Below, in pieces: positions 1 through 64,000 of a stretch of 64,000 bases of DNA. The DNA comes from Chaetoceros tenuissimus (Eukaryota > Bacillariophyta > Thalassiosirophyceae > Chaetocerotales > Chaetocerotaceae). Where the stretch lies: assembly GCA_021927905.1 (NCBI GenBank), contig BLLK01000020.1, forward strand, positions 1,736,001 through 1,800,000, given 5' to 3'. Each line of letters begins with the position of its first letter. The first letter of the stretch is position 1. The notes beneath the pieces are model-generated. The model searched no databases. It was not told the DNA's origin and saw only the letters and a program-made list of their open reading frames with translations. Position numbers and translations under genes: made by a program.

Positions 1-2
1 CT

Positions 3-1238
3 CGGAATTTAGGTAAAGAGTGGGCATTTGTACCAAAAGAAAATCTTAATCCTGAGCAATTTGTCAGATCTGTAGATGTGACTTGCAATTCTATAAAAGA
101 ATTAGGCAATCAAGCTCAGAAATTAAACGACGATGAGCTAAGAGCTAAGGAGAGGGACTTACCATGGTGGGAATTTGTGCTTTTGAGGAATCATAGCAAG
201 GAATTTCCAGAGTCCATGCTTGTTTTAAGAATTGATCATGCTATTGGAGATGGTTTATCTATTGGAAGAATATGTTCTCTCATTATGACTAACATGGATG
301 GATCACAAGTACATAGTCTAATTCCTTCAAATTTGGTTTTGAATAAGAAGAAAAGTTCAATCATACAGGAAAAAATGAAGCTATCAGAAATGTTATTGCT
401 ACCACTAAGAACTATCAAAGCATGTTTCAGCATCCTTTTTTTGCCTTGTACACGAGTAGATCATCAAATCGCTTTCTCAAAAGGGGTAGTAGGAAGACAT
501 GCCAAAAATTCTGGAGTTAGGAACCTCATAGTTTTCGATGAAATACCACTTGACTTTGTGAAGAGAATCAAGAACAAGGCCAAGATATCTCTTAATGATG
601 TTTTGATAGTAACTCTCTCCCAAGCCATCCATGATTTCTGCCATTATAAAGAGTGTTCGGTCATCAAGAAGGGGAGACGTGTCATTTGTAAAGCAACAAT
701 GACTTTTGGAATCCCTAGCGATCACCCTGATTTAAACGAAGTTCTCCATAATGGTTGGTACCCTTTATCATTAAGTTTGGGTGTAGGCCATGAAGATATA
801 TTCCAACGTATAAAGCACGTGACAAAGGGCACAAAGGAATTGAAAACAACCCCGATTGTAGTGTTCCAAGCTCTGTTACAAGATAAAGTCTTGGCATTAT
901 TACCAAGAAAGCTCAGTCAACATATTGCAGGTGCTGTCTATAAAGCTCATTCTTTGACATGTACTAATGTTCCAGGGCCACAAAAGCAAGTTATGGTGAT
1001 GGACAAACCTGTCTCGAATTGCCGTTTCTCGATTGGGCACCTACATTCAGTTCTTTCTATGCTTTCCTATGATGGAAAAATCAATGTGACATTGGTTGCA
1101 GACGATGATGCTATAACAGACGTGCATTTATTTCCTGTTTTCTTTCATCGTGCATTAGTTAAGCTTGGTGAAGCATTTGAAGTAGAAGTACCTCAAGAGG
1201 TAAAGAACGCGTGTAGTCTTGACCAGAGCTCAATTTAA
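3..1238 (+). CDS. WS/DGAT (WSD1-like) O-acyltransferase, 5' end outside window
   Basis: C-terminal 411 residues of a wax ester synthase/diacylglycerol acyltransferase. The family transfers acyl groups from acyl-CoA to fatty alcohols or diacylglycerol in neutral-lipid synthesis, usually at the ER. The frame is open to the window edge, so the true start lies upstream. Seen: the active-site region DHAIGDG (variant of HHxxxDG) about 80 residues in, preceded by LPWWEF, which matches the 'P.W' block of the family. The C-terminal WS_DGAT_C region has NVPGP and a late LSYDGKINVTLVADD block. No predicted membrane segment stands out. The first His of HHxxxDG is Asp here; the second His, usually the catalytic base, is kept. 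Wax ester versus TAG activity cannot be told from sequence. Confidence 0.82.
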   Translation, partial: RNLGKEWAFVPKENLNPEQFVRSVDVTCNSIKELGNQAQKLNDDELRAKERDLPWWEFVLLRNHSKEFPESMLVLRIDHAIGDGLSIGRICSLIMTNMDGSQVHSLIPSNLVLNKKKSSIIQEKMKLSEMLLLPLRTIKACFSILFLPCTRVDHQIAFSKGVVGRHAKNSGVRNLIVFDEIPLDFVKRIKNKAKISLNDVLIVTLSQAIHDFCHYKECSVIKKGRRVICKATMTFGIPSDHPDLNEVLHNGWYPLSLSLGVGHEDIFQRIKHVTKGTKELKTTPIVVFQALLQDKVLALLPRKLSQHIAGAVYKAHSLTCTNVPGPQKQVMVMDKPVSNCRFSIGHLHSVLSMLSYDGKINVTLVADDDAITDVHLFPVFFHRALVKLGEAFEVEVPQEVKNACSLDQSSI

Positions 1239-1641
1239 AAAGGTGTACTACATATTTACATTACCAATACATCCTATGTAATCATACTTAAAATCTATTA
1301 TACGTATTTCGTTCTAGAGAAGGTATCGTTATTTTGAATCTATCTTTGTGAAGTCGACCGACCGTCTTGAAAAAAGTCTTCGATCCCTTCGTAACTATTT
1401 TTTTATTGAAAATTTTCTCGTCCATAGTAGTAAATTATTTTTAAAATCAAGTATGCATACTGCTTTTGAATTGAAAATCAAATATTCGAATGTTTTTGGT
1501 GGAAGTAATTTCGAAAACCAACAAGATAAACTCTGAAGGAGGTTTCGTGTCAAAGATTTTGCTCTCTGAGCTCCAGGTCACTTTCCATTATATCCATTCC
1601 TGCACCCGAGGTTTCTAGATCTTGTCTTCCTCTTCGCAAGT
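1239..1641. other. Intergenic, no gene seen
   Basis: AT-rich spacer between the acyltransferase and the dynein intermediate chain gene. Short open stretches have no recognisable family. It probably holds the 3' UTR of one gene and the promoter of the next. Confidence 0.6.
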
Positions 1642-3202
1642 ATGACTAAAGAAAGGTCACGGAAGCCTTCAGTGTTGATGTCTCGCAAGTTTTCTTGCGC
1701 TGATGATTTGAATATTTCCACAGTTGCTAAACCAAGCGACCGAATTCATTCTTCAAAAGAGAACGACCAAATAAAATTACAGGCTCTGACTTTCAGTGAA
1801 GAACCTCTCTGGATCAAAGAGGCAGTAGATGATTTGAAAGCAAAGAGTAAGTCATTTCTCGCATGTAAATGTTTGCATTATTGAGTCGAATCTCTCTTAT
1901 AGTTTCCACATAGTCACTGCTAATGATATCTCCAAGGAGCGTAGACAAAAAGAACTTGATTCAATCCCTCTTTTTGAATACTCTGTAGAATCGAAGGATA
2001 AACCAGATCCTGAAGATTTCCTACAGTCCAAGACAATCTCATCTTTGGTCACCAATGAACAGTATTCGACAAATTCAATCAAACAGCATAACTTGATTCA
2101 ATCTGATGTTATTGACAAGGTTACTACGGCCACCAATACAAACACCTTGAATACAATGGACGATTCAACAATGTATAAGTTGACGGAGGAAAAAGATGGA
2201 GACAAGAATGAACACGAAATGATGGTAGATACCATTGAAGAGATTGTCCAAGCCCTAAAGATCGAGAATTCAAGCACACTATGCAAAGAAAATGAAAAAC
2301 CCCAGACACTTCAAAGTGCAAAGCTTGTGATGATGAAAAATAGGCTATACAATTCAAAGTCGTCCACCAAAACGTTGCATGTTTTAGAAAGGGCAGTACA
2401 ACAAAACATCTTTCGAAACAAGCAAATTCAATATAAAGGGTTTCCTATTGCTCCATTTAATTCAGAAAAGGAAGAAATCCCCAATGCTCCATTATCTTTG
2501 CAATCCTTGTTTGAATTCAAAAGCGATGTAACACACAACAGAGCTGTCACAAGCATGAGTTTCCATTCTATTTCGAAGGATATATTGGCAGTGGGATATG
2601 AAAGTGGAGAGAAGGAAATAGATGAAGATGGGCTTGTGCTGCTATGGTCTTTACGTAATCCTTCTCATCAAGAAAAAATCCTTAAATTCTTGCCAGTGAC
2701 AGCTCTTGCCTTCTCCCAAGATAGCCCAACTATTCTCGCTGTTGGTCAGAGTAATGGAACAATTACTTTGCTTGACACGGCAAGCGAGAAAATGATCACA
2801 ACGAGTATTGGGAGTTCCGAGTTCCAACATTGGAATGCTGTTGTAGACTTGAAATGGGTGAGAGAACAGGGGCAGGAACTACTTTTGAGTACTTCAATTG
2901 ATGGGAAAGTACTTCTCTGGTCCACACAAAAGGGATTGACCTCTCAACCTCTTGCAACTTTGAAACAAAATCTGCGTTTGGATTACAAATCATTCAAATA
3001 CCAGGAGCATAAAAATGTAACTATCGAAACTAAGCCACCGGGTTTGACCATAGGTTCAGAAATTCTAAACAAACTCAAGTCCTTGCTTCAACAAAAGATG
3101 GGCGATGAAGAAATGACAAAAGTAATCTTTTCTCCAGATGAGAATCTATTATTTGTTGGAGATGTACTTGGAGGAGTTAGAGTGTTCAAAGTTCACCAGT
3201 AG
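1642..3202 (+). CDS. Axonemal-type dynein intermediate chain (WD40)
   Basis: Two exons, 1642-1846 and 1914-3202, joined by a 67-nt GTAAGT...CATAG intron, giving 497 residues. The junction (codon A|TC) keeps the frame, and the downstream exon has a long open stretch before its first Met. The N-terminal half is polar and low in complexity. Around residues 222-245 is LERAVQQNIFRNKQIQYKGF, resembling the linker before the propeller in flagellar dynein intermediate chains. WD repeats follow (ILAVGYESG, DGLVLLWSLRNP, ILAVGQSNGTITLLD, DGKVLLWS). The 'LLAVGYG...G.V..WSLKNP' style is typical of axonemal intermediate chains, which anchor dynein arms to doublet microtubules. It most resembles the IC138/DNAI4 or DNAI3 group, but the subfamily is uncertain. 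Confidence 0.7.
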
Positions 3203-3261
3203 AAAATTTTATCTTAGCGCTCAGTTCAACTTGTGTTAGAATCATATTTAAGTATTTAAGA

Positions 3262-4035
3262 TTAAGAGCTTTCAGAACTTGACATGGACTCATCACGGTC
3301 TGAATCTTCGTCACTACTACTATCATCTGAAAAAGATTCACTTGAATCTGAGGATGATGATTCTATTCTAGCCATTTCCCTTGGCGATGGATGCAAACTA
3401 ATGGTCCATGTTTCGTCGCCTAAACAATGCTCCGATTGGGAAACTGTTCCTGTCCAGTGTTGACTTCTCCAATACTTTCCACAAATTGACTTTACACCAA
3501 ATCTATTATTTCCCGGTTGAGGGTGTAGAGTAAAGATTTGCGATGGGCCAGGTTCGCCTCTCCTTTCTCCTACTTTAGCAATCATGGGCGTGTAATTAAA
3601 TCCTGCACCTTCAAAGTTTGTTTGGTCTGTTTCACCTGCGACAATATATTCTAGTATAGTTGGGATAAGCTCCGGTAACAAATCTGGTGCAGACTCTGCA
3701 AGAGTAGACGCCATTTTATTCATATATTCATCACCATAAAGAGGCAAAGTGAGAAATTTTGCTGGATTTGTAAGCTCTGTGTTTTTTAGAACACGAAATG
3801 CAACTTTCCTCTCATGAGAACCATCATAATCTTCCAAAGGCACAACTTGAAAAACTGAATGTGCAAAGAATGAACGCCTATAGTTACCACACGTTGGTCG
3901 ATATCTTTCGAATTGTTCGGTGCGAATTCCCAGCTGATGATTGTCAGGACCATTGTTGTTCATCTTAGGGAATCCTACTACACGGATATAGCCTCCTACG
4001 CCATGGATGCATATATTCTTGTTTCGAAATTCCAT
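3262..4035 (-). CDS. Hypothetical protein with beta-trefoil (fascin-like) segment and acidic Ser/Asp tail
   Basis: Single-exon 257-residue protein ending 60 bp from the convergent dynein gene. Residues about 165-215 contain RFGVKSICGKYWRSQHW and a following DETWTISL. This resembles the 'G.Y....DG.V.......E.F.I' unit of fascin-like and other beta-trefoil proteins, and a similar GGYIRV unit lies near the N terminus. The last 35 residues are almost only Ser, Asp and Glu, a likely phosphorylated acidic tail. No signal peptide or membrane segment. Function unknown: actin or carbohydrate binding is possible from the fold, but the similarity is weak. Confidence 0.6.
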   Translation of the reverse strand: MEFRNKNICIHGVGGYIRVVGFPKMNNNGPDNHQLGIRTEQFERYRPTCGNYRRSFFAHSVFQVVPLEDYDGSHERKVAFRVLKNTELTNPAKFLTLPLYGDEYMNKMASTLAESAPDLLPELIPTILEYIVAGETDQTNFEGAGFNYTPMIAKVGERRGEPGPSQIFTLHPQPGNNRFGVKSICGKYWRSQHWTGTVSQSEHCLGDETWTISLHPSPREMARIESSSSDSSESFSDDSSSDEDSDRDESMSSSESS

Positions 4036-4411
4036 TGGTACTTGAAGGAAGATACACTTGAAACGGTTATTATGCGTAGTATCAATAGTGTATTATTATT
4101 TGTAATGAAAGCTTCAAATCATCTCACATCCAAAAGAATACTTCAGTATTCCGGAACAAAAGGGAAAAGAAAAGAACCAAAACATCATCCCCAATCAAAG
4201 AGTACGACTAAAAGAGATATCCCCTCGGTCGTGAGAGGGGAACGGAAGGACCAATGGATAGATTGAACCAATTTTTGTATCGTCATTGTTTTTTCTTCCG
4301 TTCATGTTCCATGGAACATCATCATGGAATTTTTATAAGCAACTCCTAAACGAGTCAACTATTTCTTGCAGCATAAATCCGTAATATTCTTACAAAAGAT
4401 AAACATACTCA
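4036..4411. other. Intergenic/divergent promoter
   Basis: Region between the divergent trefoil-like gene and MsrA. A frame open on the + strand (3913-4266) is largely antisense to the trefoil gene and shows no family. The only structure seen is a 16-bp palindrome (listed separately). Confidence 0.55.
4304..4319. promoter_or_regulatory. 16-bp perfect palindrome upstream of MsrA
   Basis: ATGTTCCATGGAACAT equals its own reverse complement. It lies 93 bp before the MsrA start codon. It could bind a dimeric regulator; no known factor is assigned. Confidence 0.35.
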
Positions 4412-4909
4412 ATGGGAAACAAAATGTCAATGAAGTGTCCTGAAATTCCATTGCAACCTGAAAAAGCTGGAAATAACATTGCTGTATTTGCCAGTGGATG
4501 ATTTTGGGGACCACAGCTCAGATTCTCCAAATTGAATGGAGTACATCGAGTTGTGGTAGGATATGCAGGAGGATCAACACTCAATCCAACTTACAAGCGC
4601 ATCATGGATCATACCGAAGCATATCTGATAGAATTTGACGAGAATGTGATCTCATATGAAGACTTGATTGTTGAGTGGGCTCGTACTCACAGTCCTACCA
4701 GGCAAACGAGCCGTCAGTATCGTAGTGTATTATTTTATGTGGACGATGCACAAAAGGAAATAGCACAAGATGCACTACGAGGTCTTTCTCAAAAATATGT
4801 AGGTTCTTCTGTGAAACTTTATGTTGATATTGAGAAATGGACAAAATTTTACCAAGCCGAGGAATACCATCAACACTACTTGAAGAAAAAGGGTATGGAT
4901 TATAGGTAA
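4412..4909 (+). CDS. msrA: Selenoprotein peptide-methionine (S)-S-oxide reductase MsrA, TGA read as selenocysteine
   Basis: Reduces methionine-S-sulfoxide in proteins and free Met. From ATG 4412 the frame is open except for one TGA at 4499-4501, then runs to TAA at 4909 (165 residues with Sec30). The TGA sits exactly at the catalytic Cys of the MsrA signature GCFWG, here read G-U-FWG. Family blocks continue on both sides: VGYAGGSTLNPTY, the QYRS motif, and FYQAEEYHQHYLKKK at the C terminus. Only one ordinary Cys (residue 9) remains and there is no C-terminal resolving Cys. The Glu two residues after GCFWG in most MsrA is Gln here (FWGPQ). No targeting peptide, so probably cytosolic. Sec-containing MsrA is known from algae. 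A candidate SECIS lies 3' of the stop. Confidence 0.85.
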
Positions 4910-4965
4910 TCAGATTTGCAATGCACACATAGACTTACGATTCTTCTATTGAAATCAAGTACCAT

Positions 4966-5030
4966 TTACTTTGAATGACAGAGCAGGATGATTTGTTGCA
5001 ACGAAAAGATCCTGGTCTTGAACAAAAGTA
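4966..5030 (+). promoter_or_regulatory. Candidate SECIS element in the msrA 3' UTR
   Basis: Starts about 57 nt after the MsrA stop. Seen: 5' ATGA (4975-4978) facing 3' TGA (5019-5021), the SECIS quartet. Between them is a helix of about 9-10 pairs (AGAGCAGGAT with ATCCTGGTCT, one G/G mismatch and one bulged C) capped by a 19-nt loop. Outside the quartet, TACTTTG pairs with CAAAAGTA (one bulged A) as helix I. The order fits eukaryotic SECIS. The unpaired AA expected on the 5' side of the apical loop is GA here, so the call is tentative. Confidence 0.5.
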
Positions 5031-5194
5031 TGCGTCTTGACTTTAGGTAAATCATGTAAGACCCAAGATATATAAAACAAAATAAAAAGTGACATTACAT
5101 AGCAATTAGTTTGTAAATCACCATCAATAGAAATCAATGTCTATCCAGTTCCTTCTCGTCCACACAATAATTATTCCGCCAACTTTCACACAAC

Positions 5195-6174
5195 TTAAAA
5201 GTCACTTGCACCAGGATAGAACTCAGTGATGAATTCATTCTGATCCTTGAATCTTTCTGAGTTATTAAATCTCTTTCCAAGCATGTACAAATGTTGAACA
5301 GCATGCTCAACTTCATCCTCTCCAGCACACCACAAGTCAACTCTCTGACAAAGGAGCAAACTATTTTCTGCCCTAGTATATTCATCATTAGGCCCACTCT
5401 TGATGATGTCCATAGCCTCATCTGCCTTTTCTTTCAATGCGAGATATGTCTGAAGGTCTCTTCTCTTATTAGGATCAGATTTCCAATCAGGATCAATCTC
5501 ATCAATCATAGGGTGTTCCGGGTCGAAACCAGGATGTGCCCAACGCTCACGACGAATGGTAGCCCAATCAGTCGCAAGGTATTGTTTTGCAGCTTCTACA
5601 CGTTCTACAGCAGTAGATCCATCTGCATTTTGAAATTTGTTGGTTTGGATCATGTATTTAAGAAGATCATTAGTGGTGAAGTCAAGCTCTGTTGTGATTG
5701 CTGGCATAGCTTTTTCGGTTGTACGGAGCAACATAGGCATAGTTGGGTTCAATGCCTTGATCGTTTGGTAATTGTTCTTGTACCATGCCCTACATGCGAC
5801 AAGTTTTAGAATATTATTATTGTTTTTTGTAGGAATTGGATGATGGTGTAAAAGCAAATCAGCAATTGAGTAATGTTAGAAACAATAAATAAGAAAATAA
5901 GCGAAAAATATACATAAATCCACAAGCATCCCATTTCTTTCTACGTGTATCTAGAAGCGATACCCATCAATTTTCATTCATAAAATTTCTTGATATGAAA
6001 TATTGAACATAAAATGTTGCAAAGACCCAACCTTATGCTCTCTTATGGACAAACTACACCCATATCTAGTGCAAGAATATGTACTTACATTACTCCGTTT
6101 GACGAAGGACTTTTCGGACAAGCGAAAAATCTAAGCACTGGAAGTTTGCGAGATAGACCAGCTTTCCAAGACAT
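5195..6174 (-). CDS. NDUFA2: Mitochondrial complex I subunit NDUFA2 (CI-B8) with long C-terminal extension
   Basis: Accessory subunit of NADH:ubiquinone oxidoreductase with a thioredoxin-like L51/S25/CI-B8 fold. Two exons: 6174-6089 and 5789-5195, joined by a 299-nt GTAAGT...TAG intron; 226 residues. The junction rebuilds the family core KLPVLRFFACPKSPSSNGV plus AWYKNNYQTIKALNPTMP, matching the animal pattern 'L..I.. .C..SP.S.GVR.F....Y..LK..NP.LPILIR'. The known subunit is about 100 residues. Here some 140 more follow, rich in charged residues and Trp and ending FITEFYPGASDF, with no recognised domain. Convergent with msrA. The exon 1 choice rests on the strong family match. Confidence 0.82.
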
Positions 6175-6552
6175 GTTTGAATAAATATATATTAGATTGA
6201 ATATGGTGGAGTGGATGCACTAAAGTCTATTGAGACAGAGGGGATTCAGATCGGATAGCAACACAACTTCGTGGTTGCCTTGTTGCTTGTTGTTGATTTC
6301 ACTGAAGCTTCATCGGGCATCGCCTGTTCACCAATGTCCATATCAGGTAGGGAGATTAAATTATAATTCGTTTTCTTCCCTTTTCTTCCCTTTTCTTCCC
6401 TTTTCTATCTCTTTTCTTTTTCATATCTTTGCTCATCTTTTTGATGTTCATGTTCATGTGAAGCTGATTGTGTCTTCGCGTTGAAACACAGTAATGAAGT
6501 CTAAACACACCTTTCATGCATATTTCACTATGATCATAATATAGATCACATT
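6175..6552. other. Intergenic between divergent NDUFA2 and nitrilase
   Basis: A bidirectional promoter is likely. An open stretch at 6230-6484 has no family and spans the pyrimidine repeat, so it is not taken as a gene. Confidence 0.55.
6371..6404 (+). repeat. Pyrimidine-rich 10-bp tandem repeat
   Basis: The unit TTTTCTTCCC occurs three times in tandem and then decays. It lies about 150 bp before the nitrilase start, in promoter or 5' UTR. Confidence 0.8.
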
Positions 6553-7656
6553 ATGAAGACTTCCAAACAATTCGCTCTTTTTCTCGCATCTTCTTCATCT
6601 TCTTTATTTCGATCAGCATCTGCCTTCTCACCTAAATTTCAAAGAAAATCTTTGTCCACTTTTACACATCATACATCACCTGTATCTTTGAAAAGAAGGA
6701 CTTTTACTCAAGCCAACATGTCTACCGTATCATCACTACCAGCCAATGAAAACACGAAAAATACCAAAGTGGCTCTATTACAATTCAAAGTAACGGAAGA
6801 TAAGCCTACAAACCATAAAACAGCTGCATCATTCCTTGAAAAGGCACACGAGAAAGGTGCTTCCCTTGCAGTTTTACCTGAAATTTGGAACAGTCCATAT
6901 GCCACTACAGCATTTGAAGAATACAGTGAAAAGCTACCAGAAATTGGATTTCAGTATGGTGACAATTCATTGGATGATTCTCCATCTGCAAAACTTTTAT
7001 TTGAAGCTGCTATGAAGCATGAAATGTACATTATTGGAGGATCTATTCCAGAACAAGATGCAGATGGGAATATTTTCAATACATGTCTCTGTATTTCGCC
7101 ATCAGGCAAACTGATTGGAAAACATCGCAAAGTTCATCTATTTGATATTGATGTCAAGGGAGGTATTAGATTCATGGAAAGCGATACCCTTTCTCCAGGA
7201 AACACTCTTACTGCTTTCTCTGCAGGAGAGGGATTCGGAAATATAGGTGTTGGAATATGTTATGATATTCGTTTCCCTGAATATGCATTGTTGCTGAATC
7301 AAAAATATAAGATTAATTTGCTCATCTATCCAGGTGCATTCAATCTTACTACAGGCCCCGCACATTGGGAATTGCTTCAGAGAGCTCGTGCTGTCGACAA
7401 TCAATGTTTTGTCCTTACTGCAAGTCCAGCTCGAACAGAACCACCAGAAGTTGAAGGAAAATATAAACATTATACAGCATGGGGCCATTCCACTGTCATC
7501 AGTCCGTGGGGAGAGGTTGTTGGAACCTGTGGGCACGAAGAAGACGTCGTTATAGTTGACCTTGACATGGAAGCTGTTTCAAACATGAGACAAGGTATTC
7601 CTACTGCAAATCAAAAACGTAGTGATATGTATAGTCTTACAGATGGCACAAAATGA
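6553..7656 (+). CDS. NIT2: Omega-amidase / nitrilase-like hydrolase (NIT2 type) with N-terminal presequence
   Basis: Carbon-nitrogen hydrolase that in the NIT2 group deamidates alpha-ketoglutaramate and alpha-ketosuccinamate. Single exon, 367 residues. Catalytic triad visible: Glu110 (LPEIWNSPY), Lys193 (HRKVHLFDID) and Cys236 (GVGICYDIRFPE). The VHLFDID and GHSTVISPWGEVV stretches are typical of NIT2. Residues 1-55 form a Ser/Arg-rich presequence with SASAFSP, fitting an organelle; plastid versus mitochondrion is unclear. A second Met (56) lies just before the conserved domain and could start a cytosolic form. The length without presequence (about 310) is near the family norm. Confidence 0.85.
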   Translation: MKTSKQFALFLASSSSSLFRSASAFSPKFQRKSLSTFTHHTSPVSLKRRTFTQANMSTVSSLPANENTKNTKVALLQFKVTEDKPTNHKTAASFLEKAHEKGASLAVLPEIWNSPYATTAFEEYSEKLPEIGFQYGDNSLDDSPSAKLLFEAAMKHEMYIIGGSIPEQDADGNIFNTCLCISPSGKLIGKHRKVHLFDIDVKGGIRFMESDTLSPGNTLTAFSAGEGFGNIGVGICYDIRFPEYALLLNQKYKINLLIYPGAFNLTTGPAHWELLQRARAVDNQCFVLTASPARTEPPEVEGKYKHYTAWGHSTVISPWGEVVGTCGHEEDVVIVDLDMEAVSNMRQGIPTANQKRSDMYSLTDGTK

Positions 7657-7889
7657 TGACAAAAAGATTGAACAGAAATATTGCATAACATATACCTTAT
7701 TAGTCATAGTATTCAAAGTGAACTGAGTACAAAAGTATAAGTATCTTGATTTTCTCAGTGGTACTAATAGTACAGATCTAAGTATGCGGTCATCAGTATC
7801 TTTTCCCGATATTATTAGCAATTTCACCCCGAAGAATCCATGTCATTCGTCTTCTTTTTTACATGTTTGTTTTTGTTTATAGCTCACAA

Positions 7890-8872
7890 TTACTTCTTGG
7901 TTTGATTTGCAACTCCCTCAATGCGAGCACGTACTTCATCTTGGTCTCCCAAATAATGTCCTCTAAGTGGTGCAATTGCCTGCTCACTTGGAATAACATT
8001 CATGTTTCCATCCAATTGATAGATAAGTGGAACTCCAGTTGGGATGTTAAGATTAGGAATTGTTTCCTCATCAATTCCATCCAAATGCTTAACCAATGCA
8101 CGCAAGGAATTTCCATGAGCTGCGATAACAACAACTTTTCCATCCTTCAAATCTGGTACAATTTTACTTTCGTAATATGGAAGTACACGGTCTAAAGTGG
8201 TCTTCAAAGTCTCAGTGAATTCTTCTGGGAAGTTCAAGTTAGCGTACTTTGGATCGTTTGCTGGATGATATGGAGAGTCTGCAGTCGCTGGCGGTGGTGG
8301 AATGTCATAACTTCTTCTCCAGATTAAAACTTGCTCCTCTCCATGCTTCTCGACAGTCTTTACTTTATCAAGACCAGTAAGTCCACCATAGTGTCTCTCG
8401 TTTAATTGCCAAGCTCTTGTAACTGGGATCCACATAGTTCCAGTCTCTTCTTGAACATGATTAAGTGTTTTAATAGCTCTCTGAAGAAGAGAAGTGTATG
8501 CAACATCAGGTTTAATGCCTTCTTCCTTCAAAAGTTTTCCAGCTTGGATAACTTCCTCTACTCCTTTTGGAGACAAAGGGCAATCATACCAACCAGTGAA
8601 CTTGTTCTCTACATTCCATTCTGATTCTCCATGTCTGATCAAAACCAAAGTATATGGCCCTTCAGCTCTACAAAAGATGAAACATATGTGTTAGTTTACA
8701 GCTGAAACAGAAAATGGAGTTGGAATTGCCATTGGAACAACCATCCGATGACGAAAAACACAACAAAACCAAGAATTATGTTTGAGTGTACTTCAACTTA
8801 CGCTGGAGCCATACAAGCCTTCAAAAGGTTTGCAAATGGTAGTTCAGAAGTTTTCGATGTGATACTAGTCAT
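7890..8872 (-). CDS. gpmA: 2,3-bisphosphoglycerate-dependent phosphoglycerate mutase
   Basis: Interconverts 3- and 2-phosphoglycerate in glycolysis. Two exons: 8872-8802 and 8667-7890 with a GTAAGT...TAG intron; 282 residues. Seen: RHGESEWN with phospho-accepting His36, the cofactor/substrate block WQLNERHYGGLTG, and HGNSLRALVKHLDG with the second active-site His. All are dPGM landmarks, and length suits the dimeric family plus a short N-terminal addition. Exon 1 (MTSITSKTSELPFANLLKAC) is not a clear mitochondrial or plastid presequence, so location is open. Convergent with the nitrilase gene. Confidence 0.9.
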
Positions 8873-9281
8873 GATATTTTGTATGGTTTCTTTAGACCTA
8901 GTTGAAGAGAGAGTGTTGTAATTACAACCGTTGTGGAAAAAATGGATGGAGTGCGTAAGTACTACTACAAATTCTAACGAAACAAAGATCGAAAGATGCG
9001 TTGAGGAGGTTGGAATTCATTTTTCTCCTCATAAATTGCGCGCCAGCTTGGTCGTGTTAGTTTTGGCTAATTAGCTGAGTTGACAGTCAGAGGTATTCCC
9101 GAGGTGATTGCCATCTGTTTTCAAGTCTTCTATGATGCACACAAGAAAGATCCGAACTCTATTTTGAAGGAGGAACTTTCTCAGATCTTTTCTTTCTCCA
9201 CATGGGTGCACAACAATTTTACTCTCGACTATCAGTAATTAGACAACAATCTCAAGATAAAGCATCACGGCAGATCAAAAT
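8873..9281. other. Divergent promoter region, no gene seen
   Basis: Spacer between the divergent phosphoglycerate mutase and tafazzin-like genes. Contains one GC-rich GCGCGCC patch near 9040. An open frame from 9202 overlaps the tafazzin start in another frame and has no family. Confidence 0.55.
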
Positions 9282-10485
9282 ATGCAGGGCAAGTTACTAC
9301 TTTTGTTGGTGGCTTTGGCTGGTCAAACAGGATTTTCTTTTGAAACAACTTATAGACGAGCAAAAGTCCTTGTATCAAGAGATCAAAGCAATATTCTTCA
9401 AAATCCACATGAGGATGATCATACGTTTGATCGAAGAAAATTATCTGTTGATTTCCAATTGAAAACACATACGCATGCGCATAAATGGGCAAACAAGCTT
9501 GAAAGGGATGTTGCTATCAACACATCTCGATATCCATATGGCCGCTTTTTGGCGAAGATTTTCCGCATGATGTTTTATGGATTTGTTTCAATCATAACAA
9601 ATGTAATGAATAGAACAGTTTTGCACGACGAAAAAGGCAACCTTATGAAATATTGCTTGGATAGGGATCATGATGTTGGTTGTCTTACAATCTCGAATCA
9701 TCAATCAATACTTGATGATCCTGGAATTTTCACTGCATGTTTACCATGGAGGAAAGTGACATCTGATTCTTTGAACAATATAGTGATGGACGATGGATGG
9801 TACTATGCCCTTGGAAAATTCTCTGCAAATATATTTAGGTGAGTCCTATTGAGCTACGTATATGGTTAGAAGCTATCTATCTACAAATATATATTCACAA
9901 CTGAAATTTTCCATCAGGAGCTGCAATTGTATTCCTATTCATAGGGGAGATCTAAGGGGTTTGGAAGTACCAGGGTTGAGAGAAATGCATAATCGTTTGA
10001 ATGGAATCAATGGGAATGGCTTTAATAAGAAACTTAGAAATAAACGAGAGTGGGGGCATTTAATGATCGAAGGAAGACTCTATCAATCATGGAGATTTCC
10101 AGAAGGAGTACCAAAGCTTGGAAAGTTTCGAAAAGGTGCAGCTAAGCTGATTGCTTGTTCACCACCGAAGAAATTGATTGTACTACCTGTTTATCATCGA
10201 GGCATGGACGAAATATTTCCAGAAGAGAAACCAAAGGGGTTCGATGTAAACGACAAAATGGCTGCCAGAGTGGCAGCAAAGACAAACTCCTTGTTTCCAA
10301 AAAGAGGAAAAACAATTGATATTTTTGTTGGTGATCCAATCGCTTTTGAGGACATCCTCCCTGAAGAAGGGTTCAACTTTATGGAAGCAACAGATAAAGC
10401 AATACTTGATAGAGTCAATGAGCGTCTCTATTCGTCCATGCTTGAGCTAGAGGCTAAAGCAAGAAAGCATAGAGGTGAAAAGTAA
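9282..10485 (+). CDS. Tafazzin-like phospholipid acyltransferase with N-terminal signal peptide
   Basis: Two exons, 9282-9838 and 9918-10485, joined by a 79-nt GTGAGT...CAG intron that rebuilds FRSCNCIPIHRGD; 374 residues. The acyltransferase HX4D motif is present as NHQSILDDP (residues 139-147), and the 'DDP' ending is typical of tafazzin rather than ordinary LPA acyltransferase. The second block, FPEGVPKLGKFRKGAAKLI, and LPVYHRGMDEIFPEE match tafazzin's FPEG and 'LP..H.GM.D..P'. Tafazzin remodels cardiolipin acyl chains. The first 18 residues (MQGKLLLLLVALAGQTGF) look like a secretory or plastid-type signal, unlike mitochondrial tafazzin, so the lipid and compartment served are uncertain. 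Confidence 0.78.
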
Positions 10486-10700
10486 AGGCGATGACATGTG
10501 CCGTTATAACCGTCAATTTATAGAAGAGAACACTTACGAACATGCATATCGATGCTCGTAAATCTTCAACCTTCAACTTACCAACTATCACCTCAATAAC
10601 CATTAACACCATCGGTCTATCAACGGTATACTTTTCCTCAATTATTACGCTTGTGTCGATTTCAATAAATTAAGCGCTACCTATTGTGTCAAGTTTCAGC

Positions 10701-12080
10701 ATGGAAAACACATCATTCTATAGAAGAGAGCTCCCAGCAACATGTGTCGCACTTTCTGCACGACAAGGACAACAGCTATTTCGTTCAGCAATGAATCATA
10801 ACTTTACGAATAACTTTTTCGATTTGATATCTCAATTTCATACGCAAACAGAACCTGCATTTTGTGGACCATCAACTTTGGTAATGATATTAAATGCATT
10901 TAGCGTTGATCCCCGGAAAAAGTGGAAAGGTCCTTGGCGATGGTTCGAAGAAAGTATGCTCAACTGTTGTATTGATTTGGAGAAAATAAAAAAGACAGGC
11001 ATCACATTTTCAACATTTGTATGTCTTGCTCAATGTCAAGGTCTCAAGACACAAGCAGTCTATGGAACAGATTCCACTCTCGAAGAATTCCGCAATGCTG
11101 TCAAGATTGCATGTGGGTGCTATCCTGAGAATTGTATACGAAAAAATTGCGATGCAAGAGGTACTGGCGATTTCTCGGAAAGTAGTACCTGTCTACCTTG
11201 TGGAATCAATGATGAGAAGTTTATTGAACAGCAAACATTTTTAGTTGTCAGCTACAATAGAAAAACACTTCAGCAGACAGGCACTGGACATTTTTCACCA
11301 ATTGCTGCATATGATCCAAAATCTGACTCTGCTCTGATCTTGGATACTGCGCGATTCAAGTACCCTCCCCATTGGGTGAAGTTGGATTTACTCTTTGAAT
11401 CTATGAAGTCAGTTGATGTTGAAACAGGAAAATCAAGAGGTTACGTACTACTATCCTATGAAAAAGATGAAATTTGTAACTCGCCCAATTTTCTGCTACC
11501 ACAATCGCTACTTTTTCGATCAACAAAGAGTCAAAATCCAGCGAGGCTAAAATTTAAAGTGTTTCTTGATGAAAAGAGAAAAGTATGCAAAAAGGTTACT
11601 TTCAGAGACGTTCTGGATTATTTTGCAAGTGGGTCTGACTGCTCAAAGATCTGGACAATTGTCGAACCAGCTGAAATTCCCTTGGACGGTCATGAATTGT
11701 TTAGGCTCAATCAGCTTTTACATGTGATTCAAGAAATGATGGAAAGAGAAGCAAAAGATAATACCTTGGAACTGGATTCTTCCCTTACAAAGTCAATGGC
11801 TCCATGTAGCCAGAGAATAGTCCATATCTCAATTTTACAAACAATATTCGTCATTTATTTATCAACCTTGGATCCATCATCTGTGTCAGATGAAATTAGA
11901 AAGGTAGAATTGCACGATGAGGACTTTCCTCAAGACAGCATATTAGATAAAGAAGAAACGGCTTCTTATATACATGCACAAATTCAGTCTGAAGTGGATT
12001 TGATTAGAAATGCTATTGATTATAGCAGCAATAGTGAAACAGAGCGATGTAGATGTGGTAACATACAAAATAAGATGTAG
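10701..12080 (+). CDS. PCS: Phytochelatin synthase
   Basis: Gamma-glutamylcysteine dipeptidyltranspeptidase that makes phytochelatins from glutathione for heavy-metal detoxification. Single exon from ATG 10701, 459 residues. Papain-like catalytic residues seen: Cys55 (QTEPAFCGPSTL), His197 (QTGTGHFSPI) and Asp215 (ILDTARFKYPPHW). Unusual: between the Cys and His blocks, at about residues 138-167, is a Cys-rich insert (C138, C140, C145, C150, C164, C167) longer than the matching segment in plant enzymes; it could bind metal. The C-terminal region is variable, as in the family, and ends with CRCGN. No targeting signal, fitting a cytosolic enzyme. Confidence 0.9.
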   Translation: MENTSFYRRELPATCVALSARQGQQLFRSAMNHNFTNNFFDLISQFHTQTEPAFCGPSTLVMILNAFSVDPRKKWKGPWRWFEESMLNCCIDLEKIKKTGITFSTFVCLAQCQGLKTQAVYGTDSTLEEFRNAVKIACGCYPENCIRKNCDARGTGDFSESSTCLPCGINDEKFIEQQTFLVVSYNRKTLQQTGTGHFSPIAAYDPKSDSALILDTARFKYPPHWVKLDLLFESMKSVDVETGKSRGYVLLSYEKDEICNSPNFLLPQSLLFRSTKSQNPARLKFKVFLDEKRKVCKKVTFRDVLDYFASGSDCSKIWTIVEPAEIPLDGHELFRLNQLLHVIQEMMEREAKDNTLELDSSLTKSMAPCSQRIVHISILQTIFVIYLSTLDPSSVSDEIRKVELHDEDFPQDSILDKEETASYIHAQIQSEVDLIRNAIDYSSNSETERCRCGNIQNKM

Positions 12081-12120
12081 CTATTGCACATTAACATTGA
12101 AAGCAAAGATTTGATTTACT

Positions 12121-12618
12121 TTACTTCGTGCACATACCCCCCGTTACGCATTCGTAACAACAAGCTTCACCTTCTGCATCAATGGACAAGAGTTCTTTTC
12201 TCTTTTTATAGAATTCATGCAATGCACTATCGCGAACAACTTTTCTGAATAGTTCATCAAACTGTTTGTCCATATCTGCAGAATAATACGGCTTGATTTC
12301 AACAAAACTAGATTTGCACTGCGGACACGTATTCTCTTGCCGCGACCAACGTTCAATGCAGTCATAACAATACAAATGGTCGCATCCATCCAACTCTGTC
12401 AATTCGTTCCTCAATGGTGTCTCGAAGCAAATACAACATTTTTGATCACCAGACACCAAGAAATCATCATAGAGTGCGACTGCCGGCTGCTCCAAAGATG
12501 CAGAGTTTTCACAAAAACGAATGCAGAATCTAATCCATGCATCGACTTTTTCATGGTTGGCTGTACCAGAGTGTTGTCTGAACTCAATGGTGGACTCACT
12601 AACTCGAATTTGTTACAA
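12121..12618 (-). CDS. RING-finger (C3HC4) segment without its own start codon, probably detached 3' part of the adjacent helicase gene
   Basis: Minus-strand frame open from about 12618 to the stop at 12121. It encodes a RING finger, CCICFETPL..CDHLYCYDCIERW..CPQC, then a helical tail ending CCYECVTGGMCTK. No ATG occurs before the RING in this frame. Just upstream the frame reads VSESTIEFRQHSGTANHEKV, and VSES is also the last block of the neighbouring helicase (VSESSMVKE). This suggests helicase and RING were once one reading frame, or are still joined by splicing. RING fingers act as E3 ubiquitin ligases in many proteins; here that is inference only. Confidence 0.5.
12467..12563 (+). repeat. 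97-bp perfect direct repeat, copy 1
   Basis: Identical to 12691-12787, offset 224 bp. Copy 1 is part of the RING-encoding open frame. Identity over the whole length points to a recent duplication, gene conversion or an assembly artefact. Confidence 0.9.
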
Positions 12619-12690
12619 TTTGGTTGGGATGCACTACAAGTGATGGAACCATCAGGGACGAGTTTCCAATTATTGGTAGTTTTCTTGCTT

Positions 12691-12787
12691 TCATAGAGTG
12701 CGACTGCCGGCTGCTCCAAAGATGCAGAGTTTTCACAAAAACGAATGCAGAATCTAATCCATGCATCGACTTTTTCATGGTTGGCTG
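12691..12787 (+). repeat. 97-bp perfect direct repeat, copy 2
   Basis: Second copy of 12467-12563. Here the minus-strand frame runs on into a different continuation (VALYESKKTTNNWKLVPDG) instead of the RING domain. Confidence 0.9.
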
Positions 12788-12850
12788 CCAGAATGATCAC
12801 CTAAGCCAAACTTCTCCCGTATACTCTCTTTGTTGCTTCGGAAATATTGA

Positions 12851-13108
12851 TTTGATTCTCTACTTCCTGTACGTCGCGACCTAGGCAACATTGAGTCGTC
12901 GCTTCTTCGTATCGTAAATACTGTTGCAGAATACATACTATTTGCTGCAAAGACAATCGGGCATCGATGTGAACGTGAAATCCACACGACCTTTGACATT
13001 CGAGGTTGGATCAATGAAAGGTTTTCAGTCCTTACTGAGTATGCTCGAGCCCATCACTCTTTTACCATGGAGGACTCACTAACTTCGAAATTTGTTACAA
13101 TTTGGTGA
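12851..13108 (+). other. Unexplained open frame between RING segment and helicase end
   Basis: A + strand frame of 85 codons without an ATG near its beginning. The translation looks protein-like (LLRIVNTVAEYILFAAKTIG, then TTFDIRGWINERFSVLTEYA) but matches no family I recognise. Its last 17 or so codons are antisense to the 3' end of the helicase. It could be an exon or an inserted gene fragment, or chance. Confidence 0.25.
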
Positions 13109-15702
13109 ACAATGCTGGATAATCTTTGCTTGTCTTCGTCGTTTACAAATCTCTCTACACAAGGAAAATTGATGGCGCATTTTGTAATAGTCCTATCAAT
13201 TGATTGTGCTCTTAGTGAATCACTACAGTGCCAACTTGCTAGGGATTTCCAATTTAGTGATACCTTCGCTTTCGGATTTATACCAAGAGCATCTATGGAG
13301 TGAAAGAAAGACCCATCACCACTGTCAAGTAGCATCAACGAAGAGCTCGATTCATGGTACCAATCCAAAGGCTGTTTCTTTCCATACTGTTGTTCGACCA
13401 TTACGTCGTTACTAAACTTCTGTTCATGTGAGAACAAACAATTTGAGTTTGTGCAACCTCCTCTTGACATGAATACACAGGGAGGCCTTGGGGCAGAATA
13501 TGAATGGATGCTATTACATCTTTCACCAAATTTGCAGCTACCTCTGAGAAAATGCATACAAACATACATATCTGAAGAAACTTGGTCACGTTTCTGATCC
13601 AAACCTTGTTCCTGTAGTTGAATCAAATATTTCAATGACATCTCTCCACCACGTAACACTCCGTAGACCGAAGAAAACACGTCTAATTTTTTAATATCTG
13701 AGATTTCTTCGATGTTCCACTTGGGCTCAAGAGGCTGACATCGTAGCCATTCCGGTTCAAAGTCTGCACGATAAAATGTTTTCATTGCAACCTCTATACT
13801 TTTTGAAATGGACTTGACACTACTAGGGTTGATAAAATGATCTCTGCACCAGTCATTATGAACTGTCTCCATTGTTTCAGTCCACTCACCCACGTTGCAA
13901 TCAGCTCTATTGGTGTGATCGAGTTCATTGTCGAATAGATGATTGGTCGAGTGCACACTTTGATTCTTCATGGTGCATGACTCAAAATGTTCCTTCATTG
14001 CATACCTCCGAATAGTATTCCATTTTACATACCAGAACATATAAGCTGAAAAATGAGCTATAGCCACAGACATGTGATTTTTGTGATCAACTAATGGAAA
14101 ATACCGACTAAGATTGATACGATTTGCATCTTCCCGACCAAAAGAAACTACAATGGGTTGAGGTCGAATACTTTTAATTGTCACTAACGCCAAGGCCTCA
14201 TGGAGATAGCCATTCCTTGCTCCATGAACTATAAGTGCTGCCTCTTCGACAGTATAAGGCAGAGCAGAAACTAGCCTTCCATATTCTGTTGGCACAAGCC
14301 TCTTTTTACGCGATGTTACTTCCTCTACACATGCACCAATGTCTAGTAAGTATTTTGCAGCTTTTTCTACAGTTGTGGGAGGTGGAGAATCCATACATTT
14401 CTCGAGGATTGCTCTTGGGTCAGACATTACTTTACTTCGTGAAGAAAGTAAAGCTAGAACCTCGTCACGACAAGAAGCTAATTCAATCTTGGGTTGCTCC
14501 CAAGGCTCCATCCAGTTATTAAAAAATCCTTGGTGTACAAGACGAAATACTCTTCCTGTACAAGTGCGTCCTGTTCGTCCCTTCCTTTGATCGCAAATCG
14601 CTTGGGACGACCATGTTGTTCTTGGAATATATCTACAATTATCGCAGTCCCATTTTACTTCTAAGGATCTGCATGTATCAATGACGATTGAGACTTGGGG
14701 TATGGTGACACTAGAATCTGCAATAGCTGATGCTAGTAAAACTTTTCGTCTGTTGTCCCTACTTCCCTCTTTTTTCCTCATAGAATCCAAGCAATCTTCA
14801 ATATCAATAGATGAGTGTAAAACGTTGATATCAAAATCAGATTCAAATGCATTCAAAGCGGAATACATTTGCTCTAAATGGCGATAGGTAGGAGCAAAGA
14901 CTAGAAAAACTGATGACGTTGTTTCTTCATGATCTAAATGCTTGACCAAAGTTACAATCATTGTCAATAACTCTGTAGATAGACTTTTTCCCATGTCATA
15001 TCCCATCAATTCTTTCATAGGATCTCGTTTCATTGCATTGCAAAAATCCATGTAATTAGAGGTACCTATAGATTCCACGTTCCCTAGCATACGGGCAATA
15101 TTATCCAAGTACAGTGTTTCAACGTTTGAATACTGAGCATTTATGCTCTCTGCTGTCTGAAGAGTTATGGTATCAATATATTCACAACCCGGTACTCTCT
15201 GAAAGAAGTTTGCATATTTTGCATGGTTAAAAGTAGCACTCATAAGCACAACTCTCAAATTGCTTCTAGGATGAGCAATCATAAATTCTTTCATAATGGT
15301 GAGACACAAGTCTGATTCGCAGCTTCTTTCATGACATTCATCAATAATGACGACTTTATGCTTGGTCAATGCATCCAATCCTTGGCCTTTGAGCTCTTCA
15401 AGTAATATACCAGCTGTTGCAAAGATTAAACCTGTCTCGGCAGTCATTACCTTTTCTTGTCCAACATGGTAGCCTACTTCGTTTCCCAATTGCGATCCTC
15501 GTTGTTGAGCCACATGAGATGCAACTGAAACTACAGCCAGCCTTCTTGGCTGTGTGCATAGAATTGATTTCCCAAAGGAATCGAGCAGTACTTGCGGTAC
15601 TATACTCGATTTACCACAACCCGTTGGACCAACAATTATTGTCAGTTTATTTGATTGGATCTTCTCGACAATACGTTGCCTTAAAGATGGTGGAAAACTC
15701 AT
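13054..15702 (-). CDS. DEAH/DECH-box RNA helicase with CCCH zinc fingers
   Basis: Single-exon 882-residue ATP-dependent RNA helicase of the DEAH/HrpA-like group. Motif I GPTGCGKSS (residues 25-33), motif II DECH (121-124), SAT (motif III) and the motif VI block RKGRTGRTCTGR are visible, followed by helicase-associated sequence. Near residues 745-800 lie two CCCH fingers (CMHFLRGSCKFGERCNSIH and CVFMSRGGCTNSNCLFSHE), seen in plant-type CCCH helicases that bind RNA. The C terminus (FEVSESSMVKE) appears cut short: a copy of this end lies at 12589-12630 in front of a RING domain, so an ancestral helicase-CCCH-RING protein is plausible. Confidence 0.85.
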   Translation of the reverse strand: MSFPPSLRQRIVEKIQSNKLTIIVGPTGCGKSSIVPQVLLDSFGKSILCTQPRRLAVVSVASHVAQQRGSQLGNEVGYHVGQEKVMTAETGLIFATAGILLEELKGQGLDALTKHKVVIIDECHERSCESDLCLTIMKEFMIAHPRSNLRVVLMSATFNHAKYANFFQRVPGCEYIDTITLQTAESINAQYSNVETLYLDNIARMLGNVESIGTSNYMDFCNAMKRDPMKELMGYDMGKSLSTELLTMIVTLVKHLDHEETTSSVFLVFAPTYRHLEQMYSALNAFESDFDINVLHSSIDIEDCLDSMRKKEGSRDNRRKVLLASAIADSSVTIPQVSIVIDTCRSLEVKWDCDNCRYIPRTTWSSQAICDQRKGRTGRTCTGRVFRLVHQGFFNNWMEPWEQPKIELASCRDEVLALLSSRSKVMSDPRAILEKCMDSPPPTTVEKAAKYLLDIGACVEEVTSRKKRLVPTEYGRLVSALPYTVEEAALIVHGARNGYLHEALALVTIKSIRPQPIVVSFGREDANRINLSRYFPLVDHKNHMSVAIAHFSAYMFWYVKWNTIRRYAMKEHFESCTMKNQSVHSTNHLFDNELDHTNRADCNVGEWTETMETVHNDWCRDHFINPSSVKSISKSIEVAMKTFYRADFEPEWLRCQPLEPKWNIEEISDIKKLDVFSSVYGVLRGGEMSLKYLIQLQEQGLDQKRDQVSSDMYVCMHFLRGSCKFGERCNSIHSYSAPRPPCVFMSRGGCTNSNCLFSHEQKFSNDVMVEQQYGKKQPLDWYHESSSSLMLLDSGDGSFFHSIDALGINPKAKVSLNWKSLASWHCSDSLRAQSIDRTITKCAINFPCVERFVNDEDKQRLSSIVHQIVTNFEVSESSMVKE

Positions 15703-16376
15703 ATCTTTAAAGTAAGATCGAATTCAAATTACAGCAGAGGGCAATGATCCACAATCCAATGAAGGGAGAAAATGACTGCTGAATAAAACTAAGTTATAGA
15801 ATAAGTACCTTAGGTGAATGGTGAATGTTGCTTTTGAAAGAGTTTCAAGTTTGAAGTTAGTAGTATCAAAGAACAAATCCAATGATGAGGAATAGGAACG
15901 GGCGACGGCAGACGCTATCGGATACGTCGTCATTCTGATTATCCCTTTTGAGTTGGGAGATGATGGATGACGACATGAACATTGTTGGATTTTCGTCTTC
16001 TGCTTCACTTCAAGTTCACGTTGAAGGCCCAAAAACACCAAAAACACCAAAAACACCAATAACAACAATAAAGACCATGTGTATTGAACGTGATATTTCG
16101 GAATTCGAAAATTTAAAGCTATGAGCTCTGCATTCAACATCAGCGACGAAGGTCTGACTTTTTGTAAATATGCAAAGCTTCAATTCATGGAAATATGAAA
16201 TTAGAACTGGAATGTTGGTTCACAATGCTAAATTCTGAAGACATTTTTGTAAAAAAAGTGTTCTTTTTCAATGCTCAAAGAATAAATATTTGATTAGTAA
16301 ACTTTTCTTTTAATAAACATGTATATTTACAGGATATTCTATGCTATTCATGTATGTACAAATACAAAGTAGAAAG
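15703..16376. other. Intergenic, no convincing gene
   Basis: Holds the helicase promoter. A 138-codon minus-strand frame (15724-16140) includes a hydrophobic run made by the 9-bp repeat. A start at 15933 would give a presequence-like peptide, but its only donor (AGGTACTT) does not join the helicase in frame, so no exon is called. Confidence 0.5.
16030..16060 (+). repeat. 9-bp tandem repeat CCAAAAACA
   Basis: About three units in tandem upstream of the helicase gene. On the minus strand it makes a Leu/Val/Phe-rich run that mimics a membrane segment. Confidence 0.75.
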
Positions 16377-17084
16377 CTATAGATTCTGGGTCGGTGCCTT
16401 AGAATCAGCTTGCTTCTCGATGAAATCATCCCATTCGTCTAAAAAATCGAAGTCCCAAAGAGCGTTTGAATCATCATCTGAATCCTGGTCGAAATCATGT
16501 ACGTTTTTATCAAACTGTGAATTTTCTACGCCAAGATTTCTACAGCTCATTGACCCTGTCAAGCTTTGCTTTTCGGCAGAGTAGTTTTGAGAGGTGATGG
16601 AACTTTGAGAAACAAATCTATTGTTGCTTGGGATAAAACAGGAATTCACTTTTTCTTCGTGGTCACAAGGTATATAGTGAGAAGGCAACAATGGATTTGG
16701 AACATGAGAGCTAGAGGTCTTTAGAACATTGCAAGTGTCGAGCTTGTTCTTCGTGTCATTGTGATGTTCCTCTAGGATCATGGGATACTGCACATCATGA
16801 TTCAATGCTCGCCTTTTCTGCTGATTAGAGGTCTTGACTGTGTACAAAGTATCCATGGATTCATGAGACCGTTTCAAGATTCTAATATCGTTGGAACTAT
16901 GGACATCTACTTCTTGTGGATTGACTAATGGATGATTCTGGATTTTGATACTCCGAGTATTTCTCATGGACGATGACTGGACTTTTTGTTCTAGATCTTC
17001 TTGTTGTTCACATGTCCCTTCTCTTTTGATAGAGGAGAATAGCATGATAGGCACTTCTATTTTTTGATTGGTAGAAGCTTCCAT
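16377..17084 (-). CDS. Hypothetical protein with acidic aromatic C terminus
   Basis: Single-exon 235-residue protein, not recognised. It is rich in Ser, Asn, Gln and His, with a basic QQKRRA patch near the middle, a possible nuclear signal. The C terminus, DSDDDSNALWDFDFLDEWDD, is strongly acidic with interspersed aromatics, like many transcriptional activation regions. No signal peptide or membrane segment. Divergent from the GT31 gene. Nuclear regulator is only a guess from composition. Confidence 0.6.
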   Translation of the reverse strand: MEASTNQKIEVPIMLFSSIKREGTCEQQEDLEQKVQSSSMRNTRSIKIQNHPLVNPQEVDVHSSNDIRILKRSHESMDTLYTVKTSNQQKRRALNHDVQYPMILEEHHNDTKNKLDTCNVLKTSSSHVPNPLLPSHYIPCDHEEKVNSCFIPSNNRFVSQSSITSQNYSAEKQSLTGSMSCRNLGVENSQFDKNVHDFDQDSDDDSNALWDFDFLDEWDDFIEKQADSKAPTQNL

Positions 17085-17490
17085 ACTGTTTTTTGGCTGT
17101 CGATGGTAGGTACTATTTCAATTGTTCATTTGATGTATTTTGTGTTTGTGTTTTAACTACTAGGGCCCTTTCCCTTCTTGTGAATTCTTCTTCGTTTCAA
17201 CCATGAAATCGTGGTGTCCTCCCCACGTGTGCGTCACGACTATAAGCAGCTGCTAGATTTTCCCAGTTTTCTCCTTCAACCGATGACGCAACCAATCGAA
17301 ATCTGTCATTGCGTAAGTCGTGCCAAAATTAGTAAATTCACTGGACTTGATAGTCATATTCCTAATATAGGTTAGTAGCCAAAACCAGACGATCAACAAC
17401 ACTGAAAAATCAAAACGGAAATAGAAAGTCTATTGTGTCTCTATCAAACTTGGAACACTTTTGCTTCCAAATTTAATTAGAATCAAACCA
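17085..17490. promoter_or_regulatory. Bidirectional promoter with G-box and TGACGCAA-like sites
   Basis: Spacer between the divergent hypothetical and GT31 genes. Possible bZIP/bHLH sites: CACGTG at 17224-17229, TGACGCAA at 17284-17291 and TTGCGTAA near 17310. These are motif matches only. Confidence 0.4.
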
Positions 17491-18672
17491 ATGCATCGAG
17501 ATAGGGAATCAGACACGAAACAAAGAAGTAGACAGACGAGAGAATGGAGCTTTTTATTGCTTTTACTTGCAGGAGCAACCATCTTTATTCTTGCATACAA
17601 CAACTCGTCATTCTATCAAAAAGATGATTTTAGAATCATCTCTCAAAGTCACCAAAAACTCTATTTCCCCCATGTAGACACTTCAACTGAATCTCATCGA
17701 CGACTATCGTCAAAAGATTCGAAAACAGGAGCATTCGCAAATTGCAAAGGCGACATGAAGACATCAAGAACTAGCAATGAAACTCTTCCACTTTTGGTCA
17801 ACACAATTCCTGCTCACCCTGAGACAGGGTTTACAATCATTTCCTGTCGAAATATTCATTATCGTGCTCCAATCCCCGAGCTCATGAATGGAGATTATTC
17901 GATAGTAGTTGGTGTATTATCGGGTGCAGGAGGCAAAGGGCCTTTGCATCGTAATTCAATTCGGGCGACTTGGGCTAGTGAGCGGAAAGGAATCTATTTC
18001 ATTGTTGCTGGTCCATGGGAAGCAATTGAAGAGGAATATAATAAATATAGAGATTTGATTTGGATTGAAGAAGATGAAGTCTACGAAGGAGAAGAGAGTG
18101 TCTTGCCTTTTAAAACAGAGGTTTTCATTCATATTGCAAATAAATATGCCAGTGGTTTTGATTATTTGTTCAAGACGGATGATGATTCCTATGTAGATGT
18201 AAACAAGTTGGACAAATACTTATCAAAGCATAGTTATAATTACTGGGGATGCTGCACCGAAGACTATATTCGACCATTGAGACATCCTTCGAGAAAATGG
18301 CACATCACCTTTGATTTATATCCTGAAGAGTTGTATCCAAGATACTGCCAAGGTGCTGGATTTGCCATGAGTAAGAAGTTTGTCGACTGTATCACGTCGA
18401 ATTTGAAGAAATTTAGATATAATCCTTTTGAAGATGTATCCATTGGTCTATTGGGTGAAAGATGCGGTGTAAAGCCAGTGACAGATTACGAGAGAGTAAT
18501 TCAATATCGGACAGAAGATGCAAATGAGAAAAAACAGTTGAACAATGTCAAGAAAGATGAAATATTTTTCCCACCGAGGGCTACTATGAAGGGGAAGAAG
18601 TTACTGCAACACAGAGTGAAGAACTTGTATGATATGTATGCTCATCATAAATGTGCAAAGGAAGGATGTTGA
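17491..18672 (+). CDS. GT31 family beta-1,3-galactosyltransferase-like protein
   Basis: Golgi type II membrane glycosyltransferase, single exon from ATG 17491, 393 residues. A short basic cytosolic tail is followed by a membrane anchor (about residues 20-36, FLLLLLAGATIFILAY) and a stem. Catalytic-domain landmarks of GT31: RNSIRATWAS, FKTDDDSYVDV with the metal-binding DxD (about 230-232), YWGCC, YCQGAGFAMS and the late EDVSIGLL block. The family adds galactose or N-acetylhexosamine in beta-1,3 linkage to glycans using UDP-sugars; the acceptor cannot be predicted. An alternative TTG-led extension upstream was not used. Confidence 0.87.
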   Translation: MHRDRESDTKQRSRQTREWSFLLLLLAGATIFILAYNNSSFYQKDDFRIISQSHQKLYFPHVDTSTESHRRLSSKDSKTGAFANCKGDMKTSRTSNETLPLLVNTIPAHPETGFTIISCRNIHYRAPIPELMNGDYSIVVGVLSGAGGKGPLHRNSIRATWASERKGIYFIVAGPWEAIEEEYNKYRDLIWIEEDEVYEGEESVLPFKTEVFIHIANKYASGFDYLFKTDDDSYVDVNKLDKYLSKHSYNYWGCCTEDYIRPLRHPSRKWHITFDLYPEELYPRYCQGAGFAMSKKFVDCITSNLKKFRYNPFEDVSIGLLGERCGVKPVTDYERVIQYRTEDANEKKQLNNVKKDEIFFPPRATMKGKKLLQHRVKNLYDMYAHHKCAKEGC

Positions 18673-18941
18673 TAAAGAACATTACTTTTTGTTTCAACTG
18701 GTTGCCTCTTACCTTCGAGATAAGGGATTAATAAGTCCAAAAGATGATGTCTTGTAGCTTTCTTATTTGTGCGGATTGTAGTCTACGATTAGATATATTT
18801 CTGAGCCAATATTTTGCTACATTACAAAGAATAATAATGTTGAAATGAAGTCTTAGGTTTTTACATGTGTATTGATTAGAATTTCTCCAAGAAATTCAGG
18901 TTCAGATATGTCTTCTCGATTAAAGCTTGAGAAGTTTTCCC

Positions 18942-21900
18942 CTAGTCATCAAAGGTCCATAATGCCTCATCTGTGGCAAGACTGCTGAGATTCTTCGATA
19001 CAAGTGATACGTTGTAAAGATCGTCTAAGAATGTCATGATATGAAGACCTGCACGTTTCGGCATGTCTCCATTCTTCTCTCCGAAGAAAGCTTTCTTTTC
19101 ATCATTCTTTCCATCTTTGTCCTTCTTGTTAGTGATTGCAAGAGGGTCTTTTCTTCCCGTTGGTGTTTTCGGAGGTGTCTTGAGCAGAGGGGTTCTGACT
19201 GGTCTGACTGATTGATTGGTAGGAGTTGGATAATGTGGATAAGCATATGCATAGGATGCCGGAGTTCCCTGCATATGCATCGGAGAGAACATACCCCATC
19301 CTGTCGCCAATGAATATGCATGCTGTTGTGCAGCATATACAGAATAAAGTTGTTCTGGACTCATCATAGACTGAGCATGAGCTGATGCTTGAGTGGATGG
19401 GTACATTGGAGTACCTGCTGTCGATGGATTTCTAGTCATATCAGGAGATTTCTTCTCTGCACTACTCTTGGCACGAATGCGGGCTAACGCAGATGCATCG
19501 CCGCCTTTGCCCATTCTCTTTCTTCGCTGAATGAGCTCATCAGATCCAGCAAAATTCTTGCAGTTCTCGCACTTGCATTTTTCACCACATGTGATTCCTG
19601 ACTCAAAGCATTCACAATATTTCTTGAGACATTTGGACTTCTTACATTTGCAACCTGACACATGAGCCTTTGTGTCTTTGTTGAATTTTGATTTAAATGC
19701 ACTAGAATTCTTTGATTTTGTTTGTCTAAATGCCTCCTGTCTGATAGCTTCGTGATTTGAAGTATTATGACAGTCTTGACACTTGCATCCACTACAAACA
19801 ACCTGAGCTGCGAAACACTCACAGTACAATTTCAGACATTTTGACTTTTTGCAGTTACAAGGTGCATGCTGCTGCAATTGGGATTTCTGCATTTCTTCTA
19901 AAGAAGAAGTGTGTAGTGGAGTTTTTCTTGGAGTCGAGGATGGTGCTGTCATAGGAGTTGCGACTGCTTTAGCTGAAGGAGTAGACTGCAAAGTGCGAGA
20001 GGCTGACATTGGATATTGACTCAATCTAATTGCCGATCCTGGATATCTCATCGCTGTTGATGGAGTCGAAGCAGCTGATATGTTATTCTTCGCAGGGGTT
20101 GACATAACTGTATTAACAGATGAGTTAGTCGTTCCCTGGGGACTAGCTTGATTTCTTGACGCTGATCCAGGTTGTCCAAATTGCATAGTGAACTGAGTTT
20201 TTGGAGACTTCGTTGTGGTACCAGGAGGAGAACGCATCAGACTCGCAGGTAGTGTAACAGGAGCACGAGGAGGAGGAGACATCATTGATGTATTTTGCTG
20301 CATAGATGGAGAAGACCCTGCAGCTGGATGGGCGTAACCTACGTAATTTCCACTCATTGCTTGAGAATGATTAGGCTGGAAAGTAGGTACTTGAGTCGAT
20401 TTCTTTGAAGGCGTGTGATTCTTTGGTGGATGCATGCTTGTAATCTTCTCGATTTTTTCAATCTTCTTCGAAGGTTTTGAATTTTTGGATAGCACTGAAA
20501 ATGGCTGAGCAGACTTTGATGGTGACTTCGACTTCTTGTATGGCAATGGAGAGAAGCCAACATCAGCATTCATTGACGATCCAACTTTGCTGAATGGAAA
20601 ATGCTCAAATGGATCGCTGTTTTCATTAAAGTCAGCAACAACAGTATACTGTCCCGTCAATGGAGAGCAAGTGAATGGAGAGAGGTTGAATTGTGGTGAA
20701 GATCCTGGCAAATCAACATCATGATCACCAAAACTTCGTTTAGGACTTGCTGATGGATAGTCATCTCTTGGGCTTGCTTCCAACTTTTCATTTTGGTTAA
20801 AGACAAAGGACTCATCATCTCCAAAGATTTCATCATCCAAATCCTTCCCATTGTCGTCATCAATCTGGAAATCATGAGAGTCAAGAAATGCATCACCCAT
20901 AATTGGTGACCGACCAATCATTGGCGAACGTTGAAGATCCTATAGAGGAAAATATGTAAGAAATTGATCAATAGTCTCTAAAAATAGATATCATACCAAC
21001 ACTTACAAATCTCTTTTTCATCGGACTTCTAGAGGCTTTTGGACTTCTAAAAATACCTGGACTAGCAGCACAAATGTTCCCCTCTTTCGGCTCTTCTTCC
21101 CAGGAATCTACAGATTGTATTACAAATTTTCTCTTCTTTGGCGGAGGAGATGGAATCAAGAATGAGTCCTTGTTAGTATTGACATTCTCCTCCGAACTGA
21201 CCTTCTTTTCATCTTCAAATTGTACACCTTTTTTCATCCTTTGAGGTGAAGTCCAAGCTCTTCTATCAAGTGGTGTTGTAGACCCGTTTTGAATTGAGTA
21301 ATGTGCTCCTGAATAGGAGTATGGTGAACCCATTGGCAAATCTCCAGCTGAAGATTGCTGATACATGTTGGAGTGAGCATGATATTGAGGGGATGCCATC
21401 CCTGGATAATGACCATATCCTTGGTAACCACCGTAGGAATATGGTTGATGATATCCCTGATTTGTTGCAGGACCTGCTTTTCCGTTTGGTGATCCAAAAT
21501 TTTGTGCAAGTAAAGAAGCATCTTTGGATTGCTTCTTTGGTGATGCTTTTCTAGGCGTTGGTGCCTGTTGACGTAGGCAGTTCTATGGCAAGAGTAAGGA
21601 ACACGTGAGAACAAGCACGAACAAAACATGTGAGTCGTATCAATTGCAAAGCATTCAAAACCTTATACCAGGCATCCCAACAATTTAACTCAATAGGAAT
21701 AGAAACGTACCATTGTAAAATATAATGATGAATAAGGTTTCGTTTCAATCATAGTTTCATGGAACAATCGTGTCAGTTATGGAAAGGAATAGAGAGATAG
21801 TTAGTAATGAGGTAAAAAGAAGCATGTGTGTTTTGTGTCATCAAGAATTCCGCCAGAAGGAAAGTCAATCTGAAATTCAAGCTATGCGCGTTTTCGCGCG

Positions 21901-22762
21901 GTGTCACCATCTCTAGCTAAAAATCTCGGAACATTGGTGGGACTTGGGTTGCTCTTTTTAATAAATGATGAATGCATTTGTACGTAGAGATTAAGGCAAA
22001 GAAGTGTGGCTGTGGCATCTTGTAGGTACCTTCCAAGTGTGTAGATTGAAAAGAAAGGTTTCCATTGTGTAGTTCTGAAGGAAAATGGTGATTGGACGAC
22101 CTAGATGTCCAACAAAGAACCCTTCAGTTTTGTGCTTCTCTGAGAGTTTTATCATAAGTTCATAGCTTTGAAGCTGTATCTCCTTGGTGCTAGGTGAAGG
22201 AAGGGTAGAAGTAGATAAAACTTGTCCAGTAACTGTCCGTATATCGCAGAATAAAGCACATGACTTTGGGACTCAGGACATGAATCGTAGAGGTAGAGAG
22301 GAACGCGAAGTGCAGGTCGGCGAAGAAAAGATTCATGTGGAAGTTTTGCATATTTCATTGAAGAGAAGATCTGGTTCCTTTGCATCGTCGATAAAAGAGA
22401 TGACTAGCATTCAATTGCATCTCTTCTTTCACAACTGATCGTAATGACATTGAACAACACAAGACACAACAAATGTAATAAATCTTACTTACCGACAAAA
22501 TTTTCAAGGACTTAGATTTTTCATCTTCAAGCTTACTCTTGCTTCCTGATGGTGACTTTGAAGTGATTATGGTTGTATTGTTTTCTTGTACTCTTCGGGA
22601 TGAACTCTTTGGTGGTGAGAACCCAATTGCATCTTTTGATGGAGACCGAGAAGTGGACTCTTCTTTCGGTTTAGTGGAGGCTAGCTGATAATCAACAGGA
22701 TTTTTATTTTCATTCTGACTCATTTCATTTGCCTCTGTGTTAACTATCACAGGTGTAGGCAT
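18942..22762 (-). CDS. CXC/CRC-domain DNA-binding protein (tesmin/TSO1/LIN54 type)
   Basis: Model: exons 22762-22493, 21582-21007 and 20939-18942, all phase 0, 947 residues. The 62-66 nt intron between the last two is certain (KKRF|DLQRSP). The first intron (910 nt) is less sure. An alternative first exon is only an ATG at 21713-21711 followed by GTACGT. The protein is Ser/Pro-rich with many SP/TP sites, possible CDK targets. Two CXC motifs, CNCKKSKCLKLYCECF and CKCKKSKCLKKYCECF (about residues 643-745), are separated by a short linker. In LIN54/TSO1 these bind CHR-type DNA (TTYGAA) and serve cell-cycle gene control in DREAM/MuvB complexes. E2F-like sites occur near both candidate starts. Confidence 0.8.
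21891..21900 (+). promoter_or_regulatory. E2F-like site TTTTCGCGCG
   Basis: Matches the E2F/DP consensus TTTSSCGC and lies in a near-palindromic GCGCGTTTTCGCGC, about 180 bp upstream of the alternative ATG exon of the CXC gene. Confidence 0.45.
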
Positions 22763-23376
22763 CTTAGATAATGTGTATTGTAGCTCTTCCTTAAAGAGAT
22801 GGTGAGGATCTACTTGAGCAATCTATTGTAGATGACGTTGAAGACGCAGTACAAATACCAATAGAGCTTCTTTGCACTTATATGTTGAGAATAAAGACCT
22901 TGTTGCTTGAAGTGGAGCAACTTGTGTTTTGTGTTGCTGAGGTCCGTAATGGGATGTGTATTGCGAGATGTTTTTAGGAAGAAGGAATCAATAGATGATG
23001 TGAGTCTCCACACCTCTCTCCACACAAAGCTGAGAAGGAGGCGCCAAATTTTTTTGAGATGGCGCCCAAAATTTGAGAACGGAAATTTATCAGTGAATGA
23101 TTATAATATTAGATTAGCTAATAATTTAGCTAAACCTAAACAGAATCCCACCTTAGCGTCTCGCGATTTCCGGCGCGCGACTCAAAAGTAAATTTCGTGT
23201 TTTCGAACATCATAAAAGCAAGATGATTCACTGTTGAAAATAATTTGAATGATAATGAAATGATCCTATACTTGCGAAAACATAGATGAAGAGAAAATAT
23301 TTTATTAAAAATTGTGTTGATTTTAGTAAATATAAATATATATAATATACTTTGTATAAGTTTCAGAATACAATAC
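22763..23376. other. Promoter region of the CXC gene and 3' flank of the methyltransferase
   Basis: No gene recognised. Two E2F-like sites at 23040-23074 are listed separately. The part near 23200-23370 is very AT-rich, fitting a 3' flank. A CGCG/GGCGCGCG cluster lies near 23160-23180. Confidence 0.5.
23040..23074 (-). promoter_or_regulatory. Pair of E2F-like sites
   Basis: On the minus strand AAATTTGGCGCC contains TTTGGCGC, an exact TTTSSCGC match. About 10 bp away AAATTTTGGGCGCC is a near match. They lie about 280 bp upstream of the start at 22762. Confidence 0.45.
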
Positions 23377-24450
23377 CTATTTATGACACATGTAAAGAAA
23401 TATTGATTCTGGTTTTTCTATATTGCAATCTTTCTTTGTATCAATTTCCACAATGGATGAAAAAATCTCTTTCATTCGACCCCAGAATATATCATGAGCC
23501 TTCTTGCCACGACGTTGATAGGTAATTAATATGGAAGTATCAAGATCCGACAATTTTTCAACAGTATTCATTAATGGGTTGACAAGTTCATCCAACCACA
23601 CACAGTCTGCAATCAATATAACTTGTGGAAATGCCTTGTCTTTCTGTTGCGAAATGGAAGATATTGAATCTACTTCTGGTGGATTGAACCAATCTATTTC
23701 CATACAATGTACTTTTTGACAGCCGCTCTCATGGATTGACTGATGATTTATTTCTACATTTTGTCGAACTAGAGGAAGCGAATATTCTAAATCTGACAAA
23801 ATTACTTCGCTAGCACCCAACACTGCAGCTGAAATACCAGCTACAGCGGGACCACATCCCAGCTCAAGAACATTCTTATTTTGAACCTTTTCAATGAAAA
23901 ATGTAAGAGAAAATGTGTTGAAAATAAGGAAAGTAAAATTATCCTCATGATAGCATAATCATTTTCTTACCAACTTTTGATTACGTTCAAGATATCGAGC
24001 AAGTAGTAAACTACCATCCCATACATTCAAACCAGTCCCATCTTCCTCGCGATTGTTGCAATCTTCCTTAATGATTAGGTTTTTACCAGCAAATTCCATA
24101 CCATTTGGGTCATACTCAAAAAATCTACCCTTTATTAGCAAGGTTTCTTCTTTACGCTGACCTGCTGATGCACCGATCCTTTTATCATGTACAATACAAC
24201 GAATTCGCTTTCCAAAAATTTCCACAATATTTTCTATTTCATCTTCATTCATCAAAGTTTGGAACCCTACAACTGGATGATAGATTTCAATTGCTATGTC
24301 GCTTTCGTTCAATTGAAGATGATCATCTTGATTCAAATAGGATATTATTGCTTGCATCAAATCCTTTCGTTTCACATCTGAATCTATTTCAATCCGTATC
24401 TTATGTACTTCGTGCTGCCATTCAAAAACAACAAGTATTTTTTGCATCAT
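23377..24450 (-). CDS. METTL21-like protein methyltransferase (methyltransferase family 16)
   Basis: Two exons, 24450-23971 and 23886-23377, with an 84-nt GTAAGA...AAAAG intron in phase 0; 329 residues. The junction rebuilds RNQKL|VQNKNVLELGCGPAVAG, the SAM-binding motif I. Before it is GLNVWDGSLLLARYLERN, the conserved W-[DE]-[GA]-.. block of the METTL21/EEF1AKMT/FAM86 group. Later blocks VILSDLEYSLPLVRQNVEIN and ILIADCVWLDELVNP fit the same group, which methylates lysines of translation factors or chaperones. The first 110 residues have a ubiquitin-like or PB1-like look (VFEWQHEVHKIRIEIDSD) and are unusual for the family. Substrate unknown. Confidence 0.8.
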
Positions 24451-24827
24451 CTAAGTGAAGTAATGAATCTGAAAGGTATTATCACTTATGTAATTATTAT
24501 TTTCTCCATCATAGTAATTACTATTTCATCATTACGAGCTTCTACTACAGGTATTAAGAGTGGTTGCAGTGATTTGTACTAGTAAGTAGTGTGGAGATTA
24601 TGTACGTACGTGTGTTAGTTTTTATCTTTCTCGGACGTTAGGAAAACATGGGAAAAGTTAAAAAGACAAAAGCAGCCCAATCATGCCCTTTTTGAATTTT
24701 TAACTCTACTTTTGAATAGTGAGTTCATCTACTTTAATATTTTATTTATCTAAATGAACAATCTCTAAACTCTTAAAATTGCGCTCTAAGATTCCATTCG
24801 ATTTTTCTTCAAAATAAATTTGTTCAC
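24451..24827. other. Intergenic, no gene seen
   Basis: AT-rich spacer between the methyltransferase start and the 3' end of the CRTISO-like gene. Contains a GTACGTACGT run near 24603. Nothing else stands out. Confidence 0.55.
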
Positions 24828-26693
24828 CTATTTTCTGTCTGGCAAGCGAATCTTGTCAAGCATTTTCCAGTGCTGTCCAACAGATACAAGATTGTTCGCA
24901 GCAATTGCACCACTTGCAGCAGTTGCAGGTACTCCAATCCCCTTTTAATATAGCATATGTCATAGATGAGTTAACAAGTCACATGAAAGAGATGGGCATA
25001 ATTATTTACTGAAACTTACCGGAAATGTGAAGTCACCGCAAAGCAAAAGCCCATCTAATGGAGTTGTATGACCTGGAAGGGTATGTTTTCCAGCCTCAAC
25101 ACGTGGTCCATATGCTCCATTTGTTCGTCGAAGAAATCTTTCATGGGTCAAAGGTGTTGCAATTTGCACAGTTCCAGGAACTGCTCTTTCTCGCGCATTT
25201 GGTACATATTCTTCGATGGCAGACCATAAAAAGTCCGCAGCTTCATCCTTCTTCTTTTTATACTCCTCACTATTTCTATCCATTCCAGCCCACCATTCAT
25301 ATGGCTCGGTTGCAGGTACATATGCGTGAAGAACATGTTTTCCTTCTGGTGCAAGAGTTGGATCAATCAAACTTGGCATGGAACAAAGAACAATGTTTCT
25401 TGGAGATTCTACACCCTCTTCGGCTTCCCAGTCTCTAACAACAGCCCATTGAGCTGGAAAATCTGCACTTGGCACAGGAGGCAAACCAGTCGCATCAATT
25501 CCAGCATGAATATGGATAAATGATTTCAAGTTTGGAATACCGTCTTTGGCGTCATTTGTATTTGTCATTTTTTCCATGTACTCTTTGAATTCTGTTGAAA
25601 CTTTATCACCTTCAATACTATTTTGTAAAAGCTTCTTGGTGACAAATGGATCAGCATTGCTCACAACTGCTTTTGTTGCTTTGATGATAGTGCCATCCGA
25701 TAGTTTTACACCACTTGCTTTTCCATTTTCTACGATAATTTCATCCACGTGAGAGTTTACACAGACTCTTGATTTTTTCCATTTCTCTACACCTTTTGCC
25801 AGTGCATCAGCGATAGCTCCGGAACCTCCCTTTGGAAAATCTAATGTTACACCTGGCCGGTACCAGTCAGCAAGCATGTACGCCATGACTGCATTCATAG
25901 TTCCAGCTGCAGGTAATCCCTGTAGCAAGAAACAAAGCATATCTAACCAATTCTTGACGAAATCATTCTTAATTTCCATTTCATCCATGATATACGCAAA
26001 AGGATCATTCAAAGCTTGGCCTTGCTTCAAAGTATCAAATAACTCTCTAGGATATCTCAGCAAAGTAACAATAGCCCCTGCATCTTCTCGCAATGCCATG
26101 GAAGTCAAAGCCTGAGCAGCATCAGACAATGGTCCCATACGCTTCATCAATGCCTCGAATTCTTCTCTAGCTCCTGGTCCGCCATGTTCATCCAATACAT
26201 CACCAAATTCTTCTGGCCCAATTTTAGCAGCAAACTTTTTTCCATTTGGAAGTACAGTTCCCCAGCGATCATATGTAATCCATTCAGGTTCTTCGCCAAT
26301 AATTTGGAAAATATTTTTGAGTGGATTAGGAGATTTGTCAATACTGAATCCTGAATACAGAGATGGTCCAGATTCAAAGTGGAATCCTCTTCTTTCCCAA
26401 GAATGTGCTGCTCCTCCGATTGTATCATGTGATTCAAGTACTAAAGTAGAAATTTCATTGTGAGAAAGAAGAGAAGCACATGATAGTCCTGCCAATCCAG
26501 ATCCGATGACAATGACATCTGTAGTTTGTGGCAAGGGCTCATCTTTCTTAGCACTCTTGAATGCATGTAGAAGTGTGTGAGGTTGCTGGTGTTGTTGATG
26601 AGAAAGGGTGGATAGAGATCGAATGCTATTTGGACTGAATGCCGAGGAGATTCCCAAAAGAGACAACACAGAAAAAGGCACTTGAAGCTTCAT
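24828..26693 (-). CDS. Plastid CRTISO-like FAD-dependent oxidoreductase (carotenoid isomerase family)
   Basis: Two exons: 26693-25020 and 24941-24828 with a 78-nt GTAAGT...AAAAG intron, phase 0; 595 residues. The second exon completes the C-terminal FAD block as FTFPGIGVPATAASG, a family hallmark. The dinucleotide-binding motif is VIVIGSGLAGLSCASLLS. LDFPKGGSGAIADALAKGVE and the following HVDEIIVENGKASGVKLSDG match plant CRTISO, which converts poly-cis lycopene to the trans form. N terminus: signal peptide MKLQVPFSVLSLLGISSA then FSP, the diatom plastid bipartite motif. CRTISO families contain several paralogues, and the exact substrate is not certain. Confidence 0.85.
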
Positions 26694-27159
26694 TGTTTCT
26701 TGCACCTTAAATATAGTTTTCCTGCGTGAGGATTTTTCTACTGCTGGTTAGATTCACTGCAATTCTACAACAGTTCTTAAAATTGGATTGTAGAGGTAGA
26801 AGGATACAACTCAGGTAAAGAGGTAAAACAAAGAGTGATGTGTGTGATATGTACAGCTTTGAAAATGATGTGGTGGTCGAAGATCGAAGATACGATGAGA
26901 GTGTAGAAAGCGGTTAATCGGAAGTTAAGTTAGGTCTGTCTGTCCATCCGAAATGCTGATAGGCTCATTATTTCTGCTGGTTGTTGTTGTGTGCTTTGCA
27001 ACCAACTTCACCTTCACTCTCTATCGAAGTAAGAAGTAAATGACATAAAACAAAACATAGACCAGTCTAGGACGAACATTAGCTATATATAATCAACCAG
27101 TATCCCCTGTTCGTCATTGCCGTACATATATCAGTCAAGAAAGAAACTAGGATAACAAA
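26694..27159. other. Divergent promoter, no gene seen
   Basis: Between the CRTISO-like and DnaJ genes. No coding sequence or clear motif recognised. Confidence 0.55.
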
Positions 27160-28809
27160 ATGGAACCAGAAGACAATTATGATTCATATGATAGCGATGA
27201 GGACACTCCTCATTTAAGTCATGGAGAACATAAGCAAAATGGAAATGATTCATACAAGAAAAAAGACTATAGAAGTGCTATTGCACACTACACTCTTGCT
27301 ATCGAGACAGCAAAAGAGGAGCAAGAAGATGAAGAGAACCCTACCAAGTGCGATCCAGAGACATTGGCAACTTACTACAATAATAGAGCAGCTGCATTCA
27401 CCATGATCCTCCAATTCGATGAAGCCGTCACTGATTGTGACGAAGCAATTGCTCTCCAGGCGTCATTTCTCAAAGCATATATTCGTAAATCAAAGGCTCT
27501 CACTTCTCTTGGGAAACTGGATAATGCACTTGCAACTCTCAACAGGGCTGCGATTCATGATCCAAACAATACAACAATTATTTCAGCTAAAAATGATATT
27601 GAAAAATTACAACAAAGAATTGAGCTTGCTCGATCTCTTTTGAATAAACAAGACCAATCCAAAGATTATCCTCCTTTTCCACTTCCAAATGCTAGAGATG
27701 GAAAACAGGCTCTGAATCAAATCATGGTTGTCATTGCTTCCTGTCCTGCTTGGAGGTCCATTCTAGTGGAGAAAACTCAAGCTCTTTTAGCAGTTGGAAG
27801 AATCGACGAAGCATATACTACATCAACATCATTGATTCGTAGTAGGGATACTAATAATCATCATAATTCCTTGCTTGTCTTGTATAGAGCATATGCACTT
27901 CAGCAAATGGGAAATATTGAGGATGCAATAAAACATATCAAACAGATTCTAGCTGGTGATCCTGATAATAAGATGGCATTTTCTTTTCATAAATTGCTTC
28001 GAAACCTTTCGAAAAAGAAAGCTGAGGCTGATAATTTTTACAAGAGCAGAAGTTATGAGCAGGCTGTGGAATGTTATACGGAAGCGCTAGAAATGACTGG
28101 TTGTGTTGGACAGTACAAGGCAAAGTTGTACTTCAACCGTGCTTGCTGCAATGCAAATCTGAGAAAACACAAAAACGTTATTGAAGATTGCTCAAGTGCA
28201 ATTGATATCGATGATGAGTATACCAAGGCTATCTTACGACGCGCAGGTAGTTATCTTATCCTTGGAGAAGAAGACGATTGTCAAAAGGCAATTAACGACT
28301 ACCAGACTGTCATGGACCTTGCTGAAAAGAAAGGTGATGAAGATCAAATGAGAGAAATGAAGAAGAAACTACGCGAAGCTCAAGTACAATTGAAGCGCTC
28401 CAAGCAAAAAGACTTTTACAAAATATTGGGAGTAAGCCGTGATGCTACTGAGAACGAAATCAAAAAGAGTTACCGTAAGTCGGCATTGAAATGGCACCCT
28501 GATCGTCATGCCAATAGTTCAGAAGAAGAAAAGACAGAAGCAGAAAAGATATTCAGAGATATCAATCATGCATATGAAGTTTTAAGCGATCCACAGAAAA
28601 AGGCAAAATACGATAGTGGGGTTGATATCGAGGATCTTGACAATCCGCACGCTGGACATGGGGGACATGGTGGATTTGGAGGCCATGGCCATGGAGGTAT
28701 GGATCCTAATATACTTTTTGAAATGTTTATGAGGCAACAAGGTGGAATGGGAGGTATGGGTGGCATGGGAGGTATGGGAGGTATGCCTGGTGGATTTCAT
28801 TTTGGTTAG
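27160..28809 (+). CDS. TPR-DnaJ cochaperone (DNAJC7/TPR2-like)
   Basis: Single exon, 549 residues. TPR repeats span about residues 20-400 (e.g. AIAHYTLAIETAKEEQ, YYNNRAAAFTMILQFDEAV, KLYFNRACCNANLRKHKNVI). A J domain follows near 418-485: DFYKILGVSRDATENEIKKS, the HPD motif in WHPDRH, and FRDINHAYEVLSDPQKKAKY. The C terminus is a Gly/Met-rich tail of GGMGGM units. This order is that of DNAJC7, which moves clients between Hsp90 and Hsp70 in the cytosol. No signal peptide, which argues against the ER-lumenal P58IPK relative. Confidence 0.9.
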   Translation: MEPEDNYDSYDSDEDTPHLSHGEHKQNGNDSYKKKDYRSAIAHYTLAIETAKEEQEDEENPTKCDPETLATYYNNRAAAFTMILQFDEAVTDCDEAIALQASFLKAYIRKSKALTSLGKLDNALATLNRAAIHDPNNTTIISAKNDIEKLQQRIELARSLLNKQDQSKDYPPFPLPNARDGKQALNQIMVVIASCPAWRSILVEKTQALLAVGRIDEAYTTSTSLIRSRDTNNHHNSLLVLYRAYALQQMGNIEDAIKHIKQILAGDPDNKMAFSFHKLLRNLSKKKAEADNFYKSRSYEQAVECYTEALEMTGCVGQYKAKLYFNRACCNANLRKHKNVIEDCSSAIDIDDEYTKAILRRAGSYLILGEEDDCQKAINDYQTVMDLAEKKGDEDQMREMKKKLREAQVQLKRSKQKDFYKILGVSRDATENEIKKSYRKSALKWHPDRHANSSEEEKTEAEKIFRDINHAYEVLSDPQKKAKYDSGVDIEDLDNPHAGHGGHGGFGGHGHGGMDPNILFEMFMRQQGGMGGMGGMGGMGGMPGGFHFG

Positions 28810-29091
28810 ATAGAAATAGTGTGTCCTGTGCGATGTCCCGTGCAAACTCAACCAAACACAACCAACAACGTAAATATCATATAATGATATGTTATTTGAC
28901 TATAATCAAAATCTATAGGATATGGTAGCGAGATTTTGTGACTAAACAATTGATTCTACCTAAACTAGAAGCAGATTTGATCAATTCAAGAAAATATTTT
29001 ATGTTCTCTATTACTGGAAAAAGATTTTTGACACGAGTCGGGGTTGGAAAATCTGGGCCTAAATCTTTATCAGTATTTGATTCTGCTTCAT

Positions 29092-30565
29092 TTACGCCTC
29101 AGTCAACGCAGCTACTCCAGGAAGCTCCTTTCCTTCTAGAAGTTCAAGAGAAGCTCCTCCTCCAGTACTAATGTGACTGACCTTGTCTCCAAGCCCAGCT
29201 TGGTTGACAGCTGCAACTGAGTCTCCTCCTCCAACAATAGTGGTAGCTCCTCTTTCGGTTGCCTTTGCCATAAGTTCTGCTACAGTTACAGTTCCCTTTG
29301 CAAAGTTGCTCATTTCGAATACTCCCATTGGACCGTTGAATACAATGGTGTTGCTCTGTGCGATTTCGTCAGCAAAAGTTTCCAATGTTTCTGGACCGAT
29401 GTCTAATCCCATCCAATCTCCAGAGATCTCGTCAACCTTTGCAACTGCAGTATTTGCATCATTATCGAATTTGTCTGCAAGTACTACGTCAGTAGGAAGA
29501 ATAAGCTTTACTCCCTTCTCTTCAGCCTTCTTCATCAATTCACCAGCCAATCCAACAATGTCGTCCTCAACAAGTGATGCTCCAATATCATAACCAAGTG
29601 CCTTGTAAAAAGTGAAAATCATTCCTCCTCCAAGCAAAATAGTGTCACACTTTTCAATCAAAGACTCAATGACTGGAATCTTGGTGGAAACCTTTGCTCC
29701 TCCAACAATTGCACAAAGAGGACGGTTTGGACTATCTACAGCCCCCTTCAAGAATTTAAGCTCTTTGTCCAACAAATATCCAGCAGCTGCCATCTTCATA
29801 TGCTTTGCAACTCCCTCGGTAGAACTATGTGCTCTGTGAGCAGTACCAAAAGCATCCATTACAAAATAATCAGCAAGCTTTCCTAATCCTGAAGCAAGTT
29901 CTTCATCATTCTTTGTCTCTCCAGCATAGAATCGAGTATTTTCCAAAAGAAGTACTTCTCCCTTTGTCAATTTAGAAGCAGCTTCTTCAACTTCTGCTCC
30001 CATGCAGTCATTTACCTTTGTTACATCAGTTCCAAGAAGCTCCTTCAAGTGTGGAACCACGGGATTCAAGCGTCCATTCTTTCCAGTTTCAATGATTTCT
30101 CCCTTTGGTCTTCCAAAGTGACTACAAAGAATTACATTTGCTCCCTTATCAAGAAGAAATTTGGTAGTTGGAACAATTGCACGAAGACGAGTGGTATCTG
30201 TAACAGTTACATCGTCCTATTGTTTGAATCAATATTAAAACACGAAAAACATCAAATTGTAAAAAGAAAGAGATGGGTTGGTTTAGAGATGGATATTGCA
30301 TAAAATTACAAGATTTTTTTCACGAAGTGTAACATTCCAATACAAAATGGATATGCCCAACTAAACTTACATCTTTGGAAAGAGGAACATTCAAGTCAAC
30401 TCTCATCAATACATTCTGTCCCTCAAGATCAACTTTCTCAGCAAGACCCTCAACGTTAAGCTTTGCAAGATCTGCTCCAGAAGCATGGAAAAAACGAGAA
30501 GAAACAGCAGATGCAGCTCTGCGTGAAGCACCGCGGGAAAGTGTAGATGAAGCAAGAGAGAACAT
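29092..30565 (-). CDS. PGK: Phosphoglycerate kinase with mitochondrial presequence
   Basis: Transfers phosphate between 1,3-bisphosphoglycerate and ADP. Two exons, 30565-30371 and 30216-29092, phase 0; 439 residues. The junction rebuilds [20 protein letters not shown]. Seen: MRVDLNVP (substrate binding), [23 protein letters not shown], and the late GGGDSVAAV nucleotide-loop block. The first 30 residues, [20 protein letters not shown] and following RFFHASGA, form an Arg/Ser amphipathic presequence without a signal peptide, so mitochondrial import is likely. That fits the known mitochondrial lower glycolysis of stramenopiles. Length minus presequence matches the roughly 400-residue family. Confidence 0.93.
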
Positions 30566-30912
30566 ATTGAGCTTTCAGTGAACAACTATTTATGTGTAAA
30601 GTGTAGTAATGCTGGAAGATTCTTCTTTCGGAAAAAGGCACAACGGAAATCTCAGCCGAAAAGCATTGGTCCGTGGTTCGCAAAATAGAAATGTGACTCA
30701 AAATAAATATCCCTACCAAAGATGGATAACTGCATAACTTGTGGAGGCCAAGAAATTGAAATTTTGTGATCTCATCTTCAAACAAAACAACCTCTGAACT
30801 ATACTTGCTTGGTTTTGAGAATACTGAGCACACAATCTGATAAAGAGATAGACTCACTACTCACCATCCATTGAAATTGAACTCTAGATTGAATCTCGTG
30901 TAAAGCTTGAAA
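30566..30912. other. Divergent promoter of PGK and bL35m
   Basis: No gene or clear motif seen. The two genes are divergently arranged and may share this promoter. Confidence 0.5.
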
Positions 30913-31185
30913 ATGAATTTCCTATCCAAACTATCAACATCGATAATGCAAAGTGCACTGCTTCCCCAAGCACGTGAAATGGGAACAAAAGCATGCATCA
31001 AAACAAATAAAGCAGCTGCAAAAAGAATCAGGGTGAGAGGTAGCGGAAGTGTCAAGAGAAATAAAGGAGGATTTGCTCATAATACTGGATACAAGACTAG
31101 GCAACGAAGTAATAGAACTGGACAGACTACTGGAATTGCAGAACCAGCTATTGAAAAGAGAATGAGGAGGCTTATCGGGAAGTAA
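30913..31185 (+). CDS. Mitochondrial ribosomal protein bL35
   Basis: Single exon, 90 residues from ATG 30913. The C-terminal half fits bacterial-type L35: KTNKAAAKRIRVRGSGSVKR followed by basic KTRQRSNRT and a final EKRMRRLIGK, against the pattern K....AAKRF..TGSGK.KR. The N-terminal 25 residues (MNFLSKLSTSIMQSALLPQA) are amphipathic with no signal peptide, so mitochondrial rather than plastid is favoured. Confidence 0.8.
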   Translation: MNFLSKLSTSIMQSALLPQAREMGTKACIKTNKAAAKRIRVRGSGSVKRNKGGFAHNTGYKTRQRSNRTGQTTGIAEPAIEKRMRRLIGK

Positions 31186-31364
31186 ATTTGCTCAAACAAA
31201 TCGAAGGATGGCCTAACGAAAAAATAAAGTTTAGTGAAGAAGATAGAAGTCATAAATATATATCAAGGATGATACTGTATGGATATCTTCACGTTGAAAC
31301 CTAAAATCTTTTGCACATCTGCAATAAAGTTAAATGAAAAAGCATCAATGATAATTTAAAATAT

Positions 31365-33182
31365 TTATTTGAAGAATCTCTTGAGGGCAGCAGGAGCTTT
31401 TTCTGTTGGTGCAGCGACAGCTTCATTATTCTTAGCAGCAGCATGTTCTGCCTTTTCTTGTTCTCTTGCTTCTTTGAGTTTGAGGAGGTTTTCATCAATG
31501 ATATTCTTTTGCTTACGAGCTAGCTTCTTCTTGATCTTATTTCTACCTCTCATCCTGTTCTTTTCCTTCTTCTTCACCTCGCCATCACGAAGTCTCTTCT
31601 CATTTGCTTCTTCCTCCAGTTGCTGTTGACGTTCGTATCTTGTATGAACATCTCCCTCTTCCACAGTACCTATTACATCAGGATCAAGAGCAATCATGTT
31701 TGGACTCAACTTATCAAGAAGAGAACGAACTTCAGCTTCACGGCGTTGCTTTGTATCTTGGAATGGGTTAAGCCCATACTCCATAGAATCAAGATTAGGT
31801 TCTCCACTTCCTGGAATAACAATGGAGCTTACTCCCTTTGCATGTCCAATTCCACAAACATCTTCAAATGGTCTGAATTTCACTGATTCTACTGGCCCCA
31901 TGCCACCAACATTGTGACTCATGTATGGATCCTTGACTTTGTATTTGAGAGAATCTGGTCCCCAGAATGTTGTATGGCAACCGTGACCTATTCCTAGAAC
32001 TCCACGCTGACTGATGTCAAGAGATGTTGGAACTCCACCTCTAGTATAGTAGGCATGTGTTTCCTTGTACATGCGCAAGTCCCAAATTTTGACTTGGGAG
32101 TCAGCTCCTCCTGTTACCATATATCTTCCTGTCTTATCAATTGCCAAACTATGAATTGGAGCTCCTCTATGACAAAGCATTTTGACTAGGTATTCAGAAT
32201 TTGCTGGACTCCAAAGGGTGACAACACCATTCATATGCCCACAATGAATCACTGCATTATATGGGTTTTGGGTCATGACATCACATGCTCCCATCTTTGT
32301 TCTGTGCGTTGAAACCAAGTTACCAGTGGATGTATCATGATATTTCAAATGACCAGTTCTTCCAATAGTTGACAAGAGCCAATGATGAGGAAGGAACTGC
32401 ATCTGGTACACATCTTGGTGGTCAGACATGCGATGAATCTCTGTTCCCTCATCATCATAAATAAAAGCATGCTTCTTTTGAGCAACTGCGAACATTGTTG
32501 TATTGTGAAGAAAGGTAGCATCACGTACATTTTCATTCAGATGAAACTCGCTTTTTAGGGCCATGGTGTGCATATCCATAAGAGCTACATGACCTCCTCT
32601 CTTTCCTAGTAAAAGTCCACATCTACCAGATCGATCATAGTGCATTCGATAAGGAGAATACTGATCAAGTCTCAAATCAAAAATGTGTCTCTGAGTCTGT
32701 TCATCCAAAAAGGGTTTCAATTGATTCTGAGTCAGTTTGTATGTCTTTTCCATCTCATTTTCAACCTCAAGAAATCCAGATTCTTCTGTGTGAAGTACTA
32801 ATTCTGCATCAGCTGCTGCAATGGCAGCTTCGAGACGTTGTGTTTCTTTTCTGTTAATTTCATTCTTGATTTCTTTATTTCCGTATCGTCTTCGCTTTAG
32901 TAATGCTCGCTTTTGATGATCATTCAATTTGTCCATATTTCTAGGATTTCTATCATCTTCTCTATAGTTTCTCCTACGCTTGGTGTTGTTGAAACCAGAA
33001 GTTGATCCATTGTTTAGATAATTCGAGATTCGTTCGCGGTCAGATGTTGAAGAGTCTGCAAGTTTTTCTTTCAATTGTTTGTGTTTCTTGCGAGTTACTC
33101 CTTCCGTATCTCCTCTCGCAATGAGATTTGTCCCGCCAATATCATCTTTCTTTTTTCCATGTGAGGCTGTTAGATGGCTCAT
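31365..33182 (-). CDS. UTP7: UTP7/WDR46 (BING4) small-subunit processome WD40 protein
   Basis: Single exon, 605 residues. A basic N-terminal region (KKHKQLKEKL, RALLKRRRYGNKEIK) is followed by the propeller: FDLRLDQYSPYRMHYDRSGR, GRTGHLKYHDTSTG, NAVIHCGHMNGVVTLWSP and GGADSQVKIWDLR. A BING4CT-type region follows with VKFRPFEDVCGIGHAKGVSS and PGSGEPNLDSMEYGLNPFQ, strongly diagnostic for UTP7/WDR46. The tail is Lys/Arg-rich. The protein acts in nucleolar 18S rRNA processing. The final IPGSGEPN...NPF.. block is among the best conserved of the family. Confidence 0.93.
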   Translation of the reverse strand: MSHLTASHGKKKDDIGGTNLIARGDTEGVTRKKHKQLKEKLADSSTSDRERISNYLNNGSTSGFNNTKRRRNYREDDRNPRNMDKLNDHQKRALLKRRRYGNKEIKNEINRKETQRLEAAIAAADAELVLHTEESGFLEVENEMEKTYKLTQNQLKPFLDEQTQRHIFDLRLDQYSPYRMHYDRSGRCGLLLGKRGGHVALMDMHTMALKSEFHLNENVRDATFLHNTTMFAVAQKKHAFIYDDEGTEIHRMSDHQDVYQMQFLPHHWLLSTIGRTGHLKYHDTSTGNLVSTHRTKMGACDVMTQNPYNAVIHCGHMNGVVTLWSPANSEYLVKMLCHRGAPIHSLAIDKTGRYMVTGGADSQVKIWDLRMYKETHAYYTRGGVPTSLDISQRGVLGIGHGCHTTFWGPDSLKYKVKDPYMSHNVGGMGPVESVKFRPFEDVCGIGHAKGVSSIVIPGSGEPNLDSMEYGLNPFQDTKQRREAEVRSLLDKLSPNMIALDPDVIGTVEEGDVHTRYERQQQLEEEANEKRLRDGEVKKKEKNRMRGRNKIKKKLARKQKNIIDENLLKLKEAREQEKAEHAAAKNNEAVAAPTEKAPAALKRFFK

Positions 33183-33516
33183 GATGAAGTTTTATTTGAA
33201 TGAGAGTGGAATATTTGTAATCACTATCTCAACAGTTTTGAGTTGCAGTAGTACGAGTCGAGTCGAGTTGCATTAGAAAAGTGAGACTGTTTTTTCCAAA
33301 ATCTTGGAAAATGGTTGGCTGACGAACAACAAGAAGGCAGGGTCGGTATTATATAGCTAGTTGAGGGGCTAGATAAATGCAAGCTTCTTCCCGCCACAAA
33401 AACACATCATCATCACAGCGAGAAACATTCATTTGCTTACAATTATGAAATAGAAGAGGCTCAAAGATCGGAAATAGTCAGTATTTGAAATAGTTATCTT
33501 TATCTACACTTACTAA
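33183..33516. other. Intergenic, no gene seen
   Basis: Divergent spacer between WDR46 and COQ9. A short imperfect duplication CGAGTCGAGTCGAGT at about 33247-33263 is the only structure noticed. Confidence 0.5.
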
Positions 33517-34780
33517 ATGTATCGGTAAGTGATTATAGATGCAGACGGAATCACTTAGCTGGAAAAGTTGTCTCGATTTTTCCAAGGAACTTTCCCTTTT
33601 CACAGCCGTTTCTCACAGACCAGTGAGAGCCACGGAACATATTAGGGACATGGTAAAGTTATATGTTTATGCAATGAAGTAAACCATGGAAGGCTCCGCA
33701 TTCTTTTTGATTGTGTTGATGTTTGCATCCATTGGTTCCGGAGTTGCAAACAATCTCTATCCGCGAATATATACCAATGCTTTTGCAATGATATGTTATT
33801 TTTCTAATGATGTTTTCCTTTACAGTTTTCCAGCATCTTTGATACGGACTATTCGTCCAACAGCAAGGAGAACCTTTGTGGCTACAAGCAGAATTTCGCA
33901 ATCATACTCAAGTCAGGAAGAAAGCATATTAACAGCTGCATTGCCACACGTACACCAACACGGATGGACAGAGCAAGCACTTGCGCAAGGAGTACTCACC
34001 TCCAAATTACCACCTTCTTACATTGGACTTATTGAAGATAAAAAATCAGAACTTATTCATTTCTTCATGAAAAATAGTAATAAACAGCTGGAATACATAC
34101 TTCAACAAACAGACATTGAAGGCGAAAACATGACGCATTCTCAAGTTATCGAAGTGGCCATGCGAAAGAGGCTAGAGATGAATGTACCATATATTAAAAG
34201 TCAGCGATGGGCAGAGGGTATGGCTCTTGGTGCTATGCCTTTAAATGCATGCCATACAGCTAATCATTTAGAGCAATTGATGATGATAATTGAAAATGCA
34301 ATGATGAGATGTAACAATAATGGTGTGCAAGCATCACCACTTGGAATTTTAGAAAGGGGAGCATTGGGGGCTGTGTACATTGCTACAGAATTGCATCTTT
34401 TGTCGGACAATAGCACAAATCAGCAGGATACATGGAACTTTCTTCATCAGCGTGTAGAGCAACTAGAGCAGGCAGCCACTGGAAATTTGTCCGTTTCGTC
34501 GCTTGTTCCAAATTCAGATACACTTGTTGCGGGTGCAGCTGTCGCGTCTTCACTGGGAGGAGCAGTTTTAAGCCTTGTCGCTCCTGCTGCTGGTGCAGGA
34601 ATACAATCAATTACAAGCAGTGTTATGCCAGCAGTAATGAACATGATGCAGCCTCCCTCTGTAGATTCTACAGTTGGAACTAAGGCTCAAGACTATGATT
34701 TCAGTGACTTACCTCCTTTTGAATCAGATATTGCACCAAAAAAGAGCAAATCAAAACCTGACGCTTCACCTCAACCTTAA
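33517..34780 (+). CDS. COQ9: COQ9, ubiquinone biosynthesis lipid-binding protein
   Basis: Model: an 8-nt first exon ATGTATCG (33517-33524) with a perfect GTAAGT donor, a 301-nt intron, then exon 33826-34780; 320 residues. The join gives MYRFPASLIRTIRPTARRTF, a clear mitochondrial presequence, and is the reason for choosing it over an in-frame ATG at 33686, which would start with a secretory-looking peptide. Family blocks: ILTAALPHVHQHGWTEQAL, RLEMNVPYIKSQRWAEGMAL and a long C-terminal helix region LERGALGAVYIATELHLLSD. COQ9 presents ubiquinone intermediates to COQ7 in the matrix. The tail after about residue 250 (Ala/Gly-rich, then Pro/Lys) is an extension. Confidence 0.85.
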
Positions 34781-34987
34781 AAACTATAATGCCTATATTC
34801 AATAATTTTATGCAAGCTATATTGAAGGTCATTTTGAACATTAAATCATTTTGCAATAGCAAAGGAAACTAAAGTTCGTATATAGTTGGGATTATGTTTA
34901 TTATAAATCTATCTCTTTACTCTTACTGATACTCAACTAATCTTTGATATTATATGTACTAAAACAATGTAAAATATGGTCTTTTCT

Positions 34988-35764
34988 CTACGAGACAAGA
35001 TCCATAGCCGCTTGGCACCATTTATCGAAGTAACCTAACGTCACTGCAGATACTGCTATGTTGAAAGTCGCAGAGATCGAAGCATGTGTCAAAGGCCTAA
35101 CTGATTCTGGTACAAACTTGAAAGCAAGTGTATTGTATGGGATGAACATGGCAACTTCTAGCTTTGTGAGTGTGATGAACTCGTCGATAGTCCAACTTCC
35201 AAAGATTGCTTCTGCATTGAAATTTGAAATAGCGTTCACATCGCCATCAAAGACAACATTTCCCAGGAAAGGCACAAATGCTAGATATGCACTGTTTATG
35301 ATACTAGCAATGATCACTGCGTGGATCAAAGTCTTGCAGGCAACTTCTTTTGTCTCAGTCCCTGGAAATGCTTGCTCCAATTGCTTCAGCCATATAGCGT
35401 TCATTAGACCACTCATAGTTGACGCTACAGTGGCCATTGCAGCGACATGTCCAAAGTCGATGGATGCTGCTTCCATTGTTTGAGTAGCAATGTCTGCACC
35501 ACTTGCCAGAATGCCTGCTTGAAGAAAAGCCGTTGGTAGATAGTGCTCTCTCGAAAACTTTTGATAACCCTTTGAAAATTCAGCAAGTACGTTTTGCTTT
35601 GTATTCTCAGATACACGAGGTAAACTACGTTCCATCCGTCTGTTAGTTGTGGCAACATTCAATTTAAAGACGTCTCTAGATAATGATGCCTCCTTCACAA
35701 CTGGTGCAAAAGCATGCACAGAAGAAAGAAGAGCAGTACAAATTAAGACTTTTCCAAGCTTCAT
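34988..35764 (-). CDS. Mpv17/PMP22-like membrane protein with plastid-type presequence
   Basis: Single exon from ATG 35764, 258 residues. Starts with a signal peptide MKLGKVLICTALLSSVHA followed by FAP, the diatom plastid bipartite cleavage motif. The body has several hydrophobic segments and Mpv17-like features: YQKFSREHYLPTAFLQAGIL near the start and MFIPYNTLAFKFVPESVRPL near the end, resembling 'W....N F..VP...R'. Mpv17 proteins are small membrane proteins of mitochondria, peroxisomes and plastids with debated channel roles. The family call is moderate because the usual Trp of the signature is not present. Confidence 0.6.
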   Translation of the reverse strand: MKLGKVLICTALLSSVHAFAPVVKEASLSRDVFKLNVATTNRRMERSLPRVSENTKQNVLAEFSKGYQKFSREHYLPTAFLQAGILASGADIATQTMEAASIDFGHVAAMATVASTMSGLMNAIWLKQLEQAFPGTETKEVACKTLIHAVIIASIINSAYLAFVPFLGNVVFDGDVNAISNFNAEAIFGSWTIDEFITLTKLEVAMFIPYNTLAFKFVPESVRPLTHASISATFNIAVSAVTLGYFDKWCQAAMDLVS

Positions 35765-36984
35765 GATCAAATAGTTCCAAGTTCAGATTGAAAAAAAAGA
35801 GAAAGATTTCACAATAATGCCAATATGTTTTTAACATCGCACAATTGAGACAACATGAGAAACCATTTTTTGCAAAGACTCCGGAAGGGCGCCACATTTT
35901 TACCCAATAGGCGATAAATCCGTGTCATTGGTGTCATAAGGAACCAATGAAATCCTTCCAAAGAAGCAAAAAGAATTGTGATGTAGGTCAACTTCCCAGT
36001 TTTACCCCCTTTCCTTCTCTATTTTTTCGATGACACGTCACGACAGCATCAGTATGACGTAGATCTTTGGATACTCTTCAACATAAGAAATGAATGAAAA
36101 ATTGCAATAACGCAAATCCAGATTGGAAATCAATATGAAATTGGAAATAACTCCTTTCTTGTCTTTTTCTATTGCTATGATCATACAATAAAATATCTTT
36201 TGTTGATGAAATTACCGAATCTTTTTCTTGCAACGTATGAATATGTTCAAAGTAAGCTAGCTTGTTCAAAACTTCTTCTTTTGGTTCCTACTCTTCGTGG
36301 TTCTAGATTCTTGGAGATAATCTGACATCTGCTGTGTTAGACTAACTAATGTATAAATTTGCATGTTTAGAATTGTCTGTCATGAACATGTTTTGTTGTG
36401 CTTGCATATCCATCCATATAAAGAAAATGAGTGGCGAGAGTTTGTGACATCTTCATCAAGTACGAGAGTTAAGTATTTTGCACTTTCATCCGCAGATTGG
36501 CATCACTTGTGAATCCCGATTCTTCTTCAAGTAGGACCTCGCTATTCTAATTTTGAAATATGCCGTACTTTGGGAAAAGTCAAGTGAAGCAGACAGTTTC
36601 CAAAATGAATTATGTATACGCCTTTTTTAAAAATGAGTATATATGCCGTCTTTACTTGCTTGACTAAAAACAAAATAACATGTCCCACAAAGCAATTCTG
36701 TAACTAGCCCTATCTTTCATCTATTAGATTTATTATTGATATTGTGCATTGCATGCTCATTTATTTACAATATATCTTTCTTTTTACAAAACAAATAATA
36801 GCTAAACCAATTTTACAAAAATGAGAAAAGAAGAAGAGAGGAGTTTGTCTAAAAGACACTAATGACGTCATTGACAGCAATGGAACACGCACGTAGAGAA
36901 AAGGAACAAAGTTGATCTTTGGATCTCCATCTATTTCTTAGTTGTCATTTCTATTTCATTAGTAATTCCATTCAACGCTTCACC
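35765..36984. other. 1.2-kb divergent intergenic region with CRE-like sites
   Basis: No gene recognised on either strand. On the Mpv17-like side, ACGTCA (36035-36040) and TGACGT (36055-36060). On the SDR side, a perfect TGACGTCA (listed separately). The middle is AT-rich without structure that I can see. Confidence 0.5.
36863..36870. promoter_or_regulatory. Palindromic CRE, TGACGTCA
   Basis: Perfect cAMP-response-element core about 115 bp upstream of the SDR start. In diatoms TGACGT elements are known in CO2/cAMP-responsive promoters, bound by bZIP factors. Function here is inferred from the motif only. Confidence 0.45.
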
Positions 36985-37827
36985 ATGATTCCACCACTAG
37001 CAGCAAATTCACTCGCAGTCGATGGGCGTGTTATTGTAATTACGGGCGGCACACAAGGCTTAGGACTCGCGATTGCTCGCTATCTTGCTGGACAAAATGC
37101 TGCTGGACTAGTTCTTGTATCACGTAGTCAGGCAAAAGGTGATGCAGTGATCGAAGAATTCAAGAAGGAATTTCCAAACTGCAAGGTCGCATTCGTTTGT
37201 GCAGATTTATCAAAAGCAGAAGAAGCTATGAGCGTAGCTGAAAAGGCTGCAGCGGCAATGTCTGATGTGGCGCCTATTACAGGTTTGGTCAACGCTGCTG
37301 CTACTACACAAAGAGGCAACCTTTTGGATACAACTGTAGAAAGTTTTGATTGGCAGATGACTTTGAATGTGAGAGCTCCATTTCTCGTTACTCAAGGCAT
37401 TGCAAAACACATGATTGCTAACAAAGTCAGTGGAAGTATTGTAAATATTGCATCGAACTGTGCAGATGGCGGTGCTCCATTTATCATGACCTACAGTGCA
37501 ACCAAGGCAGCTTTGGTAAACATGACTAAAAATAACGCTGCAGAACTTGCACCAAAGGGAATTAGGGCCAATGTTTTGAACATGGGATGGTGTGCAACCG
37601 AAAACGAGGATAAACTTCAGAGAAGTGTCAACGGTGATGATTGGCTTGAAGAAGCAGATAAAAATGTTCCACTTGGCCGTATCTTACGTCCTGAAGACAC
37701 AGCTGCTTCAGTTTGTTTTTTGCTGTCGGATGCTTCATCGATGATGACTGGAACTGTAATAAGATTACATCCAGAGTGGGCAGAGGGAATGATTTCAACC
37801 ATTGCGAATGAAGAAGAGGGAAGATAA
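36985..37827 (+). CDS. Short-chain dehydrogenase/reductase (classical SDR)
   Basis: Single exon from ATG 36985 (context CACCATG), 280 residues. Rossmann cofactor motif VITGGTQGLGLAIARYLA (about residues 18-35), NAAA block (GLVNAAATTQ, variant of NNAG), Ser at NIASN and active-site YxxxK as Tyr170/Lys174 (YSATKAALV). C-terminal block PLGRILRPEDTAASVCFLLS and MMTGTVIRL match the FabG-like classical SDRs ('G.P.E.A....FL.S....TG'). NAD(P)H-dependent oxidoreductase. No targeting signal if this Met is used. Substrate cannot be predicted. Confidence 0.88.
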   Translation: MIPPLAANSLAVDGRVIVITGGTQGLGLAIARYLAGQNAAGLVLVSRSQAKGDAVIEEFKKEFPNCKVAFVCADLSKAEEAMSVAEKAAAAMSDVAPITGLVNAAATTQRGNLLDTTVESFDWQMTLNVRAPFLVTQGIAKHMIANKVSGSIVNIASNCADGGAPFIMTYSATKAALVNMTKNNAAELAPKGIRANVLNMGWCATENEDKLQRSVNGDDWLEEADKNVPLGRILRPEDTAASVCFLLSDASSMMTGTVIRLHPEWAEGMISTIANEEEGR

Positions 37828-38343
37828 TATATAGTGGAAATTACGATTGCTGGGCACTTTTTCTGTCCGTGCTAGCAATACTTCGTATTTTTGCAATGAT
37901 GTTTTCATTCATACAGGCAAAACCTTTTATCATAAATAGCTAATTTAAACAATAGATAGCACTATATGATAGTGTGGGACAGAGTGTATGAATCGTAGTG
38001 ATGCAAATATTGCAGTATTGATCTTGAAAGGACAATTCCAGATCTTTCAATTGCGTCTTATTGTTGTGCGCATCACACTTTTTTGTGGATCTTCAGTTAG
38101 CGACTAGTATGTTGTATCAACAAATAAACAAATTCGAAAACTATTTGTCAGTCTTTTGTCAATGCCAAGAGAAAAAAATTGACTCTGTGTGTGTGTGGCG
38201 AATATGATTGAATGCTTCTTCGACTAAACATTAGAAGTCTCTCAAGATTATCACCGAAAACATCAGTAATGGAAACAATGCAAATGCTTTCCTAGTAAGA
38301 TTGTGGAGATGGAAATGCAGTACAATTGATGATGTCTCTATTT
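37828..38343. other. Convergent 3' flanks, no gene seen
   Basis: Spacer between the convergent SDR and GT47 genes. A GTGTGTGTG run near 38187 is the only feature noticed. Confidence 0.55.
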
Positions 38344-39711
38344 TCATGTTGGTCGTGTAGTTGAGCTGGTTGTAATTGGTGGCAGTATCAGTGCACTATA
38401 CTTTGATGTTGAAATTCTGGTATGGGGCCATAAATGAGATTGAAGCATGTACATATATACATCGAAGGGTACCAAAGTGTCCCAATCAAAAAGATCACGA
38501 TTTTCTATAATATTCTTTGTCTTTTCATTCATGTCTGTCGAATTCTTCAATACTGCATCCAATGCCTCCAGAAAATAATCCTGAGTTTTATTTGGCCCCA
38601 TTTGTATAAAGTAACTTAACATATCCCACCTAATGAAATTCTGATGAGATCTTAATTGCAACTCATCTGTAAAAATAGGAATTGTTCCGCTAAGAAGTGT
38701 ATCAAAAAGCCTGTTTGCCGATATAGTGTCACCCCTAGGATGCCATCCTAGGCGAGAATTGGCTAGAGATGGACATTGTGCTCCCTTTCCGCAAATACTC
38801 ATTGAATATTTCGATGTGAATGTGCTACTTTTTGTCCAGTTGCATATATTCCTACGATCTTGAAACCTCTTAGTTGTGCCTTCATCTTTGAAACGAAATC
38901 GAAGATCAGCAATCATTGCAATATCGAATTTCTTTTCTTGGAAAGGGATTGATGGACATCTAGAACCAACATAGAATGTATTGAAGGAAATTCTATCATG
39001 TTTTTTATTCCATGCATCATCTCCTTCTCCAAATTGGAGAATGTTGCATCTCTCCATATGTTCATATTTCCATCTTTCTAATTTATGATGATGTTGCCAT
39101 AGGAGTGAAGTCACCAAAACGAAATGATCCTTCCCTTGGGATTTTTGAAACCAAGTTGAGTTTTGCAATAATTCATCAGCAAAGAACAGTAAATCTCTTC
39201 CACATATATTGTTGCGACAAATTCGCACTCGTTCATCTTTGTATAGATAATTTGTTGCAATATAAGATGTGAGCATTGGAACTACAAACAGTTTTGCGTC
39301 TTCTGGATTTTCTACTCTCATTGGGTGTCTTGTAGCTGCCACATAAAATTTCAAATCGTCATCATGTTTCATTTCAAAATTCCTTTCTTCAGCACTGAGT
39401 TCAATCCATTCACGAAATGTATGATTGCCAACAGTTGTAACATGATGTGTCTCGTCAAGCCAATCCAATTCTTCATAGATGTAAAAAGGAGTAGTCAGTA
39501 AAAGGTCGTTTTGTTGAGTATGGGAAAGCTTTATTGAATCTGTTGCTACGGTCTCATTGACATTGAGAGGCAATATCTGCAAACTTTGGCGTGTGTTAGT
39601 GTTGAGAAGAAATACCAGAGTTCCAAGGTAAAGAATTATCAATGAAGCTAGAAAAGTTGGAATTATTGTTTTGCTTTTTCTTCTCCGTTTCATTTTGAAA
39701 TCCCCCTTCAT
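38344..39711 (-). CDS. Exostosin-like glycosyltransferase (GT47 family)
   Basis: Single exon, 455 residues, type II membrane protein. A basic tail (MKRRRKSK) precedes one membrane anchor (about residues 17-37, IPTFLASLIILYLGTLVFLL). Exostosin-type features: FYVAATRHPMRVENPEDAKL with FVVPMLTSYIA ('DP..A..FFVP'), a mid block FDIAMIADLRFRF, and the C-terminal SLANSRLGWHPRGDTISANR then FDTLLSGTIPIFTDE ('S.FCL.P.GD.....R..D....GCIPV'). GT47 enzymes build cell-wall or proteoglycan-type polysaccharides in the Golgi. Linkage and sugar unknown. Confidence 0.82.
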   Translation of the reverse strand: MKGDFKMKRRRKSKTIIPTFLASLIILYLGTLVFLLNTNTRQSLQILPLNVNETVATDSIKLSHTQQNDLLLTTPFYIYEELDWLDETHHVTTVGNHTFREWIELSAEERNFEMKHDDDLKFYVAATRHPMRVENPEDAKLFVVPMLTSYIATNYLYKDERVRICRNNICGRDLLFFADELLQNSTWFQKSQGKDHFVLVTSLLWQHHHKLERWKYEHMERCNILQFGEGDDAWNKKHDRISFNTFYVGSRCPSIPFQEKKFDIAMIADLRFRFKDEGTTKRFQDRRNICNWTKSSTFTSKYSMSICGKGAQCPSLANSRLGWHPRGDTISANRLFDTLLSGTIPIFTDELQLRSHQNFIRWDMLSYFIQMGPNKTQDYFLEALDAVLKNSTDMNEKTKNIIENRDLFDWDTLVPFDVYMYMLQSHLWPHTRISTSKYSALILPPITTSSTTRPT

Positions 39712-40105
39712 TGATAACTAAATCCAGTCATTCATTCAACAAGCGAACGGTTTATACAATATTATAGTAGGTGGAGTAACCGAGTGGAATGGAATTGTAT
39801 CTTCCAATGCTTCGCCTAATCGCCAAAATGTAGTATTGACATATTGACAGTACTAACACGAAGTCAATATCTACTAAAATATACAGATTTTGACATTTCC
39901 CCAGACTGCTCCACAGCCACCGAAACTAACACCACTTTTTCAGACAGAGAAATTCTTTTTTCTTTCATGATTGCATGTTGTAGTGTTTTCCTACTCGTAA
40001 TTACAACATTAATATATGTTGTAGTGTTTCCTACTCGTGGTTACAACATTAAGCAGAGCAACGAGTATTATCTAGCAACGAGTATTATCTTTGTAATAAG
40101 ACACT
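39712..40105. other. Divergent promoter of GT47 and DDX31
   Basis: No gene. Contains the tandem hairpin-forming duplication at 39976-40053, and directly after it two copies of CAACGAGTATTATCT, ending just before the DDX31 start. Confidence 0.6.
39976..40053 (+). repeat. Tandem duplication whose units each form a hairpin
   Basis: Two 37-39 bp copies (39976-40014, 40017-40053) differ at a few bases. Each starts TGTTGTA and has TACAACA near its end, so each can fold into a 7-bp stem. They lie 50-130 bp upstream of the DDX31 start codon. Confidence 0.75.
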
Positions 40106-42898
40106 ATGGACGATCTAATAAATGAAATGGGAGGTGATTCCATCGGTTTAAACATCGTATGTGAAGCTGCCCCTTCTACCTCTGTCAAACAAAAAAAGAA
40201 GAAAAATAATAGATATGAAAAGAGAAGAGCAAAAGGGAAACGTATTCGTGAAGAAAGAGCAAATAAAAAGACTCAAAATGTAGATTCCAAGAAGGTTGAC
40301 GCTCAAAATGATTCTCAGCAGCCAAATTCTAGAAAGGAAAAAGTTGAAAAGGATCAAGATTTGCCAAGTGCACCTATTGAAGACATATCCGATCTTGTTG
40401 CCAGAGCTATGCAAACAAATCAATCTATGGAAGAAGAAAGTGCCCCGATCACACCACCGACACCTGAACCAAAAAGTGAAGAGAAAGAGACACTATCAGA
40501 ATATAGCAAAGAAGATAATTTGTGGAAACAAACATCAGACATGAGTAGAAAAACATCACACGAGACTACTGTTCAAGTATTACAAGATGAAGCAAAACGA
40601 GCACAATATCTATCTACTTATCATGCAAGACCATATGAAATGGATAGAAAAAGCGGTGCAGTCTCTCATATTCAAGAATCTAAAGAGAGTACTCATATCT
40701 TTGGTGATGACGATTTGGACATTGAAGATGAACTAAACAAATTTGAAGGAAACGATAAGGCAACTTGTCCTTTTACAACTTGTGGAGTTCACGATCGACT
40801 AGTCAAAGCGCTCAAGTCAAATAAATTTAATCTCAAGCGTCCAACTGTGATTCAAAGGAATGCATGGACTCAAATGATCCCATCTAAACGTCAAAAGGAT
40901 TCGAAAGAGAGGAGGAATTTGTTTATTCAAAGTGAGACTGGATCGGGGAAAACCCTAGCCTTTCTCATTCCCCTCATGCAATCATTGGCAGTCGACACCA
41001 AAACTAACCAAATCAAAAAGGTTGACAGAAACCTTGGAGGTACAAGAGCTATTATTCTATGTCCGACGCGAGAACTTGCTACACAAACCTATGCAGTTGC
41101 TGAAAAATTGTGTTTGTCAGCTTTCCCTTGGTTAGTTGCTGGCTGTTTGTCAGGAGGTGAGAAACGTAAATCAGAAAAGGCAAGATTGAGAAAGGGTATT
41201 ACTGTCTTAGTTGCTACTCCAGGTCGACTACTGGATCACTTGGAAAAGACTGAATGCCTTCTTATGGCTTTGAAGGGTAAAGTTGAATGGATCGTATTAG
41301 ATGAGAGTGATAGATTACTCGACATGGGATTGGGATCTCAAGTAGAACAAATTGTTCAAATTGTGAGAGCTAATCAATCTGGAAGTGGACTTAAGAGGGA
41401 CGGCATCACTTGGCAAAGTATGCTAGTTTCTGCTACAATTACAAAACAAGTAGAAAAACTTGCCTCGAAGTTACTCGGAGGATCAAAGTGGGTCTGGGCG
41501 AAAGCAACACGGAACGATGGAGATGATAAGCTAATTAGTGAGAATGAAGATGGAACTAATTCGGCGAAGGACATGGAGCTATCGAATTCTGCACCACAGC
41601 AATTGACTCAGCTTCATATGGTAGTATCGTCCAAGTTAAGACTTGCTGCTTTGGTAGCTTTTCTCGCAGAACGTGTGCAAAAGAAGGAAAGAGTCATTGT
41701 CTTCATGTCTACGTGCGATGGAGTGGATTATCACTACAAGTTGTTCAATCAGATGACATCGTTACAGACTGGTGATAAAGATACCGATGCTTCAAAGCAA
41801 CAATCTGGACTTTTTGGAGAAGATTGTACGTTTCATAGACTTCATGGCAACATTCCCCATCGCGAAAGACACAATATTATTGAAAGCTTCTCTAAGGTGA
41901 AAAAGAACCAGGCATCTGTACTTGTCACAACAGATGTGACTGCGCGTGGATTGAATTTACCAGCAGTAGACTGGATTGTACAGTATGACCCACCTTGTGA
42001 AACTGCAGATTATGTTCATCGTGCGGGGAGAGCTGCAAGAGCTGGAAAATCAGGACATGCATTACTTTTTCTTCTTCCCTCAGAGACCCAGTACATTGAG
42101 GTGTTAAAATTGAGAGGGCTGAAAAATATTACTGCGCTCTCTTTGTCTGCGACTCTTCAAAAAGCAGCGAAGCTTTATACTGACGTAACTTCTGAAGGAT
42201 TACAACAGACTGGTCAAGGAAATAAAGCGAGCGAAGGTAGAATGGGAGAAGCATTCGCAAGTGCTGTTCAAATTCGCATGGAGGATGCAGTTGTCGAAGA
42301 TGATCGAGCTTATAAAGAGGCTTTGGCAAAGAAAATTCAAACTAACAAAGAAGTCAGTGATAAAGCACAAAGGAAGAAAGAAAGACGTGAAGCCAAAAAT
42401 GCAATTGGTCCCTTGCTAGAATCAGCCAGATCTGCGTACAATGCCTACATAAGAGGATATTCGACAAAGGAGAAGGCTGTACGCCATATCTTCAGTGCAA
42501 GAGCTTTGCATTTAGGTCACGTTGCTAGGTCATTTGCACTGAAAGAGCAACCAAAGGAACTATCAAAAGCACAACGGCAAGCGCGAAAAGAAGAGGCCGA
42601 TGTGTTGAAGTCGACAGGGCGAAAGAGGAACAGTGCATTGGCTTTTGGAAAGAAAAAGAACTCTGGAAATGAAGTGGAGAGCGATGATTTACAAAATGGA
42701 GGAAATGTGGATGCACGTCCAATCCAAGGTAAATCAAAGAAGGCTAAAAAGCAACGATCTGTAGTTTTGGATGGTATAGATTTTACACCAACTTTTTCTG
42801 CTCCAGAGGAGGAGGAAAAACCTGTCTACAAGAATGTGAAAGAAAAGATGATGGCAGTTGCCTCAAAAATGCAATCTAGTGGAATGGAATTCTTTTAG
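40106..42898 (+). CDS. DBP7: DEAD-box RNA helicase DDX31/Dbp7
   Basis: Single exon, 930 residues. A long charged N-terminal region comes before the helicase core. Core motifs: IQRNAW (Q motif), SETGSGKT (I), PTRELATQ (Ia), DESD (II, with Ser for Ala), SAT (III), VLVTTDVTARGLNLP (V) and HRAGRAARAGKSG (VI). The C terminus SAYNAYIRGYSTKEKAVRHI followed by LHLGHVARSFAL is the DUF4217-type region of DDX31/Dbp7. The protein is nucleolar and acts in 60S ribosomal subunit assembly. A long acidic/Ser insert near 41500-41600 and a Lys-rich tail are lineage features. Confidence 0.92.
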   Translation: MDDLINEMGGDSIGLNIVCEAAPSTSVKQKKKKNNRYEKRRAKGKRIREERANKKTQNVDSKKVDAQNDSQQPNSRKEKVEKDQDLPSAPIEDISDLVARAMQTNQSMEEESAPITPPTPEPKSEEKETLSEYSKEDNLWKQTSDMSRKTSHETTVQVLQDEAKRAQYLSTYHARPYEMDRKSGAVSHIQESKESTHIFGDDDLDIEDELNKFEGNDKATCPFTTCGVHDRLVKALKSNKFNLKRPTVIQRNAWTQMIPSKRQKDSKERRNLFIQSETGSGKTLAFLIPLMQSLAVDTKTNQIKKVDRNLGGTRAIILCPTRELATQTYAVAEKLCLSAFPWLVAGCLSGGEKRKSEKARLRKGITVLVATPGRLLDHLEKTECLLMALKGKVEWIVLDESDRLLDMGLGSQVEQIVQIVRANQSGSGLKRDGITWQSMLVSATITKQVEKLASKLLGGSKWVWAKATRNDGDDKLISENEDGTNSAKDMELSNSAPQQLTQLHMVVSSKLRLAALVAFLAERVQKKERVIVFMSTCDGVDYHYKLFNQMTSLQTGDKDTDASKQQSGLFGEDCTFHRLHGNIPHRERHNIIESFSKVKKNQASVLVTTDVTARGLNLPAVDWIVQYDPPCETADYVHRAGRAARAGKSGHALLFLLPSETQYIEVLKLRGLKNITALSLSATLQKAAKLYTDVTSEGLQQTGQGNKASEGRMGEAFASAVQIRMEDAVVEDDRAYKEALAKKIQTNKEVSDKAQRKKERREAKNAIGPLLESARSAYNAYIRGYSTKEKAVRHIFSARALHLGHVARSFALKEQPKELSKAQRQARKEEADVLKSTGRKRNSALAFGKKKNSGNEVESDDLQNGGNVDARPIQGKSKKAKKQRSVVLDGIDFTPTFSAPEEEEKPVYKNVKEKMMAVASKMQSSGMEFF

Positions 42899-42999
42899 AA
42901 TATTTTAACTTTTAACATTTAAAATAAGGAGATTGATCGTGCATTTGCATCATACACGACTTTCATTTTGTTTTTGTTGGTTCTCACAATAGATTGACT

Positions 43000-43703
43000 T
43001 CACGCAGTTGCTTTTGCTGGAGTAATTGGAATGTAAATGTCTTGGTCTTGTTTCTCCTGCTCAATCTTTGCAGGAAAGGCAGCATTTGGGTTTTGTTGAT
43101 TGCCATCCTGATAAGAAGCAGTACCAGTGGGCTGCTGTCTTCTATTTCTACACCACTTATATGCAAAGAACATTCCTAGGAACAAAAAAATGAAAGCGAG
43201 GAGACCAAAATACCCCCAATATCTGCGTGAATGCAAAGAACAATGTCCACCAAGACATGAGCAATTAGTGCAATTACTCATGTTAAGACTGCAGTGACCT
43301 ATTCGCAAATAATATTCATATTAGATTTTTCTAGCCCCTCTATTAGAATACAAGATGTGAATTTTCTATCTTACCTCCAGTGCAAAGACACATGTCACTA
43401 CAAGAATTCATGGAACAATGTCCACCAGTGCAAAAACAATTTGATGTGCAATCGTTCATATTACAATGGCCTAACTCGCATCAAAGAAATTAGAGGTTTA
43501 GAAAAACGAAATGCTTAATGGAAAGTGATGGTAATGACATACTTGACTTATTTTAACTTACCTCCGGTGCATGAGCAGGATTCAGTGCATCCATCCATAT
43601 CGCAATGCCCTGCAGTACATTCCCATCCAACAGCAATGAAGCTGTTCGTGAGGAGGGATACTACAAATATATATGGATAAGCATGAATATTGATAGTTCT
43701 CAT
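43000..43703 (-). CDS. Type I membrane protein with tandem Cys-rich modules, one symmetric exon
   Basis: Three exons, 43703-43562, 43470-43375 and 43298-43000, 178 residues. Both introns are in phase 1 inside the Gly-Gly codon pair, and the middle exon (96 nt) is symmetric. A signal peptide (about residues 1-28) is followed by repeated units of the form GHCxMxxCxxxCxCxGG: GHCDMDGCTESCSCTGG, GHCNMNDCTSNCFCTGG, GHCSMNSCSDMCLCTGG and a diverged GHCSLNMSNCTNCSCLGG. Then one membrane segment (YFGLLAFIFLFLGMFFAYKW) and a 45-residue polar cytosolic tail. I do not recognise the family. The Cys spacing suggests small disulfide-linked or metal-binding modules exposed outside the cell or in a lumen. Confidence 0.72.
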
Positions 43704-45190
43704 TGTTTCTTGAAGAATTTGAAACAAGTATTTATATGTGCGAAAGGAAAATAATTTCTAATAGAATAGATTCACTTTCAAATTTGAGATAAGGTAGTTA
43801 TTTGTGAGGGATAGTAAAGTTTGTTCTTAGCGAAATTGTTAAATCAAGAGATGCCTTCAGCACTCAAAAGGTTCGATTCGGCTCGGTTCTCATTGCACTA
43901 CTATCATATACTCTATGCTGCTTTTTATCACCATTCAAAGGATGAGGATTCGTGTTCTCAAAAAAATGAAATAGGGTTCTCATCCATCATCACCCATGTT
44001 GTATGTGTTGAAAAGGCTGGCTTCGTAGTAAGGTATAGGCATGTTCTGCACTTTGAAGAATTGCAACTACTTTATAGATGACTGGCCATCAGAGTAAATA
44101 GTATTGGGTTAGTCCACAAGTACCATCATAATACCATTACAAAGAATAAGTTTATTTTTTTGAGAAATGATTGTATTTACGTATGCACCGACTTGACCCA
44201 GATAGTGCGACAGAAGGACAAATTAGTATAAAAAGAACGCTTTTCATCTGCTTAAATTGACTAGTAAAAAATATATTTGCCATAAATACCAGCATCAACA
44301 CCATCACAACACCAACACCGAAAGAAATGAAATCCTTCACATAGATATCTTGTTATGTAGTAATCTACTATCACAGTTCTTTCTCAATTTTAAAATTACG
44401 TACAATAAATAGACACAATTCAAAATTCACTCGTGCATAAATGATGCTTTTTAGTCCCCTTTTAGGCCAGTCGTGTCTTGTTTAATTAAGGAGAAAATTA
44501 CGTAGTGGACAGAATTCAAAATCCACTCTTGCTTGAATAATGCTTTTTAGTCCCTCTTTTACCTGGGTATGGTCTTGTAAAGGTGCACCAAGGCTCCACA
44601 AGAACGAGAACGAAGAAGGAAACAGGGTTGCGTACCACATAGAGATAGAGAATACCACTTCTGCTTCGTTCCATTCCTACATCAAACAGCAAGATTCTCT
44701 ACTTTGCAAACTGTTATCCTCGTGCACCTATTACTAAAACTAAAAATATTTATAATTGCAAGTCGAAATAGTGGAAAGCATCGCAACAAGGAAACTGCGC
44801 ATTAAAGAGACAACGAAGTATTAAGCTCGAGAGCCGACAATCAGACTTCAGTGATAGACTCCATCCATACTACTGAAAACAGTGTTCGTGAGCCAATTCA
44901 TATTCACTAGAAACATCGAAGTAGGCCAGCATTCTCCACCTTTAGAAGATATTTCAAAAGTGTTCGTGGAAAGGCGAAATTGAATCATACACGCTGTAGT
45001 TTCATTCACGAAGATCCATCGAATTCATTCACTAATTTGTCCAACTTATACAACACTGACTTGTGCCGAGCAGTTCTCATATACTCTCTATCTTGTCAGA
45101 AAGATAGATAATCCCAGTCCCTCATATCGATAACGATCAACAGAGCTCACTACTCACTGCAAATACTGCAATTCGCAATCAAAGTCAATC
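43704..45190. other. 1.5-kb intergenic region, no convincing gene
   Basis: Open stretches at 43821-44081 (+), 44152-44340 (-) and 44540-44737 (+) have no family, poor composition or no ATG. The minus one has a hydrophobic run but no supporting context. A direct repeat at 44411-44578 is listed separately. The last 400 bp before 45191 are probably promoter/5' UTR. Confidence 0.45.
44411..44578 (+). repeat. Imperfect direct repeat, two 71-bp copies
   Basis: Copies at 44411-44481 and 44508-44578, roughly 75-80% alike. The best block is GCTTTTTAGTCCC in both, with AATTCAAAATYCACTC before it. Offset 97 bp. No terminal inverted repeats or target duplication seen. Confidence 0.7.
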
Positions 45191-46165
45191 ATGGTCGTCA
45201 TCAAAACAATAATGGAGTCTTTCTCCCAGTGCCTAGGAGCGGAACAATTGAATCAAGGTCGAGATCAAGACAATGGATCTCCAAATAACAATAATGAAGC
45301 ATGCTGTCAACTTTCTCCAGGTGCATTCAATGATGTAGAACATGCTAAAGTTGTTGCCGAAGCTAGAAAAAAGGCATCAGCCACTGCTATGCATAGAAAG
45401 TCTATCAGTTCAAACTCCATGACACCTTTTGAGAAAGCAAAGAGGAAGTCAAACAAGAGGAAGCTAGATATCTTTCGTAAATCTCCGGAACCTCCGCAGG
45501 GGCCTTTCTCTACATTCCACGAAGGGATACCTAAAATTCCTCAAGTGCTTTGCTTTGCGAATCCAATCTTTGACGAAGAAGACACAAGTCGAGAGCTTCT
45601 TGCTGATGATCCTACAGTTGACGAGTCAACTATTGCTTCAACTGTGTTCTTTGAAGCTAAATATGAAAACGTAAAAGAGAACAGATTGCCTATTCCGCTC
45701 TTTGAAGAGTTTATGGTCCCTCAATCGGACTCGAACGATGATTTGATACAAATTTATCAGAATGGGAGTCATAAAACAATACAGTCGATCCATATTGGGC
45801 AACCTCGTCCGGCATATCTATCTGAAATGAATGCGAGTATTATGGATACTGACTCATCCGAATCAGACATGTCTTATAGTGAAAAACAGTTTTTGACAGA
45901 GCATATTGATTCGCCTTCAGCTTCATGTATGCCTTCGCCGAGTGCAAAGGGTAAAAAGGACGTCGCAATGGACATTGTTGCGGAACTCACAACCAAAGAC
46001 CAAATGCCAGGGCTGAAATTACTCAGTCCAGAAAGTAGTAGTACAGCTGCTCTCACTCCAATTAATTCGAGTGCGAGCTATTCTCCAAAACGAAGGCCGT
46101 CGCCACAAGCTCAGGAGCATGTGTTTAATTTTGCCAACTTTGATGATTTCGATAGGAAGGTGTAG
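45191..46165 (+). CDS. Hypothetical Ser/Asp-rich protein
   Basis: Single exon, 324 residues; a second Met at residue 8 is an alternative start. Not recognised. A basic patch KRKSNKRKLDIFRKSPEPP (about residues 89-107) may be a nuclear signal. The rest is acidic and Ser-rich with several SP sites (LSPESSSTAALTP, SPKRRPSP) and ends HVFNFANFDDFDRKV. No membrane segment or signal peptide. A long 5' leader is possible since the preceding region is gene-free. Probably a phosphorylated, disordered nuclear protein; this is inference from composition. Confidence 0.6.
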   Translation: MVVIKTIMESFSQCLGAEQLNQGRDQDNGSPNNNNEACCQLSPGAFNDVEHAKVVAEARKKASATAMHRKSISSNSMTPFEKAKRKSNKRKLDIFRKSPEPPQGPFSTFHEGIPKIPQVLCFANPIFDEEDTSRELLADDPTVDESTIASTVFFEAKYENVKENRLPIPLFEEFMVPQSDSNDDLIQIYQNGSHKTIQSIHIGQPRPAYLSEMNASIMDTDSSESDMSYSEKQFLTEHIDSPSASCMPSPSAKGKKDVAMDIVAELTTKDQMPGLKLLSPESSSTAALTPINSSASYSPKRRPSPQAQEHVFNFANFDDFDRKV

Positions 46166-46386
46166 AATGTATATAGAGTAGAGAAGAACTTAAAAGATAA
46201 TTTCAAAGATTATGTCTGTAATTGGGTAGCAAAACCTTTATAAAATTAAATCAAATTGTTCGAAACGAAATACATTTCAATGAGTCCTAGTGCAAGAATT
46301 CTGTTCAAGATTGAGCTTGTTCAATCAAAAAGTCAAAAGTAGCAAGGAAAAATGAGGAGGCGAATGTTTCAATTAGTATTATGTGT

Positions 46387-49300
46387 TTAAGAACTAAGTA
46401 TGCTTTTGAAATATGACAGAAGGGGATTCAGTGCCATTGCACTATCGCAATTTACTTGAATGCTCCCTTTGCCTGAGTTCAAGTCATACTCAATGTCCAT
46501 AAGGACTGGATTACCGCTTTGAGGCAAACGGCCACCAAATTTACAGTGACCATTAACCCATGTTTCAACTAAACTGAAGTTGGAAGCCTTGAGGACTTTA
46601 TCAGGGATACATGAAGTATAATTCTGGATTTCAGTCGGTGACAAAGTAAAAGACCCTTTCGCTTGCTGGTGAATACCTCGGAGCGAATTGAGTGCAGAAT
46701 CGAAGTTACTTCTAGAAAAACTAGAGCTCGTTATGGTTTCTGCAAGTGGTGGACAAATATCAATAAGAGTTGTTCCTCGATCACATTTGACATCAAACTT
46801 GGTATGTAGGGATGCATCTTTATCAGATGCATGAGCAAATTCAAGCCCTAAAATTGCATAAGAGACCTTCCCCTCATCCAAACTAGATATTTCTTGAGGA
46901 ACACTAATTCTCGATGTAGGAATGACTCCACTCTTGGAAAATTTCTTTTGCATCAAATGTATTCTCCTGATGGCTCTCCCGTCAGTTCTTTTATTCTCAA
47001 ACTTGATTTGGAGGCAAATTATCGCTGGATTCTTTGGATCGAAGCCTATCAAATTTGTTTCTCGTTCACGCGCAGCTCCTCTGAGATATCGTGCAGTCAT
47101 CTCCAAGCCCCCAGATAAATCGTGGCGAACTAAGACTTGCCATGCACTACTTTCTTCTTCCGTGTTGACAGATGAAGACTTTGCATTTTTATCGACAACA
47201 AGTGGTGCCATCACTAATCCTTCTAAACCAGAGGTAATAGATGAGACATGGGATGACGTGTGTGACGGGAGTGTACTGAGATGAGCATTATCAGTTTGCT
47301 TCACCTTTCCTCCTTCCATTCGAATATCGTAGAATGGAACTAATTCGTCATCACGGTGAACGTTTACAACTTCAACAATTGAAGAATTTTTCCTACTATC
47401 CGTATAACGGAGCTTCTGGCCAACAGAATATGCCTCTTTCTTGTTATCAAAGCTTACATCAATTAGATTAGACGCATTTTGCTGCATGATATTGGCCGCA
47501 TTATCCACAGATGATTCTTCATCGCTACTGTCATCACTGCCACTAGAGGATGAAGATTCAGATTCATCAGAAGATGATCCGTCATCGCTACTTTCATCAA
47601 GTGCAGCAAGCGGTTGATCATTCACGACTGGGGTGGGCATAATTTGCCTTCTCTGTGCAACCGGTTGGATCGGTGCGACGGGAGGGTTGGGATTAAAGAT
47701 ATCAGCTGTTGATTCTTCACTGCTAGTGCTTTCGTCATCGCTGGAGCTAGATTCATCAGAGGAAGAACTTTCCGAAGAGGATGATGAAGACGAACTACTA
47801 TCTGAGCTATTGCTAGAATCCGAAGAAGACGAGGATGAATCGGAGTCGTAAAAGCCCGTAGTAGTCTTTGCATTATTAACTCTCCAACCGTCTTTTTCCT
47901 TTTTATTGCTCTTGGCTTTTGACGCAGGTGGATCTGGTCTTGGAGGATCTCGGATACTCTTGGCACTATCAACAGCTGCCCATGGTGGCAATGCATAGTA
48001 AGCATCGCCAGCTTTCCTTGAAATCATGCTACTTAAAGTTCCTAGACGGAAAATATTGGTATTGTTCTCGTCGTTGAAATCAATAGGGAGCCACGATGAA
48101 GCAGGCTTTTTACTTAGTAGTATAGTCTTCGCTTCGTTGATAGTGAGTCTCTTTCCTCCAACTGGAATAATAGGCATGGCATCAGCATCAAGATTTATCC
48201 CTTTTGACATATGGATAATGAGAGACTCATTTCTTGCTCTGTCTCGAACATCATGAGTGGAGTCTAAGCGCCCCAATGAAAGAATGAATTCACATAGTAT
48301 TGTATCATTTTGAGAGCAATCGGATAAAAGTATTTTGGATGCAAAGTGAATTGTCTGACATTTGAATTCCCGTCCAACTTCAGGAAACTTGTTGGCGAGT
48401 AAACGTAGCAGTTCGGTTCGGAAAGCATTTTTCTCTGTTTTACTCATCTTTCTCGTTTCAAACGATTGCATATTTGAACTAAGCCATTCTCCTAAAATCC
48501 ACAATGCTGGAGCAGTCTTGTCCGATGGAAGTTCCATTATGGCCATTAGTGGAGAGTCTGTTTTCTCTTCGAACTCATCTTCGGTGTTGTCTTCAATTTC
48601 TGTTAAAGAACGAACAACAAACAAAAGAAGTCTTCTCATTGCCGTTTCTTGTACATTATTTGGGTCGTTGACAGGTCTAACACCTGCATCTGACTGCAAT
48701 AGCATGATTATTCGTTGCATGACACTGACACATTCTCCCAATACATTTTCATTGTCGGATACCTCAGAAAGGGTCACCAAACCATACAGGCAATTCAGAG
48801 CAATAGTATTCGCTTGATGCCTCGAAGCAATGGCGTTACCAGTTTTGTTTCCATGTCTATCATGAACAATTCTTGCCATTTCTACCAGCTTTCCCACAGC
48901 TCTCACAGATGCACAGACAAAATCTTTGTCATCATGGCGAATGTAAGTCTTGAGCTCGTTCAGAACTGCATCAATTGCATTTGGCTGTAAACAAAGTGCA
49001 CACAGAATATCCAATTTGACAAGTCTTGTGAAGGATGGATCCATAGCCTTAACGAAGAAGTCATTCAAGAAAGGTGTGAATGCTGAAGGGCATTCCCATA
49101 CTAATGCTCTAATAGAGTTTAGAACGATGAATTGTATCTCTCTGCGATCATGATAAATTCGCACTAATGCTTTTCCCAAAGCACTTCGGATTTTGATACT
49201 TGCAACTCCACAGTAGTAATGAAGAGAACAAACTCCCAGGACAACGCCAGAGTTTCTTGACTTCAAAAGAGGTAAAGATGACCTTAGTAGTAATCTGTGA

Positions 49301-50691
49301 TCTTCGTCAAGATCTTCATCTTCATCCATGGCACTTGTAGCATCTGCGACACCTCCGAAGCCAGTCTTGTTTCTATCATTGTCATTATCCATCAAGTCTG
49401 AATTCCTTGGAGTAGTATTGATTGGTTGTCTTAATGCACTTGCAAGAGATTGACCAGGAAGACGATCATCAGCACGCGGAAAGGTTATGGAAATTTCTTC
49501 TTCCGAGCTTTCATCTTCTTCATCGGAGTAAAACCCTTTCCGGACAACTCGTCTTTTTCTTTTTGGAGCATCATTATTCATCATTTGTTGTGTTGGAGCA
49601 GGGTCCTTTTTTGTTTCTTGATTATTATTGGGCTTTACATTTGCAGAGTCAAAAACTTGATCCAAGTCATCGCCTAAATCAACCCCACCAATTTGAACAG
49701 ATCCATCTTCTCGAATAGATCTAACAACACTTCTCTGTCGATCAATCACTTCTGCACTGCCTTGTCCGACTTTATCTGGTCTCCTAAAGTAGACTCTACA
49801 GTAGCGTTGTAAAACATCCATGACAACAATCTGACCCCATTCATCCATGTCAGTCAACAAATGACAAAGTTTCCGATAACATCCATGCAACATGTCCAAA
49901 TCTTGAGGACACATTTCGACAAAGCTCACCATTGCACTTGAAAGCACCATTGTACAATTCTCTTTATGCAAAATTTCCTTTAGAATTTCCTTCAATGCAA
50001 TTTTTGTATCATCATCTGTCGTCCTCGGATACAACTTTGCCAAAGCATTTGTGGCACATTTTCGTACATGAGGAGATGAATCTTTACCACAAGACTGTAC
50101 AGCTAGAATTTGAATCTGAAGAACATCCATGACTCGAATAGAAGTCAAAACTCTTAATGCCAATGGTCGAACGGTTGGGTTAGAATCTGATAAATCCCTT
50201 TGAAACGCGTTAATGGATAAAAGTGCCAGATCTCTACATGTGGAATTATGATCTGCATAATGTGTCAGATATGTATATACCATTTTCCGAATTTCTAATG
50301 ATTGACAAGATACTAATTTGACAACGTGTGAAAAGAAATCAGAGACATCTCGACCTTTGGACATGCTTGCAAGTAACCATTTCATGTTGTTCATAAGAGT
50401 CGGTGTAGAGTTTGGGTTCGAAGGATCTGATGTTTCAAATTGATGTCTAATGGTGGAAGGTGAAATGGAGTCTTGAAAGAACTGCGAATCGTTGAATGTA
50501 TTCAGTGCAGATGCCAAGTGATTTGAAAAGAGCGATTCTGCAGTTTTGGTCATTTTGGAGGCGACTGCGTTGGAGGAAAGATTCATGTTCATGTTCATGT
50601 TCATCGAAGGGAGGTTCATTCCTCCTGATGTTCCCTTGAGTTGAATAGGAGGCCCACTGCCACGAGGCCTTCCTCTATGGGTGCCTGACAT
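46387..50691 (-). CDS. AP3B: AP-3 adaptor complex subunit beta
   Basis: Single exon, 1434 residues. Large subunit of the AP-3 coat, which sorts cargo from endosomes/TGN to lysosome- or vacuole-like organelles. The N-terminal trunk is alpha-solenoid adaptin (e.g. DVSDFFSHVVKLVSCQSLEI, KMVYTYLTHYAD, NPTVRPLALRVLTSIRV, SSPHVRKCATNALAKLY). A very acidic Ser/Asp/Glu hinge lies at about residues 960-1070, a mark of AP-3 beta rather than beta-1/2. The trunk also holds an extra acidic stretch with KRKRRVVRKGFYSDEED. The C-terminal ear follows. The hinge DNA is a long AGC/TCA/GAA-type repeat. Confidence 0.9.
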   Translation of the reverse strand: MSGTHRGRPRGSGPPIQLKGTSGGMNLPSMNMNMNMNLSSNAVASKMTKTAESLFSNHLASALNTFNDSQFFQDSISPSTIRHQFETSDPSNPNSTPTLMNNMKWLLASMSKGRDVSDFFSHVVKLVSCQSLEIRKMVYTYLTHYADHNSTCRDLALLSINAFQRDLSDSNPTVRPLALRVLTSIRVMDVLQIQILAVQSCGKDSSPHVRKCATNALAKLYPRTTDDDTKIALKEILKEILHKENCTMVLSSAMVSFVEMCPQDLDMLHGCYRKLCHLLTDMDEWGQIVVMDVLQRYCRVYFRRPDKVGQGSAEVIDRQRSVVRSIREDGSVQIGGVDLGDDLDQVFDSANVKPNNNQETKKDPAPTQQMMNNDAPKRKRRVVRKGFYSDEEDESSEEEISITFPRADDRLPGQSLASALRQPINTTPRNSDLMDNDNDRNKTGFGGVADATSAMDEDEDLDEDHRLLLRSSLPLLKSRNSGVVLGVCSLHYYCGVASIKIRSALGKALVRIYHDRREIQFIVLNSIRALVWECPSAFTPFLNDFFVKAMDPSFTRLVKLDILCALCLQPNAIDAVLNELKTYIRHDDKDFVCASVRAVGKLVEMARIVHDRHGNKTGNAIASRHQANTIALNCLYGLVTLSEVSDNENVLGECVSVMQRIIMLLQSDAGVRPVNDPNNVQETAMRRLLLFVVRSLTEIEDNTEDEFEEKTDSPLMAIMELPSDKTAPALWILGEWLSSNMQSFETRKMSKTEKNAFRTELLRLLANKFPEVGREFKCQTIHFASKILLSDCSQNDTILCEFILSLGRLDSTHDVRDRARNESLIIHMSKGINLDADAMPIIPVGGKRLTINEAKTILLSKKPASSWLPIDFNDENNTNIFRLGTLSSMISRKAGDAYYALPPWAAVDSAKSIRDPPRPDPPASKAKSNKKEKDGWRVNNAKTTTGFYDSDSSSSSSDSSNSSDSSSSSSSSSESSSSDESSSSDDESTSSEESTADIFNPNPPVAPIQPVAQRRQIMPTPVVNDQPLAALDESSDDGSSSDESESSSSSGSDDSSDEESSVDNAANIMQQNASNLIDVSFDNKKEAYSVGQKLRYTDSRKNSSIVEVVNVHRDDELVPFYDIRMEGGKVKQTDNAHLSTLPSHTSSHVSSITSGLEGLVMAPLVVDKNAKSSSVNTEEESSAWQVLVRHDLSGGLEMTARYLRGAARERETNLIGFDPKNPAIICLQIKFENKRTDGRAIRRIHLMQKKFSKSGVIPTSRISVPQEISSLDEGKVSYAILGLEFAHASDKDASLHTKFDVKCDRGTTLIDICPPLAETITSSSFSRSNFDSALNSLRGIHQQAKGSFTLSPTEIQNYTSCIPDKVLKASNFSLVETWVNGHCKFGGRLPQSGNPVLMDIEYDLNSGKGSIQVNCDSAMALNPLLSYFKSILSS

Positions 50692-51717
50692 TATCAGTTG
50701 TGCTGTTGAAAATCTTTTGTCTCGAAAAGGAAGGAAAGTACAGTGGTTGTAAGGTAATAAGAACAGAGATCAACATTTTATGAGTGAAATAGAGATGGAG
50801 AGATGGAGGCTGTGGATAGGGTTACGGCCACATATCCAGTTTTGAGTGGCACTTTATCCGAAACATATCCGTCCTACTTAAACAGCCTACCCGACGTTCC
50901 CTACATGACCCGACATCTGTCGTGCCTAAATTTAGTACAGCATTGGTACAAACTTGTAAACGCTGTATCTGGTGTTAGAGCATTAGAAATTGTTAACAAG
51001 CTTTACCTAGAGCAGTACGATGATAAAGTTGATCAACAAATGAAATAGTTAATTAACATGAACAAGAAGCTGTTGAATTTACAAAAAGTCAATTCCGTGA
51101 TGTCTGGTAGCTTCTTCCTTGTGAGCGAGTGAGTCCTGACAAGGTCATAGATTGTAGGGATAGGTTGTTAGAGATACCTTAGAGCATAGAGCACTTCTAT
51201 GATGCAAAAATGGTCTTGTAGATGATTACAAAGCTTAATGAGAGTTAAATACACTATTATAAAGCATATATACATTAATATCCATTGGATATATTTTGAT
51301 ATCCGAAATCAGGAAAAAATGTGCCATTTTATCCGCGGATATGTGGCCGTAACCCTAGCTGTGGATGCTGGATGCGTGCTTTTTGCTTCTCTCCAAGTGC
51401 TCGCTGCTCGTCCCTTACTTAGCTAGACAATATTTGTATTATATGGCTACTTTGTTGTCCTTGTTTAGGTTCAGGTGCTCATTACCTATGAAAGAAAAAT
51501 TGCTACTTTATAAAACGTCAGCATGACGCATCTCTAATGTCAATGATTCAAAAAGTGTGGCATGTTTTCCAGTTTGAATGAAAAAGATTTCAGATGCCCT
51601 CTCTACAACACACACACCGGATACATTTTCATTGTAATACGTACCCTCCAAATCACACTCATACTACTATCGCTTCAGGAAGCTGTGATATATCTTAAAT
51701 AGATAAGACTAGATTCC
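50692..51717. other. Intergenic region holding a MITE
   Basis: Divergent spacer between AP-3 beta and the coiled-coil gene. 50817-51357 is an inverted-repeat element (listed separately). An 81-codon frame at 50803-51048 lies mostly inside the element and has no recognised family. The remainder (51366-51717) holds a CGTCAGCATGACG near 51517 and no gene. Confidence 0.6.
50817..51357. mobile_element. Non-autonomous DNA transposon (MITE, hAT-like by TSD), element 1
   Basis: 541-bp element with perfect terminal inverted repeats of 21 bp beginning TAGGGTTACGGCCACATA and ending as the exact complement. Flanked on both sides by the 8-bp direct duplication GCTGTGGA (50809-50816 and 51358-51365). An 8-bp duplication with a TAG-type terminus fits the hAT superfamily. 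No transposase is encoded. Perfect repeats and duplication suggest recent insertion. It lies 118 bp upstream of the AP-3 beta start codon. Confidence 0.88.
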
Positions 51718-54700
51718 ATGAAGCTGAACACGGCAGTGGTATTCTTATTTCTCCTCCCAGCATGTGGAGGAGCATTCCTTAGCAACCCTACAGGTAGCGC
51801 TACATCGACATCAACATCTTCAACAGTCAATGGAGCTTTTCTTCAACAACAGCGTCAAAACTTGAAGCAGTTTGCGCTCCAAGCTGGCTTTGGTAACGTG
51901 GATAACAGCAGCAATAAAAAGAAACGAAAAGGAAAGTCCAAATTGCTAAAGGCACTTGGTGATGATATCATGAATGAGACTACGGTCGTTGAAGAGGTGC
52001 CTGATGTTGCTTCGAGCGAAGATGTCATGGCAAAGGCCATTGAAGCGGAACTGAAGCAAAGATCTATCTTGGCTGCTCGACTCGACTTTGATGCAAAGGC
52101 AAAAGCGTTAGTCAGCAATGGTGTCAGCACCAGTGATGTACAAGAGGAAACTATTGAAGAGCCAACCATGGCTATTACCGAAGACACAATTGATGAGCCA
52201 TCAATTGAGATTCCTGTTGCAGCAGATGAAGCTGTAATGGAAGAAAATGATGCTGAAACTGGTGAAGATCTTTTCAGTCAGGTACTCGTAAAAGAAGAGG
52301 AACTACGAAAAGTCATGATGGAGAGAGACCATGTCTCAAATGATTTGATAGAAGTCAAGGATAAATTGAGTGAATTGGGTGATATTCTTGCGAGAAATAA
52401 TGATGATATTGCAATGTTGAGACAGTGCAACGCTGATCAAGAAGTTCAGATTAAAGAATTGGCTGCTTCACTAGATAGATCCAAAGCAGAGGCAAGTGAG
52501 GAAATCGCACAGATTATGCAGGAATCAAAAGCAAAAGAAATGACCCTAAATGATCAAATTGGTGTTCTTGAAGCAGACTTGAGTGATTTGAAGCAAAAAA
52601 CTGACGAGGAAATTGGTCAACTCAAAAAGGATGTAGAAGGAAAGGCTGCTCTTAAACAGACCTGTGAAGAATTAGCGGGAAAACTTTCAACCTTCCAAAA
52701 AGAAAAGGAAGATGAAATTGCAAAGTTGCAGATTGAAGCGGAAAATAAGCAAGAGATTTTGAAACAAAAGAATGAATATCTCGAAGGAATCCTAGAAGAT
52801 ACCGAGAAGAAGATTGCCAATGTTGAAGAGAGAGCAGCAAAAATAGAGACGGAAGCAAAGGAAAAAGTTCAGAAGCAAATTGAACAGTCGAAAAAGACCG
52901 AAAAGAATATGAAGGCTGTCATGGGAACAACCAAGACGCAAATGAAACAAAAAGTATGGGATATGGAGAATAAGATGAAGAAAGTAGACTTAAAGTATGC
53001 CAAGACCAAGAGGGAGCTTGATAAACAAAAATCAAGTTTTGAAGTACAATTGAAGGCAGTTCAAGAGACGGAACAAGCCAAGGCCGATGCAGCTATGGAG
53101 AAACTTGAATCTACTGAAAAGCAACTCGCTGAAGTAGAAGAGAAAGGGAAGGAGAGAATGAAACGTATTGTATCGGCTTTTGGAAGAAGGTTGACCAGAA
53201 GGGCTATCCGAGCTAAGGCTGAAATGGAAGAATTATCGGATTCATTGGCCGAAGAGTACGCTGTTGAAAAAGAAACCGAGTTAGAAAAATTGAAGGCTCA
53301 AATGCTTGAAGAATTCAAACTTGAGAAAGAGGCTGAATTAGAAAAGTTGCGTGCTGAATTAACAAAGGTGGAAGATGAACAAAATGAGAAAGAAGATGTA
53401 AGTAAAGATTTACCTTCTAGCCCTGGTTTTTTTCATTGAAACCCTAATTTATCTCGATAACTTTACAGAAGACTCCTTCATCAGGAATCATGTCATTATT
53501 TAAGAGCTTTGATAAAAAGAAGAAGAAAAAGGGAATCGATGATATTTCCAAGCTTGTTGCTGAAGCTGAAGAAATCGCAGCCGAAGTTGAAAAAATAACT
53601 ACAACAAGCGCGAAACCTGACGATTCACCTTTGCCACCATCTATGTTTTTTGCTACACTTGGGCCACCAAAACTTACAAAAACTGTAACTGCTGAAAAGA
53701 TTCAAGAAAAGGTAGCATACATTAAAAGGATTAAGGCTGAAGTTGCTGCCGAGGAAGAAGCAGCCCGTATTGCTGCTGTAGAGAATGAGGCAAAGGCTGC
53801 GAAGCTCAAGGCACAGGAAGAAGAGAAAGCTCGCATTGCAGCAGAGGAGGAAGCAAAGGCTGCGAAGCTCAAGGCAGAAGAAGAAGAGAAAGCGCGTATT
53901 GCCGCTGAAGAGGAAGCAAAGGCTGCGAAGCTCAAGGCAGAAGAAGAGGAGAAGGCTCGTATTGCTGCTGAAAAGGCTGCAGAAGAAGAACGACTTCGTA
54001 TCGAGGCAGAACAAGAAGCCGCAAGAATCAAGGCAGAAGAAGAGGAGAAGGCTCGTATTGCTGCAGAGGAGGAAGCAGCAAGAATCAAGGCTGAAGAAGA
54101 GGAGAAGGCTCGTAGTGCCGCTGAGGAGGAAGCAGCTAGAGTCAAGGCGGAAGAAGAAGAGAAGGCTCGCATTGCCGCTGAGGAGGAAGCAGCTAGAGTA
54201 AAGGCAGAAGAAGAGGAGAAGGCTCGCATTGCTGCAGAGGAGGAAGCTGCAAGAATTAATGCAGAGGAAGAGGAGAAAGCTCGTATTGCTGCAGAGGAAG
54301 AAGCAGCTAGAATCAAGACAGAGGAGGAGGAAGCAGCTAGAATCAAGGCAGAGGAAGAAGAAAAAGCTCGTATTGCTGCAGAGGAGGAAGCAGCAAGAAT
54401 TAATGCAGAGGAAGAAGAGAAGGCTCGTATTGCTGCAGAGGAAGAAGTAGCAAGAATCAAAGCAGAAGAAGAAGCTAGAATCAAGGCGGAGGAAGAAGAG
54501 AAGGCTCGGATTGCTGCAGAGGAGGAAGCAGCTAAGTTTGTCAATGATTCTGCACCTCTTATGCCTGGCATGCCAGTTGCTGCAGAACCAGTTGCTGCGA
54601 TGGACAACTTACAAGCACAAGCAACTGTACCTACTGCAGAAGCACCAGTCGAAGACGTTCCAGCTGTGGAAGAAATACCTGAAGAACCAAAACCTGCATC

Positions 54701-55985
54701 TGAAGCTATTGATCTAGAGGCAATGGAGCAGCAATTTGAAGCTATCCAAGATGTACCAGCAGTTTCGTCTCAAGCAACGGTATCTGAACAAGTTCCATCT
54801 GTAGATACCCCTTTACCTGCGGTATCTGATCCAGCACCAGTTGAGGCTTCAGTACCTAGTACAGAGCAAGTTTCATCAAAGGGAGCAACACTTCCACCAG
54901 AGGCTCCAGTACCTAGTACAGAGCAAGTTTCATCAGTAGAAGCAACAATTCCACCAGAGGCTACAGTACCTTCTACGGATCAAGTGGCAGCAGTAGAAGC
55001 TACAGTTCCAGTAGAGGCTGCTGTGCCTGAAGTTGCTCCGCAACCACAAGAAGAAGAACCACCAAAGCCACTGTTTGTATCAGGTCAGATTGTTGCCCAA
55101 CGTAAGCAGGTCAGATATGCAGCATCTCCATTCGAGATTGAGGAGCGCCACTACTTCCAAGCTCAAGATGAGTTTAATCTTTCACCTCTTGGACAGCGTG
55201 ATATAATTCTCCGCTCACCATCTGGTGGAGTATTTGCACTTGAAGGACTTGGCGAAGACGAGGCAAAATGGTCATCTACTTATCTTCTTGCACTTTACTG
55301 TGCAGCTCATCCTCAACTTGTACAAGGATTTGGAATGCAATTCAAGAGTCGTACTTCTATATCGCCAATCACCGCTGTAATTGCAGCAGGAATGGCTAGT
55401 CAAAGCAATGCCAGTAACAATGCTCCAATACCTGCTGGTCTTACCAAGATTCTAATCACTGATGATGACGAAACTATGCTTCAAAGATCCATTGGTAACT
55501 TGGGCAAAGCGGGACTTCCACCTACTTGCATTGAATTGGGTCTACTAGACTACAACAAACAAGTTCCAAGAGCAATGGCTAGTAAATTTGCATTTATTTT
55601 GGGATGTGACTGTGCAGAAGGACAAGTAGACTCTCTTGCACGTTTTGTATCTTCTTCCCTCAAAAAGACAGGGGGAGCTGGTAAATTTGTATATGTCGCA
55701 CAACAAGGTGATTCCACCATGGGATACATGCAGGAAAGACTTGCAACTTCCTTCCGTTTCCAAGCTCGTTTCGAGAATGTTAGCCTTGTGGAACGTAAAT
55801 TGACACCAATTATGCAGGATACCATCGAGGCAATCCGTAGTCATAGAGAAAGAGAAGGATCTTTTGTAGAAGGAGAGGAACCAATGGAACAGGGATACAC
55901 CATCATGTTGGGACGTCATAATCCTAATCAAAATGTTGGGTTCAATGGGGATATTGCGTTCAGTGATATAAATAAAAGATACTAG
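51718..55985 (+). CDS. Plastid-targeted coiled-coil protein with Ala/Glu/Lys repeats and C-terminal methyltransferase-like domain
   Basis: Two exons, 51718-53397 and 53469-55985 (GTAAGT...TACAG, phase 0); 1398 residues. Signal peptide MKLNTAVVFLFLLPACGGA followed by FLSNP, the diatom plastid bipartite motif. Residues about 190-570 are long coiled coil. Exon 2 begins with a Lys run, then about 250 residues of tandem AEEEEKARIAAEEEAARIK units, then a Pro/Val/Ala-rich linker. The last 300 residues look globular: DIILRSPSGGVFALEGLGED, WSSTYLLALYCAAHPQLV, ILITDDDETMLQRSIGNLGK, FILGCDCAEGQVDSLARFV and GGAGKFVYVAQQGD. This order resembles METTL-type (family 16) methyltransferases, but the Gly-rich motif I is not evident, so it may be inactive. 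Confidence 0.8.
53800..54540 (+). repeat. Coding tandem repeat, AEEEEKARIAAEEEAARIK units
   Basis: About 14 imperfect units, mostly 57 nt, with sub-units lost in places, inside exon 2 of the coiled-coil gene. Codon differences between units are modest, so the array is probably still changing in length. It also leaves long Ala/Ser-rich antisense open frames that are not genes. Confidence 0.85.
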
Positions 55986-56170
55986 GGAATTGAATCAAAG
56001 ATACAGTTGACAAATTCATTACACACATAGAAATTATAGCCTAAATTAACGTAAAAAAGCAAAGCATAGAGACATTCCGTTCTTCGTCAAGATATTCTAA
56101 TTTATAAAGAAAATTCTATATTCTTTCTAATGCACTACTCTCTTACTTCATTATCAAATTATTTCAATTC

Positions 56171-56911
56171 TTAACCAGAAAAAGACATTTGATCAGTGTT
56201 ACGCTGGCATTCCTGCAAAGTCTGATACAAGAAAGAGCAGCTGTTCTGATCTCCCTGATTAACCTTTAGACACTCGAAAAACATTTGCTTATCCTGTGCA
56301 CATGCTCCCTGAAGTTGCTCTTGTCCCTGAGTAGCCTGTACTTGTTCAACTTGTTGTACCTGTTGTTGCTGATCAGCAGAGTCTCCTCCTCCAGTAAGAG
56401 CATTAGCAGCAGCTCCTACTGCACGATGTGCGATTGCAGATCCAGTTCCAAAAGCCATTCCCTGTGCAATGGTAGATCCGATTCCGGAGAGCATACCACC
56501 TGAAGATTGCTGTGGCACAGCTGGTGGAGGTGCTTGTTGAGTTGGTGCTGGTGCCTTAGTAGTGGTAGAAGCTGGACGACGGGTTGTAGATGCAGGACGG
56601 CTAAACATGCTGGAACGGGAAGAAGATGATGCTGGGCGTGATGCCCCTGCGCGGCGTGAACGCTGTTGTTATCAAAAAAGAGTTATGTTAGTGCTTGTTT
56701 ATGAAAAGGAAATAAGTAATTGAAAAGTTCCAATTTATAACGCAAAGATAGAAACATTTCAAGATTGAATTGGCGAAGGAACAATTGGGAGATTCAAATG
56801 AGTGTTCCATCGGATCACTTGGAAATTGACTTTATTTTCCGAGTCAGTGTCATTTCATCTCTCAGTCCATTTCCCCTTTGAGGCATACATCTCAATTTCA
56901 CTTACTGGCAT
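56171..56911 (-). CDS. CHCHD2/CHCHD10-like twin CX9C mitochondrial protein
   Basis: Model: a 6-nt first exon ATGCCA (56911-56906) with a GTAAGT donor, a 243-nt intron, then 56662-56171; 165 residues. The join gives MPRSRRAGASRPASSSRSSM, close to the known MPRG.RSR.S start of CHCHD2, which supports the micro-exon. The middle has a hydrophobic Gly/Ala segment (GMLSGIGSTIAQGMAFGTGS, then AIAHRAVGAAANAL), typical for the family. The C terminus has twin CX9C: CAQDKQMFFEC and CSFLYQTLQEC, oxidised on import by Mia40. Family members act in the intermembrane space with MICOS and respiration. A Gln-rich linker precedes the CHCH domain. Confidence 0.85.
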
Positions 56912-57516
56912 ATTGATTTATTAGATAAAAAAGTGAAACTTGTGCTTGATAGCAAGTTGTAAATGTGTTGAATGGAAGAGGTTTCTACTTGCTTGAGCTG
57001 TGGATAGCCCATTCGGTACAACGCGGAGATTTTTTTTTAGAAACGGGGAATCCGCGCGACGGGGCAAAGGGGAAGAAAAAAGGCATGATTTTCATTGATT
57101 TTCGGTGAAAATCCCTAGGAAAATCGAATATTTAGGCTGATTTTCGCTGATTTTGGCCCCTCAAATTTTTTTCTGAAAAACGGGGATCCCCCGTTGCGCG
57201 TTGTACCGAATGGGCTAGCTGTGGACCGCAGTAGAGTGCTCTTCATTCATTGATGTTCATCGCTCATCGCACCTCTGGCAGAAAAGAAGAGGAAAGAATA
57301 GAAAAGAAGTAGAAAAGTAGAAGAAAAGAAGAAGAATTTTCTTCTACTTTTTTAGTCAGAGACATGATTTCAAACTTTTAAAAAAGTTGCCACCGACTAG
57401 GGCGGAAGAAATTGAGAATCGAATCATCATCTACGAAAGTAGCAAAAATGAAACAGTACCAATGCATCTACTCTTTGAATCAAGCAATTGCTAAAGTAAA
57501 GAAATAGTTTCCAGTC
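56912..57516. other. Divergent intergenic region with a second MITE
   Basis: Between the CHCHD2-like gene and the SAP/Myb gene. 57005-57217 is an inverted-repeat element (listed separately). A purine-rich GAAAAGAAGAAGAAAAG tract occupies about 57285-57335. No gene. Confidence 0.6.
57005..57217. mobile_element. Miniature inverted-repeat element (MITE, hAT-like by TSD), element 2
   Basis: 213-bp element with perfect 21-bp terminal inverted repeats beginning TAGCCCATTCGGTACAAC. Flanked by the 8-bp duplication GCTGTGGA (56997-57004 and 57218-57225), the same octamer as element 1. Inside, GATTTTC and its complement GAAAATC recur several times, like sub-terminal transposase sites. GC-rich patches (CGGGGAATCC, GGGGATCCCC) flank an AT-rich core. 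No coding capacity. Perfect repeats suggest recent insertion. Confidence 0.88.
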
Positions 57517-60500
57517 ATGGACAATAATACAGAGCTAGATAGTATAGATGATAGAATCCCTCGTCCATCATGGGATAGCCTCGAGGCTACAAGAGATACT
57601 GATAGCGCTTCAACCGCTTCATCTTCAAATTTCAATCTCCCTGATTTGACACCCAAACAATTGAACACAATGACCAGTGAACAAATCCAAAAATACTATA
57701 GAGCACAAGCAGCGATCAATTCTATTAGATCAAATGCATCCTTCAGACGTAAATATCTTTTTACACAGGAAGAAAGACAGGAACTTGAAATGATCAAGAT
57801 AGAATGGATGCCACTACCAATCCCAAAACCAATCTACGAATTCCTTGAAGAATTCAACCTTCTAGAAGATCCGCTTGTGAGAGAACTCTTTAAATTCAAG
57901 GAATACATTGTTGCCATAACAGAAAATCTGCGAAATAGAGGTACAATCGGATGTCCCGCTATCCTCATCGGAGACACATTAGAAGAATGCATCACAACTA
58001 TCTTAGGCATCGGTACCTATCACCCTGCTACCATCAAAGCATTTCAAGATCTACTTACTTATATTCGTCTTGGCCAATGGAAAAATGCGTTCAAGATACT
58101 TGCTGTGAAGAAAATCAACATGATACTTCTTGATGTTTTCCATTTTGTGATACTGCCAAAGGACGTTGATGAACTCGAGTCGCTATCAAGCCACCCAATT
58201 GTAGCTCGGTTTCGTGCAAATATTGAACTCGAAAATAAATTCTACTATGATACAGTCATTGAACCTGTAATGATACCTCTAATCAAGAAAATTTTACGGA
58301 GATTAGCCTATAGCAATGAAAGCATTGATTGCAGTCAGGAAGAGAAAGTGCTTGTCATGGATTTCCGTTCTAGAGGTTTTAGTAGTCTGTTTCCTGGAGG
58401 AATTTATATACTACAAAAATATCAATCTCTCTTTGGGTTCAATAATGACCAGGTTGTAATTACAAACCACCCTTCTTCCCAACGAAAGAGAAGAAATGGT
58501 CTATCTTCAGTAAATGAATTTCTTGTTGCAGCAACAGCTCTGAGTAAAGCATCTAATATCTTTGAAGGTTGTTCCAACGGAAAGATGCTTCGTGATTTTG
58601 ATAAGCTTCAGAATTTGCCAAAGATAGCAGGATTTGATGGGATTTCAGAAACGGCTGCAATATTACTTACTCCTCCAGGAGGAAAAATGAAATCAGTACG
58701 CCTAAGAACATTTATCCAGATGTTTCAATGTCTATACCGAGGTTTTGAAATGCTATTTGTATGATAAGCCATTCAGAGGTCATAAATTGTCGTTTCATGC
58801 TTCAGCAGAGCCGAAAGAACCAAAAGTGAACTACATTGCTCCTGAAAGTGAAGGTTCAACGCAAAAGAGATTCTCAGAATTTGCAAAATTGTTCCCAGGA
58901 CTAGAAGTTAGTTTAATCTATACTTCCGTTCTGAAAGGTATATGCTATGGCAAACAATTTAGAGGTTTTCAATTCAAAACACCCGAAAAAGATGTTGGCC
59001 TCAACAAAGAGTATCTCCAATCCGTTACTATCAACGATCTCCATGTCGAAGACGGTACTTTAGAGTCCATCTTTTCTCGTCCTATTGATATATTCGGGAG
59101 AAATGATCTTGTCTGTATTGGTACTGCTCTCAAAATCAAAGGACTTAACAGAGCTACAAGAGGAGAACTGGTTGCTATTCTCACCAAATGGAAACTTGCT
59201 CAAGAAACAGTCGCTATCTGTGACACTCACAATATCAAGGGCGTCTCAATGTCAAAGAAACCCGAAAAAGATGTTGGCTTCAACAAAGAGTATCTCCAAT
59301 CCGTTACTATCAACGATCTCCATGTCAAAGACGGTACTTTGATGAACATCTTTTCTCGTCCTATTGATATATTCGGGAGGAACGATCTTGTCTGTATCGG
59401 TACTACTCTCAAAATCAAAGGACTTAACAGAGCTACAATAGGAGAACTAGTTGCTATTCTCACCAAATGGAAACTTGCTCAAGAAACAGTCGCTATCTGT
59501 GACACTCACAATATCAAGGGCGTCTCAATGTCAAAGAAGGTTGAAATGATTACTGTTCTCACTGAATGGAAACTTGCTCAAGAAACAATAACACAGGGAT
59601 TCAGCAAAGAGTATCTCCAATCCGTTACTATCAACGATCTCCATGTCGAAGACGGTACTTTGATGAACATCTTTTCTCGTCCCATTGATATATTCGGGAG
59701 GAACGATCTTGTCTGTATCGGTACTACTCTCAAAATCAAAGGACGCCTCCAGAGAAGTTCAAGTAAAGACATTATTGCTATTCTCACCAAATGGAAACTT
59801 GCCCAAGAAGCAGTTACTAGTTGTACCACTATCAATATCAAGGGTGTCACGAACTTCAAACAAGTGATTATTACTCTCACTGAATGGAAACTTGCTCAAG
59901 AATTGTCTGTTGTTGGAAAGAATAAGAAATCATCTAAATATACACCAACAACAGGATCTGCCAAGAGCGGACGATGGACCTATGAGGAAAAGCAAAAGTT
60001 TTTAAATGGTGTATTATCTCATGGAAAAGGGAAATGGAGTAGCATTGCCAAAGATATTCCCAGCAGGTATGTCATAATGCAGTGTTTATACCATGTATTT
60101 GTTTTAGTTTCTCATTTCTTTTTTATAGAACGGCACAGCAGGTCAAGTCTCATGCAGAATCTCTATTCAAGAGATTCGATGGAAAAGACCTGAAAAAGTT
60201 TGTCAAGGAGGAATTGAAAGCTTTGATGATGACTTCCATTGTGGATCCAAAGGATGATACTGAACTTGGAAAGAAGAGAGGTATCTCTTCCACGGCGGAA
60301 GAACAGTCTGGTAGTGCTAAAAAGAGGAAGAAGAAAAAGAAACCATCCAGCAACAGCGAAGCAAATTTCTCATCAGTAACTTTCAACGATCTCCACATTG
60401 AAGACGGTACTTTGAAGTACATTTCTTCTCGTCCTATTTATGCATTCAAGGTAGATGAGTTGAAGGCTATTTGTAAAGCTCTCAAAATCAAGGGTTACTC

Positions 60501-60564
60501 GACCAAAAAATGGGTTGAATTGATTGATATTCTCATTGAATGGAAACAGCGTAGAATGGACTAA
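57517..60564 (+). CDS. SAP-like repeat and SHAQKYF-type Myb protein, with an apparent frameshift
   Basis: Frame 1 runs 57517-58764. The continuing frame is open from 58706 but has no ATG until deep inside, and it shows internal homology across the break (VYTEVLK..YDKPFRG against IYTSVLKG.CYGKQFRG). So both belong to one gene with a one-base frame change near 58735, real or a sequence error. A 62-nt intron (60067-60128) rebuilds IPSRTAQQVKSHAE. The N-terminal 400 residues are unknown. Then come three near-identical units and a diverged fourth of the form SVTINDLHVEDGT..IFSRPI..F...DL..I...LKIKG......ELV.ILTKWK, resembling SAP DNA-binding helices. Before the fourth is a Myb domain, GRWTYEEKQKFLNGVLSHGK, of SHAQKYF type (VKSHAESLF). 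Probably a DNA-binding nuclear protein. Confidence 0.72.
58981..59800 (+). repeat. Recent tandem duplication of SAP-like coding units
   Basis: Unit 1 from 58981 and unit 2 from 59260 (period 279 bp) are about 97% alike. A third, truncated unit starts near 59600 (offset about 321 bp) and diverges in its second half. A sub-motif encoding T-x-WKLAQE occurs five or more times. A diverged unit is at 60379-60560. Confidence 0.9.
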
Positions 60565-60979
60565 ACTGTGAGAATAATTCATTTTTGTTTTTGTAGTTAG
60601 TAGTTGTTATCATTATCTTAACTTTCTCAATCTATTAAAGATGAGAGGTGTACGGGACTCGTAGGCCGGTCCTTCCAGTCAACGCTCCATCGGCCCACGC
60701 TCCTTCTTTTCGCGATGTACCATATAAGTACGTACATATAAGTCCCAACCAGAGGGGGACATTTTTCCATAGCCATGGTAAAGTCATTGTATTTTGGCTA
60801 GAAAAAAGGAGGTATTCGTTACAAAAATGGACACAACAAACATCATCACTTGCAGTACCTTACCACACTATCACCTAGTTATTAGATGATCTAGAGTAGA
60901 ACTTCATCGCAATCATCAAAGCACTCTTGATCTTACATTGACGTACTGGCGTGAAGAAGCTACCAAAACGTTTTCCAAG
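60565..60979. other. Intergenic, no gene seen
   Basis: Between the SAP/Myb and GT60 genes. Contains a GTACGTACATATAAGT stretch near 60729. The frame of the GT60 gene is open upstream to 60938 but without ATG. Nothing else recognised. Confidence 0.5.
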
Positions 60980-62824
60980 ATGCAACAGCGAAGTAGAAAA
61001 ATTCGTAATTCGACAACTTCAAACTCAACACATGGCAAACACAAAAAACGTGGCTCGCAGACTCCTTTTGAAAAGATTGTCTTTGCATTCATTCTATTGC
61101 TTTTCTCAATCATAGTATGTGCTTTCATATACCAACTCTCAGTTCTCACTGCTGATGCTGATGCTGATGATGCATCGAAAACACAAGAAGGGCTAAAACA
61201 AGGAAGTATTCGTGCCAATGCTATGCTCAATGCTGTAAAGAATAAAATCGAAAGCAAAATTGAAGACACTCTTCATAAATCTTCATCCTATAATTCTTCA
61301 GCAGCAAAAGGGCCTCCACACCTTGACCCTCCCGTGCCATATTTACCAATATTTTCCGATATACCAAATAGCGAAGCATTGATTCAAGATGTACTAGATG
61401 GCAAACCCACCATTGCAGGAATCACTGCCCTACTACAAAAATATCTCAAAGAATTTCATGATGACAATACGCGGCTTTCTGCAAATCAAGCTCCTGGTCC
61501 TGAAATTCTAGATGCTTTTTATAAAACTGCAAACAAATATTTGAAACCATTTGATGAAGTATACAGAAACAAACCTATTTTTCCAATACGAGAAGATGAT
61601 TCTATATTTCTATCACTTGCATCCTTTCGAGAACACTTATTGAAGGACACATTGGTATACGCATTTGATAATGCAAAGCATCCCGAAAAGTTGTTTATAG
61701 GTGCAGTCGTACAGAATTGTTTTGGAAATGTTTTGCCTGACGGAAGTATTGATGCGTCAGGTACACCATGCAAAACTGGTGCGCAGGTTATTGGAAAAAA
61801 TGCCAAGGGAAGAGACATGACAAAAGTTTCCGATGCACCAATTGACAAAAATGGAATTGAAGACTTTTGTACGGATGAAAAATACAAGCATTTTTGTGAA
61901 AATGGGCAGGTTCGTGTGGTGTATGTTCACGAAACGGAAAGTCTGGGCCCTGCCATGGCGAGATATCACGCAAGTAAACTCTGGGGAGGAGAGACTTTCT
62001 TTGTTCAAACAGATTCTCGTAAGTCGCAAAGACAGCATATTCGTCATTTATCAAACAAGCCAGTCTAACCCTGTTCTTCACTCTCTATAGATCTTCAATT
62101 TGCAGTAGAGTGGGATGAAAAGTATAGAAATGAAGCCAAGGCTTGCAAGAGTTATCCAAAGGTAGTTTTGAGCAGTTATCCACCTGGATTTAGTCCAGGT
62201 AATGGAAATACAGTTAGAGAGACTCCTGGCGCTAGACTCTGTTTCTGTGAGACAAAGGTTGAAGATCCAAATCCAATTGTTCGCATTAATTCTGGAAGGG
62301 GTTATTCGGGTTCTGAACCTTATCCAACACAGATTCCATTTATTGCCGCTGGATTCTTCTTTGCTCGTGCTGAGTTTTTAGTTGACGTTCCTTTTGATCC
62401 ATACAATCCTTGGGTCTTTATGGGTGAAGAGATTGCTTTGTCGATGAGAGCTTGGACAAATGGTTGGAATATATACGCTCCTCGTAAGAATTTGATAGCG
62501 CATCAGTATCGGCCAGGGAGAATGGGTCTCCCAAAGTTTTGGGGCACAGTGAATCGACTTTATGGAAGACCTGGTATGAATACACGCCTTCAGGGAAATG
62601 TAATCAAACGTATTAAAAATATGGTTGGCTATCCAGATGCAACACTAGAAAAGATTAAAGAGCAAAACATTGAATATGTACTCCAAGATTTGGAATATTA
62701 CGGTCTAGGAAACAAGAGATCGAGAGAAGAATACATGACATTTGCAGGCTTGGTTGTTGATGAGAAAAACTCAGCACTAGATTGCAAACACATTGATTGG
62801 TGCAACAAAGGTACTCTAGAGTAA
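60980..62824 (+). CDS. GT60 family GlcNAc-transferase-like protein (Skp1 GlcNAcT / Gnt1 type)
   Basis: Two exons, 60980-62018 and 62091-62824 with a 72-nt GTAAGT...TATAG intron; 590 residues. The junction rebuilds FFVQTDSHLQF, the family 'QIDSH..F' metal/substrate motif. Type II topology: basic tail, membrane anchor about residues 32-54 (IVFAFILLLFSIIVCAFIYQL) and a stem with coiled character. Catalytic-domain blocks: DSIFLSLASFREHLLKDTL, KLFIGAVVQNC, PAMARYHASKLWGGE, PFIAAGFFFARAEFLVDVPF and FMGEEIALSMRAWTNGWNIY. In Dictyostelium the relative modifies hydroxyproline of Skp1 in the cytosol. The anchor here suggests a Golgi enzyme acting on other acceptors. Confidence 0.85.
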
Positions 62825-63118
62825 ACGAGCATTATAAAAATGATATAGAGTTTTATATCAGCAGACTTGCTTATTTTTACACGAGGCAGTCTTTGTAGGT
62901 TTACTGTGAAATTTATTTTCAAAAGTTTAGCTTTGTGTGACTTTTTATGTTGGTCGGCTCCGCCTTCTTCCCCGCCCACAAACAGCAGCCACACAAGCTG
63001 CCAAAAATCATCATCGAAATCTATTCTAAAAAAGGATACCCTCTACCTTACCATTAACATATACTTTGGGAGAGATATAATAGAGAATAGAAGAATCTAT
63101 AAATACTAGGATTGAATT

Positions 63119-64000
63119 ATGAACTCTAGTACATCAAATTTAAAGCCTCCTCCGAAAAAGAACGGCGAACGCCACACCCTTTCACCTCAACATGAACTTC
63201 GTCTAGAAGTCCCATCTCAAACAAATGTATCCGTCACGCTCATCTCAGGATCCGCAGAAATATTTGGAGCTGAATTGGCAACATTCACGTCTGATCCTTT
63301 GAAGCAGACATATTTAATAGCTGGTCATTCAAAATTTGCAATATTTACATGGCACGGTTGTACTGTGGATATCGATGTCGAATTTGGCAAGGAGGTTGAA
63401 ATTAGTTACACAAGTGATGAAACTGTAGCAAATGTTGCATTTGTCAATACGCATGCTCAGCTTGAAGCTATGAGAGACGAAGCTTTAATGAATGCCACCA
63501 GTGGTAATGGCAAAAGTACCGATGGTCCAAGAGTTTTGGTGGTTGGACCTGCCGATTGTGGAAAGACAAGTTTGGTTAAATTGCTAACTTCCTATGGTAA
63601 GAAATACTTTGTGTGATGGAATACATATTTTCCCCTTTGTGATACAATCTCAACCACCATAATAACTTGAATTAAAACCAGCTGTAAAACTTGGTAGAAC
63701 ACCCCTTTTGGTGGATCTTGATACGTCACAAAACATGTTGTGTGCACCTGGAACAATTGCGGCTTCACCAATCACACCTGATTCTATTTCACCTTTGACA
63801 AATGCATCTTCTTCATCATTATATCCAAATACAACTCCTCTTGTACTGTGGAATGGATCTACTGATTTATCTACAAATCCTGATTTGTACAAGGCACAAC
63901 TTGATAAACTTGGACAATGTATTGATGAGCGCAACCACATTAATGATGAAAATCCTGCTGAACCAGAACAGCAACACATTCTTGATGCAAGATCAAGTGG
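63119..64000 (+). CDS. CLP1: CLP1 polynucleotide kinase / pre-mRNA cleavage factor, 3' end outside window
   Basis: Exon 1 63119-63596 and exon 2 from 63684 to the window edge (87-nt GTAAGA...CAG intron), open to the last base; 264 residues visible. CLP1 phosphorylates RNA 5' ends and belongs to cleavage factor II and the tRNA-splicing complex. Seen: N-terminal beta domain (HELRLEVPSQTNVSVTLISG, AEIFGAELA, FAIFTWHGC) and Walker A VVGPADCGKTSLVKLL. After the junction come GRTPLLVDLDTSQNMLCAPG, the family's 'D.D.GQ..I.PGT', and PLVLWNG. The Gly of the usual DVGQ is replaced (DTSQ). CLP1-like NOL9/GRC3 is less likely given the N-terminal domain. Confidence 0.88.

Follow-up and report, generated by a model that had tools for sequence, protein, structure and literature searches.

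On its forward strand, the window (the whole stretch analysed, 64,000 nucleotides, C14:1736001-1800000 of the Chaetoceros tenuissimus genome) carries an MsrA coding sequence of 165 residues (4412-4909) with a TGA at the catalytic codon (4499-4501), read here as selenocysteine (Sec) at residue 30 of a G-U-F-W-G site. The frame opens at ATG 4412 and closes with TAA (4907-4909), and the TGA at codon 30 is its sole internal stop. Since an in-frame TAA (4400-4402) precedes ATG 4412, we take this ATG to be the natural start. With the TGA read through, the protein matched Pfam PMSR (PF01625) at 131 bits over profile positions 2-151 of 153, and TIGR00401 at 121 bits (cut-off 108). The portion after the TGA alone scored 101 bits with PMSR (profile 20-151), so the codons upstream contribute 30 bits and MsrA sequence lies in one frame on both sides of the TGA, as a first-pass annotation of this DNA had proposed.

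The same annotation had placed a single in-frame TGA where the catalytic Cys of GCFWG belongs, and an alignment with 11 other MsrAs agrees with this. Glu69, Tyr51 and Tyr103, which we take to correspond to active-site residues of other MsrAs, are invariant in all 12 aligned proteins. Glu69 matches Glu55 of C. oremlandii MsrA in the ungapped start of the sequence alignment, and the titles of solved structures include U16C/E55D and U16C/E55A variants of that enzyme. The alternative downstream starts, TTG 4532 and ATG 4604, both lie beyond codon 30; a start at either would remove the active site, and the warning that a start placed after the TGA would do so holds for both. A phytochelatin synthase gene (10686-12080; PF05023, 280 bits) lies approximately 6 kb from the MsrA gene.

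A second MsrA gene with TGA at the catalytic codon

PF01625 matched the genome (41,027,912 bases, 68 contigs) at 11 places, and a single internal TGA is present in three. At two of these, the window gene and a locus on another contig (L006; C33:736329), the TGA occupies the catalytic codon. The remaining one, L004, was set aside, as its GCFWG lies in another exon and its TGA therefore falls outside the catalytic codon. L006 (L006:1342-1932) is a second Sec-MsrA, with GUFWH, 43% identity to the window protein, a signal-like N-terminus and a SECIS-like element at L006:1982-2040. Its N-terminus opens with a hydrophobic stretch and AHAF, resembling the diatom plastid signal, and this paralogue may act in the plastid. 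The window MsrA, having no N-terminal targeting extension, is probably cytosolic.

Three Cys-MsrA paralogues in the same genome (L001, L002 and L008) share the PMSR domain with the window MsrA but carry a Cys codon at the catalytic site (GCFW) rather than TGA. Unlike that of the window MsrA, their 3′ flanks hold no ATGAC candidate of at least 19.5 in the scoring described below.

A SECIS-like hairpin in the 3′ flank

The best candidate in the 3′ flank of the window gene was a SECIS-like hairpin on the forward strand (4967-5030; score 25.5; fold z of -2.53 and -2.34). Its lowest-energy fold displays helix I (4967-4972/5025-5030), a quartet loop (ATGA 4975-4978, GA 5020-5021), helix II with one mismatch (4980-4989/5009-5018) and an apical mini-helix (4992-4996/5001-5005). 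The quartet starts at the 66th base past the MsrA stop codon, and free folding recovers a quartet of the form NTGA/GA with helices I and II behind the stop.

The SECISearch pattern, as given in the part of PMC2375036 that we used, requires AA or CC at a distance of 10-13 bases downstream of the quartet. At these positions the window element has neither, with TG, GA, AT and TT there instead. In a first round of six TGA genes (the window MsrA, the L006 MsrA, the GPx genes L028, L029 and L030, and SelT L057), the apical AA or CC was also missing from L006, L029 and L057, three of the other five elements, whereas L028 and L030 have AA. In 6/6 of these elements the quartet is followed by a C that faces T or C. 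Lineage-specific SECIS features are known in kind, since in Dictyostelium the SECIS core is described as preceded by conserved sequence and immediately followed by a U-U mismatch (PMC2375036, same part).

Rfam SECIS_1 gave no match to the 3′ flank in the window, and none genome-wide at E up to 10. An exact SECIS-core pattern matched the genome at 22 places and its reversed control at 12; among the 22, only the window element and the GPx element (L028, the same as L050) show matching helices by eye, so the exact core string is not general. In an attempt at a covariance model, the 3′ halves of the elements did not align.

Scoring of 3′ flanks against controls

Quartet-helix candidates in 3′ flanks were scored with a cut-off of 19.5, the C of ATGAC being left unscored. 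Because the score was designed after viewing the two MsrA elements and that of GPx L028, the test on the first-round genes (n = 6) is only partly out of sample. The best flank candidate has ATGAC in 6/6 of these genes, with scores from 19.5 to 25.5, the window gene being highest. When each flank was resampled 300 times with a Markov model, the real score was reached by 1 resample for the window, 2 for L006, 22 for L028, 6 for L029, 25 for L030 and 19 for L057; with ATGAC also demanded, the counts fell to 3 for L028, 2 for L030 and 0 for each of the window, L006, L029 and L057. Elsewhere in the window (127.7 kb, both strands counted), one ATGAC candidate reaches at least 19.5 and none at least 22.5, and nine reach 19.5 and one reaches 25.5 when the C condition is dropped, all of these being counts derived from rates.

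Control flanks (n = 22) were drawn from genes taken as non-Sec, with gene ends assumed and L056 not read residue by residue. None of them has an ATGAC candidate of at least 19.5 (maximum 15.0), and ATGAC is the best candidate in two, L007 and L032, at 13.0 and 15.0. Without the C condition, 3/22 reach 19.5 (L018, 20.0; L056, 19.5; L141, 19.5).

A later test covered four SelU-like loci, three of which (L146, L147 and L148) have an in-frame TGA that we take to sit in the SelU-like motif. The best scores of L147 (26.5) and L146 (18.5) both belong to ATGAC candidates. L148 scored 16.5 with GTGAA and just 14.5 with ATGAC, and L149, with no TGA in frame, scored 12.0. The cut-off is therefore reached by 1/3 of the SelU-like TGA genes; taking all nine TGA genes together, an ATGAC candidate scores at least 19.5 in 7/9, and the top candidate is of the ATGAC type in 8/9.

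Free folding gave a stable structure for only the two MsrA elements among the first-round six. The L028, L029, L030 and L057 elements were no more stable than their shuffles (z between -0.97 and +0.42), and the expected helix II is absent from the best free fold of the L028 element. Besides the MsrA genes, the genome holds further probable selenoprotein genes, namely GPx L028, L029 and L030, SelT L057 and the SelU-like L146, L147 and L148; their 3′ elements are of the ATGAC type and differ in quality.

Selenocysteine machinery in the genome

The first-pass annotation had named absence of Sec machinery as grounds for abandoning its reading. This machinery was looked for in the genome and is present: we found tRNA-Sec, SepSecS, selenophosphate synthetase, eEFSec and SBP2, with PSTK the weakest and a candidate only. 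Five tRNA-Sec matches lie above the Rfam cut-off, three of them confirmed by ARAGORN with anticodon tca. SepSecS matched at 508 bits and selenophosphate synthetase at 258 bits. eEFSec was assigned to L020, the first part of which was read and which scored 296 bits to a solved eEFSec, 155 to SelB (4ac9) and 103 to EF-Tu; L018, another candidate for eEFSec, was rejected, as its sequence reads as EF-Tu. SBP2 was assigned to L144, which scored 80 bits to SBP2 in 7zjw and 26 bits to the runner-up, L7a. The divergent PSTK candidate, L032, scored 77 bits against a family cut-off of 382 and also has a KTI12 match above the Pfam cut-off.

The sole selenophosphate synthetase match (L026:1108-2667; C19:93680) has, by reading, Cys at the usual Sec place (RCGGCGAKVG), and a long upstream extension in the same frame. 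SPS2 is among the T. pseudonana selenoproteins listed in the consulted part of PMC2375036.

Two of the tRNA-Sec loci are unusual. A tRNA-Sec-like sequence with anticodon TTA (L012:1501-1586; C34:1126986-1127071; 69.6 bits) is separated by approximately 2.7 kb from L010, a normal tRNA-Sec; by reading, it has C at position 33 and discriminator A, with its stems otherwise intact. It is probably a non-functional tRNA-Sec copy, with a UAA-reading tRNA-Sec paralogue as the less likely alternative. The other (L013:1501-1598; C54:1808110-1808207) is a tRNA-Sec whose anticodon loop carries 12 inserted bases that may be an intron. A tRNA-Sec with an intron has been reported from Daphnia pulex, and multiple tRNA-Sec genes from the diatom Fragilariopsis cylindrus (both from the part of PMC5330540 that treats them).

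Alternative explanations of the TGA

The frame, the codon, the homology, the paralogue, the hairpin-forming sequence and the machinery genes are observed directly. The central claim of the first-pass annotation, that Sec occupies the catalytic position of MsrA, is supported by the TGA paralogue, the 3′ SECIS-like element and the Sec machinery genes. From the sequence evidence we regard it as nearly certain that 4412-4909 is a genuine selenoprotein MsrA, its UGA predicted to be decoded as Sec via the 3′ SECIS hairpin. Instead, a catalytic TGC or TGT might have become TGA by mutation or base-calling, leaving a dead gene or a wrong assembly. One base change suffices for this, and the TGA was seen in a single assembly, without reads; yet no further stop occurs across the 165 codons, a paralogue 43% identical and located on a different contig shares the TGA codon at this position, a SECIS-like element stands 3′ of both MsrA genes and the genome encodes the Sec machinery. 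That a pair of diverged genes should both carry TGA at this one codon argues against error and decay, and we hold this explanation to be very improbable.

It is scarcely credible that the TGA is a true stop followed by a downstream start, which would yield a shortened product lacking the catalytic residue. The remainder does keep its 101 bits as PMSR and has an in-frame ATG available at 4604, but the codons before the TGA add their 30 bits of MsrA match and hold a CPEIP motif common to the paralogue, and the SECIS-like element would be useless. Decoding of the TGA as Trp or Cys, via an altered genetic code or suppressor tRNA, would look identical in DNA, although no positive support for it was found. 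Against it stand the tRNA-Sec genes, whose anticodon is tca, and the remaining Sec machinery, as well as the membership of the other TGA genes in known selenoprotein families (GPx, SelT, SelU-like), each presumably with TGA in the usual Sec motif of its family. A Trp at the catalytic site would also be inactive, and we rate such decoding as extremely unlikely.

Discussion

From the genes described above we infer Sec insertion, catalysis, the compartment, and resolution by either Cys9 or an outside thiol. Under the selenoprotein reading, the SECIS hairpin would recruit SBP2 and eEFSec with Sec-tRNA-Sec, and Sec would be inserted at UGA 4499-4501. The substrate would be methionine-S-sulfoxide: the Sec selenolate would attack the sulfoxide and methionine would leave, and the selenenic acid left on Sec30 would then be resolved by Cys9 or by an outside thiol. 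For MsrA in general, the consulted part of PMC4479559 describes attack on the sulfoxide by the catalytic residue, release of methionine and resolution of the oxidised residue by a second cysteine. According to the same part, glutaredoxin resolves the 1-Cys C. oremlandii MsrA, and dimerisation offers an additional route.

Cys9 belongs to the CPEIP motif (4436-4450, forward strand), in which C9, P10, E11, I12 and P13 are identical between the window MsrA and L006. There is no Cys after residue 30 in the window MsrA, and Cys9 is common to the paralogue; it is a possible N-terminal resolving cysteine for Sec30. A search for relatives in genome contigs, in which U was turned into C and TGA forms were invisible, returned relatives in 440 of 517 stretches, of which 80 were kept. 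A Cys within the 30 residues before the motif was seen in 0/80 of these prokaryotic relatives, although in many the sequence begins just a few residues ahead of it. Of 71 stretches in viral contigs that fitted the MsrA pattern, none proved to be a relative.

A wider proposal, which we consider speculative and rather unlikely, is that SECIS drifted away from the general eukaryotic pattern in this diatom lineage, with the apical AA often missing and the core fixed as AATGAC, its C facing C or T, so that standard searches miss many selenoproteins, and that diatom Sec-MsrAs resolve the selenenic acid by a lineage-specific N-terminal CPEIP cysteine and not a C-terminal one.

The case shows that a real selenoprotein can be recognised from raw sequence alone, and that reading the TGA as a stop would cost the MsrA its active site. 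For specialists it offers modest gains, namely two Sec-MsrA genes in one diatom, a one-genome set of diatom SECIS-like elements, several of them without the apical AA, and a common N-terminal cysteine that allows a simple mutant test. A literature search on Chaetoceros and selenoproteins found no paper whose title concerns the window MsrA, and the C. tenuissimus genome paper (PMC8613185) contains no word beginning with 'seleno' in its main text.

Among solved proteins, C. oremlandii MsrA is the closest to the window MsrA in both sequence and fold. The seven best sequence matches are MsrA chains, six of them from C. oremlandii by their titles. The structure predicted for the window MsrA has a mean pLDDT of 86.1; its fold matches at ranks 1-5 and 7 are C. 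oremlandii MsrA, and matches 1-45 are all titled as MsrA-type except rank 6, whose chain is an MsrA in the sequence search. The C. oremlandii enzyme is a natural Sec-MsrA (PMC4479559, consulted part). The two proteins are alike in having a catalytic Sec, no later cysteine and a short loop before QYRS. They differ in that C. oremlandii uses bacterial Sec decoding and its MsrA is without any cysteine, whereas the window MsrA has Cys9. The C-terminal helical domain of the C. oremlandii protein (residues 145-209) is also absent from the window MsrA, the match ending at its residue 141; deleting this domain almost abolishes C. oremlandii MsrA activity (PMC4333827, consulted part). In a tree of 17 rows, from which other algal Sec-MsrAs are absent, the two diatom Sec-MsrAs are sisters (83/92) and C. 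oremlandii MsrA falls among bacterial Cys forms (97/98), apart from the diatom pair, with the order of the deeper forks uncertain. The arrangement is compatible with Sec having been gained separately, or with its having been lost.

Among eukaryotes, Sec-MsrA was reported in 2007 for the diatom Thalassiosira pseudonana and for Ostreococcus (PMC2375036), and it is widespread in algae (PMC7539508); these reports, in the parts consulted, bear out the first-pass statement that Sec-MsrA occurs in green and other algae. Sec-MsrA in diatoms is thus already published, and the window gene adds another species. The T. pseudonana and Ostreococcus proteins share with it the family, the Sec form and SECIS-dependent eukaryotic decoding, and T. 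pseudonana is also a diatom. Less ordinary are the missing apical AA and the CPEIP cysteine common to both Sec-MsrA copies. Compared by description only, C. tenuissimus has two Sec-MsrA genes, whereas one is listed for T. pseudonana in the consulted part of PMC2375036.
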